Shown here piece after piece: positions 1 through 64,000 of a stretch of 64,000 nt of DNA. The notes under the pieces were generated by a model. That model made no database searches and was not told the origin of the DNA. It saw nothing but the letters and a program-made list of their open reading frames with translations. The position numbers and the translations under genes are program-made. Within the stretch, counting starts at the first letter, position 1. Each line of letters starts with the position of its first letter. This DNA is from Erodium maritimum (taxonomy: Eukaryota > Streptophyta > Magnoliopsida > Geraniales > Geraniaceae). The DNA lies in contig OY997592.1 in assembly GCA_963921825.1 (NCBI GenBank), positions 65,306,336-65,370,335 on the forward strand, read 5' to 3'.

Positions 1-319
1 AAGTTAAACAGTATTTCATCCGAAGAAAATTGTACCCTCTGTGCCATGCACGTACATACATGACTTTTTGACAATTTTGCTCTACAGCTACTACTAAGTT
101 GTACTCAACCTTGAGTTTTGAGCACACGGATCCAAAACCCAATCCAAACAAACACACAAGTATTGTATAGCACTGAACCCTAGTGTACTCGATGAGTCAA
201 TCAACGCGATCACGTCAATGAAATAAAACTTCAAAAAAGAAAAGTTAAAATAAAATGGTCACGTCCACGAGAATGGGGTTACTGTATATGAGATAAACGT
301 GTAGAGTAAGTCAACGTAC
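1..319. other. Start of NAC intron 2 and unexplained sequence
   Basis: Lies downstream of the NAC exon 2 donor. No frame on the minus strand shows the expected WVICRVF-type continuation, so the third exon is not in the window. Nothing else recognised. Confidence 0.6.
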
Positions 320-1680
320 CTTACACGTGTGGCGGTGGGAGGAGTCGCCGTCGGCGAGGAGGCGGTACTCGTGCATGACCCACTTGGTCTTCTGGCCACG
401 GGGAGCTCTGCCCTTGTAGAACACTAGGGTTTTCTTCAGCCCCACCAAGTGGGGTCCGTCGGAGCTTGTGGTGGTGCTGTACACTTCCCTGTCTTTTCCG
501 GTGGCTTTCCAGTAGCCGGCGCCGGTGGCCCTGTTGGTCCTCAGCCCCGTCGGGTACTTCCTGTCCCGCAAGCTGAAGAAGTACCACTCTCTCTCCCCCA
601 TCTTTGCCACTTCTGAAATTAATTAAAGTTTATGTTCATTATTACATGATACAATAAAAAGAAATAAAAATCATCCAAGCATTTATTATTGTCAGATATG
701 TAGATAGGTTATGATGCCAGAAATGTAAGTGTTACAAAGTATATGAAATTGACATGCTCATTAATAATGCTTGAAAAGTAGAATTGTTGGGTGGACACTG
801 AATGAGTGGATGAGGGCCAATTATGTAAATTCCTAATAAACTGAAATTATTTACATATTTTCGTGATTGTTGAAAATTAAGACCAAACCACCCTCGACAC
901 CAAGAAAAGAAGAAGAGTATTTTCACTTCTTTTTCCATGAATAGTTTCACTTTAGTTGGCTTCAATGAGAAGGGTTTCTGTATCTATTTGGTTGGAAGGA
1001 AAAGAAAAGAAAAGAAAATGTTGCCTTCATGCTATCCACAATGAAGGTTTTTATGCGTTGAATAGGGACGTCGATTCGGTATTCTTTTGAGAAAAAAAGT
1101 TCAAAATCTATGATTTATCGATTCGATATCCAGTTGAGTCTGTAGATATGTCTACCATCTATTCGAATCAAAGCTCGATTCTCCTACGAAGAACAGTGTG
1201 TAGTCCAAATAATATAAAAATAAGTTCAACCCACTTTTTTCTCAGACTCAGGTCCACCTCTTTTTTGTCACTCATTTAATTAAAATTAAACCTAACCGTT
1301 TCAACCCCACTATGAATAGCTTCATAGATATTCAAGATGGACAATACAAAAGAATGATATTGATAGTGATACATAACATGGTAATAATCAGCTATGAACT
1401 CATGAGAGATATATATAGAGGTGTATATATATATAATATGCATATAGTATAATATACCAGGAAGGTCCCAAGGTTCGCATCTGTTGAGGTCAACATCAGG
1501 AATGTGGAGGGCAAGATGAAGAGCAGAAGAGAAGGTGCCATGGAAGACCTTGGAGGCCAAGTAGTAAGCAATGAGCTCTTCATCAGTGGGATGAAACCTA
1601 AACCCTGGTGGAAGACCTTGCTCCTCACAACTCATCAGCTCACACATCACCTCCTCAACACCCAATATGCCCATCACCAT
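320..1680 (-). CDS. NAC-domain transcription factor, 5' two exons (partial)
   Basis: Plant-specific DNA-binding transcription factor. Exon 1 is 1680-1458 and exon 2 is 612-320; the intron 1457-613 has GT/AG borders, and the joined frame gives 172 residues. NAC subdomain A ([14 protein letters not shown]) begins near residue 24. Subdomain B follows ([13 protein letters not shown]), then C/D ([20 protein letters not shown], then [13 protein letters not shown] and [18 protein letters not shown]), ending in WVMHEYRL and SHRHTCK. A donor GTACGT follows codon 172, so a third exon with the rest of subdomain E and the activation tail lies beyond the left edge. The longer open frame to 1686 begins with GTG; the first ATG is at 1680, with another at 1674. 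The short acidic N-terminus and domain wording resemble the NAM/CUC-like ANAC038/ANAC058 group from memory; the subgroup is an inference. The segment between subdomains A and B looks a few residues longer than I recall for relatives. Confidence 0.92.
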
Positions 1681-1699
1681 CTTCACCTTCTCAAATGGC

Positions 1700-2690
1700 T
1701 TATTAAGTAAGTGGAGGAGGTGGCTTTAACTCAATATATATAACAACAAGATTGAGTTGAAGTTGAAGGAGTTAAAGGCATGGTGTTTTTGTAGGGGCCT
1801 AGGCTAGGACGTGCGCACCTGAAAGAGTCATAGTCCCGAACAGGTAAAACAGGTATGTTTTATTTTTCTTTATAACAAAAAATGAATATATATTTATTAT
1901 TAAATAATTATTAAGTGAGCAGAAATGGTATTGATGGTAATAAATGCTGGGTAGGAGGAGATGGGGTTGGATTGCGTTTGGGCAGATGAGAGATCTGTAT
2001 CTGTTTTTATGCGTGCGATTGTGACCATGTTTTTTGTTCATTTCCTATTTCTCTTTCTCTCCCATCTCCCATCTCTGATCTCGATATGTGTGCGTAATTA
2101 AATCATCGTCTCTATTATATTCATTAATTAATTGATGTAGCTCTCGTTTACTTTTCCTCTCAGAATCATTATCACTGTAAAGGTTAACATGAATTCGTGT
2201 ATGATTCGTCACCCCGTTTATTCATTTGTTCACTACCTTTTCATCACAATTTGGGTGATGAGTCGTCATTTTTTCGTTTTTGTTTTCGTTTTTTGAGATG
2301 GCTTGTCTAGTTTTCTTGATTCCATGCAAGCATGCATGTGTATGCATATGTTACTTCATTGAGACTGATTTATATACGTTCCTAGTTAGATCACTCCACA
2401 GATTCGTGATATGAAATATTTTCAATGTGATTTATTAGAGCACTCATAATGATAATAGATCGAATCGATTTATTCTCGAGTCAGTTAATATATTTTTTCC
2501 AAGTATGGATCTAATTCAATATGGTTCTCACATCAAAATACTCATTGTTGTTGGATAATCTTGGGCAACAGATTTTTTTTCTTACGCTAAGAGTTTATAT
2601 ATGTTGGTCAAGTACATGGTCAACGGATGCATGCGTCAGATAAGATCTGTGGTCTAATGTGCGTAGCCCTAGTACTTGACCAACGGATAT
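1700..2690. other. NAC upstream region, nothing recognised
   Basis: AT-rich flank immediately 5' of the NAC gene (minus strand). It presumably contains that gene's promoter, but I see no single convincing element. No coding frame resembles a known family. Confidence 0.5.
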
Positions 2691-2998
2691 CCGTATCCGC
2701 TGGTGAAGTTTACCACATGGCACACAGATAGTATCTGTGGCTTAGCATTTTCATCTCAGTAGCGCATTGGATCCGTTGCATGGCCCACGTATAGTATTTG
2801 TGGCCTAGCTTTTTCACCTCAGTCATGGATTACATTTATTGTTAAAGTTTACCACTTGGCCAGCGGACAGTATCTGTGGCCTAACTTTAACACCTCAGTC
2901 ACGGATTGGATCCGTTGGTGGAGTTATCCACTTGGCCAACGTGTAATACATGTGGCCTAGCTTTTACGCCTCAGCCACGAATGTTATCCGTTGGCCAA
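2690..2998. repeat. Imperfect tandem repeat, about 4 copies
   Basis: A unit of roughly 62-78 bp recurs about four times. Each copy carries a core like AGTATCTGTGGCCTAGC followed by CACCTCAGTCACGGAT and ATCCGTTGG. Core positions are near 2729, 2791, 2869 and 2946. Copies are diverged and differ by small indels. Origin unknown. Confidence 0.75.
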
Positions 2999-4290
2999 AT
3001 CATCTGTAAGATTCAAAAAAAAAACTTGAAATCGTGCACCTACACGTACATTAACCCTACATATTCACATGTGATATATAATTATATTAAAAGACAGTGA
3101 GAAAACTGTTGGTACCACATACACAAACAAGCAGTAGCACATATATATATACAACAACAAATAAATAGTTTTCCATAGTTTACCTTTGATTCAACCCGGT
3201 TTACATTCTTGCTAAAGTCATTTCGTTAAGATAGTTAACAGAGAAATGTTATATTGAGTTTCGGAAACTCCACATTTGTTTGATTAATTGAAAACCCAAA
3301 ATAGAGATTAATGTTGCAGGTAATGGAAGAGTAGGTAAGGAGGTATTTAAGAAGCAGGTAGTAGTAGTTGGGGTTATGATTCTTTCTCGTGAATAAAATG
3401 CAGAATCAGAAAGAGGCATCATACTGTATGTATAACTTTGTGGATTTGAAAAGGCCAAGGTACCAAATTCATCAGTTTTGTCGGCGAACCACACGTGTTA
3501 TGTTTATGGTCATCAGATATGCTCTTTAGATATACACATAAATATTGTTATCCCTCGCGAATAATGCAAACGATTCACGCGAGTACGATATAATAATTAA
3601 ACTAACTTTTTTTTTTCTTGAAATAAAATGACTCTAAATCACTTCCTTCGTAAGGCTACATGATAAAAACGGTAGCATCAATAAAATTAATTGTAGCATA
3701 AATAAAAGTGCCAAACACACTACAAACATGAGAATATAACCCTTACTAATCACATTTAAAGGTATCTATGGAATAACCCAAAATCACTTCTTCATAAGAC
3801 CACATGTAATAAAAATCAGAAACAACTATGAAAATAAAAGTGCCTAGAAAACATAACACAAGCGTATCCCGGCATGTGATTGTCACAACGAACAAACTCA
3901 CTTTGGAAATAATCATGTAAAGATGTGAGTATAAATTTGGCAAACCACTTTGGGGTTAGTAGGTGAATAAGACTCGTAGACAACATATTGGCCTTAGAAG
4001 CTCTCATGAGGAAAGGCGGGGTGTTTAATACCCCTTGCTTGGATTGTGGCCTTCTTCTCGGTTTGGTTTTCCCGGATGAACCAACTCTTTATGGGTCAAA
4101 ACATTTCCTTTTGTCCAATTGAGGAGTGTCTTCTAGGTGTCTTTCTCCCTAGTTCACCCCTTTCATTTCTTCATCTGTTAGTATAACCTCGTTAAAATGT
4201 GACCTCATCAAGACACAAATACTCTGGAAAGCGACTCATTCGCCTTATTTTTACCCCAACTCGAGCTAGAAGGGGACTCGTTATTGATGA
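2999..4290. other. Intergenic DNA, nothing recognised
   Basis: AT-rich up to about 4000, then more GC-balanced where the transposon remains begin. Short minus-strand open frames at 3249-3494 and 3746-4007 have no recognisable motif and are probably chance. Confidence 0.5.
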
Positions 4291-4299
4291 CCCCTTCCG

Positions 4300-5062
4300 T
4301 GTTGGTGGAGACAGCTGGGCAATGTCGTCCTTGACATTATGTGTCCCTTACTATGATGGAGGGTTCGGGACCAACTTACTAGGGTTTTGACCTCGGCTAT
4401 CCAACTTCGTCGTAAAGTCTTCGTGTCCCTTAGCATGCACAAATCCTTTTGCATGTGATCTCGCCCATAGAGTTTCGGCTTTGTTCATTCCTTGGTGTAA
4501 AGATAGAGAAATCTCATGCTCACCGAAGAAAAGGCGGGCCTCTGCGTGCCTGGGCCGATCGGATATCATCCTACAGTACACGTTTGTGCCCCTACCTATC
4601 CACATGGTACCTCTTTAGGTACTTGTTCCCCTTCGGCTTTAGGTATTATTTGAAGGAAGTACCAAAACGGTGTTCTACATGCCTATTCCATCCTATATCA
4701 CCAAGTAGTCGCGGAAAAGTATCCTAACCGGAAGCAATGTTCCAATAGCCTCTTGTAGGAAAGGTCCACCGTGGACCTCGTCCACCCACCCTGAACCTTG
4801 AGGAGAATTTGTCTTCATAGGGGTTGTTCAAGGTTTATCCTAACTCGGCTCCAGATGTATTCCCCATAACACGTGCCATTGAAGACGTGCGTCCATGCCG
4901 ATTCTTGGGATGTTTCCAATTCGAAAAACCATATTGGCATTCATTAAATTGATGGGAAGGTTCACCGTCCTTACCCTCACAACTGTGTGAGTAAAGAGGA
5001 TGTTGGTCGAATGCATGTAGGGGGTTTAATATCGCTCAATGCCATGAGTTCCTAGGGGGACC
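4300..5062 (-). pseudogene. LINE (L1-type) ORF1 relic
   Basis: Read on the minus strand, 5010-4750 gives a stretch like NLPINLMNANMVFRIGNIPR followed by WHVLWGIHLEPS, then QGSGWVDEVHGG. This is the pattern of plant LINE ORF1 proteins (DUF4283 region followed by the zinc-knuckle region): a hydrophobic segment of the form VRVxxxNLPxxLMN, then IGN, then a basic strand. Frameshifts and stops break it repeatedly, and no endonuclease or reverse transcriptase remains. It abuts the gypsy gag relic at about 5065, so one element was inserted in, or truncated against, the other. Confidence 0.6.
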
Positions 5063-5064
5063 TC

Positions 5065-5700
5065 TTATGGTTCAGATACCAAGACCAGATCCAAAACTGC
5101 TGGTGTCGGTCATCTCGAACAGATCGAGGGAAATATTGTCCCAAGGACAGTCCGCTGAACGGCTACAAGTCATTCCCAACTCTGGTATGCACAGGTTGCC
5201 ACCAGTATCATGCTTCTCCCTCGTCTGGGAGGTCGCGGAACATATTCTCCAACGAATATCGGAATATTCTACAAGTATTAAGGCTGTGGGTAATCCGCTC
5301 CAACCATACTACAACCGCCTCCGAGTCTGAATTCCCGGAATAGATTGATGTACTCAACTTATGAAAATTCCTGAGTGCCTGGGCCGTGTAACTGCCCACC
5401 TGGCCTGGCATCTCGGTAGTGACTGCGTCGGCAGTAGGCACAAACTCTTGTGCCGGTGCTGTAGTCACATGTTGAACGCAGCTAACACTACGCGAACCAC
5501 CTCATCAATAGGGCCGCTTGAGTCGGCTCTGCGACTGGAGGAACTCTAGGTGGTGACCCTACCGGTCTATCCCCAAAACTCTGGTGCCCTGTGGGAGCAG
5601 CACCCTAGGCGCTCACTACCCCTGTCAGAACAACAGCTGGTGTCTGGCTCTGCCCCACAACTGGACGGCTCTTGGTACTCTCCAGGATATAAAAACGTGA
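5065..5700 (-). pseudogene. Ty3/gypsy gag relic
   Basis: Minus-strand frame 5468-5208 carries a retrotransposon gag signature: FHKLSTSIYSGNSDSEAVVV followed by WLERI and NTCRI. It continues across an in-frame stop as GEA-stop-YWW and then YFPRSVRDD, matching the GEAxxWW and YFPxxVRxxxxxEF landmarks of plant gypsy gag. The Q/P/G-rich stretch up to about 5700 looks like the low-complexity N-terminus. At least two stops inactivate it. Orientation agrees with the primer site and LTR at 7.2 kb. No protease, RT or integrase was found downstream, so the element is truncated near 5065. Confidence 0.75.
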
Positions 5701-6340
5701 CATCTCGTAAGCTCACTGCATTTAGAACCTATAGGTTCATATCCCAATCTAACCCAATCGGTTCCATTCACCAAAACAAGACGTTCTCGTGCGTCTCCAC
5801 CGGATCCCACTTGGATCAGAAGTAAGTAGTATAAACATACGTAGTAAAGTCATAAGTAATACTTATATATAATCACACAAGTTCGCATCTCAATGCGTCT
5901 CACCACAACAATCAGCGATTCAATCAAACAACAACCAACTCCCACAGGAGGGGTCCACTCAAACACACCACACAAGGTGCAAATCAACAGGCATACCCCT
6001 TTCTCGGGTATCCTTTCACAAAGAGGGGGGTTTAACAACTTAACACGATCCAATTCATTAATTGCCCTTAGCCTTTCTTTCCTTTCCACAGATTCACACT
6101 TCTTAACTTACTCTCAACTTTTCATGTCGATCTCTCGTCGTTACAACCTGATTCAGGCGTCCCCGAATCTCATTGTAACAACTTGACATCAAACCATCAC
6201 GCTCGATTACAGTGGCGCCCCTGAGTCAGCCCGTGATAGTGCAAACACTTTAGTTCTACCAAAATTTCGGCATGATCTATTCGTATTTTCCCTTAACCCT
6301 CCGCTTAAGCGGGACATTTACCAAACAATTTCACAAGACA
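5700..6340 (-). other. Untranslated leader of the gypsy relic
   Basis: Sequence between the gag relic and the tandem array. It has no coding similarity I can see. It sits where a gypsy 5' untranslated leader belongs, given the minus-strand primer site at 7164-7152. Confidence 0.4.
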
Positions 6341-6344
6341 AATA

Positions 6345-6742
6345 GTACGCAGAGTTCTCATGCTCGGCCAAACACACCACACAGTCAATACATAGAGTGC
6401 TCATGCTCTTCAAGTTACACAACAAAGTCAATAAACAGAGTTCTCGTGCTCCCCAAAGTACACAACACAATCAATAAACGGAGTCCTCGTGCTCCCCACA
6501 AACTCACTATACTCGGTATGCGGAGTGCTCGTGCTCCCAAATACCACGGGGTGCTCGTGCCCCAAATCCGCCACACACTGGGCACACGGGGTTCTCGTGC
6601 CCCACCAACATACTCAACACAAACGATATACGGGGTCCTCGTGCCCCACCAACATACTCAACACAAACAGTATAAGGGGTTCCCGTGCCCCACCCGAAAC
6701 ACTCAATACAAGCACACATGGAGTTCTCATGCTCCAAAACAG
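6345..6742. repeat. Tandem array of about 43-bp units with GC hairpin core
   Basis: About nine to ten units, each with a core of the form GGGGTYCTCGTGCCCC (or GAGTTCTCATGCTC in diverged copies) followed by a CA-rich spacer such as ACCAACATACTCAACACAA. Copies at about 6590, 6633 and 6676 are nearly identical, while those to the left are degenerate. The core can pair with itself (GGGG/CCCC). It lies within the presumed leader of the minus-strand gypsy element. Open frames across it arise from the repeat. Confidence 0.85.
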
Positions 6743-7151
6743 TGGTCGATTAAACAAGTCAACAATTGAATAAGACCATACTTCAACTTGAAAATTTTAG
6801 AAACGATCCATCACAATGGCAACACCACCAACAATTGGCTCACTTTACAACGAATGCATAGCGGGTCGATCACCGCCCGTTAATCCAGTTCCGATCTCAA
6901 CCATTCGGCTTCACCGATCACTAGGGAGAGGATACCAATCAAGCAAATGCAATCATTGTGGTGTAAAAGATTCAATTTAGAACAGACATTAAAGTGATTC
7001 ACGACTCATGTCGTTCCAACTCTCCGCATTAATGTTTCCAAGTTGCGTCACTGAGTGTCACAACTCAGACTCCCTAACTCTACCCACCTAATTGACGTCG
7101 GTCCGAGGTTTGAAAACACGTTCACCAAGAAACCTGTTTCAAATGAAACCA

Positions 7152-7164
7152 GGCTCTGATACCA
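7152..7164 (-). other. Primer-binding site, initiator-Met tRNA type
   Basis: The minus strand reads TGGTATCAGAGCC, complementary to the 3' end of plant initiator tRNA-Met, which many plant LTR elements use to prime reverse transcription. It lies 3 bases from the LTR edge at 7168, the expected spacing, and fixes the element's direction as minus. Confidence 0.8.
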
Positions 7165-7167
7165 AAT

Positions 7168-9658
7168 TGTCACGCCCCAAATCCGGTTCTTGCCCGGACT
7201 CGAGACGTGACTTGAGTGAAAACGGTTTTAACACGATTTAACCAATAACGATTTCATAAATCCTTCATAATAAGTCTCAAATCAGAATAACTCAGTTTAA
7301 AACATAAGTAAAACCCTCCAGGGGTGTAATAATAATCCTCCAACATAGTTTGTTCAAAAACTGAAGTAAAAACAAAAACGAAGTCTCTAATAAGACACCT
7401 ACACCAAGAAGCTCCTGAGCTTCTACTCCTCAATCATGCTTGTAATCACAACAATAAACTCGTAGGGGTGAGCTTGCGCTCAATAGGGAAAATACATGAC
7501 AAGAGTGAACTTTAACTCAACAATTTCATCATCAAGGTCAACAAGATAAATCTTAACAGTTAACGGGCAATAAGTAATCCAAACAATGTCGTGGCACGTC
7601 AAGTCACCACCCTCCGATCCACATGTGATGTGTCCTCTCGGATTTTCCCTCAAGTCCAGAGGAGACGCATATCATTGAGGCTACCGGAAACAACCCCCTG
7701 AGGGCGCTTATCATCGGGATTCTCAGAAACGTCTCCAAAGGGCTATATGTCCTCGGGAACCAAGGTATTACTACCATAGGAAGCATACACTTGGGCAATT
7801 CAATAATAATCAGGTATAAATGAGTAACACACTCAAGCGAAAACACGAAGCAATCCATTCACAACAAACCACCAATCCACTACCACACATAGTACACGAA
7901 TCACCGTTTCACCACAACACACAACACACGAATCACCGTTTCACCACAACACACAGCACACGAATCACATAACCACAACTTACCATTTACTTACCAGTCA
8001 TGACCCATCGGTCCATCGATCACCTGATTGCACCGCTTGGCACAATCAGTCATACTCGATTCTCCACTCAACCATTCAAGGAATCAAGCAACCATTCAAG
8101 TAAACGTTCAACAATCAAGCACGAGTTCAATCAACCAATCATGTAAACCTCCAAACGAGCATTCAAGCATGCAATTCAACTAGTTTCATTAGACTCTTTA
8201 GCCTATCCATTAAGCAACCAAACAACCAAGCATGTGATCCTAACACACAACTAATCCGAGGGCTTTGCCAAGGCCACTCTACCAGTAAATCAATTCCCAA
8301 GTATTGAAAGCGAGTTACACTAGTGATTGGCATCCTACGCATGCTTACTAGACACATCCGGTTATTAGTAACTAAACAACAATTATTCTAGTTATTCGCA
8401 TCCTATATGCATTTCTAGGACCTTTCCACTTTTATTAACCTAATAGGCATACTAAGCACCATAAACGAGGAGTTAAGACTTTCCCTACCTCGTGGTCTTC
8501 CTCTAATACTCTGTTGTCAGGCTCGGTAGTTTCTACTCATTCTTCACACGGGTTCCGGCGTGATCTTCGTTCTTCTAGATCGGGTCCAAGCCCTTACTCT
8601 CGGGTGAAGTCTCGTCTAGGTTTGACAAAGACAAAACCCAATCAATACTGATAAATGTCCAAAGGTCCTCTGATGTTTAAATTAATCCTTTAACTTCTCA
8701 CCTTTAATTAAATTAAATCAGTTAAATAATCTGATTTTTTAAGATACTTTTATTTGAACCCATGTTGACCCGAATCCGAACCCAGACCCGGTTCAGACCC
8801 GGTCCAAAACCCAGACCCGGTTCCAGACCCGGTCTCTTGTCATGGGCCTGGCCCAAAGTCGAAGCCCAAATTGGAGGCCCAAACTTCGTGGCTTGGTTCC
8901 GCAACGGAGAGGGCGGCGAGGGTTTTGTTCCGGCCGCCGGCGGCGGCGTCAGAGAGGTTGGTAAGGATTCTCGCCGGCGTTCAGGGTGTCGGGGAACACG
9001 ACATGGTGAGGGAAGGTTGGAGGTGTGAAGGACCCGGCCGCTCTGTTCAGATCTTTGTCGTGCTAAGCTCGCCGTCGTGGAGTTGCCGGATCTGGAGCGC
9101 GATAGCTCCGGCGTCCTTCTCCGGTCGTTCTCAGCTCAAAACGAGCGTGAGATCTCTCGATTCTCTGGCTAAAGGTGATAGGGAAGGTAGAACAACCCGG
9201 GACAAGGCCTCACCGTCACTGGGTAGATCGGAACAGGCACGACGAGATTTGGACGAGAAGGGCGACGACGGTTCCTCTCGATTCAGCAAAGAAGAAGGAC
9301 CGAGAGGAGGGATTTGGGGTCTCTGGTGTGGTATTCTGCTACGGGTGCGTCAAGGAGGATGGAGAAGAAGAAGCGGCGGTGGTCGGAGATGAAGACGGCG
9401 GCGCCAGATCTGAGGCTACTCGCGAGAGAGAAGGGAGCTCGAAGGAGTCGTCTCGAGACTCGTGCCAGAGGAAATGAGAACGCGAACGTCGCGTCTAGGT
9501 TTAAGTCTGAAGGGTCTGGACCTCACGCGCATGGGCTTTCCTCACTCTCTGATTGGGCCCAAGCTGGCACAATCTCCAGCCCAGTCCAAAATTGATCCCT
9601 TTTCTTTCTTTTCTTTTTTTGATTTTTCTTCTCAAAATTTACTTGTTGCAACAACTCA
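7168..9658 (-). mobile_element. LTR of decayed Ty3/gypsy element (probable 5' LTR)
   Basis: The edge at 7168 reads TGTCACGCCCCAAATCC on the plus strand, so the LTR ends in ..GTGACA on the coding strand, directly before the primer site. The same terminal family recurs at 60,816. The outer edge is uncertain: a TTGCAACA at about 9651-9658 would give TG..CA borders and a length near 2.5 kb, in the range of large-LTR lineages such as Tekay/Del. Inside are CA-rich tandem stretches (7870-7980) and a GC-rich block (8760-9590) quite unlike the rest. No matching second LTR is visible to the left, so the element is incomplete. Confidence 0.6.
8755..9590. other. GC-rich block inside the LTR
   Basis: Starts with short direct repeats of ACCCGGTTC/CAGACCCGG (8762-8840), then a purine- and CG-rich stretch with several open frames on the plus strand (8762-9028, 8871-9392, 9175-9595). 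None carries a domain I recognise, and they overlap in different frames. Composition differs sharply from both sides. It could be an LTR promoter/leader region or a captured gene 5' end. Confidence 0.45.
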
Positions 9659-9659
9659 C

Positions 9660-11090
9660 CCCAATGTTTCGATTTGCAAAAGATAACTCTTATTTAATTT
9701 TTCCGGTCTTTACAGATATGGTAGGGGAGAGACCTACCGATACTTGGTGGGACCTAATCCACCATATGATCATTGATAAAATGGTACTTGCATACCTCTC
9801 ACCGGTCTCTCTATCACTCGTTGGGAGATGCGAAGATGCGTAGCATCCCTTGTCGATCTGTCTATCGTTCCCTTAGACTTGTTAGACCCCTTTAAATCAA
9901 CACAACCCCAAATCCGTAGAGCCCTTCACCTACCTCATTCTTGAATGACGGAGGACATGAAGTCGTTCGTAGAGGAGAAGGAGGTGTTATGCATGTCCCA
10001 TGACTGGGAAAAGATCCCGCGCCAAATGAATATCCCTCTACGACCTTTGTGTGGTCGCCGCCACCGCGCCTAGATAGCTAACCTTCCCCGCTGGTCTCTG
10101 TATAATGTTCCTAATAGTGTCGACAACATTATCGTTGTCTCCCACTTGCCTCCATTGGCCAAGGTCTTGTATTTTTGTTGACCCAGACCTTAAGTAGGAA
10201 ACCCTAGTAAAGAGCCATGTTGGGCTCTATTCACGGGGGATGCACATGCCGAGGCCCTTCAACCGCTATACCCATAGGTGTAGCGAGGTCCCATCGTGGC
10301 CGAAAATGCCTCCCTTGTCGACTCTGATCCCGTCAATAAAGAGCCCTGCAAGCTATGCATGGTAACCTCCCCGGTCTAAGACCCGAATCCCGGTTTTGAA
10401 AACAATTTCAGCTAGATGCATGGGTAGAAATGACCCTCTTTCGCCTCCCTGATGGCGACAGTCGGAGGGACTAACATGGTCTAAGCCATCCGTCGAGGAC
10501 CTAAGAGAACCCCTGTCGTCTAGCTCTTAATCGGGATGTGTCCTTTGCCAACCAGAGAGCCCTACTGCGATGTTCCTCGACGAGAAGTTGGTGTCGTCAC
10601 CGCCTCCATGTCGAATAGTTTGCTACAAACCCTATTTTAATTTGCATTGTGAGAGAAAACAGGCGAACACTAGTTTGTTTTACGTAAAAAAAAATGAGCG
10701 AGAGAGGTAGGGATTTTATTAATTCATATCAGAACTCCATAAGAGAAAGAATCAGGGGACGAGCAAGGAAATGTCCGGTAAAATTGATTCTATGACCTTA
10801 TGATTGTAACCGAAAGGGAAATCGGTTTTAATAATTATGTCAATTTTCAAGGTAAAGAAATTATGCCCCATATGGGTGTCCAATTGTGGTTGTACCTGAT
10901 ACATACTATGGAGAAAAACGATTAGTCGTAGCCAATCGTGATGGGGGCGGGACACACTTCTCCTCCCCAACGTCCCGCTTCCTTATAAGTGTTTCATTGA
11001 ACCTGGCGAGCCTGTATAACAGACCTTGCCTGATTGTGTAGGCCAACAAAGGCACCCGATACCAAATTCTGATCGCTCTCGACGGTGAGA
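9660..11090. other. Degenerate repetitive-looking DNA
   Basis: Moderately GC-rich sequence broken by stops in all frames. Composition resembles the LINE and gypsy relics on either side, but I found no diagnostic motif. A minus-strand frame at 10906-11166 has no recognisable domain. Confidence 0.35.
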
Positions 11091-11092
11091 AC

Positions 11093-11760
11093 AGTGGCGG
11101 ATCTAGCTTTTTGAATGAGGGGCACCGATTTTTTTTGTAGGGTAACAATTGGCGTAAGAATAACATAAAAAATGTATAAAAAGATAATAATTAATACTCA
11201 TTACAAAATATGACGTCAAAGTTTCATATTTTGGGAATATTATAAAACATTTTCATTGTCTACACAATAAAAAAATATATTTTTCGGCGTGTACGATATT
11301 CATTGAAATTTTACTCGATTCCTTCTTCTTGTCAAATACTATGGAGTCATTTTTTATTTAAATATATCTCTATGATTGTAGTAATTTTATAAGGAGCAAA
11401 ATTTAAATTGATGTCTCAAACTTTAAACAATAACCAAACTTAAATTAATAACAGTCTTGAATTTTAAAACAATGGTTCCAATTAATTTTTGTACAAATTA
11501 AGAAATTTATATAATAGAGAATATAAAAAAACTGTAAATAAAAATTTAATATAATAAAACAGATATTTAGAAATATAATCCAATGAAATTACAATAAACT
11601 TTATGGAGAAAAGTAAAAAGAAGTTAAACAACATGATCATCTTTTTGTTGAGGGGGAGCTCTTAATTGAATATTGTATTTTATAGAAGAAAAAGGTTAAA
11701 AGAATATAAGGTACTAATGTCTTTTTCTAAAATTTAAGGGGGCATATACCCCATGGTTTC
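11093..11760. mobile_element. hAT-like element with one recognisable end
   Basis: Begins CAGTGGCGGATCTAGC at 11093 and continues with GGGGCACCGATTTTTTT, closely matching the left end of the intact element at 43,526. The interior is AT-rich non-coding. At 11738-11752 a GGGGGCATATACCCC motif resembles the subterminal part of that element's right end, but the terminal CCACTG and the 8-bp duplication are not visible. Probably a decayed copy. Confidence 0.55.
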
Positions 11761-12440
11761 TTAATATGTACTTGTTTTTGTGTAAGAATCTGTAATTTAG
11801 CTATGTTGTTGGTTGGACACTCGCTCATGATCTTATTTGAAAATACATTGTTCTCTAGACAAGGCGACATTGGGCTTTGAGGACGCGAGAGATATATGAC
11901 TATACGAGACTCCCGAAAACAAGACAATGAACTCACAAAGAATTTACGTGATAGTATGAATATGTGCAATACCAATTTTATCAACGACGTGGATAACATT
12001 GAGCTGTTAGGGTTGAGAGAGCTCTTAACCCACCCAGATGAGAATGTTGCTGTTGTTTAACCTTGTTTTACGTGATTATTATACATGTGTTTATAACAGA
12101 AACCATTTGCATACAAAAAAAAACCCAATTCTAACGATACAATAATATTTAAGTGCTAACAATGTTACGTTCACTTGTGTACGACATCTACATAGCCAAT
12201 ATACATATACATACTGACCGTTTCAATATTCATTAATTTTGCAGCCAAAAGTTAACCGATTAATCTGTCTTAATCTCAATCATTTCTTTTTTTGACAAAT
12301 AAACAATTTGACAATATAAATGTAAACTAATGAAAGACAGGTAAATCACCGAACACCAATACAAGAGTCTTGAAATTGAAATACTAACATAATTAAATCG
12401 TAATATAAGGAAATCTAACTCTTTAAACCGAACTGTTTCG
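11761..12440. other. Intergenic DNA, nothing recognised
   Basis: AT-rich, without recognisable coding similarity or repeat structure. Confidence 0.5.
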
Positions 12441-12449
12441 CTGATACGT

Positions 12450-13960
12450 TTAGAACGGAGTGCTGCGGTAGCGATGAGAGACACCGATACAACAAATCTG
12501 ACTTGGAAGCTAGGGAAGAGCGGACCCATTTCTGGAGGAGTATTGTGGACTAGATACTCCCGCAAGATTTCAGCTTGTGTCGTTCTCCCTAGTATGATAA
12601 AAGTAGGGCTTTATAACGCGGAGTTGTTGGCCCACGAGAAGGTAGAGGGGTATTTTTCCAGATCTTGGTGGAACCTTCTCCACTATACATCCAGTGGGGT
12701 GGTGATACCGGCCGACCCCTCACTAGACCACCTCAGACTTATTCGACGAGGCAAGGGTTCTTATAGCCCCCGCCGTTGCACTTGTCGCCTCCCCTTCTTT
12801 AGAGGAGCCTTTAGATTTCGACTCTCTTCCCTTACTGACCTCTTCCTCCCATCAGACACTGAGGTAGTGATCCGATTCCCTAGGAAGTCTTCCTGGATGA
12901 TCGGCTGAACTCCCCTAGGAACTCTAGTGTCCCTTGGCTGCCACCTTGTTGCCTCTCTTCTGGGATCTCGATCTTTGTTTCTTCCTTGCCTCCTCTCCTA
13001 GCTTGGCGCCTCCGAGGCGAACAGACGGGTTTGGTGTCCCGCAGATCCTCCTCGATAATCCCAATTTGTTTCCAAGACAGGTTTTTCATGTCGTGATCGC
13101 ATTAAAGCCGACCGGGGGTCAGCTGGTGATCTCAACGAGGGAACTCTAGTCCCACCCTCTAGTGGACACACTATAAACAAGTGGCATGCACAACTACAAC
13201 CAAAACAGTGGTTGGGCAATCTCTCATACGAAACATGTAACATCGAACGTACCTGAGACACCGTGAGTCTAAACCATAGTTGGCTGTAAAGGGGAATCCG
13301 AATATCGACTCAAACCTAATCCTCATGAAGTCCCCCAACACATCTCATCAACGTCGTCGTCAACTATTAGGCAAACTCTTAAGGGCATCCCAACTTGAAT
13401 CTAACCCCTTTGTTCCATGCACCTACTTGTAGATTCGAGATCCTCGCCCAGACCAGAAAATGCGTATACAACATATCTCCTGGTCACATATGTGGCATGA
13501 GGTCCGCAAACAGACTTAATGAATTCCGAAATTCTCAAGGCTCCCCCGCTAGAACTCGTGCTCGTTCTCTGTCATTTTTGAAGAAGAAAAAAACTACACC
13601 TTCTTCCAACGGTCTGACTTCCGTATTTATGATTTCTCATTTGTCCTCCATCCACTCTACTAGCGTTTTTCAGAAAAAGCCCGTGTGGCCAGGACTTTTG
13701 TAGCTAAGGCAAACGAAAAGTTTGTCCTCCACCGCACACCTCAGAAGGTGGAACCACCACCTCCTTGATACATAAGTTCCCCATCTTGGATCTCAATTTG
13801 CCCAGTCCTGCTTGATGTTTGGTTGCTCCTCCCCAACGCCTACTGGAGTTGGCGTTTGAGTTCCTTTCCACTCGGGTTCGATCACAGAGAGCCCTTGAAT
13901 TCGGATGGTTCCGGTTCGAAGCCTCCCCTTTGTAACGACATCTCACCCTTCTTCAGTGAC
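12450..13960 (-). pseudogene. LINE (L1-type) ORF1 relic
   Basis: On the minus strand the interval 13600-13050 reads, with frameshifts, as NDRERARVLAGEPWEF, then SLSLFADL, VWARISNLQVGAWNKGVRF and VSYERLPNHCFGCSCACHLF ending in a final C. This is the DUF4283 nucleic-acid-binding fold followed by the CCHC zinc knuckle (C-x2-C-x4-H-x4-C) of plant L1 ORF1 proteins. Stops near 13480 and 13360 and several shifts make it non-functional. The flanks up to 13960 and down to 12450 share its composition and are included tentatively. No ORF2 remains. Confidence 0.7.
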
Positions 13961-14169
13961 AATATGTTAGGAGATCGTGATCCTTCACGAAACCGCCATA
14001 CCGAAGACGTCAGAGGGGAGAGACTGGCCGTCCGTGATCCTGTTTCCTTGCCGCTTGACACGTAAACGCTTCCAAAATTACTGTTGTTGTTCTTGTCGGC
14101 TCTATGTTTCGCAAAAATCCTGTTTGAGAGAAGAGAGGGGTCTGCTTACTAAAAGTTGTTGCTAATTAA

Positions 14170-14916
14170 AATCTAATTCAATCATTCCTAATATTTAATT
14201 CTTTCATTTACTTCCTTGTATATGTATAATTTTCATTGGGGAGCTTTATTCACGCCCATGTCAGTCCAATTATATATTTCCAAAACGTAATTAATGTTTT
14301 GTACGGATTACAATATGCCCAATGCACAGTGTGCAGACACAAAACATGCGGAACTGCAACCAAGCTGATATTTATTAGGAAACGAAAGCCATTTTTGTCA
14401 AAGGATATGAAAATTGTAACACGTGGCGAGGTCACGTGCCTTGGATGAGGAGGACCCTTCAACGATGTCACAGCTGAACGCTTAAATGTATTGGATAAAT
14501 TGGAATAGCCAATTAAATCAATTTAGTAATAATATATATTTTCTCCAGAAAAAAAAACTGTGCCTTTTGTTATATAGGTTGTAGAATGATGTCAAATGAT
14601 GTTTAGAGAGAGGTGGGTGGTAGTAGTAATTACTAATTACGAGATAAGAGGAAAAGGACAAGACAATATAGTAATTAATAATTAGCAGAAGGCACACGTG
14701 CAGTAGCAGAGGCAGAGAGGAGAAACTGAGGTTCGTGACCATCCTACTCTCCCACTCTACTATCCTATACACCCCACGTCCCCACCCCAGGTCTTACAGC
14801 TTTACGGTAGGGACTACTTATTGTTTACTTTTTCTTTTCTCTCTATGTATCTATTTTATTTGTATCTCCGTTTTGAAGGGATTTTGTTTGTATCTATTTT
14901 TAAAACCAAAGCTTTA
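14170..14916. other. Intergenic DNA with G-box-like motifs
   Basis: No coding similarity. Two ACGT-core motifs lie close together (ACACGTGGC near 14419 and TCACGTGCC near 14432), with another ACACGTGCA near 14694. Such motifs bind bZIP/bHLH factors in plant promoters, but no gene starts here, so they may be chance. Confidence 0.4.
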
Positions 14917-14953
14917 TTAATAATAATGTAATTTTCCACCTCAATATCCTAGG

Positions 14954-15527
14954 TAGGGGTGGGCATTGGGTGGTTAAGCACCCAATGGAACTTTTTACGA
15001 ACCCAATCCGATATTACCGGTTTGACATATTTTGGAACCAGCCTCAACTCATAAACCATTTTTTTTTACAGTGAAACTAACTAGTTCACTAACCGGTTGG
15101 TTAGTGGTTTTAACCAACCAACCACTTTACTACATGTAAGTACAAATTTAGATACCAATAAGCATACACATATTTCTATTTCAAGCCAAAACATATTACT
15201 ATATTCTCTAAAACAAAAGAAAAATTACATATAAGTCATCGTATTCTATGTTAGCAATCCGTGTAACAAAAAAGAGTGCTCTTAGGTCATTCATCTATAT
15301 CAGATAAGTGGTTATTATGAAGCCACATGTATATGATGAACCGTACCGGTTTGGTTGGTTAACCGATGGTTTGGCGCTTCAAGAACCGACAACCAACCGT
15401 TAACTTTCTGGTTCGATCGTCAAGAACCCGCAACCAACCGTTAACTTTCCGGTTTCGGGTTTTTCGGTGCGGTTTGCGGTTGGTGGTGGTTGGTTTTAGC
15501 GGTTTCGATTTTTTTTGCCCACCCCTA
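14954..15527. mobile_element. hAT-type miniature element, TAGGGGTG family
   Basis: Perfect 12-bp terminal inverted repeats TAGGGGTGGGCA / TGCCCACCCCTA enclose 574 bp of non-coding sequence rich in AACCGGTT-type words. It is flanked by an exact 8-bp duplication, ATCCTAGG (14946-14953 and 15528-15535). An 8-bp duplication is diagnostic of hAT transposition. It is inserted within the left inverted end of the surrounding Mutator-like element, so it arrived later. Confidence 0.9.
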
Positions 15528-16035
15528 ATCCTAGGGTTTTCATCACCTCAATATCCTAACTTTCGTTTGTGTCACCTTAATACCCTAAAATAATATTTCC
15601 TAAAATAATATTTATTTCACATTAGCAATTTCCATCCATTTTTGGATGAAAAATGGTCATGTGCATAACACCTGACCTTAATTTTCTTTTAAATTCCATT
15701 TTTACCCTTTATGTGTTTTAACCTCACACAACCTTATCTCTTTTAATCTCTCCTCAAACCTCTCTCTTAAGAAATATTTCTCAACCACAAAACATAACTC
15801 CTCAGCCATAGAGGTAACTCCTCCACCCACCTCTACCGTCGCCCTCCACCGTCGAGCTCGTCCTCATTTTTCCACAACAGCCTGAGGCCACGGCTAGAAC
15901 GAGACCAGAAGAAGGGGTGAAACCAAACACCCTCTTTCTCACGCCCTAAATCTCGATTTCGATCCTCTACAATGGCCAGATCTGGATGAGTTGCAGGTTC
16001 CCAAATTTCACACCCCAAATCTCGACGTCGTCGCT

Positions 16036-16415
16036 CACTACACCAGCTTTTTACTTCTGCGACTAGGCACTTTGTATGTAGTCATAGAAGTTTATTTCCT
16101 CTACGACTACATTTAATGTAGTCGCAGAGGTAATAACCTCTACGACCACATTACATGTAGTCGTAGAAGATATATGCCTCTACGACCACATTACATGTAG
16201 TCGTAGAGGATATATGCCTCTACGACTACATTCTGATGTAGTCATAGAGGCATATATTCCTCTACGACTACACTTAACGTGGTCGTAGAGGTATACATGC
16301 CTCTACGACTACATCGAATCATAGTCGTAGAGGATATATTCTTCTACCACAAACATATATGTAGTCGTAGGGGTATACATGCTTCTACGACTACATTTCT
16401 CATTCCGTCTTAGAG
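16036..16415. repeat. CACTA left subterminal repeat array
   Basis: About eight inverted pairs of the 12-bp motif CTACGACTACAT and its complement, separated by 15-25 bp AT-rich spacers such as ATATATGCCT. In En/Spm these subterminal motifs are the binding sites of the TNPA-type protein and are needed for excision; the role here is inferred from the family. Confidence 0.9.
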
Positions 16416-16961
16416 GTAATAACGTCTTTAATTCCCACCAACTTGCCATTACATTCCCTACCAAACTCTTTCTTCTCTCTCAAAACATTCATTCCTCTAA
16501 AAAATCTGCAGAAATTTTCTCCCTCTCAAAAAACCTCTCAACCCAACATTTCTTCTTCTTTACTCAAGGTTCCTTTATATGATCAATCTACTTCCAAACA
16601 AATCATGACGTCAAGAAACTCGTTAATGGTATGCTATATATATACTTCATTATATTTTTATAGATATATTCTAGTTTGTGGAATAATTTTATTTATTTAT
16701 GTATAGTACTATGTATATTTGATTTACAATATGCATGACTTAATTAACTAATTAATTAGTTTATATATGTATATACTCATTTTGAAGAATGTATTTTAGT
16801 TTTTTTGGAAGATATAATTTTATCATGTATATATGGTTTGTTAATATTCATCTAAAATATTTAAATTAATTTTAATTAATATTTGTATAATATACTCATT
16901 TTGATGAGTATATATTTGTTTTGTGTGGAAGAATTTATTTTTGATTTATATATATGCCTAG

Positions 16962-19444
16962 ATGGATAGAAGTTGGATGAAGTTGCCAAGAAAGGATCCA
17001 AGGCATGTGAAAGGTATTTTGGGGTTTATCGAGCATGTCATAGTTAATGGTCAAAAATTCGGTGTGGATGATCACTTTCGGTGTCCATGTCGAAATTGTG
17101 CGAATGGCGGTTGGTCGAAAATCAATGAATTGATCGATCATTTAAGTAGTAAAGGGATTAGTATTATGAGAAATTACCAAATATGGCAGTATCACGGGGA
17201 AGCACACCTCATGCCTACTGAAGCAGAATCTAGATTGATAGATATGCAGGAGATGGCTAGATATCATGAGGCATCATCATCCGGTCCTAATAGTTATATT
17301 ATTAATAATGAGCCTTCATCATCCGTTGATTACGATGCAACAAGGGAGTATGTTGAAAATGCGTTCCCTTACCGTGACACGGTTGAGCGGGAAGATATGG
17401 TTGATTTTGATGAGTACGATATTGATGAGACGGTTGCAAGGGAAGATGCAGACAAGTACAGGAGATTATTGAGTGTGTATAAAACACCGTTGTACGAGGG
17501 ATGCACTGGTTCCGATAGATTGACCACCATTATGGAGTTGATGTCCTATAAAGAAAAATACTAAGTGTCGAATAACGCGTTTGACGAAATGTGTACAATG
17601 AATAGGAAAAAATTTCCTCGTCCGAACACGTATCCAAAATCGTTTGCTGATGCGCAAAAAGTTGTGAAGGACGTTGGGTTGGGTTATGAAACATATGATG
17701 CTTGTGAAAATAGTTGTTGTTTATACTACGCTGAAAATCTACATTTGAAAGAATGTCCTATTTGTGAAAAACCTCGGTACGATGGGAGAGGGAGGGCGAA
17801 GAAAACCGTTAGGCACTTCTCCATCACAAAACAGTTGCAAAAGTTGTATAGCGCACCTGACATTGCAAAGAAAATGAAGTGGCACGCGGAAAGGGCAGTC
17901 AATCCTGACATTTTGAGGCATCCAGCTGATGGTGAAGCTTGGATTGAGTTCGACAGGTTACATCCTAGATTTGGCAGTGAGAAACGTAATGTGCGTCTAG
18001 CAGTAGCCACAGACGGGTTTTGTCCATTTGGTGCAAGTGTCGTGCCTTATAGCATGTGGCCCGTTGTTGTGATTCCTTACAATTTGCCCCCGGACATGTG
18101 CATGCAGAAAGAGTTTAACATCTTATCATTGCTGATATCAGGTGAGTAGCCTAGAAAATGTTTTAATATCATGTTGCGTATTATTAATTATTTGTTCTGA
18201 CATAATTTTGAATTTAACATATATATATTATCATCAATGAATATTAGGACCGAAGTCGCCTGGAAAATGTTTGAATAACCTGATGAGACCGTTGATGGAT
18301 GAGCTCCGCATGTTGTGGGATAATGGGGTAGTGACGTTTGATGTGTCCGTTAATCGGTCATTCAAGATGCGAGTCGTAGTACTGTGGACCATTAGCGACT
18401 TCCCAGGGCTCGGGATGTTGGGGGGAATTCAGACTAAGGGTTACTTGGCATGCCCGATATGCTTGGATGACCTGGATTCTCGTCACAGCCACAACAGGAC
18501 GTACTACTACGGGGCGCGAAAGGACTTGCCGCTGGATGATAAACGTCGCATGGATAAGAAAAATTTTGACGGAAAAAGGGAGATGAAAGTCAACAAGCCC
18601 GCACGTTCAGGTCAAGAAGTGTACGACCTCGTTACGAGTGGAACCTACCCCGTACTGTCATTGCATCCAAAATTTCAAAAAAAAATCAGTTAGGTCATGT
18701 TGGACACATAAGTCGATTTTCTGGGATCTCCCGTATTGGCATACATTGGGGACAAGGCACGCATTGGACGTGATGCACATTGAAAAAAATGTATGTGACA
18801 ATATTCTTGGGACGCTGTTGAATTTGACAGGAAAGACTAAGGATGATTTGAAAGCCAGGAAATCGTGGAAAACGAATGGTGTGCACAGGGATTTATGGCC
18901 TTCTGTGCTGCGCGGGAAGACTTACCTACCATATGCAGGATACACGGTTAAGCCAGAGAAGCTTGAGGAAGTGCTGGAAGAGCTTTCATCAGTACGTTTT
19001 CCATCGGGCTATGCAGGAGGCCTAAAAAACAAGATCAACATAAAGGACAAGAAGTTTTACGGACTTAAAACTCACGACTGCCACGTTTTGCTGCAGTGTA
19101 TACTTCCTATCATAATACGTCCATATGTGGCACCAAAAGTGGCTACAGTGATATGCGACCTTGCCGATTTCTTCAAAACCCTTTGTTCACGTGAGTTGTC
19201 AAAGAACCGGGTTATGCAGTTGAAGACAGAGATTGTTGACATAATGTGCAGGTTAGAGATGATATTTCCTCCACCGTTCCACACTATAATGCTGCATTTA
19301 TGCAAACACCTCCCAGATCAAGTCCTTCAAACGGGTCCTGTACAGTATACTTGGATGTTTCCCATTGAAAGATACATAAATATACGTGTAAGTAATTATT
19401 AATGTATATATATATATATGTGTGTGTATTTTACTTGCATGTAT

Positions 19445-19486
<42 letters not shown>

Positions 19487-20365
19487 GCAGAGAACTTGGG
19501 TACTATAAATCTTGGGTACGCAACTTCCGTTACCCCGAAGGTTGCATCGCGGAAGCATACATTCTTCATCAATGTTCGACGCATATGAATTTATATCTCA
19601 ATAACAGAGTTGTGAACACAAGCAATAATATCGACCCCGCGTTAGTCAGTTGGAACATTTCAGTGTATGATGAAACAGTGAAGCCGTTACGGCCTACATG
19701 GGCACAACAGTTGAGCGTATCGGAAATCGCACTTGCACATTGGACCGTGATGACAAACTGTGATGAAGCTGACAAAGCGTACAAATCTTTTACAACGATG
19801 TACACCAATGTGTTTGGCAACAACACCTCTATACAACATCGAATGGCTACATTTTACACGACATTCAAGTGCACTGTAAGCTATATATATATATGTGTGT
19901 GTGTGTGTGTTATATATGTAAATTTATAATTTTAATGTGTTCATTCATCATTCATTCATATATATATGTTCTAACAGATGACGCCTTATTGGCAAAACGG
20001 AGAATATAAAGGAGCAGAAATGATTTTCAATGGTGTCCTATCCCACTTTGTCTATAAACTATGTGACGTCAACGGTGTCAAATTCCTTTGTGAGGCTCAA
20101 GACAAAGGAAGAACCACACAAAACAGTGGTGTCATGCTTGAGACCGACTCTGATGGGACCTTATATGGTGTTTTGGAACAAGTTATTAACCTTATATACG
20201 AACAGAGGTTGTCGGTGGTGGTGTTCAAATGTCGATGGTTCGACTCAAAGAAGGTGAAACTGAATCGTGGAATGATATCTATACCGACCAACACCAATTG
20301 TTACAAGCATGACCCATATTGCCTCGCGAGCTCTGCACAAAAGGTTTTTCATCAATAGTTATGCA

Positions 20366-20412
<47 letters not shown>

Positions 20413-20823
20413 CTATAATATTATGATTCTACGTTTCAATTATTTCTCTTGTAGATATTCTACGTTGACGATCCCAAACTGGGTGGACATTACAAGGTCG
20501 TGAACAAGGTAGCGCCTCGGGGAAAATACAGTGATTTTTCAGTAGACACTATTCCGAGGCCATCGTACCAGGTTACTCATCCTTATCAAGAGCCAAGGCC
20601 ATACATTCAACCCGTGGATGCGATGTTGGAATTCGAGGACGCCGACATCGACGAGGACGACAATGACGATGCTCATGCCATGATGATCGATGACGACGAT
20701 GTCAACGAAGAAGAAGATTTTTTCTTGAATGACGACGAAGAGATATTATCTGATGAAGAAAGCCTCAACGATGAGGAAGAATTTAATGACGAGATATTAT
20801 CTGAGTCTGAAGAAGAGGATTAG
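16962..20823 (+). pseudogene. TNP2-like CACTA transposase (multi-exon, damaged)
   Basis: Exons by eye: 16962-18141, 18248-19387, 19491-19875, 19978-20343 and 20455-20823. The N-terminus (MDRSWMKLPR, then FRCPCRNCANGG) is the transposase-associated zinc-binding domain. The middle (ECPICEKPRYDGRGR, later WPVVVIPYNLPPDMCM, DFPGLGMLGGIQTKGYLACP and HALDVMHIEKNV) is the Transposase_21 catalytic region. DUF4218 follows (HLCKHLPDQV, WMFPIERY, RNFRYPEGCIAEAYIL), then DUF4216 (VVFKCRWFDS). The C-terminus is a long acidic Asp/Glu tail. Damage: an in-frame TAA at 17562-17564, a one-base shift in the A-run near 18677-18685, and a frame break between exons 2 and 3. Length and order match TNP2/TNPD proteins. 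The product would cut at the TIRs in the nucleus. Confidence 0.9.
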
Positions 20824-20989
20824 GCATAGAGCATTTTAGTGATTTTTCCGCATTTTCATCGTTTTGAACACCGACATAACTAGTTTATGTAAAATTTGAT
20901 CATCAATAATTGTTTTAGGTTGGTATCAATATCCCGAGCTTGAAATTTTGAATTATCTTAACCCCGACCTCAAAATTTAATTTTAATTT

Positions 20990-21141
20990 TATTTTGCAAC
21001 TACGACTACATTACAATGTAGTCGTAGAGGATAGGTAGACAGAGAGCATTAAAATCTGCACCGGAAAGTTGCACGCCGTGCAGCAAGTGGTGCACTGCTT
21101 GTTTGCAACTACGACTACATTACAATGTAGTCGTAGAGGAT
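20990..21141. promoter_or_regulatory. Internal copies of the CACTA subterminal motif
   Basis: Two identical 32-bp palindromic modules (CTACGACTACAT, 4-bp gap, ATGTAGTCGTAG) at about 21000-21030 and 21110-21140, each preceded by GCAA, 75 bp apart. They sit after the first gene and just before the presumed leader of the second. In En/Spm the TNPA protein binds this class of motif; here the position suggests a possible regulatory site for the TNP1-like gene. Confidence 0.75.
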
Positions 21142-21235
21142 TTTTAGGGCATTAGGTTTTACTTAGCTTTATTTTCCCATTTCAGAGGTTACCATTCAGA
21201 CCTTTCTCTCCCGTTTCTCTCGCCCTTGTCAAAAC

Positions 21236-21606
21236 CCTACTTCTCCGACCTCAACCTCAGCCCGAGCTCGTCCTCGCCGTGGCCGTGACAGCCCCAGCTC
21301 GTCCTCGCCGTGGCCGTGACAGCCCGAGCTCGTCCTCGTCGTGGCTGTGACAGCCTCGATTTCGTCCTCGCCGTGGCCGTGACAGCCCGACCTCGGTCCA
21401 ACCTCCGTCCACGCCAGCTCCGTCCGACCTCCATCCACGCCAGCACCGTCCAGGCCAGCACCGTCCAAGCCAGCTCCGTCCAATCTAGGGCCGTGACAGC
21501 CCGACCTCGGTCCAACCTCCGTCCACGCCAGCTCCGTCCGACCTCCATCCACGCCAGCACCGTCCAGGCCAGCACCGTCCAAGCCAGCTCCGTCCAATCT
21601 AGGGCC
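21236..21606. repeat. GC-rich tandem repeats in the second gene's leader
   Basis: Four copies of a roughly 31-bp unit (GAGCTCGTCCTCGCCGTGG followed by CCGTGACAGCC) are followed by a 115-bp unit present twice in near-perfect tandem (about 21378-21492 and 21493-21606). The long unit itself contains smaller CAGCACCGTCCA repeats. Open frames across it on both strands are repeat artefacts. It likely forms the 5' untranslated exon of the TNP1-like gene, whose coding exon opens after an AG at 23411-23412. Confidence 0.8.
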
Positions 21607-21639
21607 GTTTCTCGCGAGCTCCGTCCAAGCTAAGAGAAT

Positions 21640-23412
21640 TTTTATCTATTTGCCTATGTTGTTTTTGCTGTAGTTTCTATATTGTTGTTGCTAAGAGAAT
21701 TGTTTCATAACAATTAGTTCGATTGGGTACAACCGTACAAAAAAAATCAGTAGGTTTGGGTACAACCGTACAAAAAAATCAGTAGGTTTGGGTACAACCT
21801 TATATAGTTTACTCATAATTCTAGTTCTAGTTCGATTGGGTACAACCGTACAAAAAAAAATCAGTACTAACTTTTTGAAATGTATAACTTTCTTGATGTA
21901 TTAGTCATTACGATTAAACTTGTGGAACCATGGCCTTAAAATAAGTTGATACTAGCTTACGGTAAGAAAACATCAAAATTGAACTAGATTTTACTATCTT
22001 AAATAAGATAGGATATGACAGACTTAACTTAAAGATTTAAGCTCATTAGTAACTGGTGGATACCAATTCGATTGATGATATACTGTAATGGGTGGCTTTG
22101 GAAAATCAGATTTTAAGGTCCAATTTTATCTGGGTTCGTTCGATTCGTAGTTGATGTGACCTAGAATAGTTTGTGCATGCCTGCATTTCACTTCCATTAT
22201 GAATTAATTAGGAGTATCTTCAAGCTGTTTTTGGTTTGGGTTCGTTCGGGTCTCTTAGTTTCTATATGAAAACCTTATTATTGGTAGGTTTGTGGTATTG
22301 TGGAGGAGAGGTTTTGTTTTGTTTGATGGGTATTGCTGGCTAAATTTAGATCTTTAGGTGTAACTCGACTACTATTACGATCAGTTGAAACTTCAGAATT
22401 TTTGGTGCAATAGGGTAATATCATTTTCAATAGTTGTGGCATGTCGAATTTTCATTTTATTGGCAATTCATCAGCTGTTCTGAATTAGCGATTTCATTTA
22501 AGCTGTGTGTGTAGAGTCAAAGTTCTTATCACAAGTGATCTCTTAGTTGTTCATCATGAAGGTCGAGCTTATCTATATTTTACACTTTCATGCATAGGTT
22601 GCTTTGGTTAGCTTACATATGGAATGATTAAAATTCCTCTTACAAATTTGAGTTTCATATACACTATACACTATACACACATATTAGCCTCTCATAACTT
22701 AATGGCTTCTAAGCTACTCAACCCATAATGGATACTATACAGCTAGAATGTTTTCAAATTCCCTTCTAATTTAGTAGCTTTCAACAGAACAGCGTACCTT
22801 TCTTATTGTGAACAAGTAGTACAGCTAGAATGTTTTCAAATTCCCTTCTAATTTAGTAACTTAAAGACTTAACTTTTGATAAGTGGAGTGTTCTTTTTTG
22901 TTCTAACTAATAGATTCATGTTCGTGGGCAGACTCATACTCACATCCTTGGATAATTATATGTATTGTTTTACACGTTAGTTTTCATAAGAAATAGAATT
23001 GTTATAGTTTCTACCAATCTTTTTTGTTGTTTAATCTTAACGAGTAATTTCTAACCCGAATAAATGTTGTTATTAGATGAAGTATGTGCTTAGGTTATAT
23101 TTCTAGAACTTTAAAAACCTAGTGGAGAGAACGTGTTACAGTTGAATCGGGGGATAATTAAAGAGACTCATAAACTTTGATAAACTAATATGTATTAATA
23201 ATAACATTTAGGGAATTATTTGTCATAGCTAGCATACTAATTATATACACAGTGGGATGTTGAAATGTTTTATACCAAAATTTGGATTTTAAAAAGTTGA
23301 TTTTAACAATTGATTTGTTAGTTGATATTATAGCATGTATAATTTCGGAAATGAGCTGAAAATCTTAGGTGCATATGATCAATATAAAGATTTTATGAAA
23401 CTGTGTATGCAG
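21640..23412 (+). other. Presumed leader intron of the TNP1-like gene
   Basis: AT-rich, non-coding. It contains a short tandem repeat near 21718-21860 (GGGTACAACCGTACAAAAAA, three to four copies) and a 43-bp direct duplication (GCTAGAATGTTTTCAAATTC core) at about 22743 and 22826. It ends in ATGCAG directly before the coding exon, consistent with a 3' splice site. Confidence 0.5.
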
Positions 23413-23413
23413 G

Positions 23414-25481
23414 ATGGTAGCAAAAAGAAGAATTAAAATGACAGAGGAGGAAGAGGGGACTACCCCGACCTCTACCGCTGCCCCGGCCCTAGCCGCTACC
23501 CAATCCGCTGCGCCCACCCCCTCCCCCATTTTGGTCAGGGGACTGCCGACACCAGCCATCCCAACTCGTCTGCCTCGCAATGGCCAGGGCCCGATGCTTT
23601 GATTCTGCCGTCAACCGCTTCGACCTCACAGCACGGAGGCCCGAGTCCGGGCGTGGCGGGAAGCTCGTCTACAGCGGGCGACGTTTGGTACGTCCGTAAG
23701 GCGGCCAAAAAACGGAAGGCTACCAAACGTTCCACCCCGTTGAGTATAAACTACGACGAGAGCGGGAACGACATCGGGAGCGATAGCGGGCCTGACTCAG
23801 ACTTAGACTCCGACTCCGACTCCGAGGAGGCCGTTGACGCCACTGTCAGTAGTGAGCCCGTCGACGCCACTCCGAACCCTGAGGTCGCCTCTGGTAAGAA
23901 AAAGCGGGGTGGTAAAAGGGGGTGGGTGTCCATTCGTAAGACAAACGATTATGTACAGAAACACGGAAGGTTAGAACTCGTCTACGACCCCGTGAGGAAG
24001 ACTGTGACCTGTCCGGGTCACCCGACAATAGATAGGGCGCGAGTGACCCGAGATATCGGGTCCATCATTCGGTCGCACTTGCCCATGTTGAGTAAAACAT
24101 GGGACGAGATTGTTGTGACAGATCGAGATATGGTAAAACGGAACCTCAAGGTACTTTTTTTCCACGTAAGCGTTGTTTATTTTTGTTTTTAATCGTTCCC
24201 GCATTAATTTCTCCACGTTTTGTTTGCAGGGGATGTACTTGTACAAGGAGGATGACAACCCGCTATGTGATTGGATCGAGAGTGAATTCCGCAATCTGTT
24301 CACAGACTGGAAGTCCAAGATCAACCGAGCGCGCAAAGCCAGAATGGCTGAAAAGAAGACCATATATATCACCCCTCCTTACGAGTTCGAACAACGTCTG
24401 GATGAGTGGGCCTTTCTTTGCGACCACTTCGATTCCGACAAGTTCAAGGTAAATGATATTGTTCATGATTAGATGTTTATATATATATTGTTCTAATTAT
24501 TCAATTAATTAGTATGATTTTTGTAAAAATGCCAGCTCAAGTCGCAGAAGGCATCTGACGCTCGGAAGAAAGTGAAGACCGTGCAAAGGGGCGGATCCTG
24601 CTCGATTGCAGGCCACTCTGAGAAGATTGCGAACAAATGCCCCAACAACCCGACGCCGCTCCTGGATGCATGTATGCATGTCTTCCCGCCAAACGACAAG
24701 AAAAAGGCAAACCGCATTAAAGGGGTTACTATTTTTTGTCCCGAACTTTATGTTTGCTCATTATATTTAATATTTATATTTAACATTTTGTTAATTATCT
24801 TCATTGTCGTTTAATAATTAGTAATTACATACCATTCATTTCTCTAAATCCTGGTTTGTTTCTGCGCAGAAAAAGATCGTCGCTGCGATCAGGGAAGTGC
24901 GACGGTCGGCCGATATCTCTACGCCTGTCCCAGTACTGGTTCAGGCCGAGGCACTAGCTGCCAAGCTGAACAAACCGAGGAAGGGCAGCCAGCAGCCAGG
25001 ATGCGGCAGGAGAGTCGTCCTCCCGACGCCGAAGTCGATGGCTACGTCCTCGACCTCCGCTGCTTCCGCCGAAGTCTCTCAACAAATAGAAGAGAGAGTG
25101 CAGGCGCGAGTGATAGAGCAGATGGCCAAGGCACGAGAGGAGCTGGTGAACCAATTCCGAGAAGAAAATGAGCAGATGACCAAGGCACAAGAGGAGCTGG
25201 CGAACAAACTCCGAGAAGAGAAGGAGCAGATGACCAGGGCACAGGAGGAGCTGGCGAACAAACTCAAGAAAGAGGTGGAACAACGGGAGCAGATGGAAGC
25301 TAGGAACGCGGCGATGGAAGCTAAGAATGCGACGATGGAGGAGAACCTAAAGAAGATAAACGACTATCTAAGCCGCTTGCCAGGAGTTATCCCGCCGGTA
25401 CAACAAAGTCCACTTAAGGACGGTTCGGGAAAGGATGGCTCGGGTAAGGATGGCTCCGATGGGTCCAAATTTAGACTATGA
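23414..25481 (+). CDS. TNP1/TNPA-like CACTA protein (Transposase_24 type)
   Basis: Exons by eye: 23414-24150 (with a frame break between about 23500 and 23600), 24230-24448, 24536-24724 and 24870-25481. The start ATG lies directly after an AG acceptor. Order: Ser/Ala/Pro-rich N-terminus; basic patch (KKRKATKR); acidic Asp/Ser run (DSDLDSDSDSEE); a conserved core (GRLELVYDPVRKTVTCPGHP, then LSKTWDEIV and CDWIESEFRNLF); the Transposase_24 signature (KSQKASDARK, then SIAGHSEKIA and TPLLDACMHVF); and a coiled coil with three copies of EQMTKAQEELANKLREE, ending KDGSGKDGSG. Family members bind the subterminal repeats and help TNP2 bring the ends together. The first-exon shift may be a mutation or an unrecognised small intron. 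Confidence 0.85.
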
Positions 25482-25654
25482 TGAACAATTATAAACAATT
25501 GTGATGAATATTTGTCGCGATATACATTTTGAACTACAGCGTGTATTTATATCTACTGTGTGTATATATATATAATTACTGTAGATATTAAGGTGTACGT
25601 TTAATTTGTTGCAGGTTTTACACGTTTGGGTGCACATTTTATAAATATTTTTTT

Positions 25655-26097
25655 TCGAAATCTTCTTTTAACCTCTACAACTACATATCAATCATCTGCG
25701 ACAATATTAGAGAATTGTAGAGGTTATAGGGTAAATATCCTCTAAGACTGCATCAATGTAGTCGTAGAGAATAAATATCCTCTAAGACTACATCCATATA
25801 GTCGTAGAGGATATCTATCCTCTAAAACAACATCATGTAGTCGTAGAGGAGAAATATCTTCTAAGACTACATCCATGTAGTCGTAGAGGATATTTATTCT
25901 CTAAGACAACATTCATGTAGTCGTAGAGGAGAAATATCCTCTACGACTACATTATGTAGTCGTAGATGATTTTTTTTTTCAATTAGTACGACTAAAAATA
26001 TTGTAGTCGTAGAGGAAAGGGATCTTACTTCTATGACACCTTAACTAACTTCTGCGACTCTTTTCTGTAGTCATAGAAGTTATAAACCCTTGTAGTG
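25655..26097. repeat. CACTA right subterminal repeat array
   Basis: About nine motif copies, mostly ATGTAGTCGTAGAGGA paired with TCCTCTAAGACTACAT, spaced by AT-rich linkers, then the terminal GTTATAAACCCTTGTAGTG. Compared with the left array more left half-motifs carry AAGACTACAT instead of ACGACTACAT, so the two ends are not identical. Confidence 0.9.
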
Positions 26098-26100
26098 GCT

Positions 26101-26345
26101 TCCCAGATCTGGAACGGGTTGCAGGTTCAACGTTGTCGCTCGTCGCCCTGAGTGGGTAGCAGTGGTCGTCGTCGTCTCTGCTCTGGTCCAGGTTGGGGAA
26201 ATCGATGCTCAGATGGTCAGGTTGATGGTCGGGGAGGTGGCTGAGATTAGGTCTGCGATTGTGAATGAGATGAACGAGTTGGGGGAGACGGCGTTGTTCA
26301 CAGCGGCGGAGAATGGGCATCTCGATGTGGTGAAGGAGTTGTTGG
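26101..26345 (+). pseudogene. Ankyrin-repeat gene fragment (ITN1-like)
   Basis: The plus-strand frame contains EIRSAIVNEMNELGETALFT followed by AAENGHLDVVKELL. NELGETALFTAAxxGHLDVVKELL is the first ankyrin repeat of plant ITN1/ACD6-type membrane proteins. Only one repeat remains, there is no convincing start, and the frame runs into AT-rich filler. It lies inside the Mutator-like element next to the CACTA insertion, so it is most simply a captured exon fragment. Confidence 0.7.
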
Positions 26346-26720
26346 GGTCAAATAAAGAATTAATGAAAAAATTGATTTTAAAAAAGAAAAGAATTTTAAA
26401 AGTGATTTTTTAAAATAAAATGATTTTTATAATAAAAAAAATGATTTTTTGAAATAAAAACTGATTTTTAAGAGTAAAAATTGATTTTTAAAATACAAAT
26501 TAATTTTACAAAATAGAATCTAAGTTTTATAAAATAAAAATATGATTTTAAAAATAAAAATAAATAAAAACTGAATTAATAAAAATTAAATTAAATCTAT
26601 TTTTTAAAGAATAAATTCTGATTTTTGTAAAATATAAACCTGATTTTTTGAAATAAAATATAATTTTTATAAAACATAAAACTGATTTTTTTTAAAAAAT
26701 AAATAAAAAGACTTTTTGAA
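26346..26720. repeat. AT-rich low-complexity tract
   Basis: Degenerate tandem of GATTTTTNAAATAAAA-type words, about 15-25 bp per unit. Non-coding filler between the ankyrin fragment and the right end of the Mutator-like element. Confidence 0.7.
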
Positions 26721-27099
26721 AACCAATGACATGGGTTTGAAGATTTGACTGTGGGTGAGGGGTATTATGGATTTTTTTAAGTGTTTGGATGGAAAATGGA
26801 TGGAAAATAGACTGAAACTAATGGTAGGTATCAAAGTGACACAAAATGGCATACTAGGGTATTGAGGTGCCATAAATGAAAGTTAGGGTATTGAGGTGAA
26901 AATAACTTATAGTTAAGGTATTGAGGTGACAATAACCCTTAATAATAAAACTCTACCAACAATAAACTGGATGGATATGAAGCAAGTCGTTTTCTCTCTC
27001 AATTGTCAAAATCTCCTTATTCTCGAGAAATCCTATCTCATTTATGGAGTCCTCTATCCCTGTTGTCGACTTGATTATCGTTAGTCCTCTCGGCGGTCT

Positions 27100-28545
27100 T
27101 GTCCCATTGTAGTCAGCCTTGGTACAGTCCCTTCCACGTGTGCCTCCAACCCGCCCCTCGTCGGCCGTGAGTCCTTCCATTGAAACAAGGTGCAGAAGAA
27201 ACCCTAAGCATTCTTCTGTCGCTCTGGTCTCTACTTCCCTCTTCTCCATGATGTCTCCCTTTCCTTCCCCGACCACGACAACCGTGGCCTTCTCTCTCGG
27301 TACGTTTGAACCTCCGAGTAAATCTCGTCTGGGTCGGCCTTTGAAGAACCAAAACCTAGCTTCCTCTGCAAGCAACGAAAACGGTTTTGGTGAATTCAAT
27401 TTCGTCGCCCTCCACTGTCGACTCGGTTGCCCCGTCGTCCACTCCCGGCAACGTGAAGGCTCTATCGCCTCTTGTAGCTGTCCCTGCTCTCCTACCCCCA
27501 GTGGACCTAGCTCCCCTCATCGCCACCTCTGCTTAGATCGTTTCCACCTTGATTCTCCCCACCGCACTGACTATGACAGTACCCATCACCAACCCGATGC
27601 CCCTATTGGTCTGGGCTGCTTTCAAAGAGAAAGATCACATGTTTGAACATGGGAGGCCGAAGCCAAGAAGGGCGGAGGTGGATGCTCTCTGTGAGGGGAT
27701 CGAGGTTCCCAACGTCGACCGTGTTCCCGTGATCTCGGCGCTGCTCACGCCACCACCGGGGATGGTTCACCGCCGTAGAACTTTCTGACCCAAGGAAGCT
27801 GGCTCAAACTCGGTGGCGCCTCCCTCTCCGGCATCTCTAGACTCCCAACTTTTCAACCTTCAAGATGACCTCTCGGCTTTCTCTTTGGAGGAAGAGCATG
27901 AAATCGAGGTGATGGCACCGTATACTTTGGTGAGCTCATCTGTTATGGCTAGACAATAATTTGCCATGATGGGTAAATTTTGGACGTCCAAGCCGCCCTG
28001 GAAGGAGGTTCTCCTTCAGATCATCATCAGGCATGAGGAAAATCAGCTGAGGGACTGCTGATCAAGGACATCGGATCGGGTATCTTCGGGTTTTACTACG
28101 AGACGGAGAAAGCCCGAGCATGAGTTCGAGATAACGAGCTGTGGTGCTTTGATGGGAGACCACTACTACTGGGTGACCTAGACCCGATGCCTAGAGAGCC
28201 CCCCACCTTGGATAGGATCCAATTATGGGTACACGCCTGTGGCCTTCCTCCTTTGGTCCGTACCAAAACCACGGGAGAAACGATCGGTGCAACGCTGGGG
28301 CTTTGTGTTCATGTTCCGTGCGATCAATGGGTACATGCTGGGGAGGATCAGTAAAGGTTAATTTCTGGCATCTTGTGGAGCGCCCCCTCCGCAAACAGCT
28401 TCCGCTTCACTTTTGGGAATTCCCCGACCTGGTTCGTGTCACTCTTACTTATACAAAACTACTTGTATTTTGTTATAATTGTGGTATGATAAGTCACATG
28501 GTGACCGAGTGCGACCGGGAGGTAGTGGGTACTCCCTTGCTTTGA
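27100..28545 (+). pseudogene. LINE (L1-type) ORF1 relic
   Basis: The clearest part is 27860-28520: DDLSAFSLEEEHEIEV, then a GKFWTSKP-type motif, a WCFDGRPLLLGDLDP-like strand reached after a shift, LDRIQLWVHACGLPP and finally a degenerate C-x2-C-x4-H-x4-C knuckle (YNCGMISHMVTEC). This is the ORF1 order acidic start, DUF4283, zinc knuckle. Multiple stops and shifts. The upstream part (27100-27860) is Pro/Ser-rich, and assigning it to the same element is tentative. No ORF2. Confidence 0.65.
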
Positions 28546-28555
28546 CTCCTCGATG

Positions 28556-28611
28556 TTGGAATTCCAAAAGGACCGTTAAACTGGGGAATTCCAAAAGGAC
28601 CGTTAAACTAG
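28556..28611. repeat. 27-bp tandem duplication
   Basis: Two adjacent near-perfect copies of a 27-bp unit beginning GGAATTCCAAAAGGACCGTT. Located at the 3' side of the LINE relic. Slippage or a local duplication. Confidence 0.9.
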
Positions 28612-29535
28612 AGATTGGTCGGACCCTATCTTCCACGACTCCCAACTCTCCTCCTAATCCACCTTGGCCTTCACTAGGGGTTGGGTTACTAAGGCTCGTC
28701 TTTTCCCTAACTTGGCATGACATTTCACCGGGCTTTGGACCACTGAAACCATCATCCACTGTTCCCACACAAGACTTCCTTCCTATCGCCTCGACACACA
28801 CGTGGAGTCCGAAGCACGTGGCCCCTCGGTCCGATCCACCACAGTCGGAACGCTCTGGTCGCTATAGCGTGGTTGATCGGCTTTGGATGAGCCTGTCCGA
28901 GAGCTGGTTGGAGCCGGTGCACAGTCGGCCATATCGGTGCTTGCACACCGTTGACGATGGCGGCAGTGTGGGGAAAGCGGCGGCGTGGGTAGAGCGGCGG
29001 CGAGGAGAGCTCGGGGGTGTGGGGGAGCGGGGGCGTGGGAAGAACGTGGTGGCTGTGGCGGCGACGAAGGGCGACTGGGCTTCAATCACCAGGATGGGAG
29101 TAATCGAGGATATGACAGCCACTGGATCCAGTGGAGGGACGGTGGTTGTCAGGGGCTTGATCATGCTGCGTTGGAGGTGCTGATCGGAGGTCATGACTGG
29201 GCGGTAGTTTTTGACGGCGATGAGAGGAGATTGGTATAACCCTAGGGTTCGAATAGAGACGCTCGCGTCCTCTAGATTCCTGTGTATAATCAATGCTTAA
29301 AGTAATGCATTTGTCACTTTAAAATGTTGGATAATATAGCGTTCGTGACTAACGCCTAAGAGTAAGTCCAAATATTTAACCAAAGAAATAAAACCCGTGT
29401 GTTCAAAGCCCAATTGAAAAACCCAACGGGCTCGATGAGGTGGCAGGTCAGGTAACGCTTCTCGGCGGGCATGTCAGCACACAAATCGGGTCGAAAAGTC
29501 AATCTACGATCTCGTACTGACAAAGTGAGAGAGAA
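28612..29535. other. Upstream region of the SDR gene
   Basis: GC-rich part to about 29240 with overlapping open frames on both strands (28783-29293) that show no domain, then AT-rich DNA up to the SDR start codon. The last 240 bases probably hold the SDR promoter and 5' untranslated region; no specific element is assigned. Confidence 0.45.
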
Positions 29536-32500
29536 ATGCATTTGAGCGAGAACGAGGGGATTGAGGGCAACACCTTCGTCGTCACCGGCGGCCTCGGCTT
29601 CGTCGGCGCCGCTCTCTGCTGCGAGCTGCTGCGGAGAGGAGCTTACCAGGTTCGGGCCTTTGACCTACGAGCCACCTCTCCCTGGTCTGCCGATCTCCAG
29701 TCCCGTGGTGTCAAGCTCATTCAAGGTCTCTTCACTCATCGCTTAGCTAAAATCTTTTCCGCTTACCTGATCTCAACTGTAAATGCTTATTCACCGATTA
29801 TATAGACTTCGATTCTAATTTTTTTTGATCATTCATGAAGTTAAATTTGGATCCGTTTGTCATGTTTCCTTTTGATTAATTGAGATTTGTTTGATTAATG
29901 AATCAATCAGTGCAGCTTTAATTTGGACAATTGATGTTCCTGACCATCGCCATGGAGTAATCTTTAGCGTATCATCAGTTGTAGAATTCTTCGCCAAACT
30001 TCTATAGTTGTTGATTTGGCATGCTAAGAACATATGATGACACTCCTTGATAACCTCAGCTTTAAATTGGACAATTGGAGTTTGAATATATCCTACTTTT
30101 ATTTATTTATTTTTAGGAGTCACAAGAATTTATTATACATTTGCATGTAACATTCGGAAGCGGATAAATGACACTTTAGCAAGTGCTGGAGTGAATTTAC
30201 TAATGTTCAAAAGGATATCACCACCTTTGCTGTTTTGAGTGCTTTGGCTGATGTTCTTAAGTTGGCATAAATTTAATGAAGTGATCCTAGAAGATGCCTT
30301 ATATTCCGAATTGAATCAGAGATCCTGTATAAATCTATGCCTAGCAACAGGTAGGATCAGTGAGTCTATGTTTCTCTTGCCCGGAAATGTTTTTTGTTCA
30401 AGTCAACCAAGTTATTATTTAACTTTCTTCTGATGCTTCCCAAAGGAACTTTTCAATGATAGAGGTGATAAACCAAATTATTGTGAAGTCTTGATTTCAT
30501 CATCTTTTCCTCTACTTGTGATTTTGTGCCCTGTATTTTTAACATACCTTTGCGCTCAATCATATAGCCTATTAAATAAAGCTTTGAGATTTCATGTTTA
30601 TTTGAACTGCAGCATGATACATTGTAGGCTATGCAACTTATTCTGTTACATGATGACAGGGGATGTTAGTCACAGAGAAGATGTTGGAAGAGCTCTGCGA
30701 GGTGCCCACTGTGTTTTCCACCTTGCTTCATTTGGCATGTCAGGGAAAGAGATGCTCCAATCTGGCCGTGTGGATGAGGTCAACATAAATGGAACCTGCC
30801 ATGTCTTGGAAGCTTGCATTGAGTTTGAGATCACAAGGCTTATCTATGTGAGCACATATAATGTTGTGTTTGGGGGAAAGGAGATTGTGAACGGCAATGA
30901 AAGGTTGCCATATTTTCCTATTGACGATCATGTAGACTCATATGGGCGCAGTAAATCATTTGCTGAGCAATTAGTTCTGAAGAGCAACAATCGTCCTTTT
31001 AAGTAAGTAATTTCAATCCAAAGATATTTATTTTTCCTCCCCATATCACAAAGAAGCAACTGTGACTTATCCATGTGTTAAGATGTGCCTTCACCAAATA
31101 AAATGTACCTACCAAACATAAAATATAGGGTTAATTGCAAAAAACTTACCATGTACTATGCAAATCCTTACCTGCCTCGAAGTATCGTTGCATTTCCTTA
31201 CTGTGTAGAAATTTTAAATTGTACTGTTCATTAGATCAGACGGAAAACCCAACTTAAAACCCCACTTGGCCAGCATGTGAGGCGGTTTTTTTTAATGATG
31301 CCGAAGCTAACCTTCAATGAGTATAGAAGACCATATCTTCTCCGTGTGTTGCAGCTATGGTGAGGACATGGTCTTCTATCCTCATTGAAGGTTAGTTTCG
31401 ACATTATTCAAATAATTCGCCTCAGACACCATGCATATGGGGCTTTAGTGGTGTTTTCTGTTGAATGTAACAAACATGCAATGATACTTCGAGGAGTGTA
31501 AGGAATTTCAGAACTTGCATAGTATAGGGTAAATTTTTGCAACTATCCCTAAAGTATATATTTGGACAGCTATGTACTTTTCTATTTATTTATTTTTTGC
31601 CCTTTTCTAGCTTTTGCTTCTTCCACTGGCTATGGATGGTTTACGTGTTTTTTCTTTCTATGCTGAATAGGAAGAAGGCTGGAAAATGTCTTTATACATG
31701 TGCAATTCGCCCAGCTGCTATCTATGGACCAGGCGAAGACAGACACTTTCCAAGGATCATGTCCCTCACCAAGTTAGGTCTCCTGCCATTCAGAATTGGT
31801 GACCAGAGTATTAAATCAGACTGGATTTATGTGGACAACCTTGTACTTGCTCTAATATTGGCAAGCATGGGACTTTTGGATGACATTCCAGGGAGAACTA
31901 AACACCCCGTCGCTGCTGGCCAAGCATACTTCGTATCTGATGGTTATTATCCTATTTTAACTTAGAATTTATGCTCATCAATGAACTCAAGATCAATCTT
32001 TTAAGTGGAATAAGGAGAATATTTTAGACATTTTAACCATTGTGTTTTCGTATTCCAGGGTCTCCAGTCAACACTTTTGAATTCATCCGGCCGCTGCTAA
32101 GAAGTTTGGGTTATGATGTGCCAAAGCCTTCCTTAGCCCTCAATCATGCTCTTATTTTGGGCAAGGTTTTTGAAACTGTCTATACATTCTTATATCCGTT
32201 GTTGAATCAGTGTTGGCTTCCTCAGCCATTGATCCTTCCCGCTGAAGTATTCAAGGTAGTTCAATAATTCATCTTCAGATCTATAGAGCTCATATATAGT
32301 ATTGTTGCTTCCTTGAAATAAAATTGAAGGTTTTAAACATTTGCACGAATAAACTAGTGATAAGGAAAACAATGTCATGTATAAGTATGGCTATCATCTT
32401 CAATTCATTAAGATCCTATTCTACTTTAAGACTTGTTCCAGTCACCAGCTTCATACAAATCCAGTCTTTCCTACCTTGTTAGGCCCAATTGCCTATTGGG

Positions 32501-33533
32501 TGGTGGTACAGGTACAAGCATGGGGATAGGGCATGCTACTAATTTGGTATGCAATATTGCAGTATTGTAGGGGTTAGGCTTGGCTGTTTATATATTTTGG
32601 TTCGTGTTACAATTGGGAGTTTTGATACTTGCAAGTGTTTTATATATTTATGGGACAATCTCACTCAGTTACCCTTAAGTATGCACCTTTCCCAATCAAC
32701 TATCCCTAAGTTCAAAAACTTTTTGACAACCTCCCTAAGTTTTTTTAACCCAAGCCCGTCAACTTTTTGAGTGTGAAATGATGGAAATACCCTTATTTAT
32801 ATTTATTTTTACACCAAAAAGTTGACGGAAATGGGGTAAAATGAAACTAAAAAAACTAAGGGAGTTGTCAAAAACTTTTCAAACTTAGGGGTACTTAGCG
32901 CAGAATGGTGCATACTTAGGGGTAGCTGAGTGAGATTATCCCTATATTTTTTTACACCCAAATAGAATAATAATTATATGGGATTCTTTAACCTCCAACT
33001 AAGTTGGGAACTTGCATAGTATGAGATGTGTTGCACATGACCAGGAACCCTGAAAACTCAGGACTCTTTGCTGAATGTATAGTGTGCTTTGGCAGGTTGG
33101 AGTTACCCATTATTTCTCATTCCTTAAAGCTAGAGAAGAGCTTGGGTACATGCCAATGGTGAGTCCTGAAGAGGGCATGGGAGCAACCATCTCATACTGG
33201 CAGGAGAAGGAGAAAAGGACTATAAAAGGTCCTGGAATATTCATGTGGTTGTTCTGTGTGCTTGGAATGATTCAGTTGTTTTGTGCTGCTTTCTTACCAC
33301 CAGTAGGACCTCTGGTATTCTTGAGAGCGATAAGCCTCTTTATATTCAGGTCAATTTGGGCGGTAAGGCTGGCGTACATCCTCGCTGCTGCAGCTCATGT
33401 AGGTGAAAGTGCGTATGCATGGCGATTGGCAAAGAGGGTGGATCCTGACAATTCTAGCAGATGGTTTTGGCAGACCTTTCTTCTTGGGTTTTTCTCTCTG
33501 CGCTTTTTGTTGAAGAAAGCGAAGCAATCATAG
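29536..33533 (+). CDS. SDR42E/3beta-HSD-like short-chain dehydrogenase
   Basis: Exons by eye: 29536-29725, 30660-31002, 31671-31942, 32059-32255 and 33096-33533, all with GT/AG introns and consistent phases, giving 479 codons plus TAG. An N-terminal Rossmann fold binds NAD(P): VVTGGLGFVGAALCCELLRR, then GDVSHREDV. The catalytic motif is YGRSK (YxxxK), preceded by YVSTYNVVFGG. IRPAAIYGPGEDRH and KSDWIYVDNLVLA are extended-SDR landmarks. The C-terminal 100 residues hold hydrophobic segments (MWLFCVLGMIQLFCAAF and later), suggesting membrane anchoring, and end in a basic LLKKAKQS tail. It resembles Arabidopsis At2g33630 and the animal SDR42E1 family, annotated as 3beta-hydroxysteroid dehydrogenase/isomerase-like; the true substrate is unknown. 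Introns 2 and 4 carry miniature elements. Confidence 0.93.
31128..31549. mobile_element. Foldback miniature element in SDR intron 2
   Basis: Inverted ends GGGTTAATTGCAAAAA / TTTTTGCAACTATCCC, with a second inverted block further in (CCTCGAAGTATCGTTGCAT / ATGCAATGATACTTCGAGG) and a third around CCTTCAATGAG. It is flanked by TAAAATATA (31119-31127) and TAAAGTATA (31550-31558), a 9-bp duplication with one mismatch. Length 422 bp, no coding capacity. The 9-bp duplication suggests a Mutator-like MITE. Confidence 0.8.
32652..32942. mobile_element. Foldback miniature element in SDR intron 4
   Basis: Ends GGGACAATCTCACTCAGTTA and TAGCTGAGTGAGATTATCCC are inverted copies. The whole 291 bp folds on itself (CTTAAGTATGCACC pairs with GGTGCATACTTAG). 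Flanks are TATATTTAT (32643-32651) and TATATTTTT (32943-32951), a 9-bp duplication with one mismatch. Mutator-like MITE by duplication length; lies between exons 4 and 5 of the SDR gene. Confidence 0.85.
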
Positions 33534-34633
33534 CTGCTTCTTGTAGTAATGTTCCAATGCACCGTTTTCAGAGAACTTGGTTACTAGAATGGAGCTTGAA
33601 ACGGGAAAAGAACTGCTCACAAGGGATCAGAAACATCATAGATTCATGAAAGATAAATGGAAAAAAATAATCACATTATTGAAGGATGTTCCAAATGAAA
33701 CATGCTGCAAATTCTGCACATCTGTTTGTTTGGTACATTAGAATTTGCTATCTTGTGTTATACACAATTTTTCAGTTTACTGCTTGAGTGTACCAGTTTA
33801 CTACCCTCAACTTTTATGTATGCCAGTTTACCATCATGATTTTTTAAGTGTGCCGATAAACTACCCTATACTATGCTCGCACAATCAAATTAAGTTGTGT
33901 AAAATCTGTTAAGTTTAGGGTATAGGTAAAATGAAATGCTGAAAATGTCTTTTTGTGTTCAGCCACATCAAGTACAAACATAACTTTGGCATTTCATTTC
34001 TTGAAACCCTAAATTCAATTAATTCTATACTAAATAGACAGCAAGCTTTGGTAGTAATTCTATACTAAATAGACAGTATAAGTACAGAATGGTCAACTAA
34101 AAGCTTGCTGTTAAGATAGTAAACTGACATTTAAAAGTTAAGGGTAGTAATGTTGTATTGTATTGCAAGCTTCAAGTTATGCTGCTCTGAATCAATTCTG
34201 GGAATTGAACAAGATGAAATTTGTTGTTTGTATGAGGTGAGTAAGCCATAACCTGAGTTTCAAATTTGACTAATAAGGGGAATTAGATTCCATTCAGTTC
34301 CTTAACTTGATCAAAGTGATTCAATCAAAGTTCCAATACATCAACACAACACCTAAAGAGCCAAATCATAAATCATCCACACCTCTTCTTAACATCTCCT
34401 ACACCAACAGGTGCTCTCTAGTCTCAAGAAACATTCTAAAACTGGAACCTATAGGTGCAAACAGCGCCTAACTGCTCGGTACAAGCTAGAAATACAAGAG
34501 TCAAACAGATAACAATCTTACAGTCCTACATTATTCTACTAAACTTACACCACCAAGGCTTGACTTACAATGATTTGAAACACAACATCAGCGCCTGCGC
34601 CTACATAGATCAGTTGAGAAAACAAGGCATTGC
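33534..34633. other. Region between convergent SDR and AHL genes
   Basis: Holds the 3' untranslated regions of both genes and one foldback element (33791-34160). No coding sequence recognised; an open frame at 34455-34664 overlaps the AHL 3' side and is probably chance. Confidence 0.6.
33791..34160. mobile_element. Foldback miniature element downstream of SDR
   Basis: Left end ACCAGTTTACTACCCTCAAC and right end (complement) ACAACATTACTACCCTTAAC are inverted copies continuing for about 45 bp each. A 26-bp internal duplication (TTCTATACTAAATAGACAG core) occurs at about 34022 and 34056. No target duplication is clear. About 370 bp, non-coding. Confidence 0.65.
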
Positions 34634-37600
34634 CTACTTCCACGGAAAGCCCGACATGCCTTGAGAGTTGCTGTCATTGCATGCTCCCGTGCTCTGGTTT
34701 AGTGGGTTCCCACCAGATGATTCACTGAGGGTCCCATGTGACTGTGGGCTGGAGGCTCCTGTTGGCCCGCTATTTTGGGCAACCTTTGGTGGGCCAGATA
34801 GGGAATCCATTTGGTTAGATGGTTTGGCTTCCTTCCGGCCTTCTGCTGCTACAAAACTCCCCACAATCACCTGCATCCAAAGGCACATGATTGCTATCAT
34901 TAGCCATGAGACAATTACAAGACATCATCACATGAGAAGAGTAAAAAACCATCAACTTTTTGCAGGTTGGTGCCCTTATCTTCAAACCGTTGCGGGTTGT
35001 GACCCATATCTTGTATTTTGCAGCACTTTGTGTCAATTTGTTCCAAAATGACAATTTTAACCTTGAAATTTTAAATTAAAAAAGAAAGAAAAAGAAATAC
35101 AAGGGTAACAAAGCTTTGCACGTTACTTTTAAATTTAAAATTTCAAGGACAACCATCATTTTGGAATAAACTGACACAGTGCAACAAAGTACAAGTTCTA
35201 GATCACAATATGCAAGGCAGCAATGGTTTGAAGATAACGGCACCAACCTGCAAAAGGTCGATAGTACATGGTACTTTTTGCAATTATCCCTAAACTAAAG
35301 TAGGTAACTGGAAAGAGTATGAATGGAGCTTTAACCTAACACTCGATCATCCATCTAAAATAAATATTTTGGTTGGTGAAAATGTAAGTGCATGGATTCA
35401 TATGCAGAAGGTTGAAAATCACAATAAGATGGTACAGTTATCAGTCTTTTCACAAACAAGGTTTACAGTTTATGTTATGCATTTTAACTCGGCATGCTTA
35501 AGTTTTTATGCATAACTAATTTCACATTATGCTAGATTGGTTTAAAACAGTATACAATAAGAATATTTCTACTGAGTTCAAGTTCAAGGGAAGCAAAAAT
35601 AACCTGCACAGGGGACGCAGCTGTAAGAAGACCTGCAACACCACCACCAAGGACACGACCATCTGGGCCTGACAATGATATGCTCAGGCCACCTACTCTG
35701 CTCCGCTGCCCAGCATTTTCAGACACCAGAAAGGACCCACGAAGAGAGAGAATTTCAAACCGGCCCTACATACAAGTACAATGAAATGGAAAGAGTGAGT
35801 ACACATTCTCAAACAAGCCTACTTCATGTAAGAAAAACCGATATAACCGTGTATTACATTGTGTCCTTAACAATTACAAATTATGTGAAGGGTATATAAA
35901 ATATGATTGAACATAAGATTTATATCTTATAATCTAGCAGTCTCATAATATTTCCTTTCTCTATAAATCTACTTCACAATCTTCACTAGATCCAACTATT
36001 TCAGTAATAAAAAAAATTGTCACTCTAAGAGCTCCACCATACTGTCTTCCCATAATCAAGACTTCAAAAACTAACCCATACTTGACAAAACTAACAAACC
36101 TTTATTTGATTCAAGTAACAGAGGAAGAAAGAATAGAGGTCTTATTTATCACTTCTACATATTGGTGGAAACAGAAATTTTTTAACTATATTTTCAATCC
36201 AGTATATCTGTAGAAAGAGACTTCGACATATATTTCCAATCAATGACTTCAAGGTGAGGTTAAATATTCATTCTTACTGCCCAGTTTTTTTCATTCTCAT
36301 AATTCATAGAACATTGAGACCTGTGCATAAATCTCAAATTCAAAGTGAGGAACTTAGTTCAGCTTTGGAGAGAATCAGGTGTAGTTCACCTAAAAATTAA
36401 CAATATAAAGTCTCACGGACCACTACTTATGGAATTTATATTTATTCCAGTGAACACAAATCCAATCATATGTACTCCATACGGTTCAAAATTGATTGAA
36501 CAGAGTGAAATTAACGCTCACCTCAAGCCCCTATAAATAATCCAGTTTAAGACTCGATTATCTTCCCTTTCTACTATTTGATTTTTGGTCATGCTAGGTG
36601 ATTGACTGTAAATAACTCTATCCCCTCGATAAGCTTCATGAACTAATTTTTCAATTATTGAGGAAAATATTCCTAATAGAGGCATCTTAATCCACACATT
36701 TTTGGAAAATTAGAAACAGTGGACCTTTACCAATATGATACTCCATTTCCCAGAATCCCAATTAACCAGTTAGCAACCTCGGATATAAATATGTTCCTTC
36801 AAAAACCAGAAGGAACAAGTCCCAAAAGATACGTTTCTTTTCTCAGATCAGAAACATTAGAGCAACTCCCAAATAGCACGTGTTTCATTTTCATGTTATT
36901 TTAATAAAGGCCCATGAATGCAGATCTTACAAACCTCATAAGTAATAGTCCCGCCAGATGTGGCAGCTTGACGAAGAGTTACATTTGAGATGGCCCCATT
37001 CGCAGAGAGGATACAAATAGCCCTTGGGCCATTCTGTGAAAAGGCCATGATTTTTGAGGACACGTCCTGAAAAAACAGATCAGTATAGCAATAAGTACCA
37101 ATTCCCTTGTCAATTACAAAAAGTTGAACCGTTTAAATATACAACTGCAATAAAAGGTAACTACAGTAAAGTAAAACCGAAAAATAAAAGAACTCATGAC
37201 ATCATTATTGGTATAAACCTTCTATTACTCACGCTACATAATTAATATCAAGCATAAATAATACTTTCCATGTTATCGTTCTTGCATAAAAATGTACCGA
37301 AAAAAAAAAGCTGAAAGTTTTGTACCTAACCTTACAAAGCTAAAAAATGTATCGTAATAAAAAGTTTATTTTCTTTTTTGTCCAACCTTATAAATTTTTT
37401 ATCGTGATGATTAGTCCTGAAATTATTAAAATGATACCCGGATTTGGTCGCGTTGTCATTAGTTTATAAACTATCTTCATGTATTCGTCATTCTTGATTT
37501 TCCACCAACAAAACAGAATAAGAGCACATTGTGGAACAACGAAGACCTTCCAATGAAGAATCTAACAAATATGAGACATGAAGAATATGCTGCATTTACT

Positions 37601-40325
37601 TAAAAATCTAAATACCAATTTCAGGCATCAGATTCGTGGATTATACATCAGAAGTACTAAAAGTCTTACATGATTAGGACACCAATAATACCTTACTTTA
37701 AATGTTAAACAAGAAGTATGATAAATACGCACCATCACAGTACAAAGCAAATAAGCTTGGCGCATTGAAGACGTTGATAAACATTTTCCCTTTCCACAAC
37801 TAGAATATTCAGGAGATAGTTTTCCTTTCAAAATAAGAAATCTTTAAAATCACTAATTATCTGGCATTTCAATTTTTTCATCTGCTTGGAGCAAAAAAAT
37901 TAATGCAAACATGAATCGATGAATCTCCCTTAGTTCTATCAATCCTTGCGACAGTACACCCAACCCACTTTTCAAAATATATTATGAAAAGATAAAAGCT
38001 AACTGTATGAATTGCTAGCAATTAAGCATTCAAGCTTACATGGAAACTTGAATATTTATTGAAGATGGAAAACAAAACCACAGCTTAATTCCAAGGTCAT
38101 AATTAGCGTATCTATAAGCTCCTGCTCCTGATTTTTTTTCTCTATTTCCTTCAGTATTTCCTTTCTGGTGAAATATTGACATAACATTTTAATAAGGCAG
38201 CCAAAACTGCAACCAAACGGTTCACATTCAATCATGTTGATAATTTGCTTCAGGATAGATAAGTTCTAACACAAGTGTAATTCCAATAGTCTTTTTATCT
38301 CTTGAGACACATTTCAAGTAATAAATTAATTAATGGCCCTAGGCCAGGCCCTTTTAAGAATCTATAGCAAATACAATCAAATTATACAAGTTATTCATCT
38401 ACTTTGTGGCACACCGAAGGTGAAAAATTGAATCCACCTCCTAATTTAACCTACTAATCTTGTTCCTCATTCACAAGAGCTCATACTTTGTGGCACACCA
38501 AAGGTGGAGAATTGACAAGCACCTTCACACTAACCTTTTGATCGCGTTCCCGCTATTTTTTATCAGCTTCACACTCAATTCTCAAGGAATTAAGATATTT
38601 ACCGGAGTTACATGGGATTTATGAGGTTCATGAATGACAAATTACTCACACATTATATCCGCACAATTCACTTATGTGTTTTAACTGGCACAACTATGTG
38701 CAACACACCTATGAGTACGCAAAGGAACTATGGTTGCAAGGTACAACAACAATAGTAGCACTTGAAATCATATACAGTTTAAGAAAACTATTTAGAACAA
38801 GGTTACAATAGCAAATGAAAAACTTATCCACATAATACCCCATAGCAGAAAAGGTAAAGAATAATAGAAGTAAATTGCAGATCAAAAACCTCTCCGGCTT
38901 TGACAGTTATGACATGTGGCGTAAATCCAAATCCTGGAGATCCTGCAATGAAAAAACTTCTATAAGGAAAGGAAATCAAGGTCTGGTAAAAAAATACAAC
39001 ATGTTGATGCTCACTTTTAAATAACTAGAAAAGTGAATATAGCTTCCATAACTTCTAGGTTGATGCTGTGGCATAATTTATATGATAAGTTCCTTCAATA
39101 AGTTCTAGGGACAACAACTATGGGAGTCTTAGCTCTCATACTCATACAGCAGAATATCTTTATATTTTTCAAAGGGAAAATTCAAGCCAAGCCCAATTTG
39201 AGTCATTCAATCATGTTTCTGACCAATAACAAAGTCCTATTTCAAATAAAGCTCCAACAATGTGAAAGATATTTCACATGAAAATAACAGAAGAAAAAAA
39301 AGCAAAAAAGAAGATGGGTATAAAGGTAATTTCCTACATAAAACCAATCAGGGTCAGACCCAGCAGATACCAAGGTCCAGGCTCCAGCACCATGACAGTG
39401 CTCTGTCCTGCCCTGCCTTTTTTTATTTTGCACCACTTTATAATAGTATCAAGAGTACTGATTCCATTTCCTCCCAGAAAAATAAATACTCAACAAATGT
39501 CTCCACAGAAAACAATAAAACATAGGATAAAAACACACTAAGGGCACATGGTAATCTTCCTTTGAGCAACAATCAAAAATTTAAAACAGATCCCAAGTTC
39601 CATCAGTAAATGTTATTGATATTGAATGAGTTCAACCTTAATAACCATTAGAAAAATCTTTCATTTCCTCCCAACAACATAAACAACTGTGCAGGTTAAA
39701 AACTTCCATCATCAAAGCAAAAAAAAAAAAACTGTCAGCATTCAAATCTCATTGCCTAACAGAGACACTAAAAATGGACTCAAATCAGAAACCAAATATA
39801 CACAAAATAAAATAAAAACATTAAATAAAAGAAATATCAGTTACCCAGTCCATCCATTTGCATCTTCTTACTGGACCCAGGAGGCCTCCCTCGACCCTTT
39901 TTCGATGAATTAGGAGAAGCATGTCCTGAAGAAACAGGAGTAGCCGCCACAGCAGGCGGAGAAGAGAAGCCTCCGCCGGACTGTGGCACAGACAGTGTTG
40001 GAGGAGCTGTGGACAGAGCCAGTGCCATGGCTCCATCAGGCCCATACTTCCTCGGCCTGCCCCTCTTCTTCTTCAGTTGCTCGCCGGAGCTGAGGCCAGA
40101 GTTCCCTCCAGGACTCATCATGGGCCCCGCCGGAGCCAAGCCTTCGCCACCGCCGTTGCCATTGGCTCCGCCACCTGGTTGATAAGTAGGTGACATGGCG
40201 GCGGCAGGTTTGTACATTGCCGTACCGTCGGCACTGAAACCGAGCCTCATGTTCTGTGCGGCCACTTGCGGTGGCAGGTTGTTGAAAGAATCAGCTCCCG
40301 ACATTGTTCCCGTACTGAAATTCAT
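34634..40325 (-). CDS. AT-hook motif nuclear-localised protein (AHL, PPC domain)
   Basis: Exons by eye on the minus strand: 40325-39845, 38942-38890, 37066-36935, 35765-35604 and 34870-34634; phases join cleanly to 354 codons plus TAG. Two AT-hooks, KKKRGRPRKYGPDG and KKGRGRPPGSSKK, bind the minor groove of AT-rich DNA. The PPC/DUF296 domain follows across exons 2-5: GFGFTPHVITVKAGE, VSSKIMAFSQNGPRAIC, GTITYEGRFEILSLRGSF, GPDGRVLGGGVAG and VQVIVGSFV. The C-terminal tail is Ser/Gln/Asn-rich. Two AT-hooks plus this PPC form fit the intron-containing clade of the AHL family. The 5'-most ATG after the probable leader splice acceptor (about 40336) is 40325; an ATG at 40304 (MSGADSFNNL) is also plausible. 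Role: chromatin-associated regulator in the nucleus. Confidence 0.93.
34942..35290. mobile_element. Foldback miniature element in AHL intron 4
   Basis: GCAGGTTGGTGCCCTTATCT / AACGGCACCAACCTGC and TTCAAACC / GGTTTGAA are inverted, and the centre pairs again (TTTAAATTTAAAATTTCAAGG with its partner at about 35065). The right end, read on the minus strand, is GGGATAATTGCAAAAAGTAC, closely like the left end of the element at 31128 (GGGTTAATTGCAAAAAACT). The left terminus is degraded. Same Mutator-like MITE group by terminal sequence. Confidence 0.7.
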
Positions 40326-41140
40326 ACAAAGATACCTGCAAAAAGAGTTTCGACTAAAAAATATCCATTTATGAACTTTAATTTTCGAGATCGTCGTCAC
40401 GAACCCTAGAATCGAACAAAATCCAGAAACACTCGAAAAAGGTAAGATTTTTACACTCCTGTCAGTTCGCAACTGAAGCTAGATTTTACCCAGAACAGAA
40501 AAAAAACTCATAAAATTGGACAAAAATTGACGCTGATCCAGGACATAGATTCCCAGTTCATCAACAAAATCACTATCCTTAAGCATCAAAATCCAAACTT
40601 TCCTCCAAAATCTAGCTTACAACTTAGTAAAATCGCAACTAAACCCTCACTGGTTTAAACCCACAATGGATCGGTAAAAAGGATTCATAAATTTTCGAAT
40701 TTCAGAAATGTAAAACACGAACAAACAATTTCGCAAAAAAATATTTTCGAAATTACAGTTTTTAAAAAATAATTTAAATTATAAAAAAAAATCGCCAGGA
40801 AATATAGGGAAAGCAGAAAATAGATGGAAAAATCACCATAAACTTACCAATAATTCAGGAAAATAAAACAGAGGCAGGAAATTAGAAAGGGGCATGAAAA
40901 TTCTAGGGTTTGTAGGAATAGAAAAAGGAAGAGGAGGTACAAAGGCTTTTCCGGGTAGGAAATGTGATAAATCCGAAATATTTATTATATTTTAAATCAG
41001 ATAATTAAAAAAAGGAAAATAAATTAATTTGTGATTTTTCTTAAAAAATGCATCACTTCATTGTATTTGTACGGTATAAATTTATTTATTAGGTTATTAA
41101 TTAATACAACATTTTATAATTTTTGTCCAATACAAGATGC
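40326..41140 (-). promoter_or_regulatory. AHL leader, leader intron and upstream region
   Basis: A probable 5' untranslated intron runs from the donor GTAAGTTT (minus strand, at about 40849) to the acceptor TTTTTGCAG at about 40337, just upstream of the start codon. The untranslated exon would cover about 40850-40950. Upstream sequence is AT-rich with no further recognisable element. Confidence 0.5.
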
Positions 41141-41148
41141 TTTGTACT

Positions 41149-41887
41149 TAGGGGTGTGCATGGTCGATTAAGCCGTCCATGAGCCTCAATCCACCACCAA
41201 ACCACAAGTCCCTTGTCTGATAAAAGTTCAGACTGGGATTGCAACCACAATCGACAAATCGTTGATTTTCTGACCACCACGGTTTTTGGTCGGTTTGGCG
41301 GATAATCCAACCACCCACCATGAACATGAACAAACTCATAACATAAAGAAAATGGGAAAGAAAGATGGATGAAACTCAAATAGAAGATAGAAGCGCACAT
41401 GTATCAACAAGAGAAAAATATAGAAAGAGGCGAGTCTAGAGATAAATTGTGTCTGTGTGGCTGTAGAAGTGAAAATGTAACTAGGTATGGTTAGTCTAAC
41501 AACTTGATTTTAATGGGCTATCAGAAAATGGGTTGCATTGATTAAATTTTGGGCTTGCAAGTTGTAAGACCAGTATAATAATAAAAAAAATTAACAAACA
41601 AGCCCTAGCCCATTCATGAACTGCTTCTTCAACCTCTCAACGTCAATGCAGAAGACAAAAGTTGCAGAGACGTCGGGCGTTGGAAAAGTTGATATAGTTT
41701 GTGGGCCTGTCGGTTTCGGTCAACCACCGGTGTGGCATTTTGGGACCGGTCATCGACCATCTTGTCTCCGGTTCAGCGTTTTTGACACCAAGACCACGCC
41801 GGAAACCTCTGGTTCCGGTTTTTTCCGGTCCCGATAGCGGTCGGGTTGGTCGGAATCCACCGGTGCGGACTTTTTTGCCCACCCCTA
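41149..41887. mobile_element. hAT-type miniature element, TAGGGGTG family
   Basis: Ends TAGGGGTGTGCA and TGCCCACCCCTA, enclosing 739 bp, with an exact 8-bp duplication TTTGTACT at 41141-41148 and 41888-41895. The interior is rich in CCGGT/ACCGG words like the copy at 14954 and has no transposase. It lies upstream of the AHL gene. Confidence 0.92.
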
Positions 41888-41895
41888 TTTGTACT

Positions 41896-43430
41896 TGTTA
41901 TATTTTGTATGAGTGGGTATCGGTTGGGGTCCGACAATATTTCTATTATCTGAATCCAAATCGAGAGGATCAGTTATCTGAAATTCATAACCAGCATCGA
42001 CTTCGGGTTCGAACGGGCAACCTAAAAATTGACCGTTACGGAGTCGGCCGATTACGATTTTTAATATGTTCATTAGGTTTTCTTTTGGGCCTTCAATTAA
42101 AGCCCAACATAGAAAAAAAACATCAATTTCTGAAACAACTAAAACAATAAAACCAATTTACAACAAAAACACAATCAACTGTTATTAGTAATTTTCTATT
42201 AAGCTATTACATCAAGAAAAACATCTTCAAAAAAGTTTTCAGTGGTCTTCAAAAACAAAAAACCTTCAAGTGAAGTACATGCTACAAATAATAAATAAAA
42301 GAATTCGAATGTATGTTTATTCAAGTAAAAAAGATTTGAATTCAAGTTCATTAAAATCAAATAATTTCATTAATACATCAAATGTCATTCATGATATTAT
42401 TGTAATAGGTTTATGAAAATAAAAGTCGGTCGATCGATTTTTTACCGGTTTGGAAGATAAAATCGTACTCATCCAAAATATTGTTGGGTTGGTATTTTTT
42501 TAACCATAATTGTCGTCTGTGACACCAATTTGGGTGATTCCGGTGATGGGGACGACCAGTGAAGGTTAATTTTCAATGATGACTGGATATTTACAGGAAA
42601 ATAGCCAAACCGATAAGAAAAAACAACCTAATCACAATTAACCAAATGAGGCTTCTCCACAACCTTCATGTCGATTGATAACATAATTAGAACCTTTTCA
42701 AAACGGTTGGTTTTTTCCCGAGAAGACAGACGACAATTTTTAATGACCATCGATGATTACACAGATGATCGAGATTAAAAAAACAATAAACAAATATCCG
42801 ATTGAGTTATACATGAATGATCAAAGTAATTTAATTGATACGGGTCATATCACATGCATGCACGTTAGAAGAAGCTGATCAGGATGCTTTTCTTGGCAGA
42901 CACACGTACTGATCGGTTGATAAATAAGGGCTTGAACAGGAGTACTGATTTCGAGTAATATCCATATTAAACGAAAAAATGCACAATAGTAGAGTACTAA
43001 TGTCGACCGAAATTCATATTAGAAAGAAAGTTCAGAATACAAATAGCTAATTCCCCCACAGATAAGAACGTTATTAAAACATACCATACCAAGAAAGACA
43101 AGGTCACAAAATGACAATACAAACAATGCCTTTTCTTCCTCCCGATTAAACTCATCAAGTTTTGCATTCGTTTCCTCCAAAAAAAATTAGCACATCTCCG
43201 GGGACATTCCCGTTCCGCTTCATCTCGGATTGTTAGTAGCTCATCCTTATACGGATGATACCTCCTACACGACAACTTGACACTTTTCCACGCTCGCCCT
43301 CTCGGTTAGGGACAAACCTATGTTCGATTACATTCAAAATGACTAGCTTATTTGTGTTTAAACCGACAGAGGGATAAATAGGGTTGGGAGTACATAACAG
43401 AGCCTCTCTTGTCTTCATTTATATAGGGTG
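41896..43430. other. Intergenic DNA, nothing recognised
   Basis: AT-rich. Inverted TTGTCGTCTGTG (about 42510) and AGACAGACGACAA (about 42724) may mark the ends of a small foldback element of about 230 bp, but no target duplication is visible. Minus-strand frame 42997-43275 shows no domain. Confidence 0.45.
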
Positions 43431-43435
43431 TATGT

Positions 43436-43479
<44 letters not shown>
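43429..43479. repeat. GT microsatellite followed by a 30-G run
   Basis: About ten GT units pass directly into an uninterrupted run of 30 G (43450-43479). Such runs are rare and unstable; assembly or sequencing error in its length is possible. Confidence 0.95.
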
Positions 43480-43481
<2 letters not shown>

Positions 43482-43525
43482 GATGGAGAAGGTGAAGAGG
43501 TGAGAAGGAATATATACATTGTCTC

Positions 43526-43952
43526 CAGTGGTGGATTTAGCTTTTTCTGTAGGGGGGGGCACTGATTTTTTTTATAGTATTGATATGGCATAAAAACAAT
43601 AAACGACTATTTCTTACAAACGTGACATTGATATAATGATTCTTAAACATTAATCCAAACTTTCAAAACAAATCTTCAATTTTAATTAGTTTGATAAAAA
43701 AAACTAAGATTTTTGTTATTAATTTTTTTTAAATATATCGAGAAAAAAAGTCATTGAACGTTTTGTAACATTTAAAAATATTGTTGTTTAAATCGGTTCA
43801 CTTGATATACATTTTCTTTCATTTTGGTCGATTTTATACTTTGATATAAGTCTATTTTTTTAAAAAAAATATACTAGTTATTATTTTAATAATAAAAAAC
43901 GCATATGCACATCAAAGTCTTATAAAATAAGTTAAGAAAATACCATAAAAAC

Positions 43953-43992
<40 letters not shown>

Positions 43993-44203
43993 TAAATTGA
44001 GAGGATAATAATAAAAAATTAATGTACCATCCCAACTCAATTCCAGGTAACTATGGGTTGATTTAGAATTACTATGTGAGTATGGGCATAATTATTGTTA
44101 CAATTCTAGATCAACATACAAATAAAAGTTATTTTTGTTTTCAACAGATTGTTGGGGGGTGGGGGGCATGTGCCCCCCCGGGCCCCATGTAAGTCCGCCA
44201 CTG
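43526..44203. mobile_element. hAT-type element, CAGTGGCGGA family
   Basis: Left end CAGTGGTGGATTTAGC and right end (complement) CAGTGGCGGACTTAC are inverted repeats. Flanked by the exact 8-bp duplication ATTGTCTC at 43518-43525 and 44204-44211. The 678-bp interior is AT-rich, contains an AAT microsatellite (43957-43990) and ends in a G-run/C-run palindrome (GGGGGCATGTGCCCCC). No transposase. A related end lies at 11093. Confidence 0.9.
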
Positions 44204-44211
44204 ATTGTCTC

Positions 44212-47000
44212 CCCAAGAAGATATAAAGTGTTTCCATCCATCCATCCCTCTTATCATCCATCACCTCAAGTCACTCCTTCTCCCGCGCCGTGAATGAAAT
44301 CAAAAAGCCCGCCAAACATATCATTTATATTTGATCATCCATGTAGTATAACCGATCGCGATACGTATTTCCTTTCATACACACGAAATCCGAACCCTTC
44401 TCGATCATCGTTTCTGTATAGAAGGATCGACATACACAGTGTAGTGTTACTAAACATTCATTACACGTGTTAAACTTTCATTGCAAAACACAAAACATAA
44501 GTGCTTTACACAAATTAAACATTCATTACACATGAATCTTACTTAACTGAATATAAAACATTCATTCATTACACGTAACTTATTACAACACAGACTCACA
44601 CATACTGCAAAATTGTGGTCCGCTTTTTGATAACTACTTGTGCAATACAATACAAACTTGCTTGATCTCCCTCTAATCATCCTGATACTATGAAGGACAT
44701 TATGAAGTCTTCAAGGAAAAGAAACTACTCCATGAGTTCATCCGCATTTCTCTGGTCGAGGCTTGTCCATCCCGATCTATCCACCATCCTCAGCTCTTTC
44801 ATAATCTGAACAACCCTCACTTGTATCCTAAGTAGCCCAATCTTTATTTTCTGAAATTTTAGCACTCTCCTAAAGTGTTCAGAGTCATGGGCCATTATTT
44901 CAATGGTGGATATAAGAGGTGAATAAATGAAGATGATGAGATGAAGATGAGATGAGTTCTGTTCACTGACTAGGTAATGTGAAGAAAATGGGGAAGATAC
45001 TTATTTATTTGAAAAAAATAATGGAGTATGGGTGTAGTCACGTGTAGTGTGTCTAGGTAAGTGAGAAGGAATATATCCTCCTCTATCCATCCATCAATCC
45101 CTCCTGTCGGGTCAGTGTGTGTGCTCATCATAGATGGATGAGCTGACATAAAAGCATGTCATTAAAGGTGTTACACTATATTCCTCGATCGACACACAAA
45201 ATTATACCGATCGAGAGACACATATCCCTTCCCAAACTAAAACGGTCCAATCCTCTACAATATCCGTCGATAGAGGCTCGTATATCGATAGACCATAAAT
45301 ATAAGAAGATCGAGACATCTCTGGAACCATAATAGAGAAATGAACTAATTACTCAATTTTTTTTTACCGCGGTGGACTACACAAATTAAAACTACAACAT
45401 TAAACTCATACATACATAATAAAGTCATTGTCCAAGTCATAATAATAGTCATACATACATAATAAACTCATTCCAAGTCATAATAATGGTGTCATACATA
45501 ACAATGTTATACATACATAATAAAGTTGTACATATCAAATATTAGTTAATTGTCATGATGGTAGGGAATAGTAGTCACAGCTGGACATTCTACATTTTTT
45601 GTTCAAACTCCTTGAATAATTCGACAATTACCTCACCCCGTTGCTGCTCTTCTTCTTTGCTGATTCCATTCCTTGCCTCTTCCTCTATTATATGTCAAAA
45701 CTCCTTGAACAATTCAGCTATTACTTTATCCTGCTCCTCCTCCTCCTTTTCCCCTCTTTTTCCTCTATTCGCTCGGGGGGAATTAGCAAATTGACCTCAG
45801 TCTGAGGTTGAATATGTGGAGAACGAGGTTGATTTGAAGAACCCTCATCAATTGGAACCCTCCTCCTACAAATACGGGTGAGCCTGATATTCTTCAGGAC
45901 AATACCCTGTACTCTGCGTCCCTACCGACGCTCTGCCCTGGGGTCATATATGGGTAATTTGTCGCATCCTGTTATTTTGCAATGCACTATCCATTTTTGA
46001 AAAAAACAAGTAGCTGTCATTATATAATATCTGAATGTAAACACCTCATCATTGTTACATGATAACATCTATGCCCTAAAAATTAGAAGAGATCAAATCA
46101 AACTTATATTATCATAAATTAAAATGAAACTGTCGAATACCACACATAATGGACCGATCTAGATATGTTAACCAAAATTTATTCAACTAACACATATAAT
46201 GGGCAAAATTGGTTTTTGAGTGAGGGGAAAAATTGGATTTTCATGAGTTTTGATTAAAAAAATTAAATTGGGCAGAAGTTAGGAATCCATGGTGCAAAAG
46301 AGCTTGGATTCTGAGACCATTTCGCTGATTCCTTCACTTGGTATGAATGCTCTTAGACATGGTTGTAAAAGTAGGCGTTAGGCGCCTTAGGCGGAAAAAT
46401 CAACTCCGTTGCCCCCGATTCGGCCAGGTCGGGCAGCCAAAGGCGGCCAGTCGATTTAACGCCGATAAGTTGTGCGAGGCGGACCAAGTCGAGCGAGGGG
46501 GATTGTGAGGCGGAGCAAGTCGGCCTTCAAAATTTTCAGATATGAAATGTTGAATTGGCTGCCAAAAAAGTGGTCGATTTTGCTCTCACACTATTCTTAC
46601 CGTGAACTCTGGTTATCATCGATACAGAAGCAGAAAGGAAGAAGCAAAGGAGTAAATGTTCTCGGAAATTAAAAAAAAATAATGAATAGGTGAGAGAAAA
46701 GTTACACCGGGTAGTGAAAGAGATAGTGAATAGAGAGAGAGAAAATGTTTAATGAGGAAGATAAAGGATTTTGAAATTTGGGAAAAAACGTGAGGTTAAT
46801 AAAAGCTTTGATATGATATCAATATGTGAGATTGAATAAGGATTAAACATGTGTAAGGTTAAAATCAGGAAGGCATATTGAAAAAGTTCTACCTGTTGTT
46901 GTCGAGACCTACTCATCATTATCATCATTAACAAAAAAAATGAAAGACGTGTATGACCAGCAACCATTTTACTAAATCATAATAAAAAAATTTAACTTCC
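44212..47000. other. Intergenic DNA with scattered open-frame scraps
   Basis: Mostly non-coding. Minus-strand scraps around 45550-45900 read as a Glu/Arg/Lys-rich stretch interrupted by stops (EEKEGKRRRRSR) and may be a broken gene. A GC-rich block near 46360-46520 (AGGCGTTAGGCGCCTTAGGC) looks like the start of a dispersed repeat. Several direct repeats CATACATAATAA occur at 45410-45530. Confidence 0.4.
44725..44895 (-). CDS. Small open frame, 56 aa, unknown
   Basis: ATG at 44895 to TAG at 44725. The product begins MAHDSEHFRRVLKFQ, is rich in Lys/Arg and hydrophobic residues in a heptad-like pattern (IGLLRIQVRVVQIMKELRMV) and ends SLDQRNADELME. It could form an amphipathic helix. I do not recognise it. 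It may be the last exon of a broken gene or transposon ORF. Confidence 0.3.
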   Translation of the reverse strand: MAHDSEHFRRVLKFQKIKIGLLRIQVRVVQIMKELRMVDRSGWTSLDQRNADELME

Positions 47001-48040
47001 AAACATGATATATATACCTTAGCATGCATACATAAACTCCCTTACCCAATATGTCTACAAACGAAGTTCAGTCTCCAATAATTAATACACCCACAACCGA
47101 ATTTCAAACAACACAGAATAAAAACATATTAACCTGACTAAAAGTGAATAAACAATTTGGAACAACATCAAAAAAAAATTCAAATTCAAAACAATACCTA
47201 TACTTATCTAATAAAAAAGCTTCCACTATCAAAAAACATTTATTGTTTCATTTTAATAATCCTTAACATAACAATAAATAAAAATTACCAAATATATATA
47301 AAATAACCGATATTAACTAACCACATAACAAGCATGCTAAAGAATAATAGGATGCATTATACCATACAAATTATTATAATATAAAGAATCTGAACAGGGA
47401 ATACTTTATAAATAAAAACCACACGCCCATAAATATCAACTTATTTTAAATTACAAATTATTATTGATAGAAAAATAAGAGCAATAAAGAATACTCTAAA
47501 TATGACACCCCCACGACCATAAATGGAAAATTTTATTGAACATATATAACACAAATACGTATAAATGATAATTTTATTCAACATATATAGCAACAATAAC
47601 TATACTTTTTCCATTCACACAATTACATTCTTGTTACATAAACTTTTATCGCCCATTCTATGCTGCATAAACATATATTTTCTCTATTATATCCATTTTG
47701 CTACATAGTTGTTTTCCCCACTCAAAAAATAAGAACCAACATGTATTATCGGATCACAATAAGATGCCCAAACTAAAAGAAGGAAAAAACATTTACAACC
47801 AGGTTGTCCTAAACAACCACAACAATATTAACAACAACAAACATGAGCAAACCAATAACATTTCATATCGAATATAATAATAAAATATCCAACAATAACA
47901 ATAATTATCCGTCCACATCATTATCCCATCAATAAAGTCTAACTAATCTGCACCAATAAAGTTTACGGTATAAAAACACTAATTAGACATATAGTTGATG
48001 GCTCAACCAAGCCAACAGTCATAACCCATATAGTTATTAG
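47001..48040. other. AT-rich DNA, nothing recognised
   Basis: Very AT-rich, no coding frame, no repeat boundary that I can define. Confidence 0.5.
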
Positions 48041-48048
48041 CTATTACT

Positions 48049-48880
48049 TTAGCTCTTCAACATTTACCATGAACTTCGCATCCTTCCACGATTGAAACGC
48101 ACCTTCATGAGACTTGTGATATTGCAATAATAATACAAACATAAAAAAGTTAATAATATAAAATATTATAGTAAAATGATGCACAAATTATTAACCACGA
48201 CGTATACAATGTAATTTTTTTGACAAACTTACTTCATTCCAGTAAAAAAACCACGCAAGAGAGCAAGACATTGATACTTGTTACCACGAACCCTTTTGAT
48301 TTCAGCATTCAAATCTGAAACAATTGACATATTTATTTACATCGTAACAAATCAAATTACATCGTAACAAATGATCAATATATAAATCACCGAGTTTTCT
48401 AATAAACTTTAATGCTTAAACAGATACAAATGATCATTTATGGGTTACTAGAAAACATTATTATTTACCATAACCTTGACACCCTTTCAGTTTTCTAAAA
48501 AATTAATCAATCATACAAATCTCATTGATAATGTATGTGTTAATAAAGAAATTATTATTCACATAAACAATAAACATTTTACCTGTGTCGAGATTCTGAT
48601 ACGGTGTCTTATCATCACAACCTTCTACTTTGTTTGTAAACCGAGAAACGTAACTCACGAAGTTCACGTTCATCATACGGGCCCTTAATAATCTCAATTA
48701 AGGGTTCCCTAAATTGATTGTCATGATGCCACTCAGCATATTCGAGGCACCATCCCGAACAACATCCGATCTATATATTGCAGGATCAGAAATAATGTCC
48801 ACATACCAATCTTTATCACCAAAACTGCCAGATTCATCAGAACCTCCTCCTTGCATTGCGACGACCGGCTATGGTGGAAA
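48049..48880 (-). pseudogene. Unrecognised minus-strand gene relic
   Basis: Three coding-like pieces in order on the minus strand. Near 48860-48700: MQGGGSDESGSFGDKDWYVD then SDVVRDGASNML. In another frame 48750-48620: EWHHDNQFREPLIEIIKGPY then DERELREL. Near 48316-48235: DLNAEIKRVRGNKYQCLALL then RGFFTGMK, preceded by AG and followed by GTAAGT. Near 48120-48049: SHEGAFQSWKDAKFMVNVEE then LK and TAA. Spacing and splice-like borders suggest a spliced gene, but I could not join one open frame. No family recognised; it could equally be a transposon-borne gene. Confidence 0.35.
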
Positions 48881-48889
48881 CAATAACAC

Positions 48890-51580
48890 AGATACTAATG
48901 CACAACCAAACCCTAGTGAGAAACTATTTATACCTAAATTTTGTTTGCAAAACTTGGGCTCATATCAAAAACCAAACGACCCAGCAGATAATTACAGGCC
49001 AAACATAATAGTAAAATTAGCCCAAACCAACGGCCAATCACTAACGCATAGGATATAATTAAAAAAAAATGAACCATTAATAAAACATTTTTAACTGAAA
49101 TATTTCAATAAACACATTCAGACAGTAAATGAAAATTTCAGCATCACAACAACGAAAAGTAACAAAAAAAAAATATATATCTATTAATTCAAGTATTCAA
49201 CATATTATGATGATCACTATAATATCGACTATCACAATCTAAGTATCATAAGATTTGCAGAAACAATAATTGATGTTCTACTCATGAATAACTTCGTAAT
49301 CGTTACAATATTCCGCACAACCATCAAAGCATAGTACATACCTGCATAACAACACAAACAAAAAGACAGTAATAAGTAAACAATCGATTGAGTAAAAAAA
49401 ATATATATACATGAATAACTGCAACGAAGCAAGAGATAGAGGTAAACACATAGTCCAATTTAAGTGAAAAACAATCATCCCAAAAACACATTTTCACTAA
49501 ACTCCATACCAGAATGTAAAGTAAACAAAATATACATGTAAGTTAAAAAAAAATTCAACATATATAATATCACCAAATTACCTATTTATAAGACATGAAC
49601 TTTTTAACGAACAACAAAAAAATGAACTTAGGACTACATGCAGCAAATATGGTAATAGATCAACAAAAAAAACAAAGGTAATCAAAAATACCTGAGCAAA
49701 AAAAAGATACAAATAACATTACAGTCACATGATCCCAACCTAACATCTTCATTAAGTAAAGACAAGAGCATAGAAAAAGGGAACAAATAAACATAAAAAT
49801 ACATAACACTCATACCACAATGACGCTCAACTAAATTCTCTACCTTGAAACACAACCACAGACACTCCATTCAACCTAAATTTTTACTGAATTCCAAATT
49901 CTCTAACTTGAAACACAACCACAGACACTCCATTATGACCTAAATTTTTACTGAATTCCAAACACCATAAAATACATATACAATTCCATTCAACTAAAAT
50001 GCTAAAAGTTAAAACATAATAACTAAAATTCCACCAGGACATAACTTTAATTTTTTAACCATATTCACAACAACCATTTTTTCCTGCATTACAAACACCA
50101 TAAAACCATTGTCCCATTTCCACATAACCAGATGCTCTAACTTGAAACACAATCACTGTCATTTCGTTATGGAATTTTTTTTTACTATCTTCACAGCAAC
50201 AAAGACCATCCATACGACCAAACAAACCAATCCAGTTAACGAAATAATATCTTGTAAAATAAGTATGCAGCAAAAATATACCTTTAACAATGACTCTCCA
50301 ATATCCAGTCCGTTTACCTGAAAAATTCAATGCCTTTGTCAACCATCAACCATATCAGCAAACATTCTACAGTAAATGCATATTAACAAAAAAATCTCAC
50401 AACAAATGTACAAAAACCCAATGTTGTATGAAAAACATAAATACATAAAACTGGCATAGGAGTGCACAACATCCAACTTCGACTGTATTACCTTAATTGG
50501 TGACAATCCAGTTAACCTAACAAACATAATTAACACAATACATTAGCGACCTAGGAGAACATAAATAAATAAAGTCTAACCGATCAATTGTAGTGTAAAA
50601 GGACTTCATGGGGCTACGACTCTATATCGTGGCACATCACTTGAACACTCTGTATAAAAAAACAATAAAGCATTTCACCTTACAATTAAAATAAACCCAA
50701 ACAAACCATTTTTCGTTTCGAATCAGCAAATTACAATTCAGAAAATGTCAGGAAACCAAAATTCATATCACGGAAGACGACAAATAAATAAAAAAATATA
50801 AAAAAATTCACCTTCAATTAGAATCAACAAAAAAAACACTTGGATGTTTCTGATAATCAAATGACCAAAACCCAAAAAACATGTAATGTAATTAACAACA
50901 CAACAAAACCACTATTCACCTTCAAATTAGAACTAACAAAAAAAATGAATTACACGTTAATGCAAAAACGAAAACAGGGTACTGAATAAAAACAAATAAA
51001 AAATTCATCATATCACCGACCAAGAAGAAAGAATAAACCGACTGTGAAGAAATCGGAATGAAAATGAAAAGAAAATTGTTGCTTACCAGAATTTTTGGAG
51101 AAATTGAGCAGTAGCAACGATCCATTGGAGAAATTGAGCAATAGCAACGATCCATCAACGATCATAAATTATGAATCTCAAAATCACTTACCAGATACTA
51201 TCCGAAAAAACGAAATGACGAATATCATGATCAAAGAGTCGATCACAAAAAGGGACTGTCGCGTACTGCCGACCATCGGAAAAAACCTTGCCGGACCGTC
51301 AACCGTCGGAACCTTCAGCAATTGCATAAATGGAAAAAAAAATTCTTCGCCAATGACCTTATTTATAACCAACGAAACAATAATGTAACGATTGGTACAT
51401 ATAAGACTGAATTGCACTGATTGAAAGTAGTGATTCGTAGAAGATAAGAAAGAATCAATTTGCACCCAAAAATAGAAAATAATTACCAACATAAAAAAAC
51501 GTAACTGCAGGAGAGAGGTAGAAAATATAGGGGGAGAAGAAAGAGATACCTAGAAAATAATCCCGCAAAACATGGGCAGA
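48890..51580 (-). other. AT-rich region with repeated coding-like segment
   Basis: A 64-bp tandem duplication at about 49827-49963 (TTGAAACACAACCACAGACA core) has a third diverged copy near 50130-50170. On the minus strand each can be read as VSVVVFQVREFG or MTVIVFQVRASGY. A 29-bp tandem duplication at about 51089-51150 encodes MDRCYCSISP twice on the minus strand and is followed by GTAAGC. These may be exons of the relic at 48-48.9 kb or parts of a transposon. Confidence 0.35.
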
Positions 51581-51599
51581 TATAGGTTTTACTGCTGTC

Positions 51600-52385
51600 T
51601 TTATATATTAATTGATTATAAAGATATATTTTTTTATCTTTTACATAAAAACTAGATAGATAGATATTAATAAGCTTTAGATTTTCTTCTTCTTTTATAT
51701 AAAACTAGAGAATTTGATAAATATTAATAATTTTTTGAGTTTTCATCTTTTATATACAAGCTAGATAATTTGATAAATATAAATAATGCTTATATTTTTC
51801 ATCTTTTATATCAAATTAGATCATTTGATAAATATTAAGTATGTTTAGATTACTTTAAAAAAAATTATGTTTAGATTTGTCATCTTTTATATAAAAAATA
51901 GATAAATATTAATAATTTTTATATTTTTTATCTTTTATATAAAAAATAAATAATTCGGTAAATATTAATAATTTTTAGATTTTACATATTTTATATAAAA
52001 ACTGTATAATTCGGTAAATATTAATAATTTTTAGATTTTACATCTTTTATATAAAAAAAATGGATAATTTGATAAATTTTACATTTTCCTCTTTAATATA
52101 AAAACTAGATAAATTTTAATTTTTTTTTAAAATTTTCCTTTTTTTTTATATAAAAACTGGATATTTTTATAAATATTAATAAATTTTTGAGTTTTCATAT
52201 TTTACATACAAATTAGACAATTTAATAATTTTTCATATTTTATACAAAAAATAGATAATGTGATAAATATACTTTTCGAGTTTTCATATTTATATACAAA
52301 CTAGATAATTTGATATTTAAAAAAGATCATATTTTATACAAAAACTTGATAATTTGATAAATATTAATAATTTTTAGATTTCCAA
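51600..52385. repeat. AT minisatellite, about 55-70 bp unit
   Basis: About eleven degenerate copies of a unit containing CATCTTTTATATAAAAACTA then GATAATTTGATAAATATTAA and TTTTTAGATT. Units vary in length by indels. Lies about 150 bp upstream of the PsbP-domain gene. Confidence 0.8.
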
Positions 52386-52538
52386 GTATTGCACGTTACA
52401 CTGATCCATTTTCCAATACACAATTTTATTTTTGTAGATTTTTTCCATTTAAAGTTAATTGTAAACTAAAAGTCTAAAACCAACTGAAAAACGGATAGAA
52501 AGTTGTAGAGAGAGAGAGAGAGGCCAACCAAGAAAAAC

Positions 52539-54356
52539 ATGGCCAGTGTCTGGTCACCGAGTGCTCTATCCCCATGGACTCGCATGCTCCATCTCTCTTC
52601 TTCATCGAACCCAAGAGGTTCTCAACAATCTGACCCTCCATTCCTTTACTAACGAGCTCCGTTTCAATTTCTTCAGCAGCTTTTTGTTTCAATTTCTTCA
52701 GGATTCAGCAGCTTCAGGAAGCAAAATGTTCTCTGCTGCAAGAGCAACCTAGGAGATGATAAACCAAGGTACTGTTTCCGAGATTTCCCAACTACCCTTT
52801 TGTTCTTTTCATGTGTTGTTTGAGAAATTTGCTTGCTTTTACTTGCTACAGTTGTTGTGTTGAAGAACAATTGGGGACTAGGAGAAGAGGGTTTATGCTT
52901 GAATTGGGGTTTGCTGCATTTTCTTTTCCAGCAATTGTTTCTGATGCAGTAGCAAAGGATGTTGGTAATGGAGATAGGTTGAATAAATTGTTCTTCAATT
53001 TTGTGGGTGTATTGTTTAATTATTTTATTAATTTGTTGATGCATTTCAGATGTGCCGGAGGGTTACGGGGTCTATAAAGATGATGAGAACAAGTATAAGA
53101 TTTTGGTTCCAATTGGTGAGTTCTCATGCTAATTGCTCCAAACCCAATTCAGTATAATATCACTGGAACAACCATATAATACTTTCTTCAGAACTTTCTG
53201 TATGGAGAAGCCTCAAGTTTTCTCACTTAATTGTAAGATAGATTGAATTCTCCCCACATATATGTGATAAAGTGATTGAGGATATAGTACCCTTTTAAAA
53301 TAGAATAAGAGCTGAACAAGTATGACTTCAATGTAGTGAGTGCGTGATTGTTGGGTTGCTCTTTGTCATTGAATTTGATTCATGATGTTTCTTGATGGAA
53401 ATATATAGTAGAAATGTGAGGTGGGTTTGATGCAAGAAGTGTAAGATTGAGTGCTTGAATATGCAGGCTGGAAGATAGGCGAAGGACAACCCAACGGATT
53501 CAACACCATAACAGCTTTCTACCCAGATACATATTCGGGTTCAAATGGTACTATTGGATCGTCCTTTTGAAGATACATTCAATACTTGATTCATAACATA
53601 CATATGATTAACTTAACGAGTTGCTTCATTTCAGTCAGCATACTTATCTCTGGACTCGGTGCTGATTTTACAAAGATGGAGTCTTTTGGCAATGTTGATG
53701 CTTTTGCTGAGACTTTGGTGGGCTTCTCGCCATCTTTGACAGGAAGCTAGCTTGTGGTTCACATGTGTTAGCTATTGACTGAGTTGCAAATCACTTGACA
53801 CAGGTTAGCGGACTTGACAGAAGCTGGATAAATCCACCGGGTGTTAAAGCAAAACTCATAGACTGTAAATCATCTAAAGGTAGCAACACAACACATCACT
53901 ATACTCTGGTTATAACTTCTTACAAAATTTAATGAAATTGATCCTTAATCGTTCTTTCTCAAATTTTTTTTTTATCAGGGATGTACTATATTCAGTATAC
54001 ATTGGAAAATCCCGGTGAAAGCCGACGGTATTTGTATTCAGCATTAGGAATGGCATCCAATGGCTGGGTCAACAGACTCTTTACCATAACAGGACAGGTA
54101 CATTACTTATGTTGTGATATTATTTGTTTAGTTCCATGATACCCTATTGAAGAATATATGACAACCTAGTATTTTTGCTGCAGTTTATGGAGGAAGAGAA
54201 AGACAAGTACAGTTCACAAATAGAGAAGGTGAGTCAAATGATATAAGGACTTGTTTTGTTTTGCTAGTTTTACTTTTATCCTTTACCCATAAATGGACTA
54301 AATTGCATCTGTTATTTTGGTCTGTGTAGGTGGTTTCATCTTTCAGGTTCACATGA
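52539..54356 (+). CDS. PsbP domain-containing protein, thylakoid lumen (PPD3-like)
   Basis: Exons by eye: 52539-52617, 52702-52768, 52852-52964, 53050-53115, 53467-53547, 53635-53717, 53804-53879, 53979-54097, 54184-54228 and 54330-54356; phases join to 251 codons plus TGA. Residues 1-50 (MASVWSPSALSPW...) are Ser/Arg-rich, a chloroplast transit peptide. A twin-arginine signal follows (GTRRRGFMLELGFAAFSFPA) ending in a DAVA-type cleavage site, so the protein is expected in the thylakoid lumen by the Tat route. The PsbP fold starts at VPEGYGVYKDDENKYKILVP and contains GEGQPNGFNTITAFYP, GNVDAFAETLVSGLDRSW and GMYYIQYTLENPGE. It resembles Arabidopsis PPD3 from memory. Exact role is unknown; relatives support photosynthetic complexes. 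Exon 1 to 2 (84-bp intron) is inferred because unspliced sequence has a stop. Confidence 0.9.
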
Positions 54357-54720
54357 CTGCAAAGCTTTAGCTGCTGCACTGAACAAGTTTGAATTTTGCA
54401 GATCAGATATACAGTTTTCATACACATGTTAAGACTGGTCGATTTTCACTGAGCTTTCTTGTTGGTCAAGTTAAATATTCTATAGTAAATATTGTTTATT
54501 CAATTTGAAGTTGAAATAAGTATCACTTCCTCAACTTCTAATGATGGATGTTCACTAGATCCATATCATTTTAATAATTGTTTGAGCGGCTGCTATTTAT
54601 GAACTATGTAATTTCCTCACAAAATCACCTGGAATACAGCTTTTTTGCGTTTAATAAATTTCTAAAACTGATTGTTAATACAACATTTGATCTAAACAAA
54701 TGTTGATACAAAAATGTACA
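54357..54720. other. Gap between convergent PPD and SWI3B genes
   Basis: AT-rich; presumably the 3' untranslated regions of the two convergent genes. No other feature seen. Confidence 0.6.
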
Positions 54721-57700
54721 TCAGATTGTTTTTAGGTTCATGGGTCCACAGTCTCCAGTTTTGGGAGCAGAATTCCTATGAAATAAAAGACTGAGCTTGT
54801 CAACAAAGAGCAAGTGCTTCATTTGCTCCAATTGTTGCCTCTCTTTCTCCATCTGCATATCTAATTCCTCAAAATGGACTATCTTATCGAGGATCTCCTT
54901 CATCTGCAAAAGTAAAATGTGATGATTACAAAACGATTTGTGGAAACAGAAACATAACTGGTCATTGATGTTACCGTTACATACCTGCACTTCTGCAATC
55001 TCGGATATTGCTCTCTCCACGTCCAACTCTTCCTTCTCAATTACTGAATTTTCATCTGCATTAAGGAAAACCCATTATCTTGCTTACTATAATGATATAT
55101 AACATGTTCAAGAAGATAGTAACAGTTATATTAGGTCCTCGAGCCAAATATGCAACACCATTTCAACATATATGACCCGAATTTCATTGTGAGACACTTC
55201 TATTAGTTTCCAGACCCACGTGGTTTCAAATTTAAATGACATCGATAGTCCTAAATCGCGGCAGAATTACAAATATAAAAAAAGTAACCTCATGGTATGA
55301 TGGTATTCCTCATCTTTTTCTTAATCACTGTAGATAAGATAGTTTAGTGGAAGTTGATTCTACAATTCCTAGCAACATAATAAAAAAACAGTTTATGTTG
55401 ATTGCATGGCAAGACTATGACTACTGAGATCTTTGAGCTCTAAATTTAGTTTTAACTTAACTTTGTAACAAAACCCAAATCAACAGTGGTCTGCTTTACC
55501 CATAACTAGGACATTCTTTATGTCATTCACACTCTGTTGTGTTGAACTTCTGGAAAGAGAACTAAGATTCTCACCATTGGATCCTTTGTCCAGCTCAGAT
55601 AGACTTCTCACAGCAGCTTGAGCAGCAGCTTCTGCAACGTCCATGCCTGCCACAGCCGATAAGAAAGCAGCCTGCAAAAAGTAACACTATCATGATTAAC
55701 CTGACTTCATAAACACAGGAGAAATTATGCTGAAAACACTTATCATGGAGGCCACATAAATAATTGAATAAAACACATTAGTGATGGAGCAAGAAGATTC
55801 AGTATTGACACCTAAATTTTAGTATTTCCAGAATGTGAAACCTCAATTTATGTTTGTTAAGTACTTCAGTTGTCACTACTGGTATGCACTCCTGAAGGAG
55901 ATGCTCACACAATAACAGAGTATAAGTCGATCTACCCACAATATATACTGACATAGATTTGGAGGTAATTATCCATTTCCAATTCAAAACTTGAAATGAC
56001 CCAGATTCTATACCTGGGCCATAATTGGGTTACTAGCATCTGCAAGAGGGCTCAGACACATCCTTTTCCTCCTAAACGATCCACATTCAGAATCACTATG
56101 TTCCTTTAATTCATTAGGTTTGCTGATCTCCACAGGGTCTTGAGAACCCAAGAACTCCTCCCCAAAAGGAAGCTTAATGAAATGATTGACACATTCCTTC
56201 TCACTTCTGCCACCGCCAACATGTTGTGCAACCCTCTTCCATTCATCACCATAATGCGTAATAGCTTCAAGAAGTAGCAATGTTTCTTTATCTGTCCATT
56301 CTGCCTTCATCTCTTCACTGATCTCAACCCGTTTAAAATCTGTTGAACTAACACCAACAATACCATGGTTCCCACGAACATAGCATCTGGCACAAAGAGT
56401 CAAGTCATACTGCACAGAAAAGATAGAACAGATCAGATGTAACCACAGTTTTAATCCATGATATTTTTACACACGGAATTCTGACATTATAGAGTAAAAG
56501 GAAAAGAAGAATACAAAATCATGACAATTTATGAACAGGCTTGTGTGTTTACACTAAGAATAACAATTACATATATTTATGTAAGGTTATGTTTGATGCC
56601 AAAGGGAGATAGGGAAAACATAAACCATTGATCTCAATCATTTCAAGAGATCTAAATCACTGTTAAGATAACGGCAGAGAGTCAAAGTAAAAAAAATAAA
56701 TTATATCATTCTCCGTTCACACCTCTATTAATGGCGCCTATGCTTAACATCAGGCAACTCATTAATGATAAATACAAATGAAAGGGTGGCCCCAGTGCTT
56801 GATCTCCAACCATGTGGAGGTCTACAAAGGGTCATTTATGCAGGCAACCCAAACCTTACTTTTCAAGGACAGGTTCTATGATATTCTTGAAAATGTGACC
56901 TCAAGGTCACAAGGAAGCAACCAATGTTATGCCAAGGATCAGGACAGAATACTGTGTGACCACCTCATTAATCATGACAACGCTGAGAAGAGTATATAAA
57001 CACACAAACTCGTCTAATTTGACATTAATTTTCACAGATATAGGACAAATTGCATTGCTGGTATAATGTAACATTTTATTAAGTACAGCTCAAACAATAA
57101 TGCAAGTCATTGTGCAATAATGTCATGAATGGCGTTGCGTAACATAATTGTGGTTGGTAATGGTACCAAAGAGAACTTACCTTCTCAGAAGCAAAGCAAG
57201 CAATGCTGCAGACAGACTTGCAACCACTGCACAATCTCTTGGAGGTTTCCTTCTGAGTGAAAACAAAAAATGTACAAAGGGAATCAATGACTACAGGATT
57301 CACTATTCAGTGGTTCAGGCACAGCTTCAGCTACATAAGCTACACAGAAAGCCCCAAAGGCTGTATCTTAACATCTCAACTGTTTCACATATATTCATCA
57401 CCAATAATATACCATTGATTGAGTATAAAAACTGCATTTTTGTTCAGTCCAGCTGCTAAGACACCACCAATCACATATTTGTTTCCTCATCTCATCCACA
57501 TCCATGGAGATAAAAATATACAATTAATTGGGTTTAAAAGCAATAAAAAAATTTCAGTCATATGTGAGTGGAAATGCAAATAATTCATATATTACTATTA
57601 CAAAAAAAAAATCCCATTCGTCCAATACCTTCCTTGCAGATTCAGCACTTCGGCCATCAGCTCCGCCCTGCGGACCAGACTTACTCTCTTTATCGTCCCA

Positions 57701-58294
57701 CTTCAAGGGCTTGGCCGGCGGCGAGTAATTGATCAGACCCCAGGCATCCAGGAAGTCGAAAACCCTGCGAATTGAGCCAACATCGCCGACGAGAGTCTTG
57801 CGGACCTCCGTGTACGTGATCTTTCTGAGAGGGTTTTTCCTGTAGTGCTTCACGATGGAGTTTCTGTAAAACTTGTAAACCCTAGGGTTCTTCGATGGGG
57901 ACCGAGAATCGAAGAATTCGGGAAGGAACCGGACCTCGCATTCGTGAATTTCGTCCCACGAAAACCACCCTATCACAGAAGAGGAGAAGAATTAGCAAAC
58001 GGCATTGCAGCGGTGGAGCGTGCTCGCAATTGAAAGGAACTTACTGGAGTAACTAGGGACGTGAACGAAGTCGGGTTCGGGGGATTTGGGCGGAACTTGA
58101 GGTCGCGGAGTGGCGGAGGAGGGTGTAACGGCGCCGGGATTGGCCGGAGGGGTGATGGGGCTCGGGGATGGCGTGTGCGTGAGCGGTTTCGATGGAGTCA
58201 GGGACGACGGAGCGAAGGCGTGAGCTGGTGATGGAGTGGGAGGAGGAGGGAGAGAAGGAGGGTCTTTGACAGGTGTCTGTGCTGTTGACGCCAT
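54721..58294 (-). CDS. SWI3B: SWI3B-like subunit of SWI/SNF chromatin-remodelling complex
   Basis: Exons by eye on the minus strand: 58294-58045, 57969-57629, 57252-57181, 56409-56014, 55671-55500, 55055-54985 and 54903-54721; phases join to 494 codons plus TGA. Order: Pro/Ser/Thr-rich N-terminus (MASTAQTPVK); SWIRM domain (WFSWDEIHECEVRFLPEFF, then RRVFDFLDAWGLINY); ZZ-like zinc module (LCSGCKSVCSIACF, YDLTLCARCYVRG); SANT domain (EWTDKETLLLLEAITHYGDE, then WKRVAQHVGG); the SWI3-specific LADASNPIMAQAAFLSAVAG with an Ala-rich helix; and a C-terminal coiled coil for dimerisation (EILDKIVHFEELDMQMEKER). The short C-terminus and wording fit SWI3B rather than SWI3C/D. The frame stays open to 58420 but begins there with GTG; the first ATG is 58294. 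A residue usually Ser before WFSW is Arg here. Confidence 0.95.
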
Positions 58295-59159
58295 AGATTT
58301 AGCTTCAGAGACCGTGAATTTCCTCTGTATTGGCTCTGTGGTCGACTCGCCAGGATGTGTCGGGGTGAAGCCGGGAGAGAAACGGTCTTCTTTTAAGTTC
58401 GGGTAAAGGGATAACTCCACTAGGGGTGTTAATTAAAAATCGAAATCGCCAAAACCGACCGGCCCCGGACAGAACCGACACCGGATAACTCGGACCCGGT
58501 GACTTTGACGGCGAAGGCGGTGTAAAAATAGGAGAACCGGAGGTGTTTTGGTTGGAGACCGGTTCAGGCATCGCTGAACCGCCAGTTAACCGCAATAACC
58601 GGACCACATGTATATCTGGCTGGATCTTGTGTGGGCTTGCACAACCCAAGTTCGCTGGCCCGTGATAATGCAGCTCAGGCCCGCGATGAATTCGGCCTAG
58701 AAAATGGTTGCCTTCATACGAACCGTCGATGGTGACACCTAATCCTGGCCGTCCGATAGCTAAGAAGAGTACCAGACCCAAAATTTCAGCTTCATTATCA
58801 AATCAGCCAAAATTGTCTAGGGTTTCAGGCCGCCGACGATACTTCTCGAAATCAGGGGATCTTGAAGATCATTCGCTCATCCCTCGAATCCGTAATCTAT
58901 GGCGGATTGTTCGTTCATTCCTCTCTACTCCAATAGGTTTGTTCCAAAAAATCTCTTTTGATTTGGTTTGATTTTTTCCTGTGTCGTTTGATTTAATCCC
59001 CAAATCCCTTTGATTTATCCCGTATCTGTTTGATTTCCTTTTCGGATCTACGTTTTTCCCCTATAAATAAGAGGGAAGAAAGACAGAGAAATCAGAAACA
59101 TCAAGTTTGCACTTTACTTTCAAGGTTCGTGAAACAATAGAAGCTGAACTTGTATTGAC
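58295..59159. other. SWI3B upstream region overlapping a possible hAT left end
   Basis: Contains the SWI3B promoter/leader (minus strand) and a TAGGGGTG terminus at 58421. Around 58780-58935 the plus strand carries a TCTAGGGTTTC-type leader motif and a donor-like TAGGTTTG, so plus-strand transcription from here into the hAT transposase gene is plausible but unproven. Confidence 0.45.
58421..58610. mobile_element. One end of a TAGGGGTG-family hAT element
   Basis: TAGGGGTGTTAATT at 58421 followed by sequence rich in AACCGGCC, CCGGTT and GTTAACCG words, as in the copies at 14954 and 41149. No matching right terminus lies nearby. The candidate flanking octamer is AACTCCAC (58413-58420). It points towards the hAT transposase gene at 59160. 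Confidence 0.55.
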
Positions 59160-60815
59160 ATGCAAGGAAGTGAAAATATGGGTGTCGGAAAAGAAAAGGT
59201 ATAAACCATCCTTCTTCAATTTTAATTACGTTCTTCGTCACAATTTGAAACTGATGCATTACTGTTCTTATAATTGAATTTTTGAAAGTTCTTATTGTTC
59301 ACAAGGATTTATACTCCTCAGAGTCCCTTTCTAACAAATTATCAACTTCAACTTCATACTGATGCATTACTGTTCTAAGGGTTATATACATGAGTTACTA
59401 TATTTACACAGAGATTTGAATGTATGAACCAGAACTTCACATGCTACAGGGTTAGAAACTATAATATATTTTGCTTATACACTTCAATTCAATGTTCATT
59501 CTTACAAATTATAATTTTTCTATAACATTACTTGTCAGTATAATTTTATCAAAAATTAACTGATATGATTTGCTTTTTTGTGTCCATCTCACTACAATGT
59601 TAACTTTTATAGCATTAAACTACAGTATAAGGTTTCAATTCTTGTTCATTTAACTTTTATGAACTGTTTCACATTTTTATGAACAACTCTTGTTTCAAAT
59701 CTTTATCCTCTTATTATTATTATGGTTTCATTTTAATTTTAAATTCGTTTATGAAATTTTGTTGTGAAGTCATGTTTTTTATCCTCTTTTAGTATTAGTG
59801 TATTATCCTTGTCTATACTTTTTTCCTAACTTTGTGTTATGCTTTCATATAACCAGCCAATCATTGACCTTGATGATGGAGCTGGAGCAACATCAGCATC
59901 TGGAGCATCAACACCATCTGGAGCAGTAACAACAGTATCATCTGAAGCAGCTCCAGTTGTAGCTACAGCAGCATCTGAAGCTGCATGTAAGTTAACTACA
60001 TCCTCTCGGCATAAATCTCTTGCTTGGAAACACTTTACTAGGGTGGTAGTAAATAATGAGAAGTTTTCTCAGTGTAATTACTGTCCTAAAACGTATCGTG
60101 CTGATTCTAATCGATATGGAACTAGTACCATGTTAGGTCATATTAAATTGTGTCCTAAAAATCCTGCTAATAATAGGTCACAACAACAATTGGCCTTTAC
60201 CCCCATAGATGAAAACAAAGAGGCATCACTGACATGTTGGCATTTCGATCAAGATGCTTGTCGAAATGCACTTACCAAGATGTTAGTGATGGATGAATTT
60301 CCCTTCAGCTTTGTGGAAGGCAATGGGTTCAAAAAATTCATCGAAGTTGCATGCCCCCACTTTAAGTTGCATACTAGGGTAACTTATATGACAAATATGT
60401 TTGCTTTGTATGAAACCGAGAAATTGAAGTTGCATACTTACTTTAGGTCTAGTTCCCTTACGGTATCCTTGACCACTGACACGTGGACTAGTTGTCAACA
60501 AATCAACTACATGTGTCTAACTGCCCATTTCATCGATGATGATTGGAAGTTACACAAAAAAATTATAAATTTCACACCCATTGGTTCACATACGGGTGTG
60601 GATATTTGTAAGGCAATAAGTGGTTGTCTGTTTGCATGGGGTCTTGACAAGATCATGACTATTACTGTGGATAACGCTTCAGCAAATGACAAGGCCATAG
60701 AACAACTTAGCACTAGGATGAACTCGATGTCTACAACTGTGTTGGATGGTAAATTTATGCATATGCGTTGTATTGCTCATATTTTGAATCTGATTGTCAG
60801 TGATGGGATAGGGCA
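59160..60815 (+). pseudogene. hAT transposase (BED zinc finger), interrupted
   Basis: Exon 1 is 59160-59198 (MQGSENMGVGKEK) and exon 2 is 59857-60815, joined by a GT/AG intron in phase 0. Ser/Thr/Ala-rich start, then a BED zinc finger (WKHFTRVVVNNEKFSQCNYC, then CPKTYRADSNRYG with TMLGHIKLC). The DUF4413/hAT core region follows: FPFSFVEGNGFKKFIEVACP, SLTTDTWTSCQQINYMCLTA, HTGVDICKAISGCLFAWGLD, TITVDNASANDKAIEQL and MRCIAHILNLIVSDG. This is the RICESLEEPER/DAYSLEEPER-like hAT family. The frame is cut after VSDGIG by an LTR-type sequence at 60816; the dimerisation half is not seen in the window. It could be a domesticated gene or an active transposon's gene, but this copy is broken. Confidence 0.88.
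59199..59856 (+). other. Intron of the hAT transposase gene
   Basis: AT-rich 658-bp intron between GTATAAACC and ATATAACCAG. No embedded element recognised. Confidence 0.65.
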
Positions 60816-61003
60816 TGTCACGCCCCAATTTCAGTAAACCGAACTCGGGACGCGAACGTTTAAAAACATACAAACACTTGAAACCTGTTTTCATTGAATC
60901 ACTTTAAAATATCAGTTTAGTTCAACAAAATAATTATTACAACTTAAAACACGTCCCAACAAGTGGACCAAAAACATGGTATCCGTCGCTAGACTCTGAG
61001 CCC
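60816..61003. mobile_element. LTR-type insertion edge, same family as 7168
   Basis: Starts TGTCACGCCCCAATTTC inside the hAT transposase exon. Shares TGTCACGCCCCAA, then CCGAACTCGGGACGCGA against CCGGACTCGAGACGTGA, with the LTR at 7168. Orientation implies a minus-strand element whose 3' LTR, or a solo LTR, begins here. The sequence is soon interrupted by foldback elements, and the other edge is not in the window. The candidate 5-bp target is GGGCA (60811-60815). Confidence 0.65.
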
Positions 61004-61392
61004 TATATAGGGAAGCAATCAGGTGCGAACCTCCCTTACGGTGCGAACCTGCGAACCTCAAATCTGGTTTGCGGATATAGCGAATATGGTTTGCGGAAAT
61101 AGGCATCCCAGTTTGCGGGAAAAAAAGTTTGAAAAAACAGCATTTTTATGTTGAGAAAATATATGGTTTGCGAAAATAGTGTATCTGGTTTGCGGAAATA
61201 GCGAATATGGTTTGCGGAAATAAGCATCCCAGTTTGCGGAAAAGAAGTTTGAAAAAATGCATTTTATCTTGAGAAAAATATGGTTTGCGAAAACACCGCA
61301 AACTGAGAACACTATTTTCGCAAACCAGATACACTAAACCAGCAGGTTCGCACGTTCGCACCGTAAGCCATGGTTCGCACCTGATTGCACCC

Positions 61393-61394
<2 letters not shown>
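61004..61394. mobile_element. Foldback element A
   Basis: Ends TATAGGGAAGCAATCAGGTG and CACCTGATTGCACCCGTATA are inverted, followed by inverted CGAACC / GGTTCG and TTACGGTGCGAAC blocks. The interior has a roughly 100-bp sequence twice in tandem (TAGCGAATATGGTTTGCGGA core at about 61077 and 61199). Flanked on the right by a TA microsatellite. Non-coding. Confidence 0.75.
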
Positions 61395-61424
<30 letters not shown>

Positions 61425-61430
<6 letters not shown>

Positions 61431-61766
61431 TCTATCCAGTAAAAACCACCCTTATTGTGCAAACTACGAACTCACCATGTGCTGACACGTGGCACGTTTA
61501 GTGCTGATAGTTTTGTGTAGCACGGTGCTAATAGTTTGGGACTATTAGCACTGTGCGCCCAAACTATTAGCACTCTGCGCGCCACGTGTCAGCGCCTGGT
61601 GAGTTCGTAGTTTGCACAATAAGGTGCGGTGTTTTATATATATATTATCCACGTGTCAACATCTGGTGCGCTCTGCTGACATCACTTTGGGGGGATCTTG
61701 TGGCTCTCATGGGTTCGTAGTTTGCACAATAAGGGGGGTTTGTACCTGATACCAATCTTATATATA
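61425..61766. mobile_element. Foldback element D, related ends
   Basis: Left GGGTATCTATCCAGTAAAAA then CCTTATTGTGCAAACTACGA; right TCGTAGTTTGCACAATAAGG, present twice (about 61604 and 61713), then TTGTACCTGATACCAATCTTA. Inner inverted blocks include GACACGTGGC / GCCACGTGTC and CTAATAGTTTGGG / CCCAAACTATTAG. Bounded on both sides by TA repeats. Confidence 0.7.
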
Positions 61767-61778
61767 TATATATATATG

Positions 61779-63142
61779 GAAGCAATCAGGTGCGAACCCC
61801 TTCTAAAATGCGAACCTGCGAACTCAACTACAACATGACACGTGTCGCGCTTAAAAATGCTAATCTTTTTTTTCCCCACCAAGTTTATTAATTTAATTTT
61901 TCCCGCTTCGTTTCAACTCCAATTTAATTTTTTTTGCGCCAATATTCTTATTTTTTCAAGAGCTTTCTAACAAGTAGTGGATTGCATATATTTTGATGTG
62001 TTTTTGAATACGTGTGTGGATTTGTGAATATGAGTGCGAAAAAGTGTGATGTGTTTTGCAAATTTAGTGTATATGGTTTGCGGATTTAGTGTATATGGTT
62101 TGCAGATTTATTGTATATGGTTTGCGGATTTAGTGTATATGGTTTGCGAATTTAGTGTGTTTTGCAAATTTAGTGTAAATGGTTTGCGGATTTAGTGTAT
62201 ATGGTTTGCGAATTTAGTGTATATGGTTTGCGAATTTAGTATGGGAAAAAACATATCTCATGTAACTTAACATTGCTCAACTCATGTATGAAACTGGTTC
62301 ACTATGTTTCCTCTTGCAAGTTGCAACAACCTACTTGGACCATGCCATGTAGTTTTTTTTAAAGATACCAAAATACACTTGTCATGTTTATTTAACTAAT
62401 CTGTGAGGAATTACATATATTATATACATATCTATTAATCCAATTTGACCATCTGGAAGTGTGAAATATAAATTCAAGAAGCCAAATGTTCATTTTAACA
62501 CGTGATCCATTGGTTCTTCGTCAACATCGTAAGTTTACAAAGTGCCTTGACATACATGCACCTCTAACTCATTTTTGAAATAAAAACTTATTTGATATTA
62601 TTGTTATAACCCAACCGTGTTTACTTAATCAACCTACAAAATCCTTGTTCTCCAAGAAAGATATGAACATGGCAAGTGATCTAGCACTAAATTCGCAAGT
62701 GATATTGCATACAAAAGTGTGAAAATTACACTAAATTCACAAACCATATACACTAAATCCGCAAACCATATACACTAAATCCGCAAACCATATACACTGA
62801 ATTTGCAAAACACACTAAATTCGCAAACCATATACACTAAATCCGCAAACCATATACACTAAATTTGCAAAAACACATCACACTTTTCGCACTCATATTC
62901 ACACATCCACACACGTATTCAAGAACACATCAAAATATATGCAATCCACTACTTGTTAGAAAGCTCTAGAAAAAATAAGAATATTGGCGCAAGAAAAAAT
63001 GAAATCGGAGTTGAAACGAAACGGGAAAAATCGAATTAGTAAACTTAATTATAACAAAAAGGGGGGGCATTTTCCGAGCGCGACACATGGCGCAATCTGG
63101 TTGAGTTCGCATGTTCACACCGTAATTCATGGTTCGCACCTG
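61779..63142. mobile_element. Foldback element B, arms about 430-460 bp
   Basis: Ends GGAAGCAATCAGGTGCGAAC and GTTCGCACCTGAATGCTCTCC. The left arm (61779-62236) and right arm (about 62715-63142) are inverted copies over almost their whole length, including GCGCCAATATTCTTATTTTT, AAGCTTTCTAACAAGTAGTGG-like stretches and arrays of GTATATGGTTTGCGGATTTA. The central 480 bp is non-repetitive and non-coding. Short frames at 62984-63196 and 63045-63254 are repeat artefacts. Inserted in TA repeats. Confidence 0.85.
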
Positions 63143-63156
63143 AATGCTCTCCTATA

Positions 63157-63640
63157 TATATATATAGGGAAGCAATCACGTGCGAACCCCTCTTAAAATG
63201 CGAACCTGCGAACTCAACAACAACATGACACGTGTCGCGCTTAGAAATTTTCATCTTTTTTCCCCCACCAAGTTTATTAATTTAATTTTTCCCGCTTCGT
63301 TTCAACTCCGATTTAATTGTTTTTTGCGCCAATATTCTTATTTTTTTCAAGAGCTTTCTAACAAGTAGTGGATTGCATATATTTTGATGTGTTTTTGAAT
63401 ACATGTGTGGATGTGTGAATATGAGAGCGAAAAAGTGTGATGTGTTTTGCAAATTTAGTGTATATGGTTTACGGATTTAGTGTATATGTTTTGCGGATTT
63501 AATGTATATGGTTTGCGGATTTAGTGTGTTTTACAAATTTAGTGTATATGGTTTGCGGATTTAGTGTATATGGTTTGCAGATTTAGTGTATATGGTTTGC
63601 GAACCATATACACTAAATTTAGTGTATATGACTATGGTGT
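63157..63640. mobile_element. Foldback element C, single-arm or collapsed copy
   Basis: Starts GGGAAGCAATCACGTGCGAA and follows the left arm of element B nearly base for base to the GTATATGGTTTGCGGATTTA array. It ends in a hairpin at about 63585-63618 with a perfect 15-bp stem (TTAGTGTATATGGTT, loop TGCG). The second arm is almost entirely missing. Confidence 0.75.
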
Positions 63641-63905
63641 GTTAACTGTTTAATTAGTGTATATGGCTATGGTGTGTTAACTGTTTAGGAGTATGATTAA
63701 ATATATATTTCTTGGTAAAATCATTATCAGAGTGCTGATGATTAATATGATGCATGATGTGTTCATGCCTCTATCTATTTGGACCACTTGATCCTTTGTC
63801 AAGTTGTTTTATCCATGGGGCTTAAGCCCTGTTATTTTGGGTCTTTTATGATTATTACTGATGAAAGCGATGAACATGTTTGCTCATATTTTTAATAGAT
63901 TGAAT
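63641..63905. other. Intergenic DNA after the foldback cluster
   Basis: Low-complexity start with two copies of GTGTATATGGCTATGGTGTG-like sequence, then unrecognised DNA up to an AG that could be a splice acceptor for the fragment that follows. Confidence 0.4.
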
Positions 63906-63908
63906 ATG

Positions 63909-64000
63909 CATGATGAGTTGACGCAAGGTGGATGATAATGTTAAGGATGGTGTTGTTCCTTCCTACCTGCTTGATCGTGAAAACACAGCACGAGTAATCA
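63909..64000 (+). pseudogene. NSA2-like (ribosome biogenesis) fragment, disrupted
   Basis: The plus strand reads MHDELT, then after a frame change KVDDNVKDGVVPSYLLDREN then TARV up to the window edge. This matches the conserved segment of NSA2/TINP1 (large ribosomal subunit assembly factor), which reads MHEES...KVD(D/E)xVxxGAVPxYLLDRE. The residues usually between EST and KVD are missing, shifting the frame. TTTTTAATAG just upstream could be a splice acceptor. It is either a pseudogene or an exon with a small deletion; the rest lies beyond the right edge. Confidence 0.6.

Follow-up and report, generated by a model that had tools for sequence, protein, structure and literature searches.

A probable Pack-MULE-like element of Erodium maritimum with foldback-style ends and with hAT and CACTA insertions

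The window analysed here, a stretch of 64,000 nucleotides from the Erodium maritimum genome (contig OY997592.1, positions 65,306,336 to 65,370,335 of the forward strand), contains an outer transposable element that carries two others, a hAT-type element and a CACTA element. The boundaries and target-site duplications of all three can be seen, and sibling copies of the outer element and of the hAT element are present elsewhere in the genome. The outer element is very probably an old, non-autonomous, Pack-MULE-like member of the Mutator-like elements (MULEs), with foldback-style ends, which was later hit by the other two. A first-pass annotation of the window had described a 'three-deep' nest. 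There are in fact two levels, since the hAT and CACTA elements lie side by side as direct guests of the outer element, and their mutual order is therefore not readable. The other structural claims of that annotation, the outer limits included, are borne out.

Ends and target-site duplication of the outer element

The outer element extends from position 14926 to position 26938 of the window. Exact copies of the 9-bp sequence TTAATAATA, to which no strand is assigned, lie directly outside its ends at 14917-14925 and 26939-26947, and the duplication previously put forward as possible is therefore exact. Once both guests are removed, each together with one copy of its own duplication, 1,366 bp remain. 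The left terminal inverted repeat, on the + strand, is split by the hAT element between its first and second block. Its outermost part (14926-14953), starting ATGTAATTTTCCACCTCAATATCC, aligns with sibling ends of the form GGGTAA... and finishes with the 8 bases of one hAT duplication copy. The remainder (15536-15720, + strand, the inner limit being approximate) comprises blocks 2 and 3 and a CCATCCATTTTTGGATG...GGTCATGTG motif, and is common to the siblings. The right terminal inverted repeat (26780-26938, - strand) has three clear blocks of about 30 bp and the end GGGTTATTGTCACCTCAATACC on the minus strand. An AT-rich degenerate array (26349-26710, + strand, limits approximate) is likewise common to the siblings. 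The ends of the family are of the GGGTAATTTTCACCTCAATACCC type. The left end of the window element begins ATGTAA as opposed to GGGTAA.

Taking out the guests leaves outer ends that pair as inverted repeats, as had been anticipated. The pairing covers the outermost 80-84 bases, with 77% identity in 83 columns and a score of 68. Compared in direct orientation, these ends score 27; the highest score is 38 for 200 single-base shuffles and 33 for 1,032 overlapping 200-bp pieces taken from both strands elsewhere in the window. The 30-bp blocks reported in the ends were recovered by TRF at 26858-26936 (period 30, 2.7 copies, 84% matches), and the tandem blocks could be aligned across six arms belonging to three elements of the family. 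Ends built in this way had been called unusual; that description finds no support, as a Mutator/foldback family that makes 9-bp duplications and has composite terminal repeats containing tandem blocks is on record (PMC3169594).

The duplicated sequence is not a rare word, there being five occurrences of TTAATAATA on the + strand of the window, but when the 9-mers of one 1-kb flank are paired with those of the other, just 4 of 984,064 pairs are identical, the observed one counted in, and the duplication is exact at boundaries that are fixed independently by the sibling ends. This bears on the idea that the two ends do not belong to one element, and are separate family members or solo ends that face each other across a chance duplication. 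Members of the family do nest in one another, as at place L041 described below, and the arms of the window element are 77% alike where those of seven complete siblings are 84-94% alike. The 1,366 bp left after removal of the guests nevertheless falls within the size range (1,136-1,622 bp) of the six larger complete siblings and has their layout, and unrelated ends are considered highly improbable.

The outer element thus has long terminal inverted repeats and an exact target-site duplication of the length, about 9 bp, that is characteristic of Mutator-like elements, and its terminal inverted repeats contain short tandem blocks in the manner of foldback-type elements. It is on these ends and on the duplication length that the element is provisionally placed in the Mutator superfamily.

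The cargo and its ankyrin-repeat fragment

The middle of the element, referred to here as the cargo, is richer in GC and is divided by the CACTA insertion. Its left part (15721-16035, + strand) is absent from the siblings read and ends in GCT, the left-hand copy of the CACTA duplication. Its right part (26101-26348, + strand) contains an ankyrin-repeat fragment within an open frame at 26096-26413. In this frame Pfam identifies an Ank_2 repeat (1.6e-6, 26096-26410) and no transposase domain. The outer element had been annotated as gene-carrying and Mutator-like, and it does have the long inverted ends, the 9-bp duplication and the ankyrin fragment, although what it carries is a piece of a gene only. 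Pack-MULEs are characterised by this arrangement, in which MULE ends enclose part of a host gene and no transposase.

The cargo resembles host genes. Its protein matches five other places in the genome over 54-68 residues, with amino-acid identities of 65-82% (all 28 candidates were scored). The best of them, and the leading candidate for the parent gene, is C7:72233783-72233968, which is 82% identical over 56 residues (residues 32-87). The cargo sequence is presumably similar to that of ITN1, a plant ankyrin gene.

Eight open frames were scanned against Pfam, seven of them belonging to siblings. The one from the window is the only frame with a match, and gene capture is therefore claimed for the window copy alone. 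That most cargo in the family is not recognisable as genes would agree with a middle that is the family's own sequence, or host DNA trapped between two insertions, with no capture having taken place. This is unlikely given the ankyrin match and the five paralogous places, and also because the middles differ between sibling groups while the ends are kept.

Copies of the outer element elsewhere in the genome

The genome sequence searched amounts to 763 Mb in 40 contigs, with the window on contig 5. A search for other copies of the outer element had been proposed in the first-pass annotation. Ten other places were read, two of them (L003 and L030) met by chance beside hAT copies and eight picked by searching the genome with the right arm, a query that selects for the AT-rich array in those eight. 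Seven of the ten have both ends and a 9-bp duplication, which agrees at all nine positions in four cases, at eight in two and at six in one; the other three have no matching pair. It had also been proposed that ends found independently of each other would speak against a single element. The siblings with 9-bp duplications show instead that the ends travel together.

The seven complete siblings vary in size. The shortest described, L003 (2440-3026), is a hairpin-like element of 587 bp. Its arms agree at 93% of 276 aligned columns, and TTTAATATA flanks it on either side (9/9). L030 (139-1548) is 1,410 bp long and is bordered on both sides by TTTAAAATA (9/9). Both ends are also present in L038 and L043 (9/9), L037 and L042 (8/9) and L040 (6/9). 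Among the incomplete places, L039 has two ends without a matching duplication, and L044 has one end only and is left out of the comparisons of layout, middles and arms. L041 is a nest within the family, the outer left end of which is beyond the stretch read; its row, 621-1999, consists of the inner small element and the outer right arm, and it is counted among the ten places read and not among the complete siblings. The inner element of L041 (621-1024) is a small family member of 404 bp, apparently nested in another member, with a 7/9 duplication.

The arms of the seven complete siblings align over 103-276 columns, and their ends terminate in GGGTAA or GGGCAA. In raw counts the sibling duplications are nearly all A and T, and TTTAAWATA is found in two of the eight duplications seen. 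Independent satellite-like arrays were also considered as an origin of the ends and were ruled out by the sibling copies with both ends and duplications.

The right-arm search returned the window and 39 other places at 76-85% identity, these being the 40 scored of 5,524 candidates. Within these 40, the 39 other places match query positions 249-841 only, that is, the array and the terminal repeat, and none matches the cargo (query positions 1-248). By BLAST, between about 80 and 200 bp of the left side are common to the siblings and the window, while the right side has about 450-590 bp in common with the window, made up of the AT-rich array and the terminal repeat, in the seven copies from the right-arm search. 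L030 matches the array, with its terminal repeats matching weakly, and L003 is without the array. The sibling middles fall into groups: L037 goes with L038 (88% over 453), and L039 goes with L040 (90-95%) and L043 (92% over 322-358), while L041 and L042 have other stretches in common with L039 and L040. The only match of the window middle in this comparison is 53 bp to L038, and this is within the AT-rich array.

A BLAST search of 20 arbitrarily chosen 10-kb stretches (L009-L028) found no family member; a profile search of the same stretches gave weak matches in L020 (E 0.0016), L022 (0.11) and L009 (0.35). In the neighbourhood of hAT copies, six stretches, each about 6.6 kb long, yielded only the L003 element again (as L032), with nothing in the other five.

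It is possible, though rather doubtful, that the outer element belongs to a numerous family of foldback-type MULEs that acts as a modular capture vehicle, with kept ends, a kept AT-rich array in its larger members, an exchangeable GC-rich middle that has recombined between sibling groups, and a preference for 9-bp targets made up of A and T only.

The hAT and CACTA guests

The hAT-type element (14954-15527, + strand) is non-coding, 574 bp long and has the short inverted ends TAGGGGTGGGCA and TGCCCACCCCTA. Its exact 8-bp duplication, ATCCTAGG, is at 14946-14953 and 15528-15535, these being the two + strand occurrences of that sequence in the 64-kb window. The duplication and ends are those that define a hAT element. 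The terminal-repeat alignment of the outer element spans the insertion site; the hAT element is therefore a guest within the left terminal repeat, in agreement with its first description. There are at least 40 copies in the genome, the 39 others scored being 93-97% identical (40 scored of 977 candidates). Exact 8-bp duplications flank seven of eight copies examined, the window copy included, and L007 has none. The window copy is 2.6% from the consensus of eight close copies. The eight diverge from it by 1.6-3.0%, a range biased downwards because they are the closest matches.

A second hAT-type element of the window (41149-41887) has the ends TAGGGGTGTGCA and TGCCCACCCCTA and an exact 8-bp duplication, TTTGTACT. 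An open frame of 335 amino acids with a BED zinc finger (PF02892) at 59830-60837 might be the first part of a hAT transposase, or of a gene that derives from such a transposase.

The CACTA element of the En/Spm type (16036-26097, + strand), 10,062 bp in length, lies in the interior of the outer element, where it had been placed. It has CACTACA...TGTAGTG ends, the 3-bp duplication GCT at 16033-16035 and 26098-26100, and, at 16076-16398 and 25728-25970, subterminal repeats about 40 bp long, and together with a TNP2-type transposase these are the features of a CACTA element. The element contains pieces of the transposase gene (16962-20823, + strand) and the domains Transpos_assoc, Transposase_21, DUF4218 and DUF4216 (PF02992 at 4e-32 and 5.3e-35, PF13960, PF13952 and PF13963). 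The transposase gene is interrupted by a stop at 17562-17564 and by a change of frame between 18587 and 18693. A second gene of the element (23437-25481, + strand) is repeat-rich and coiled-coil-like, and none of the three pieces of it scanned reached a Pfam cut-off. An open frame of 132 codons crosses the CACTA insertion site, which weakly favours insertion of the CACTA element into the outer element, as such a frame could also arise by chance.

Order of insertion

It is very likely that the outer element inserted before the hAT and CACTA elements. The following history is proposed. The outer element, or a forebear of it, would have gained the piece of an ankyrin gene between its left end and the AT-rich array. 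A MURA-type transposase encoded elsewhere would then have bound the block-built terminal repeats and moved the element by cut and paste, generating the 9-bp duplication. At later times the 574-bp hAT element would have inserted into the left terminal repeat and the 10-kb CACTA element into the cargo, both generating duplications of their own and probably immobilising the outer element.

It is possible for nested elements to move as a unit, and a single copy is compatible with one or both guests having been aboard before the last move of the outer element, in which case the outer element would not have come first. The 40 places scored of 5,524 candidates include no other copy with the same cargo, either with or without the guests. 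The hAT element is 2.6% from the consensus of its eight copies while the arms of the outer element differ by 23% over 83 columns, which argues against guests being aboard early, although neither figure is a clock: the arms may have differed at insertion and the eight hAT copies are the closest ones. A 12-kb composite with a split left terminal repeat would in addition be expected to be a poor substrate for transposition. Early boarding of the guests is accordingly judged to be quite unlikely, and the order with the outer element first is preferred.

Other features of the window

Apart from the nest, the second hAT-type element and the BED zinc-finger frame, the window contains open frames at 30434-33533 that match a 3-beta-HSD-type dehydrogenase (30434-31003) and TMEM254 (33075-33530) and are likely to be ordinary host genes. 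AT-rich tandem arrays at 51630-52382 have units that measure about 56 bp and upwards. Arrays of a 22-bp unit (AGTGTATATGGTTTGCGAATTT) occur in both orientations at 62043-62240, 62727-62877 and 63434-63601.

Comparison with known elements

Each part of the nest belongs to a known kind. The two guests match the CACTA (En/Spm) and hAT superfamilies in their defining ends and duplications, and the CACTA element in its TNP2-type domains as well. Nothing sets them apart from these superfamilies that is worthy of note; the CACTA element has a broken transposase frame, and the hAT copy is a short one that does not code for protein.

The outer element is similar to the Pack-MULEs of rice, maize, tomato and Arabidopsis in being non-autonomous, with long terminal inverted repeats, a 9-bp duplication and a host-gene fragment. 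GC-rich cargo is described for Oryza MULEs (PMC4858842). The outer element differs from Pack-MULEs in the tandem blocks of about 30 bp in its terminal repeats and in the AT-rich array of about 360 bp at one end, and a recognisable gene fragment is found here only in the window copy among the copies scanned.

With regard to the ends, the closest resemblances are to foldback-like MULEs. Tm1 of root-knot nematodes, which its authors assign to Mutator and liken to foldback elements, has composite terminal inverted repeats in which the number of short tandem blocks varies, together with 9-bp duplications and short MITE-like members, to which L003 may be compared (PMC3169594). Its blocks are 13-15 bp and not about 30 bp, its ends are asymmetric 7-bp motifs where the siblings of the outer element have GGGTAA or GGGCAA on both sides, and it has no clear target consensus, whereas the duplications of the present family are, in raw counts, nearly all A and T. 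FARE of Arabidopsis belongs to a foldback group now classed with MULEs, as named in PMC4486113. The same paper describes MuTAnT of Medicago, which is like the outer family in being a foldback-like MULE with modular terminal inverted repeats (TIRs) and AT-rich targets. MuTAnT targets TA microsatellites, in contrast to the 9-mers such as TTTAAAATA that are duplicated here. MULEs with multiple tandem TIRs are reported from tomato and Arabidopsis and in small numbers from rice and maize (PMC3310237). These share repetition inside the terminal region with the outer element, and one of them is a Pack-MULE. They double whole long TIRs, while the present family repeats a 30-bp unit about three times, and five times in L003. 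Nested insertions are also familiar, being present in over a third of the coding MULEs of maize and rice (PMC3903597). The outer-element family itself may be undescribed.

Implications

The locus is a clean and readable case of serial transposon insertion, and taken by itself it is ordinary plant genome biology. It also points to a Mutator-like family with varying middles that is perhaps numerous, the right-arm search having given 5,524 first-look candidates, of which 40 were scored and many of the others may be mere AT-rich sequence. The family of the outer element, with its differing and partly exchanged middles, is the most interesting lead from this analysis. Differing middles between constant ends would let the gain and exchange of cargo be studied.
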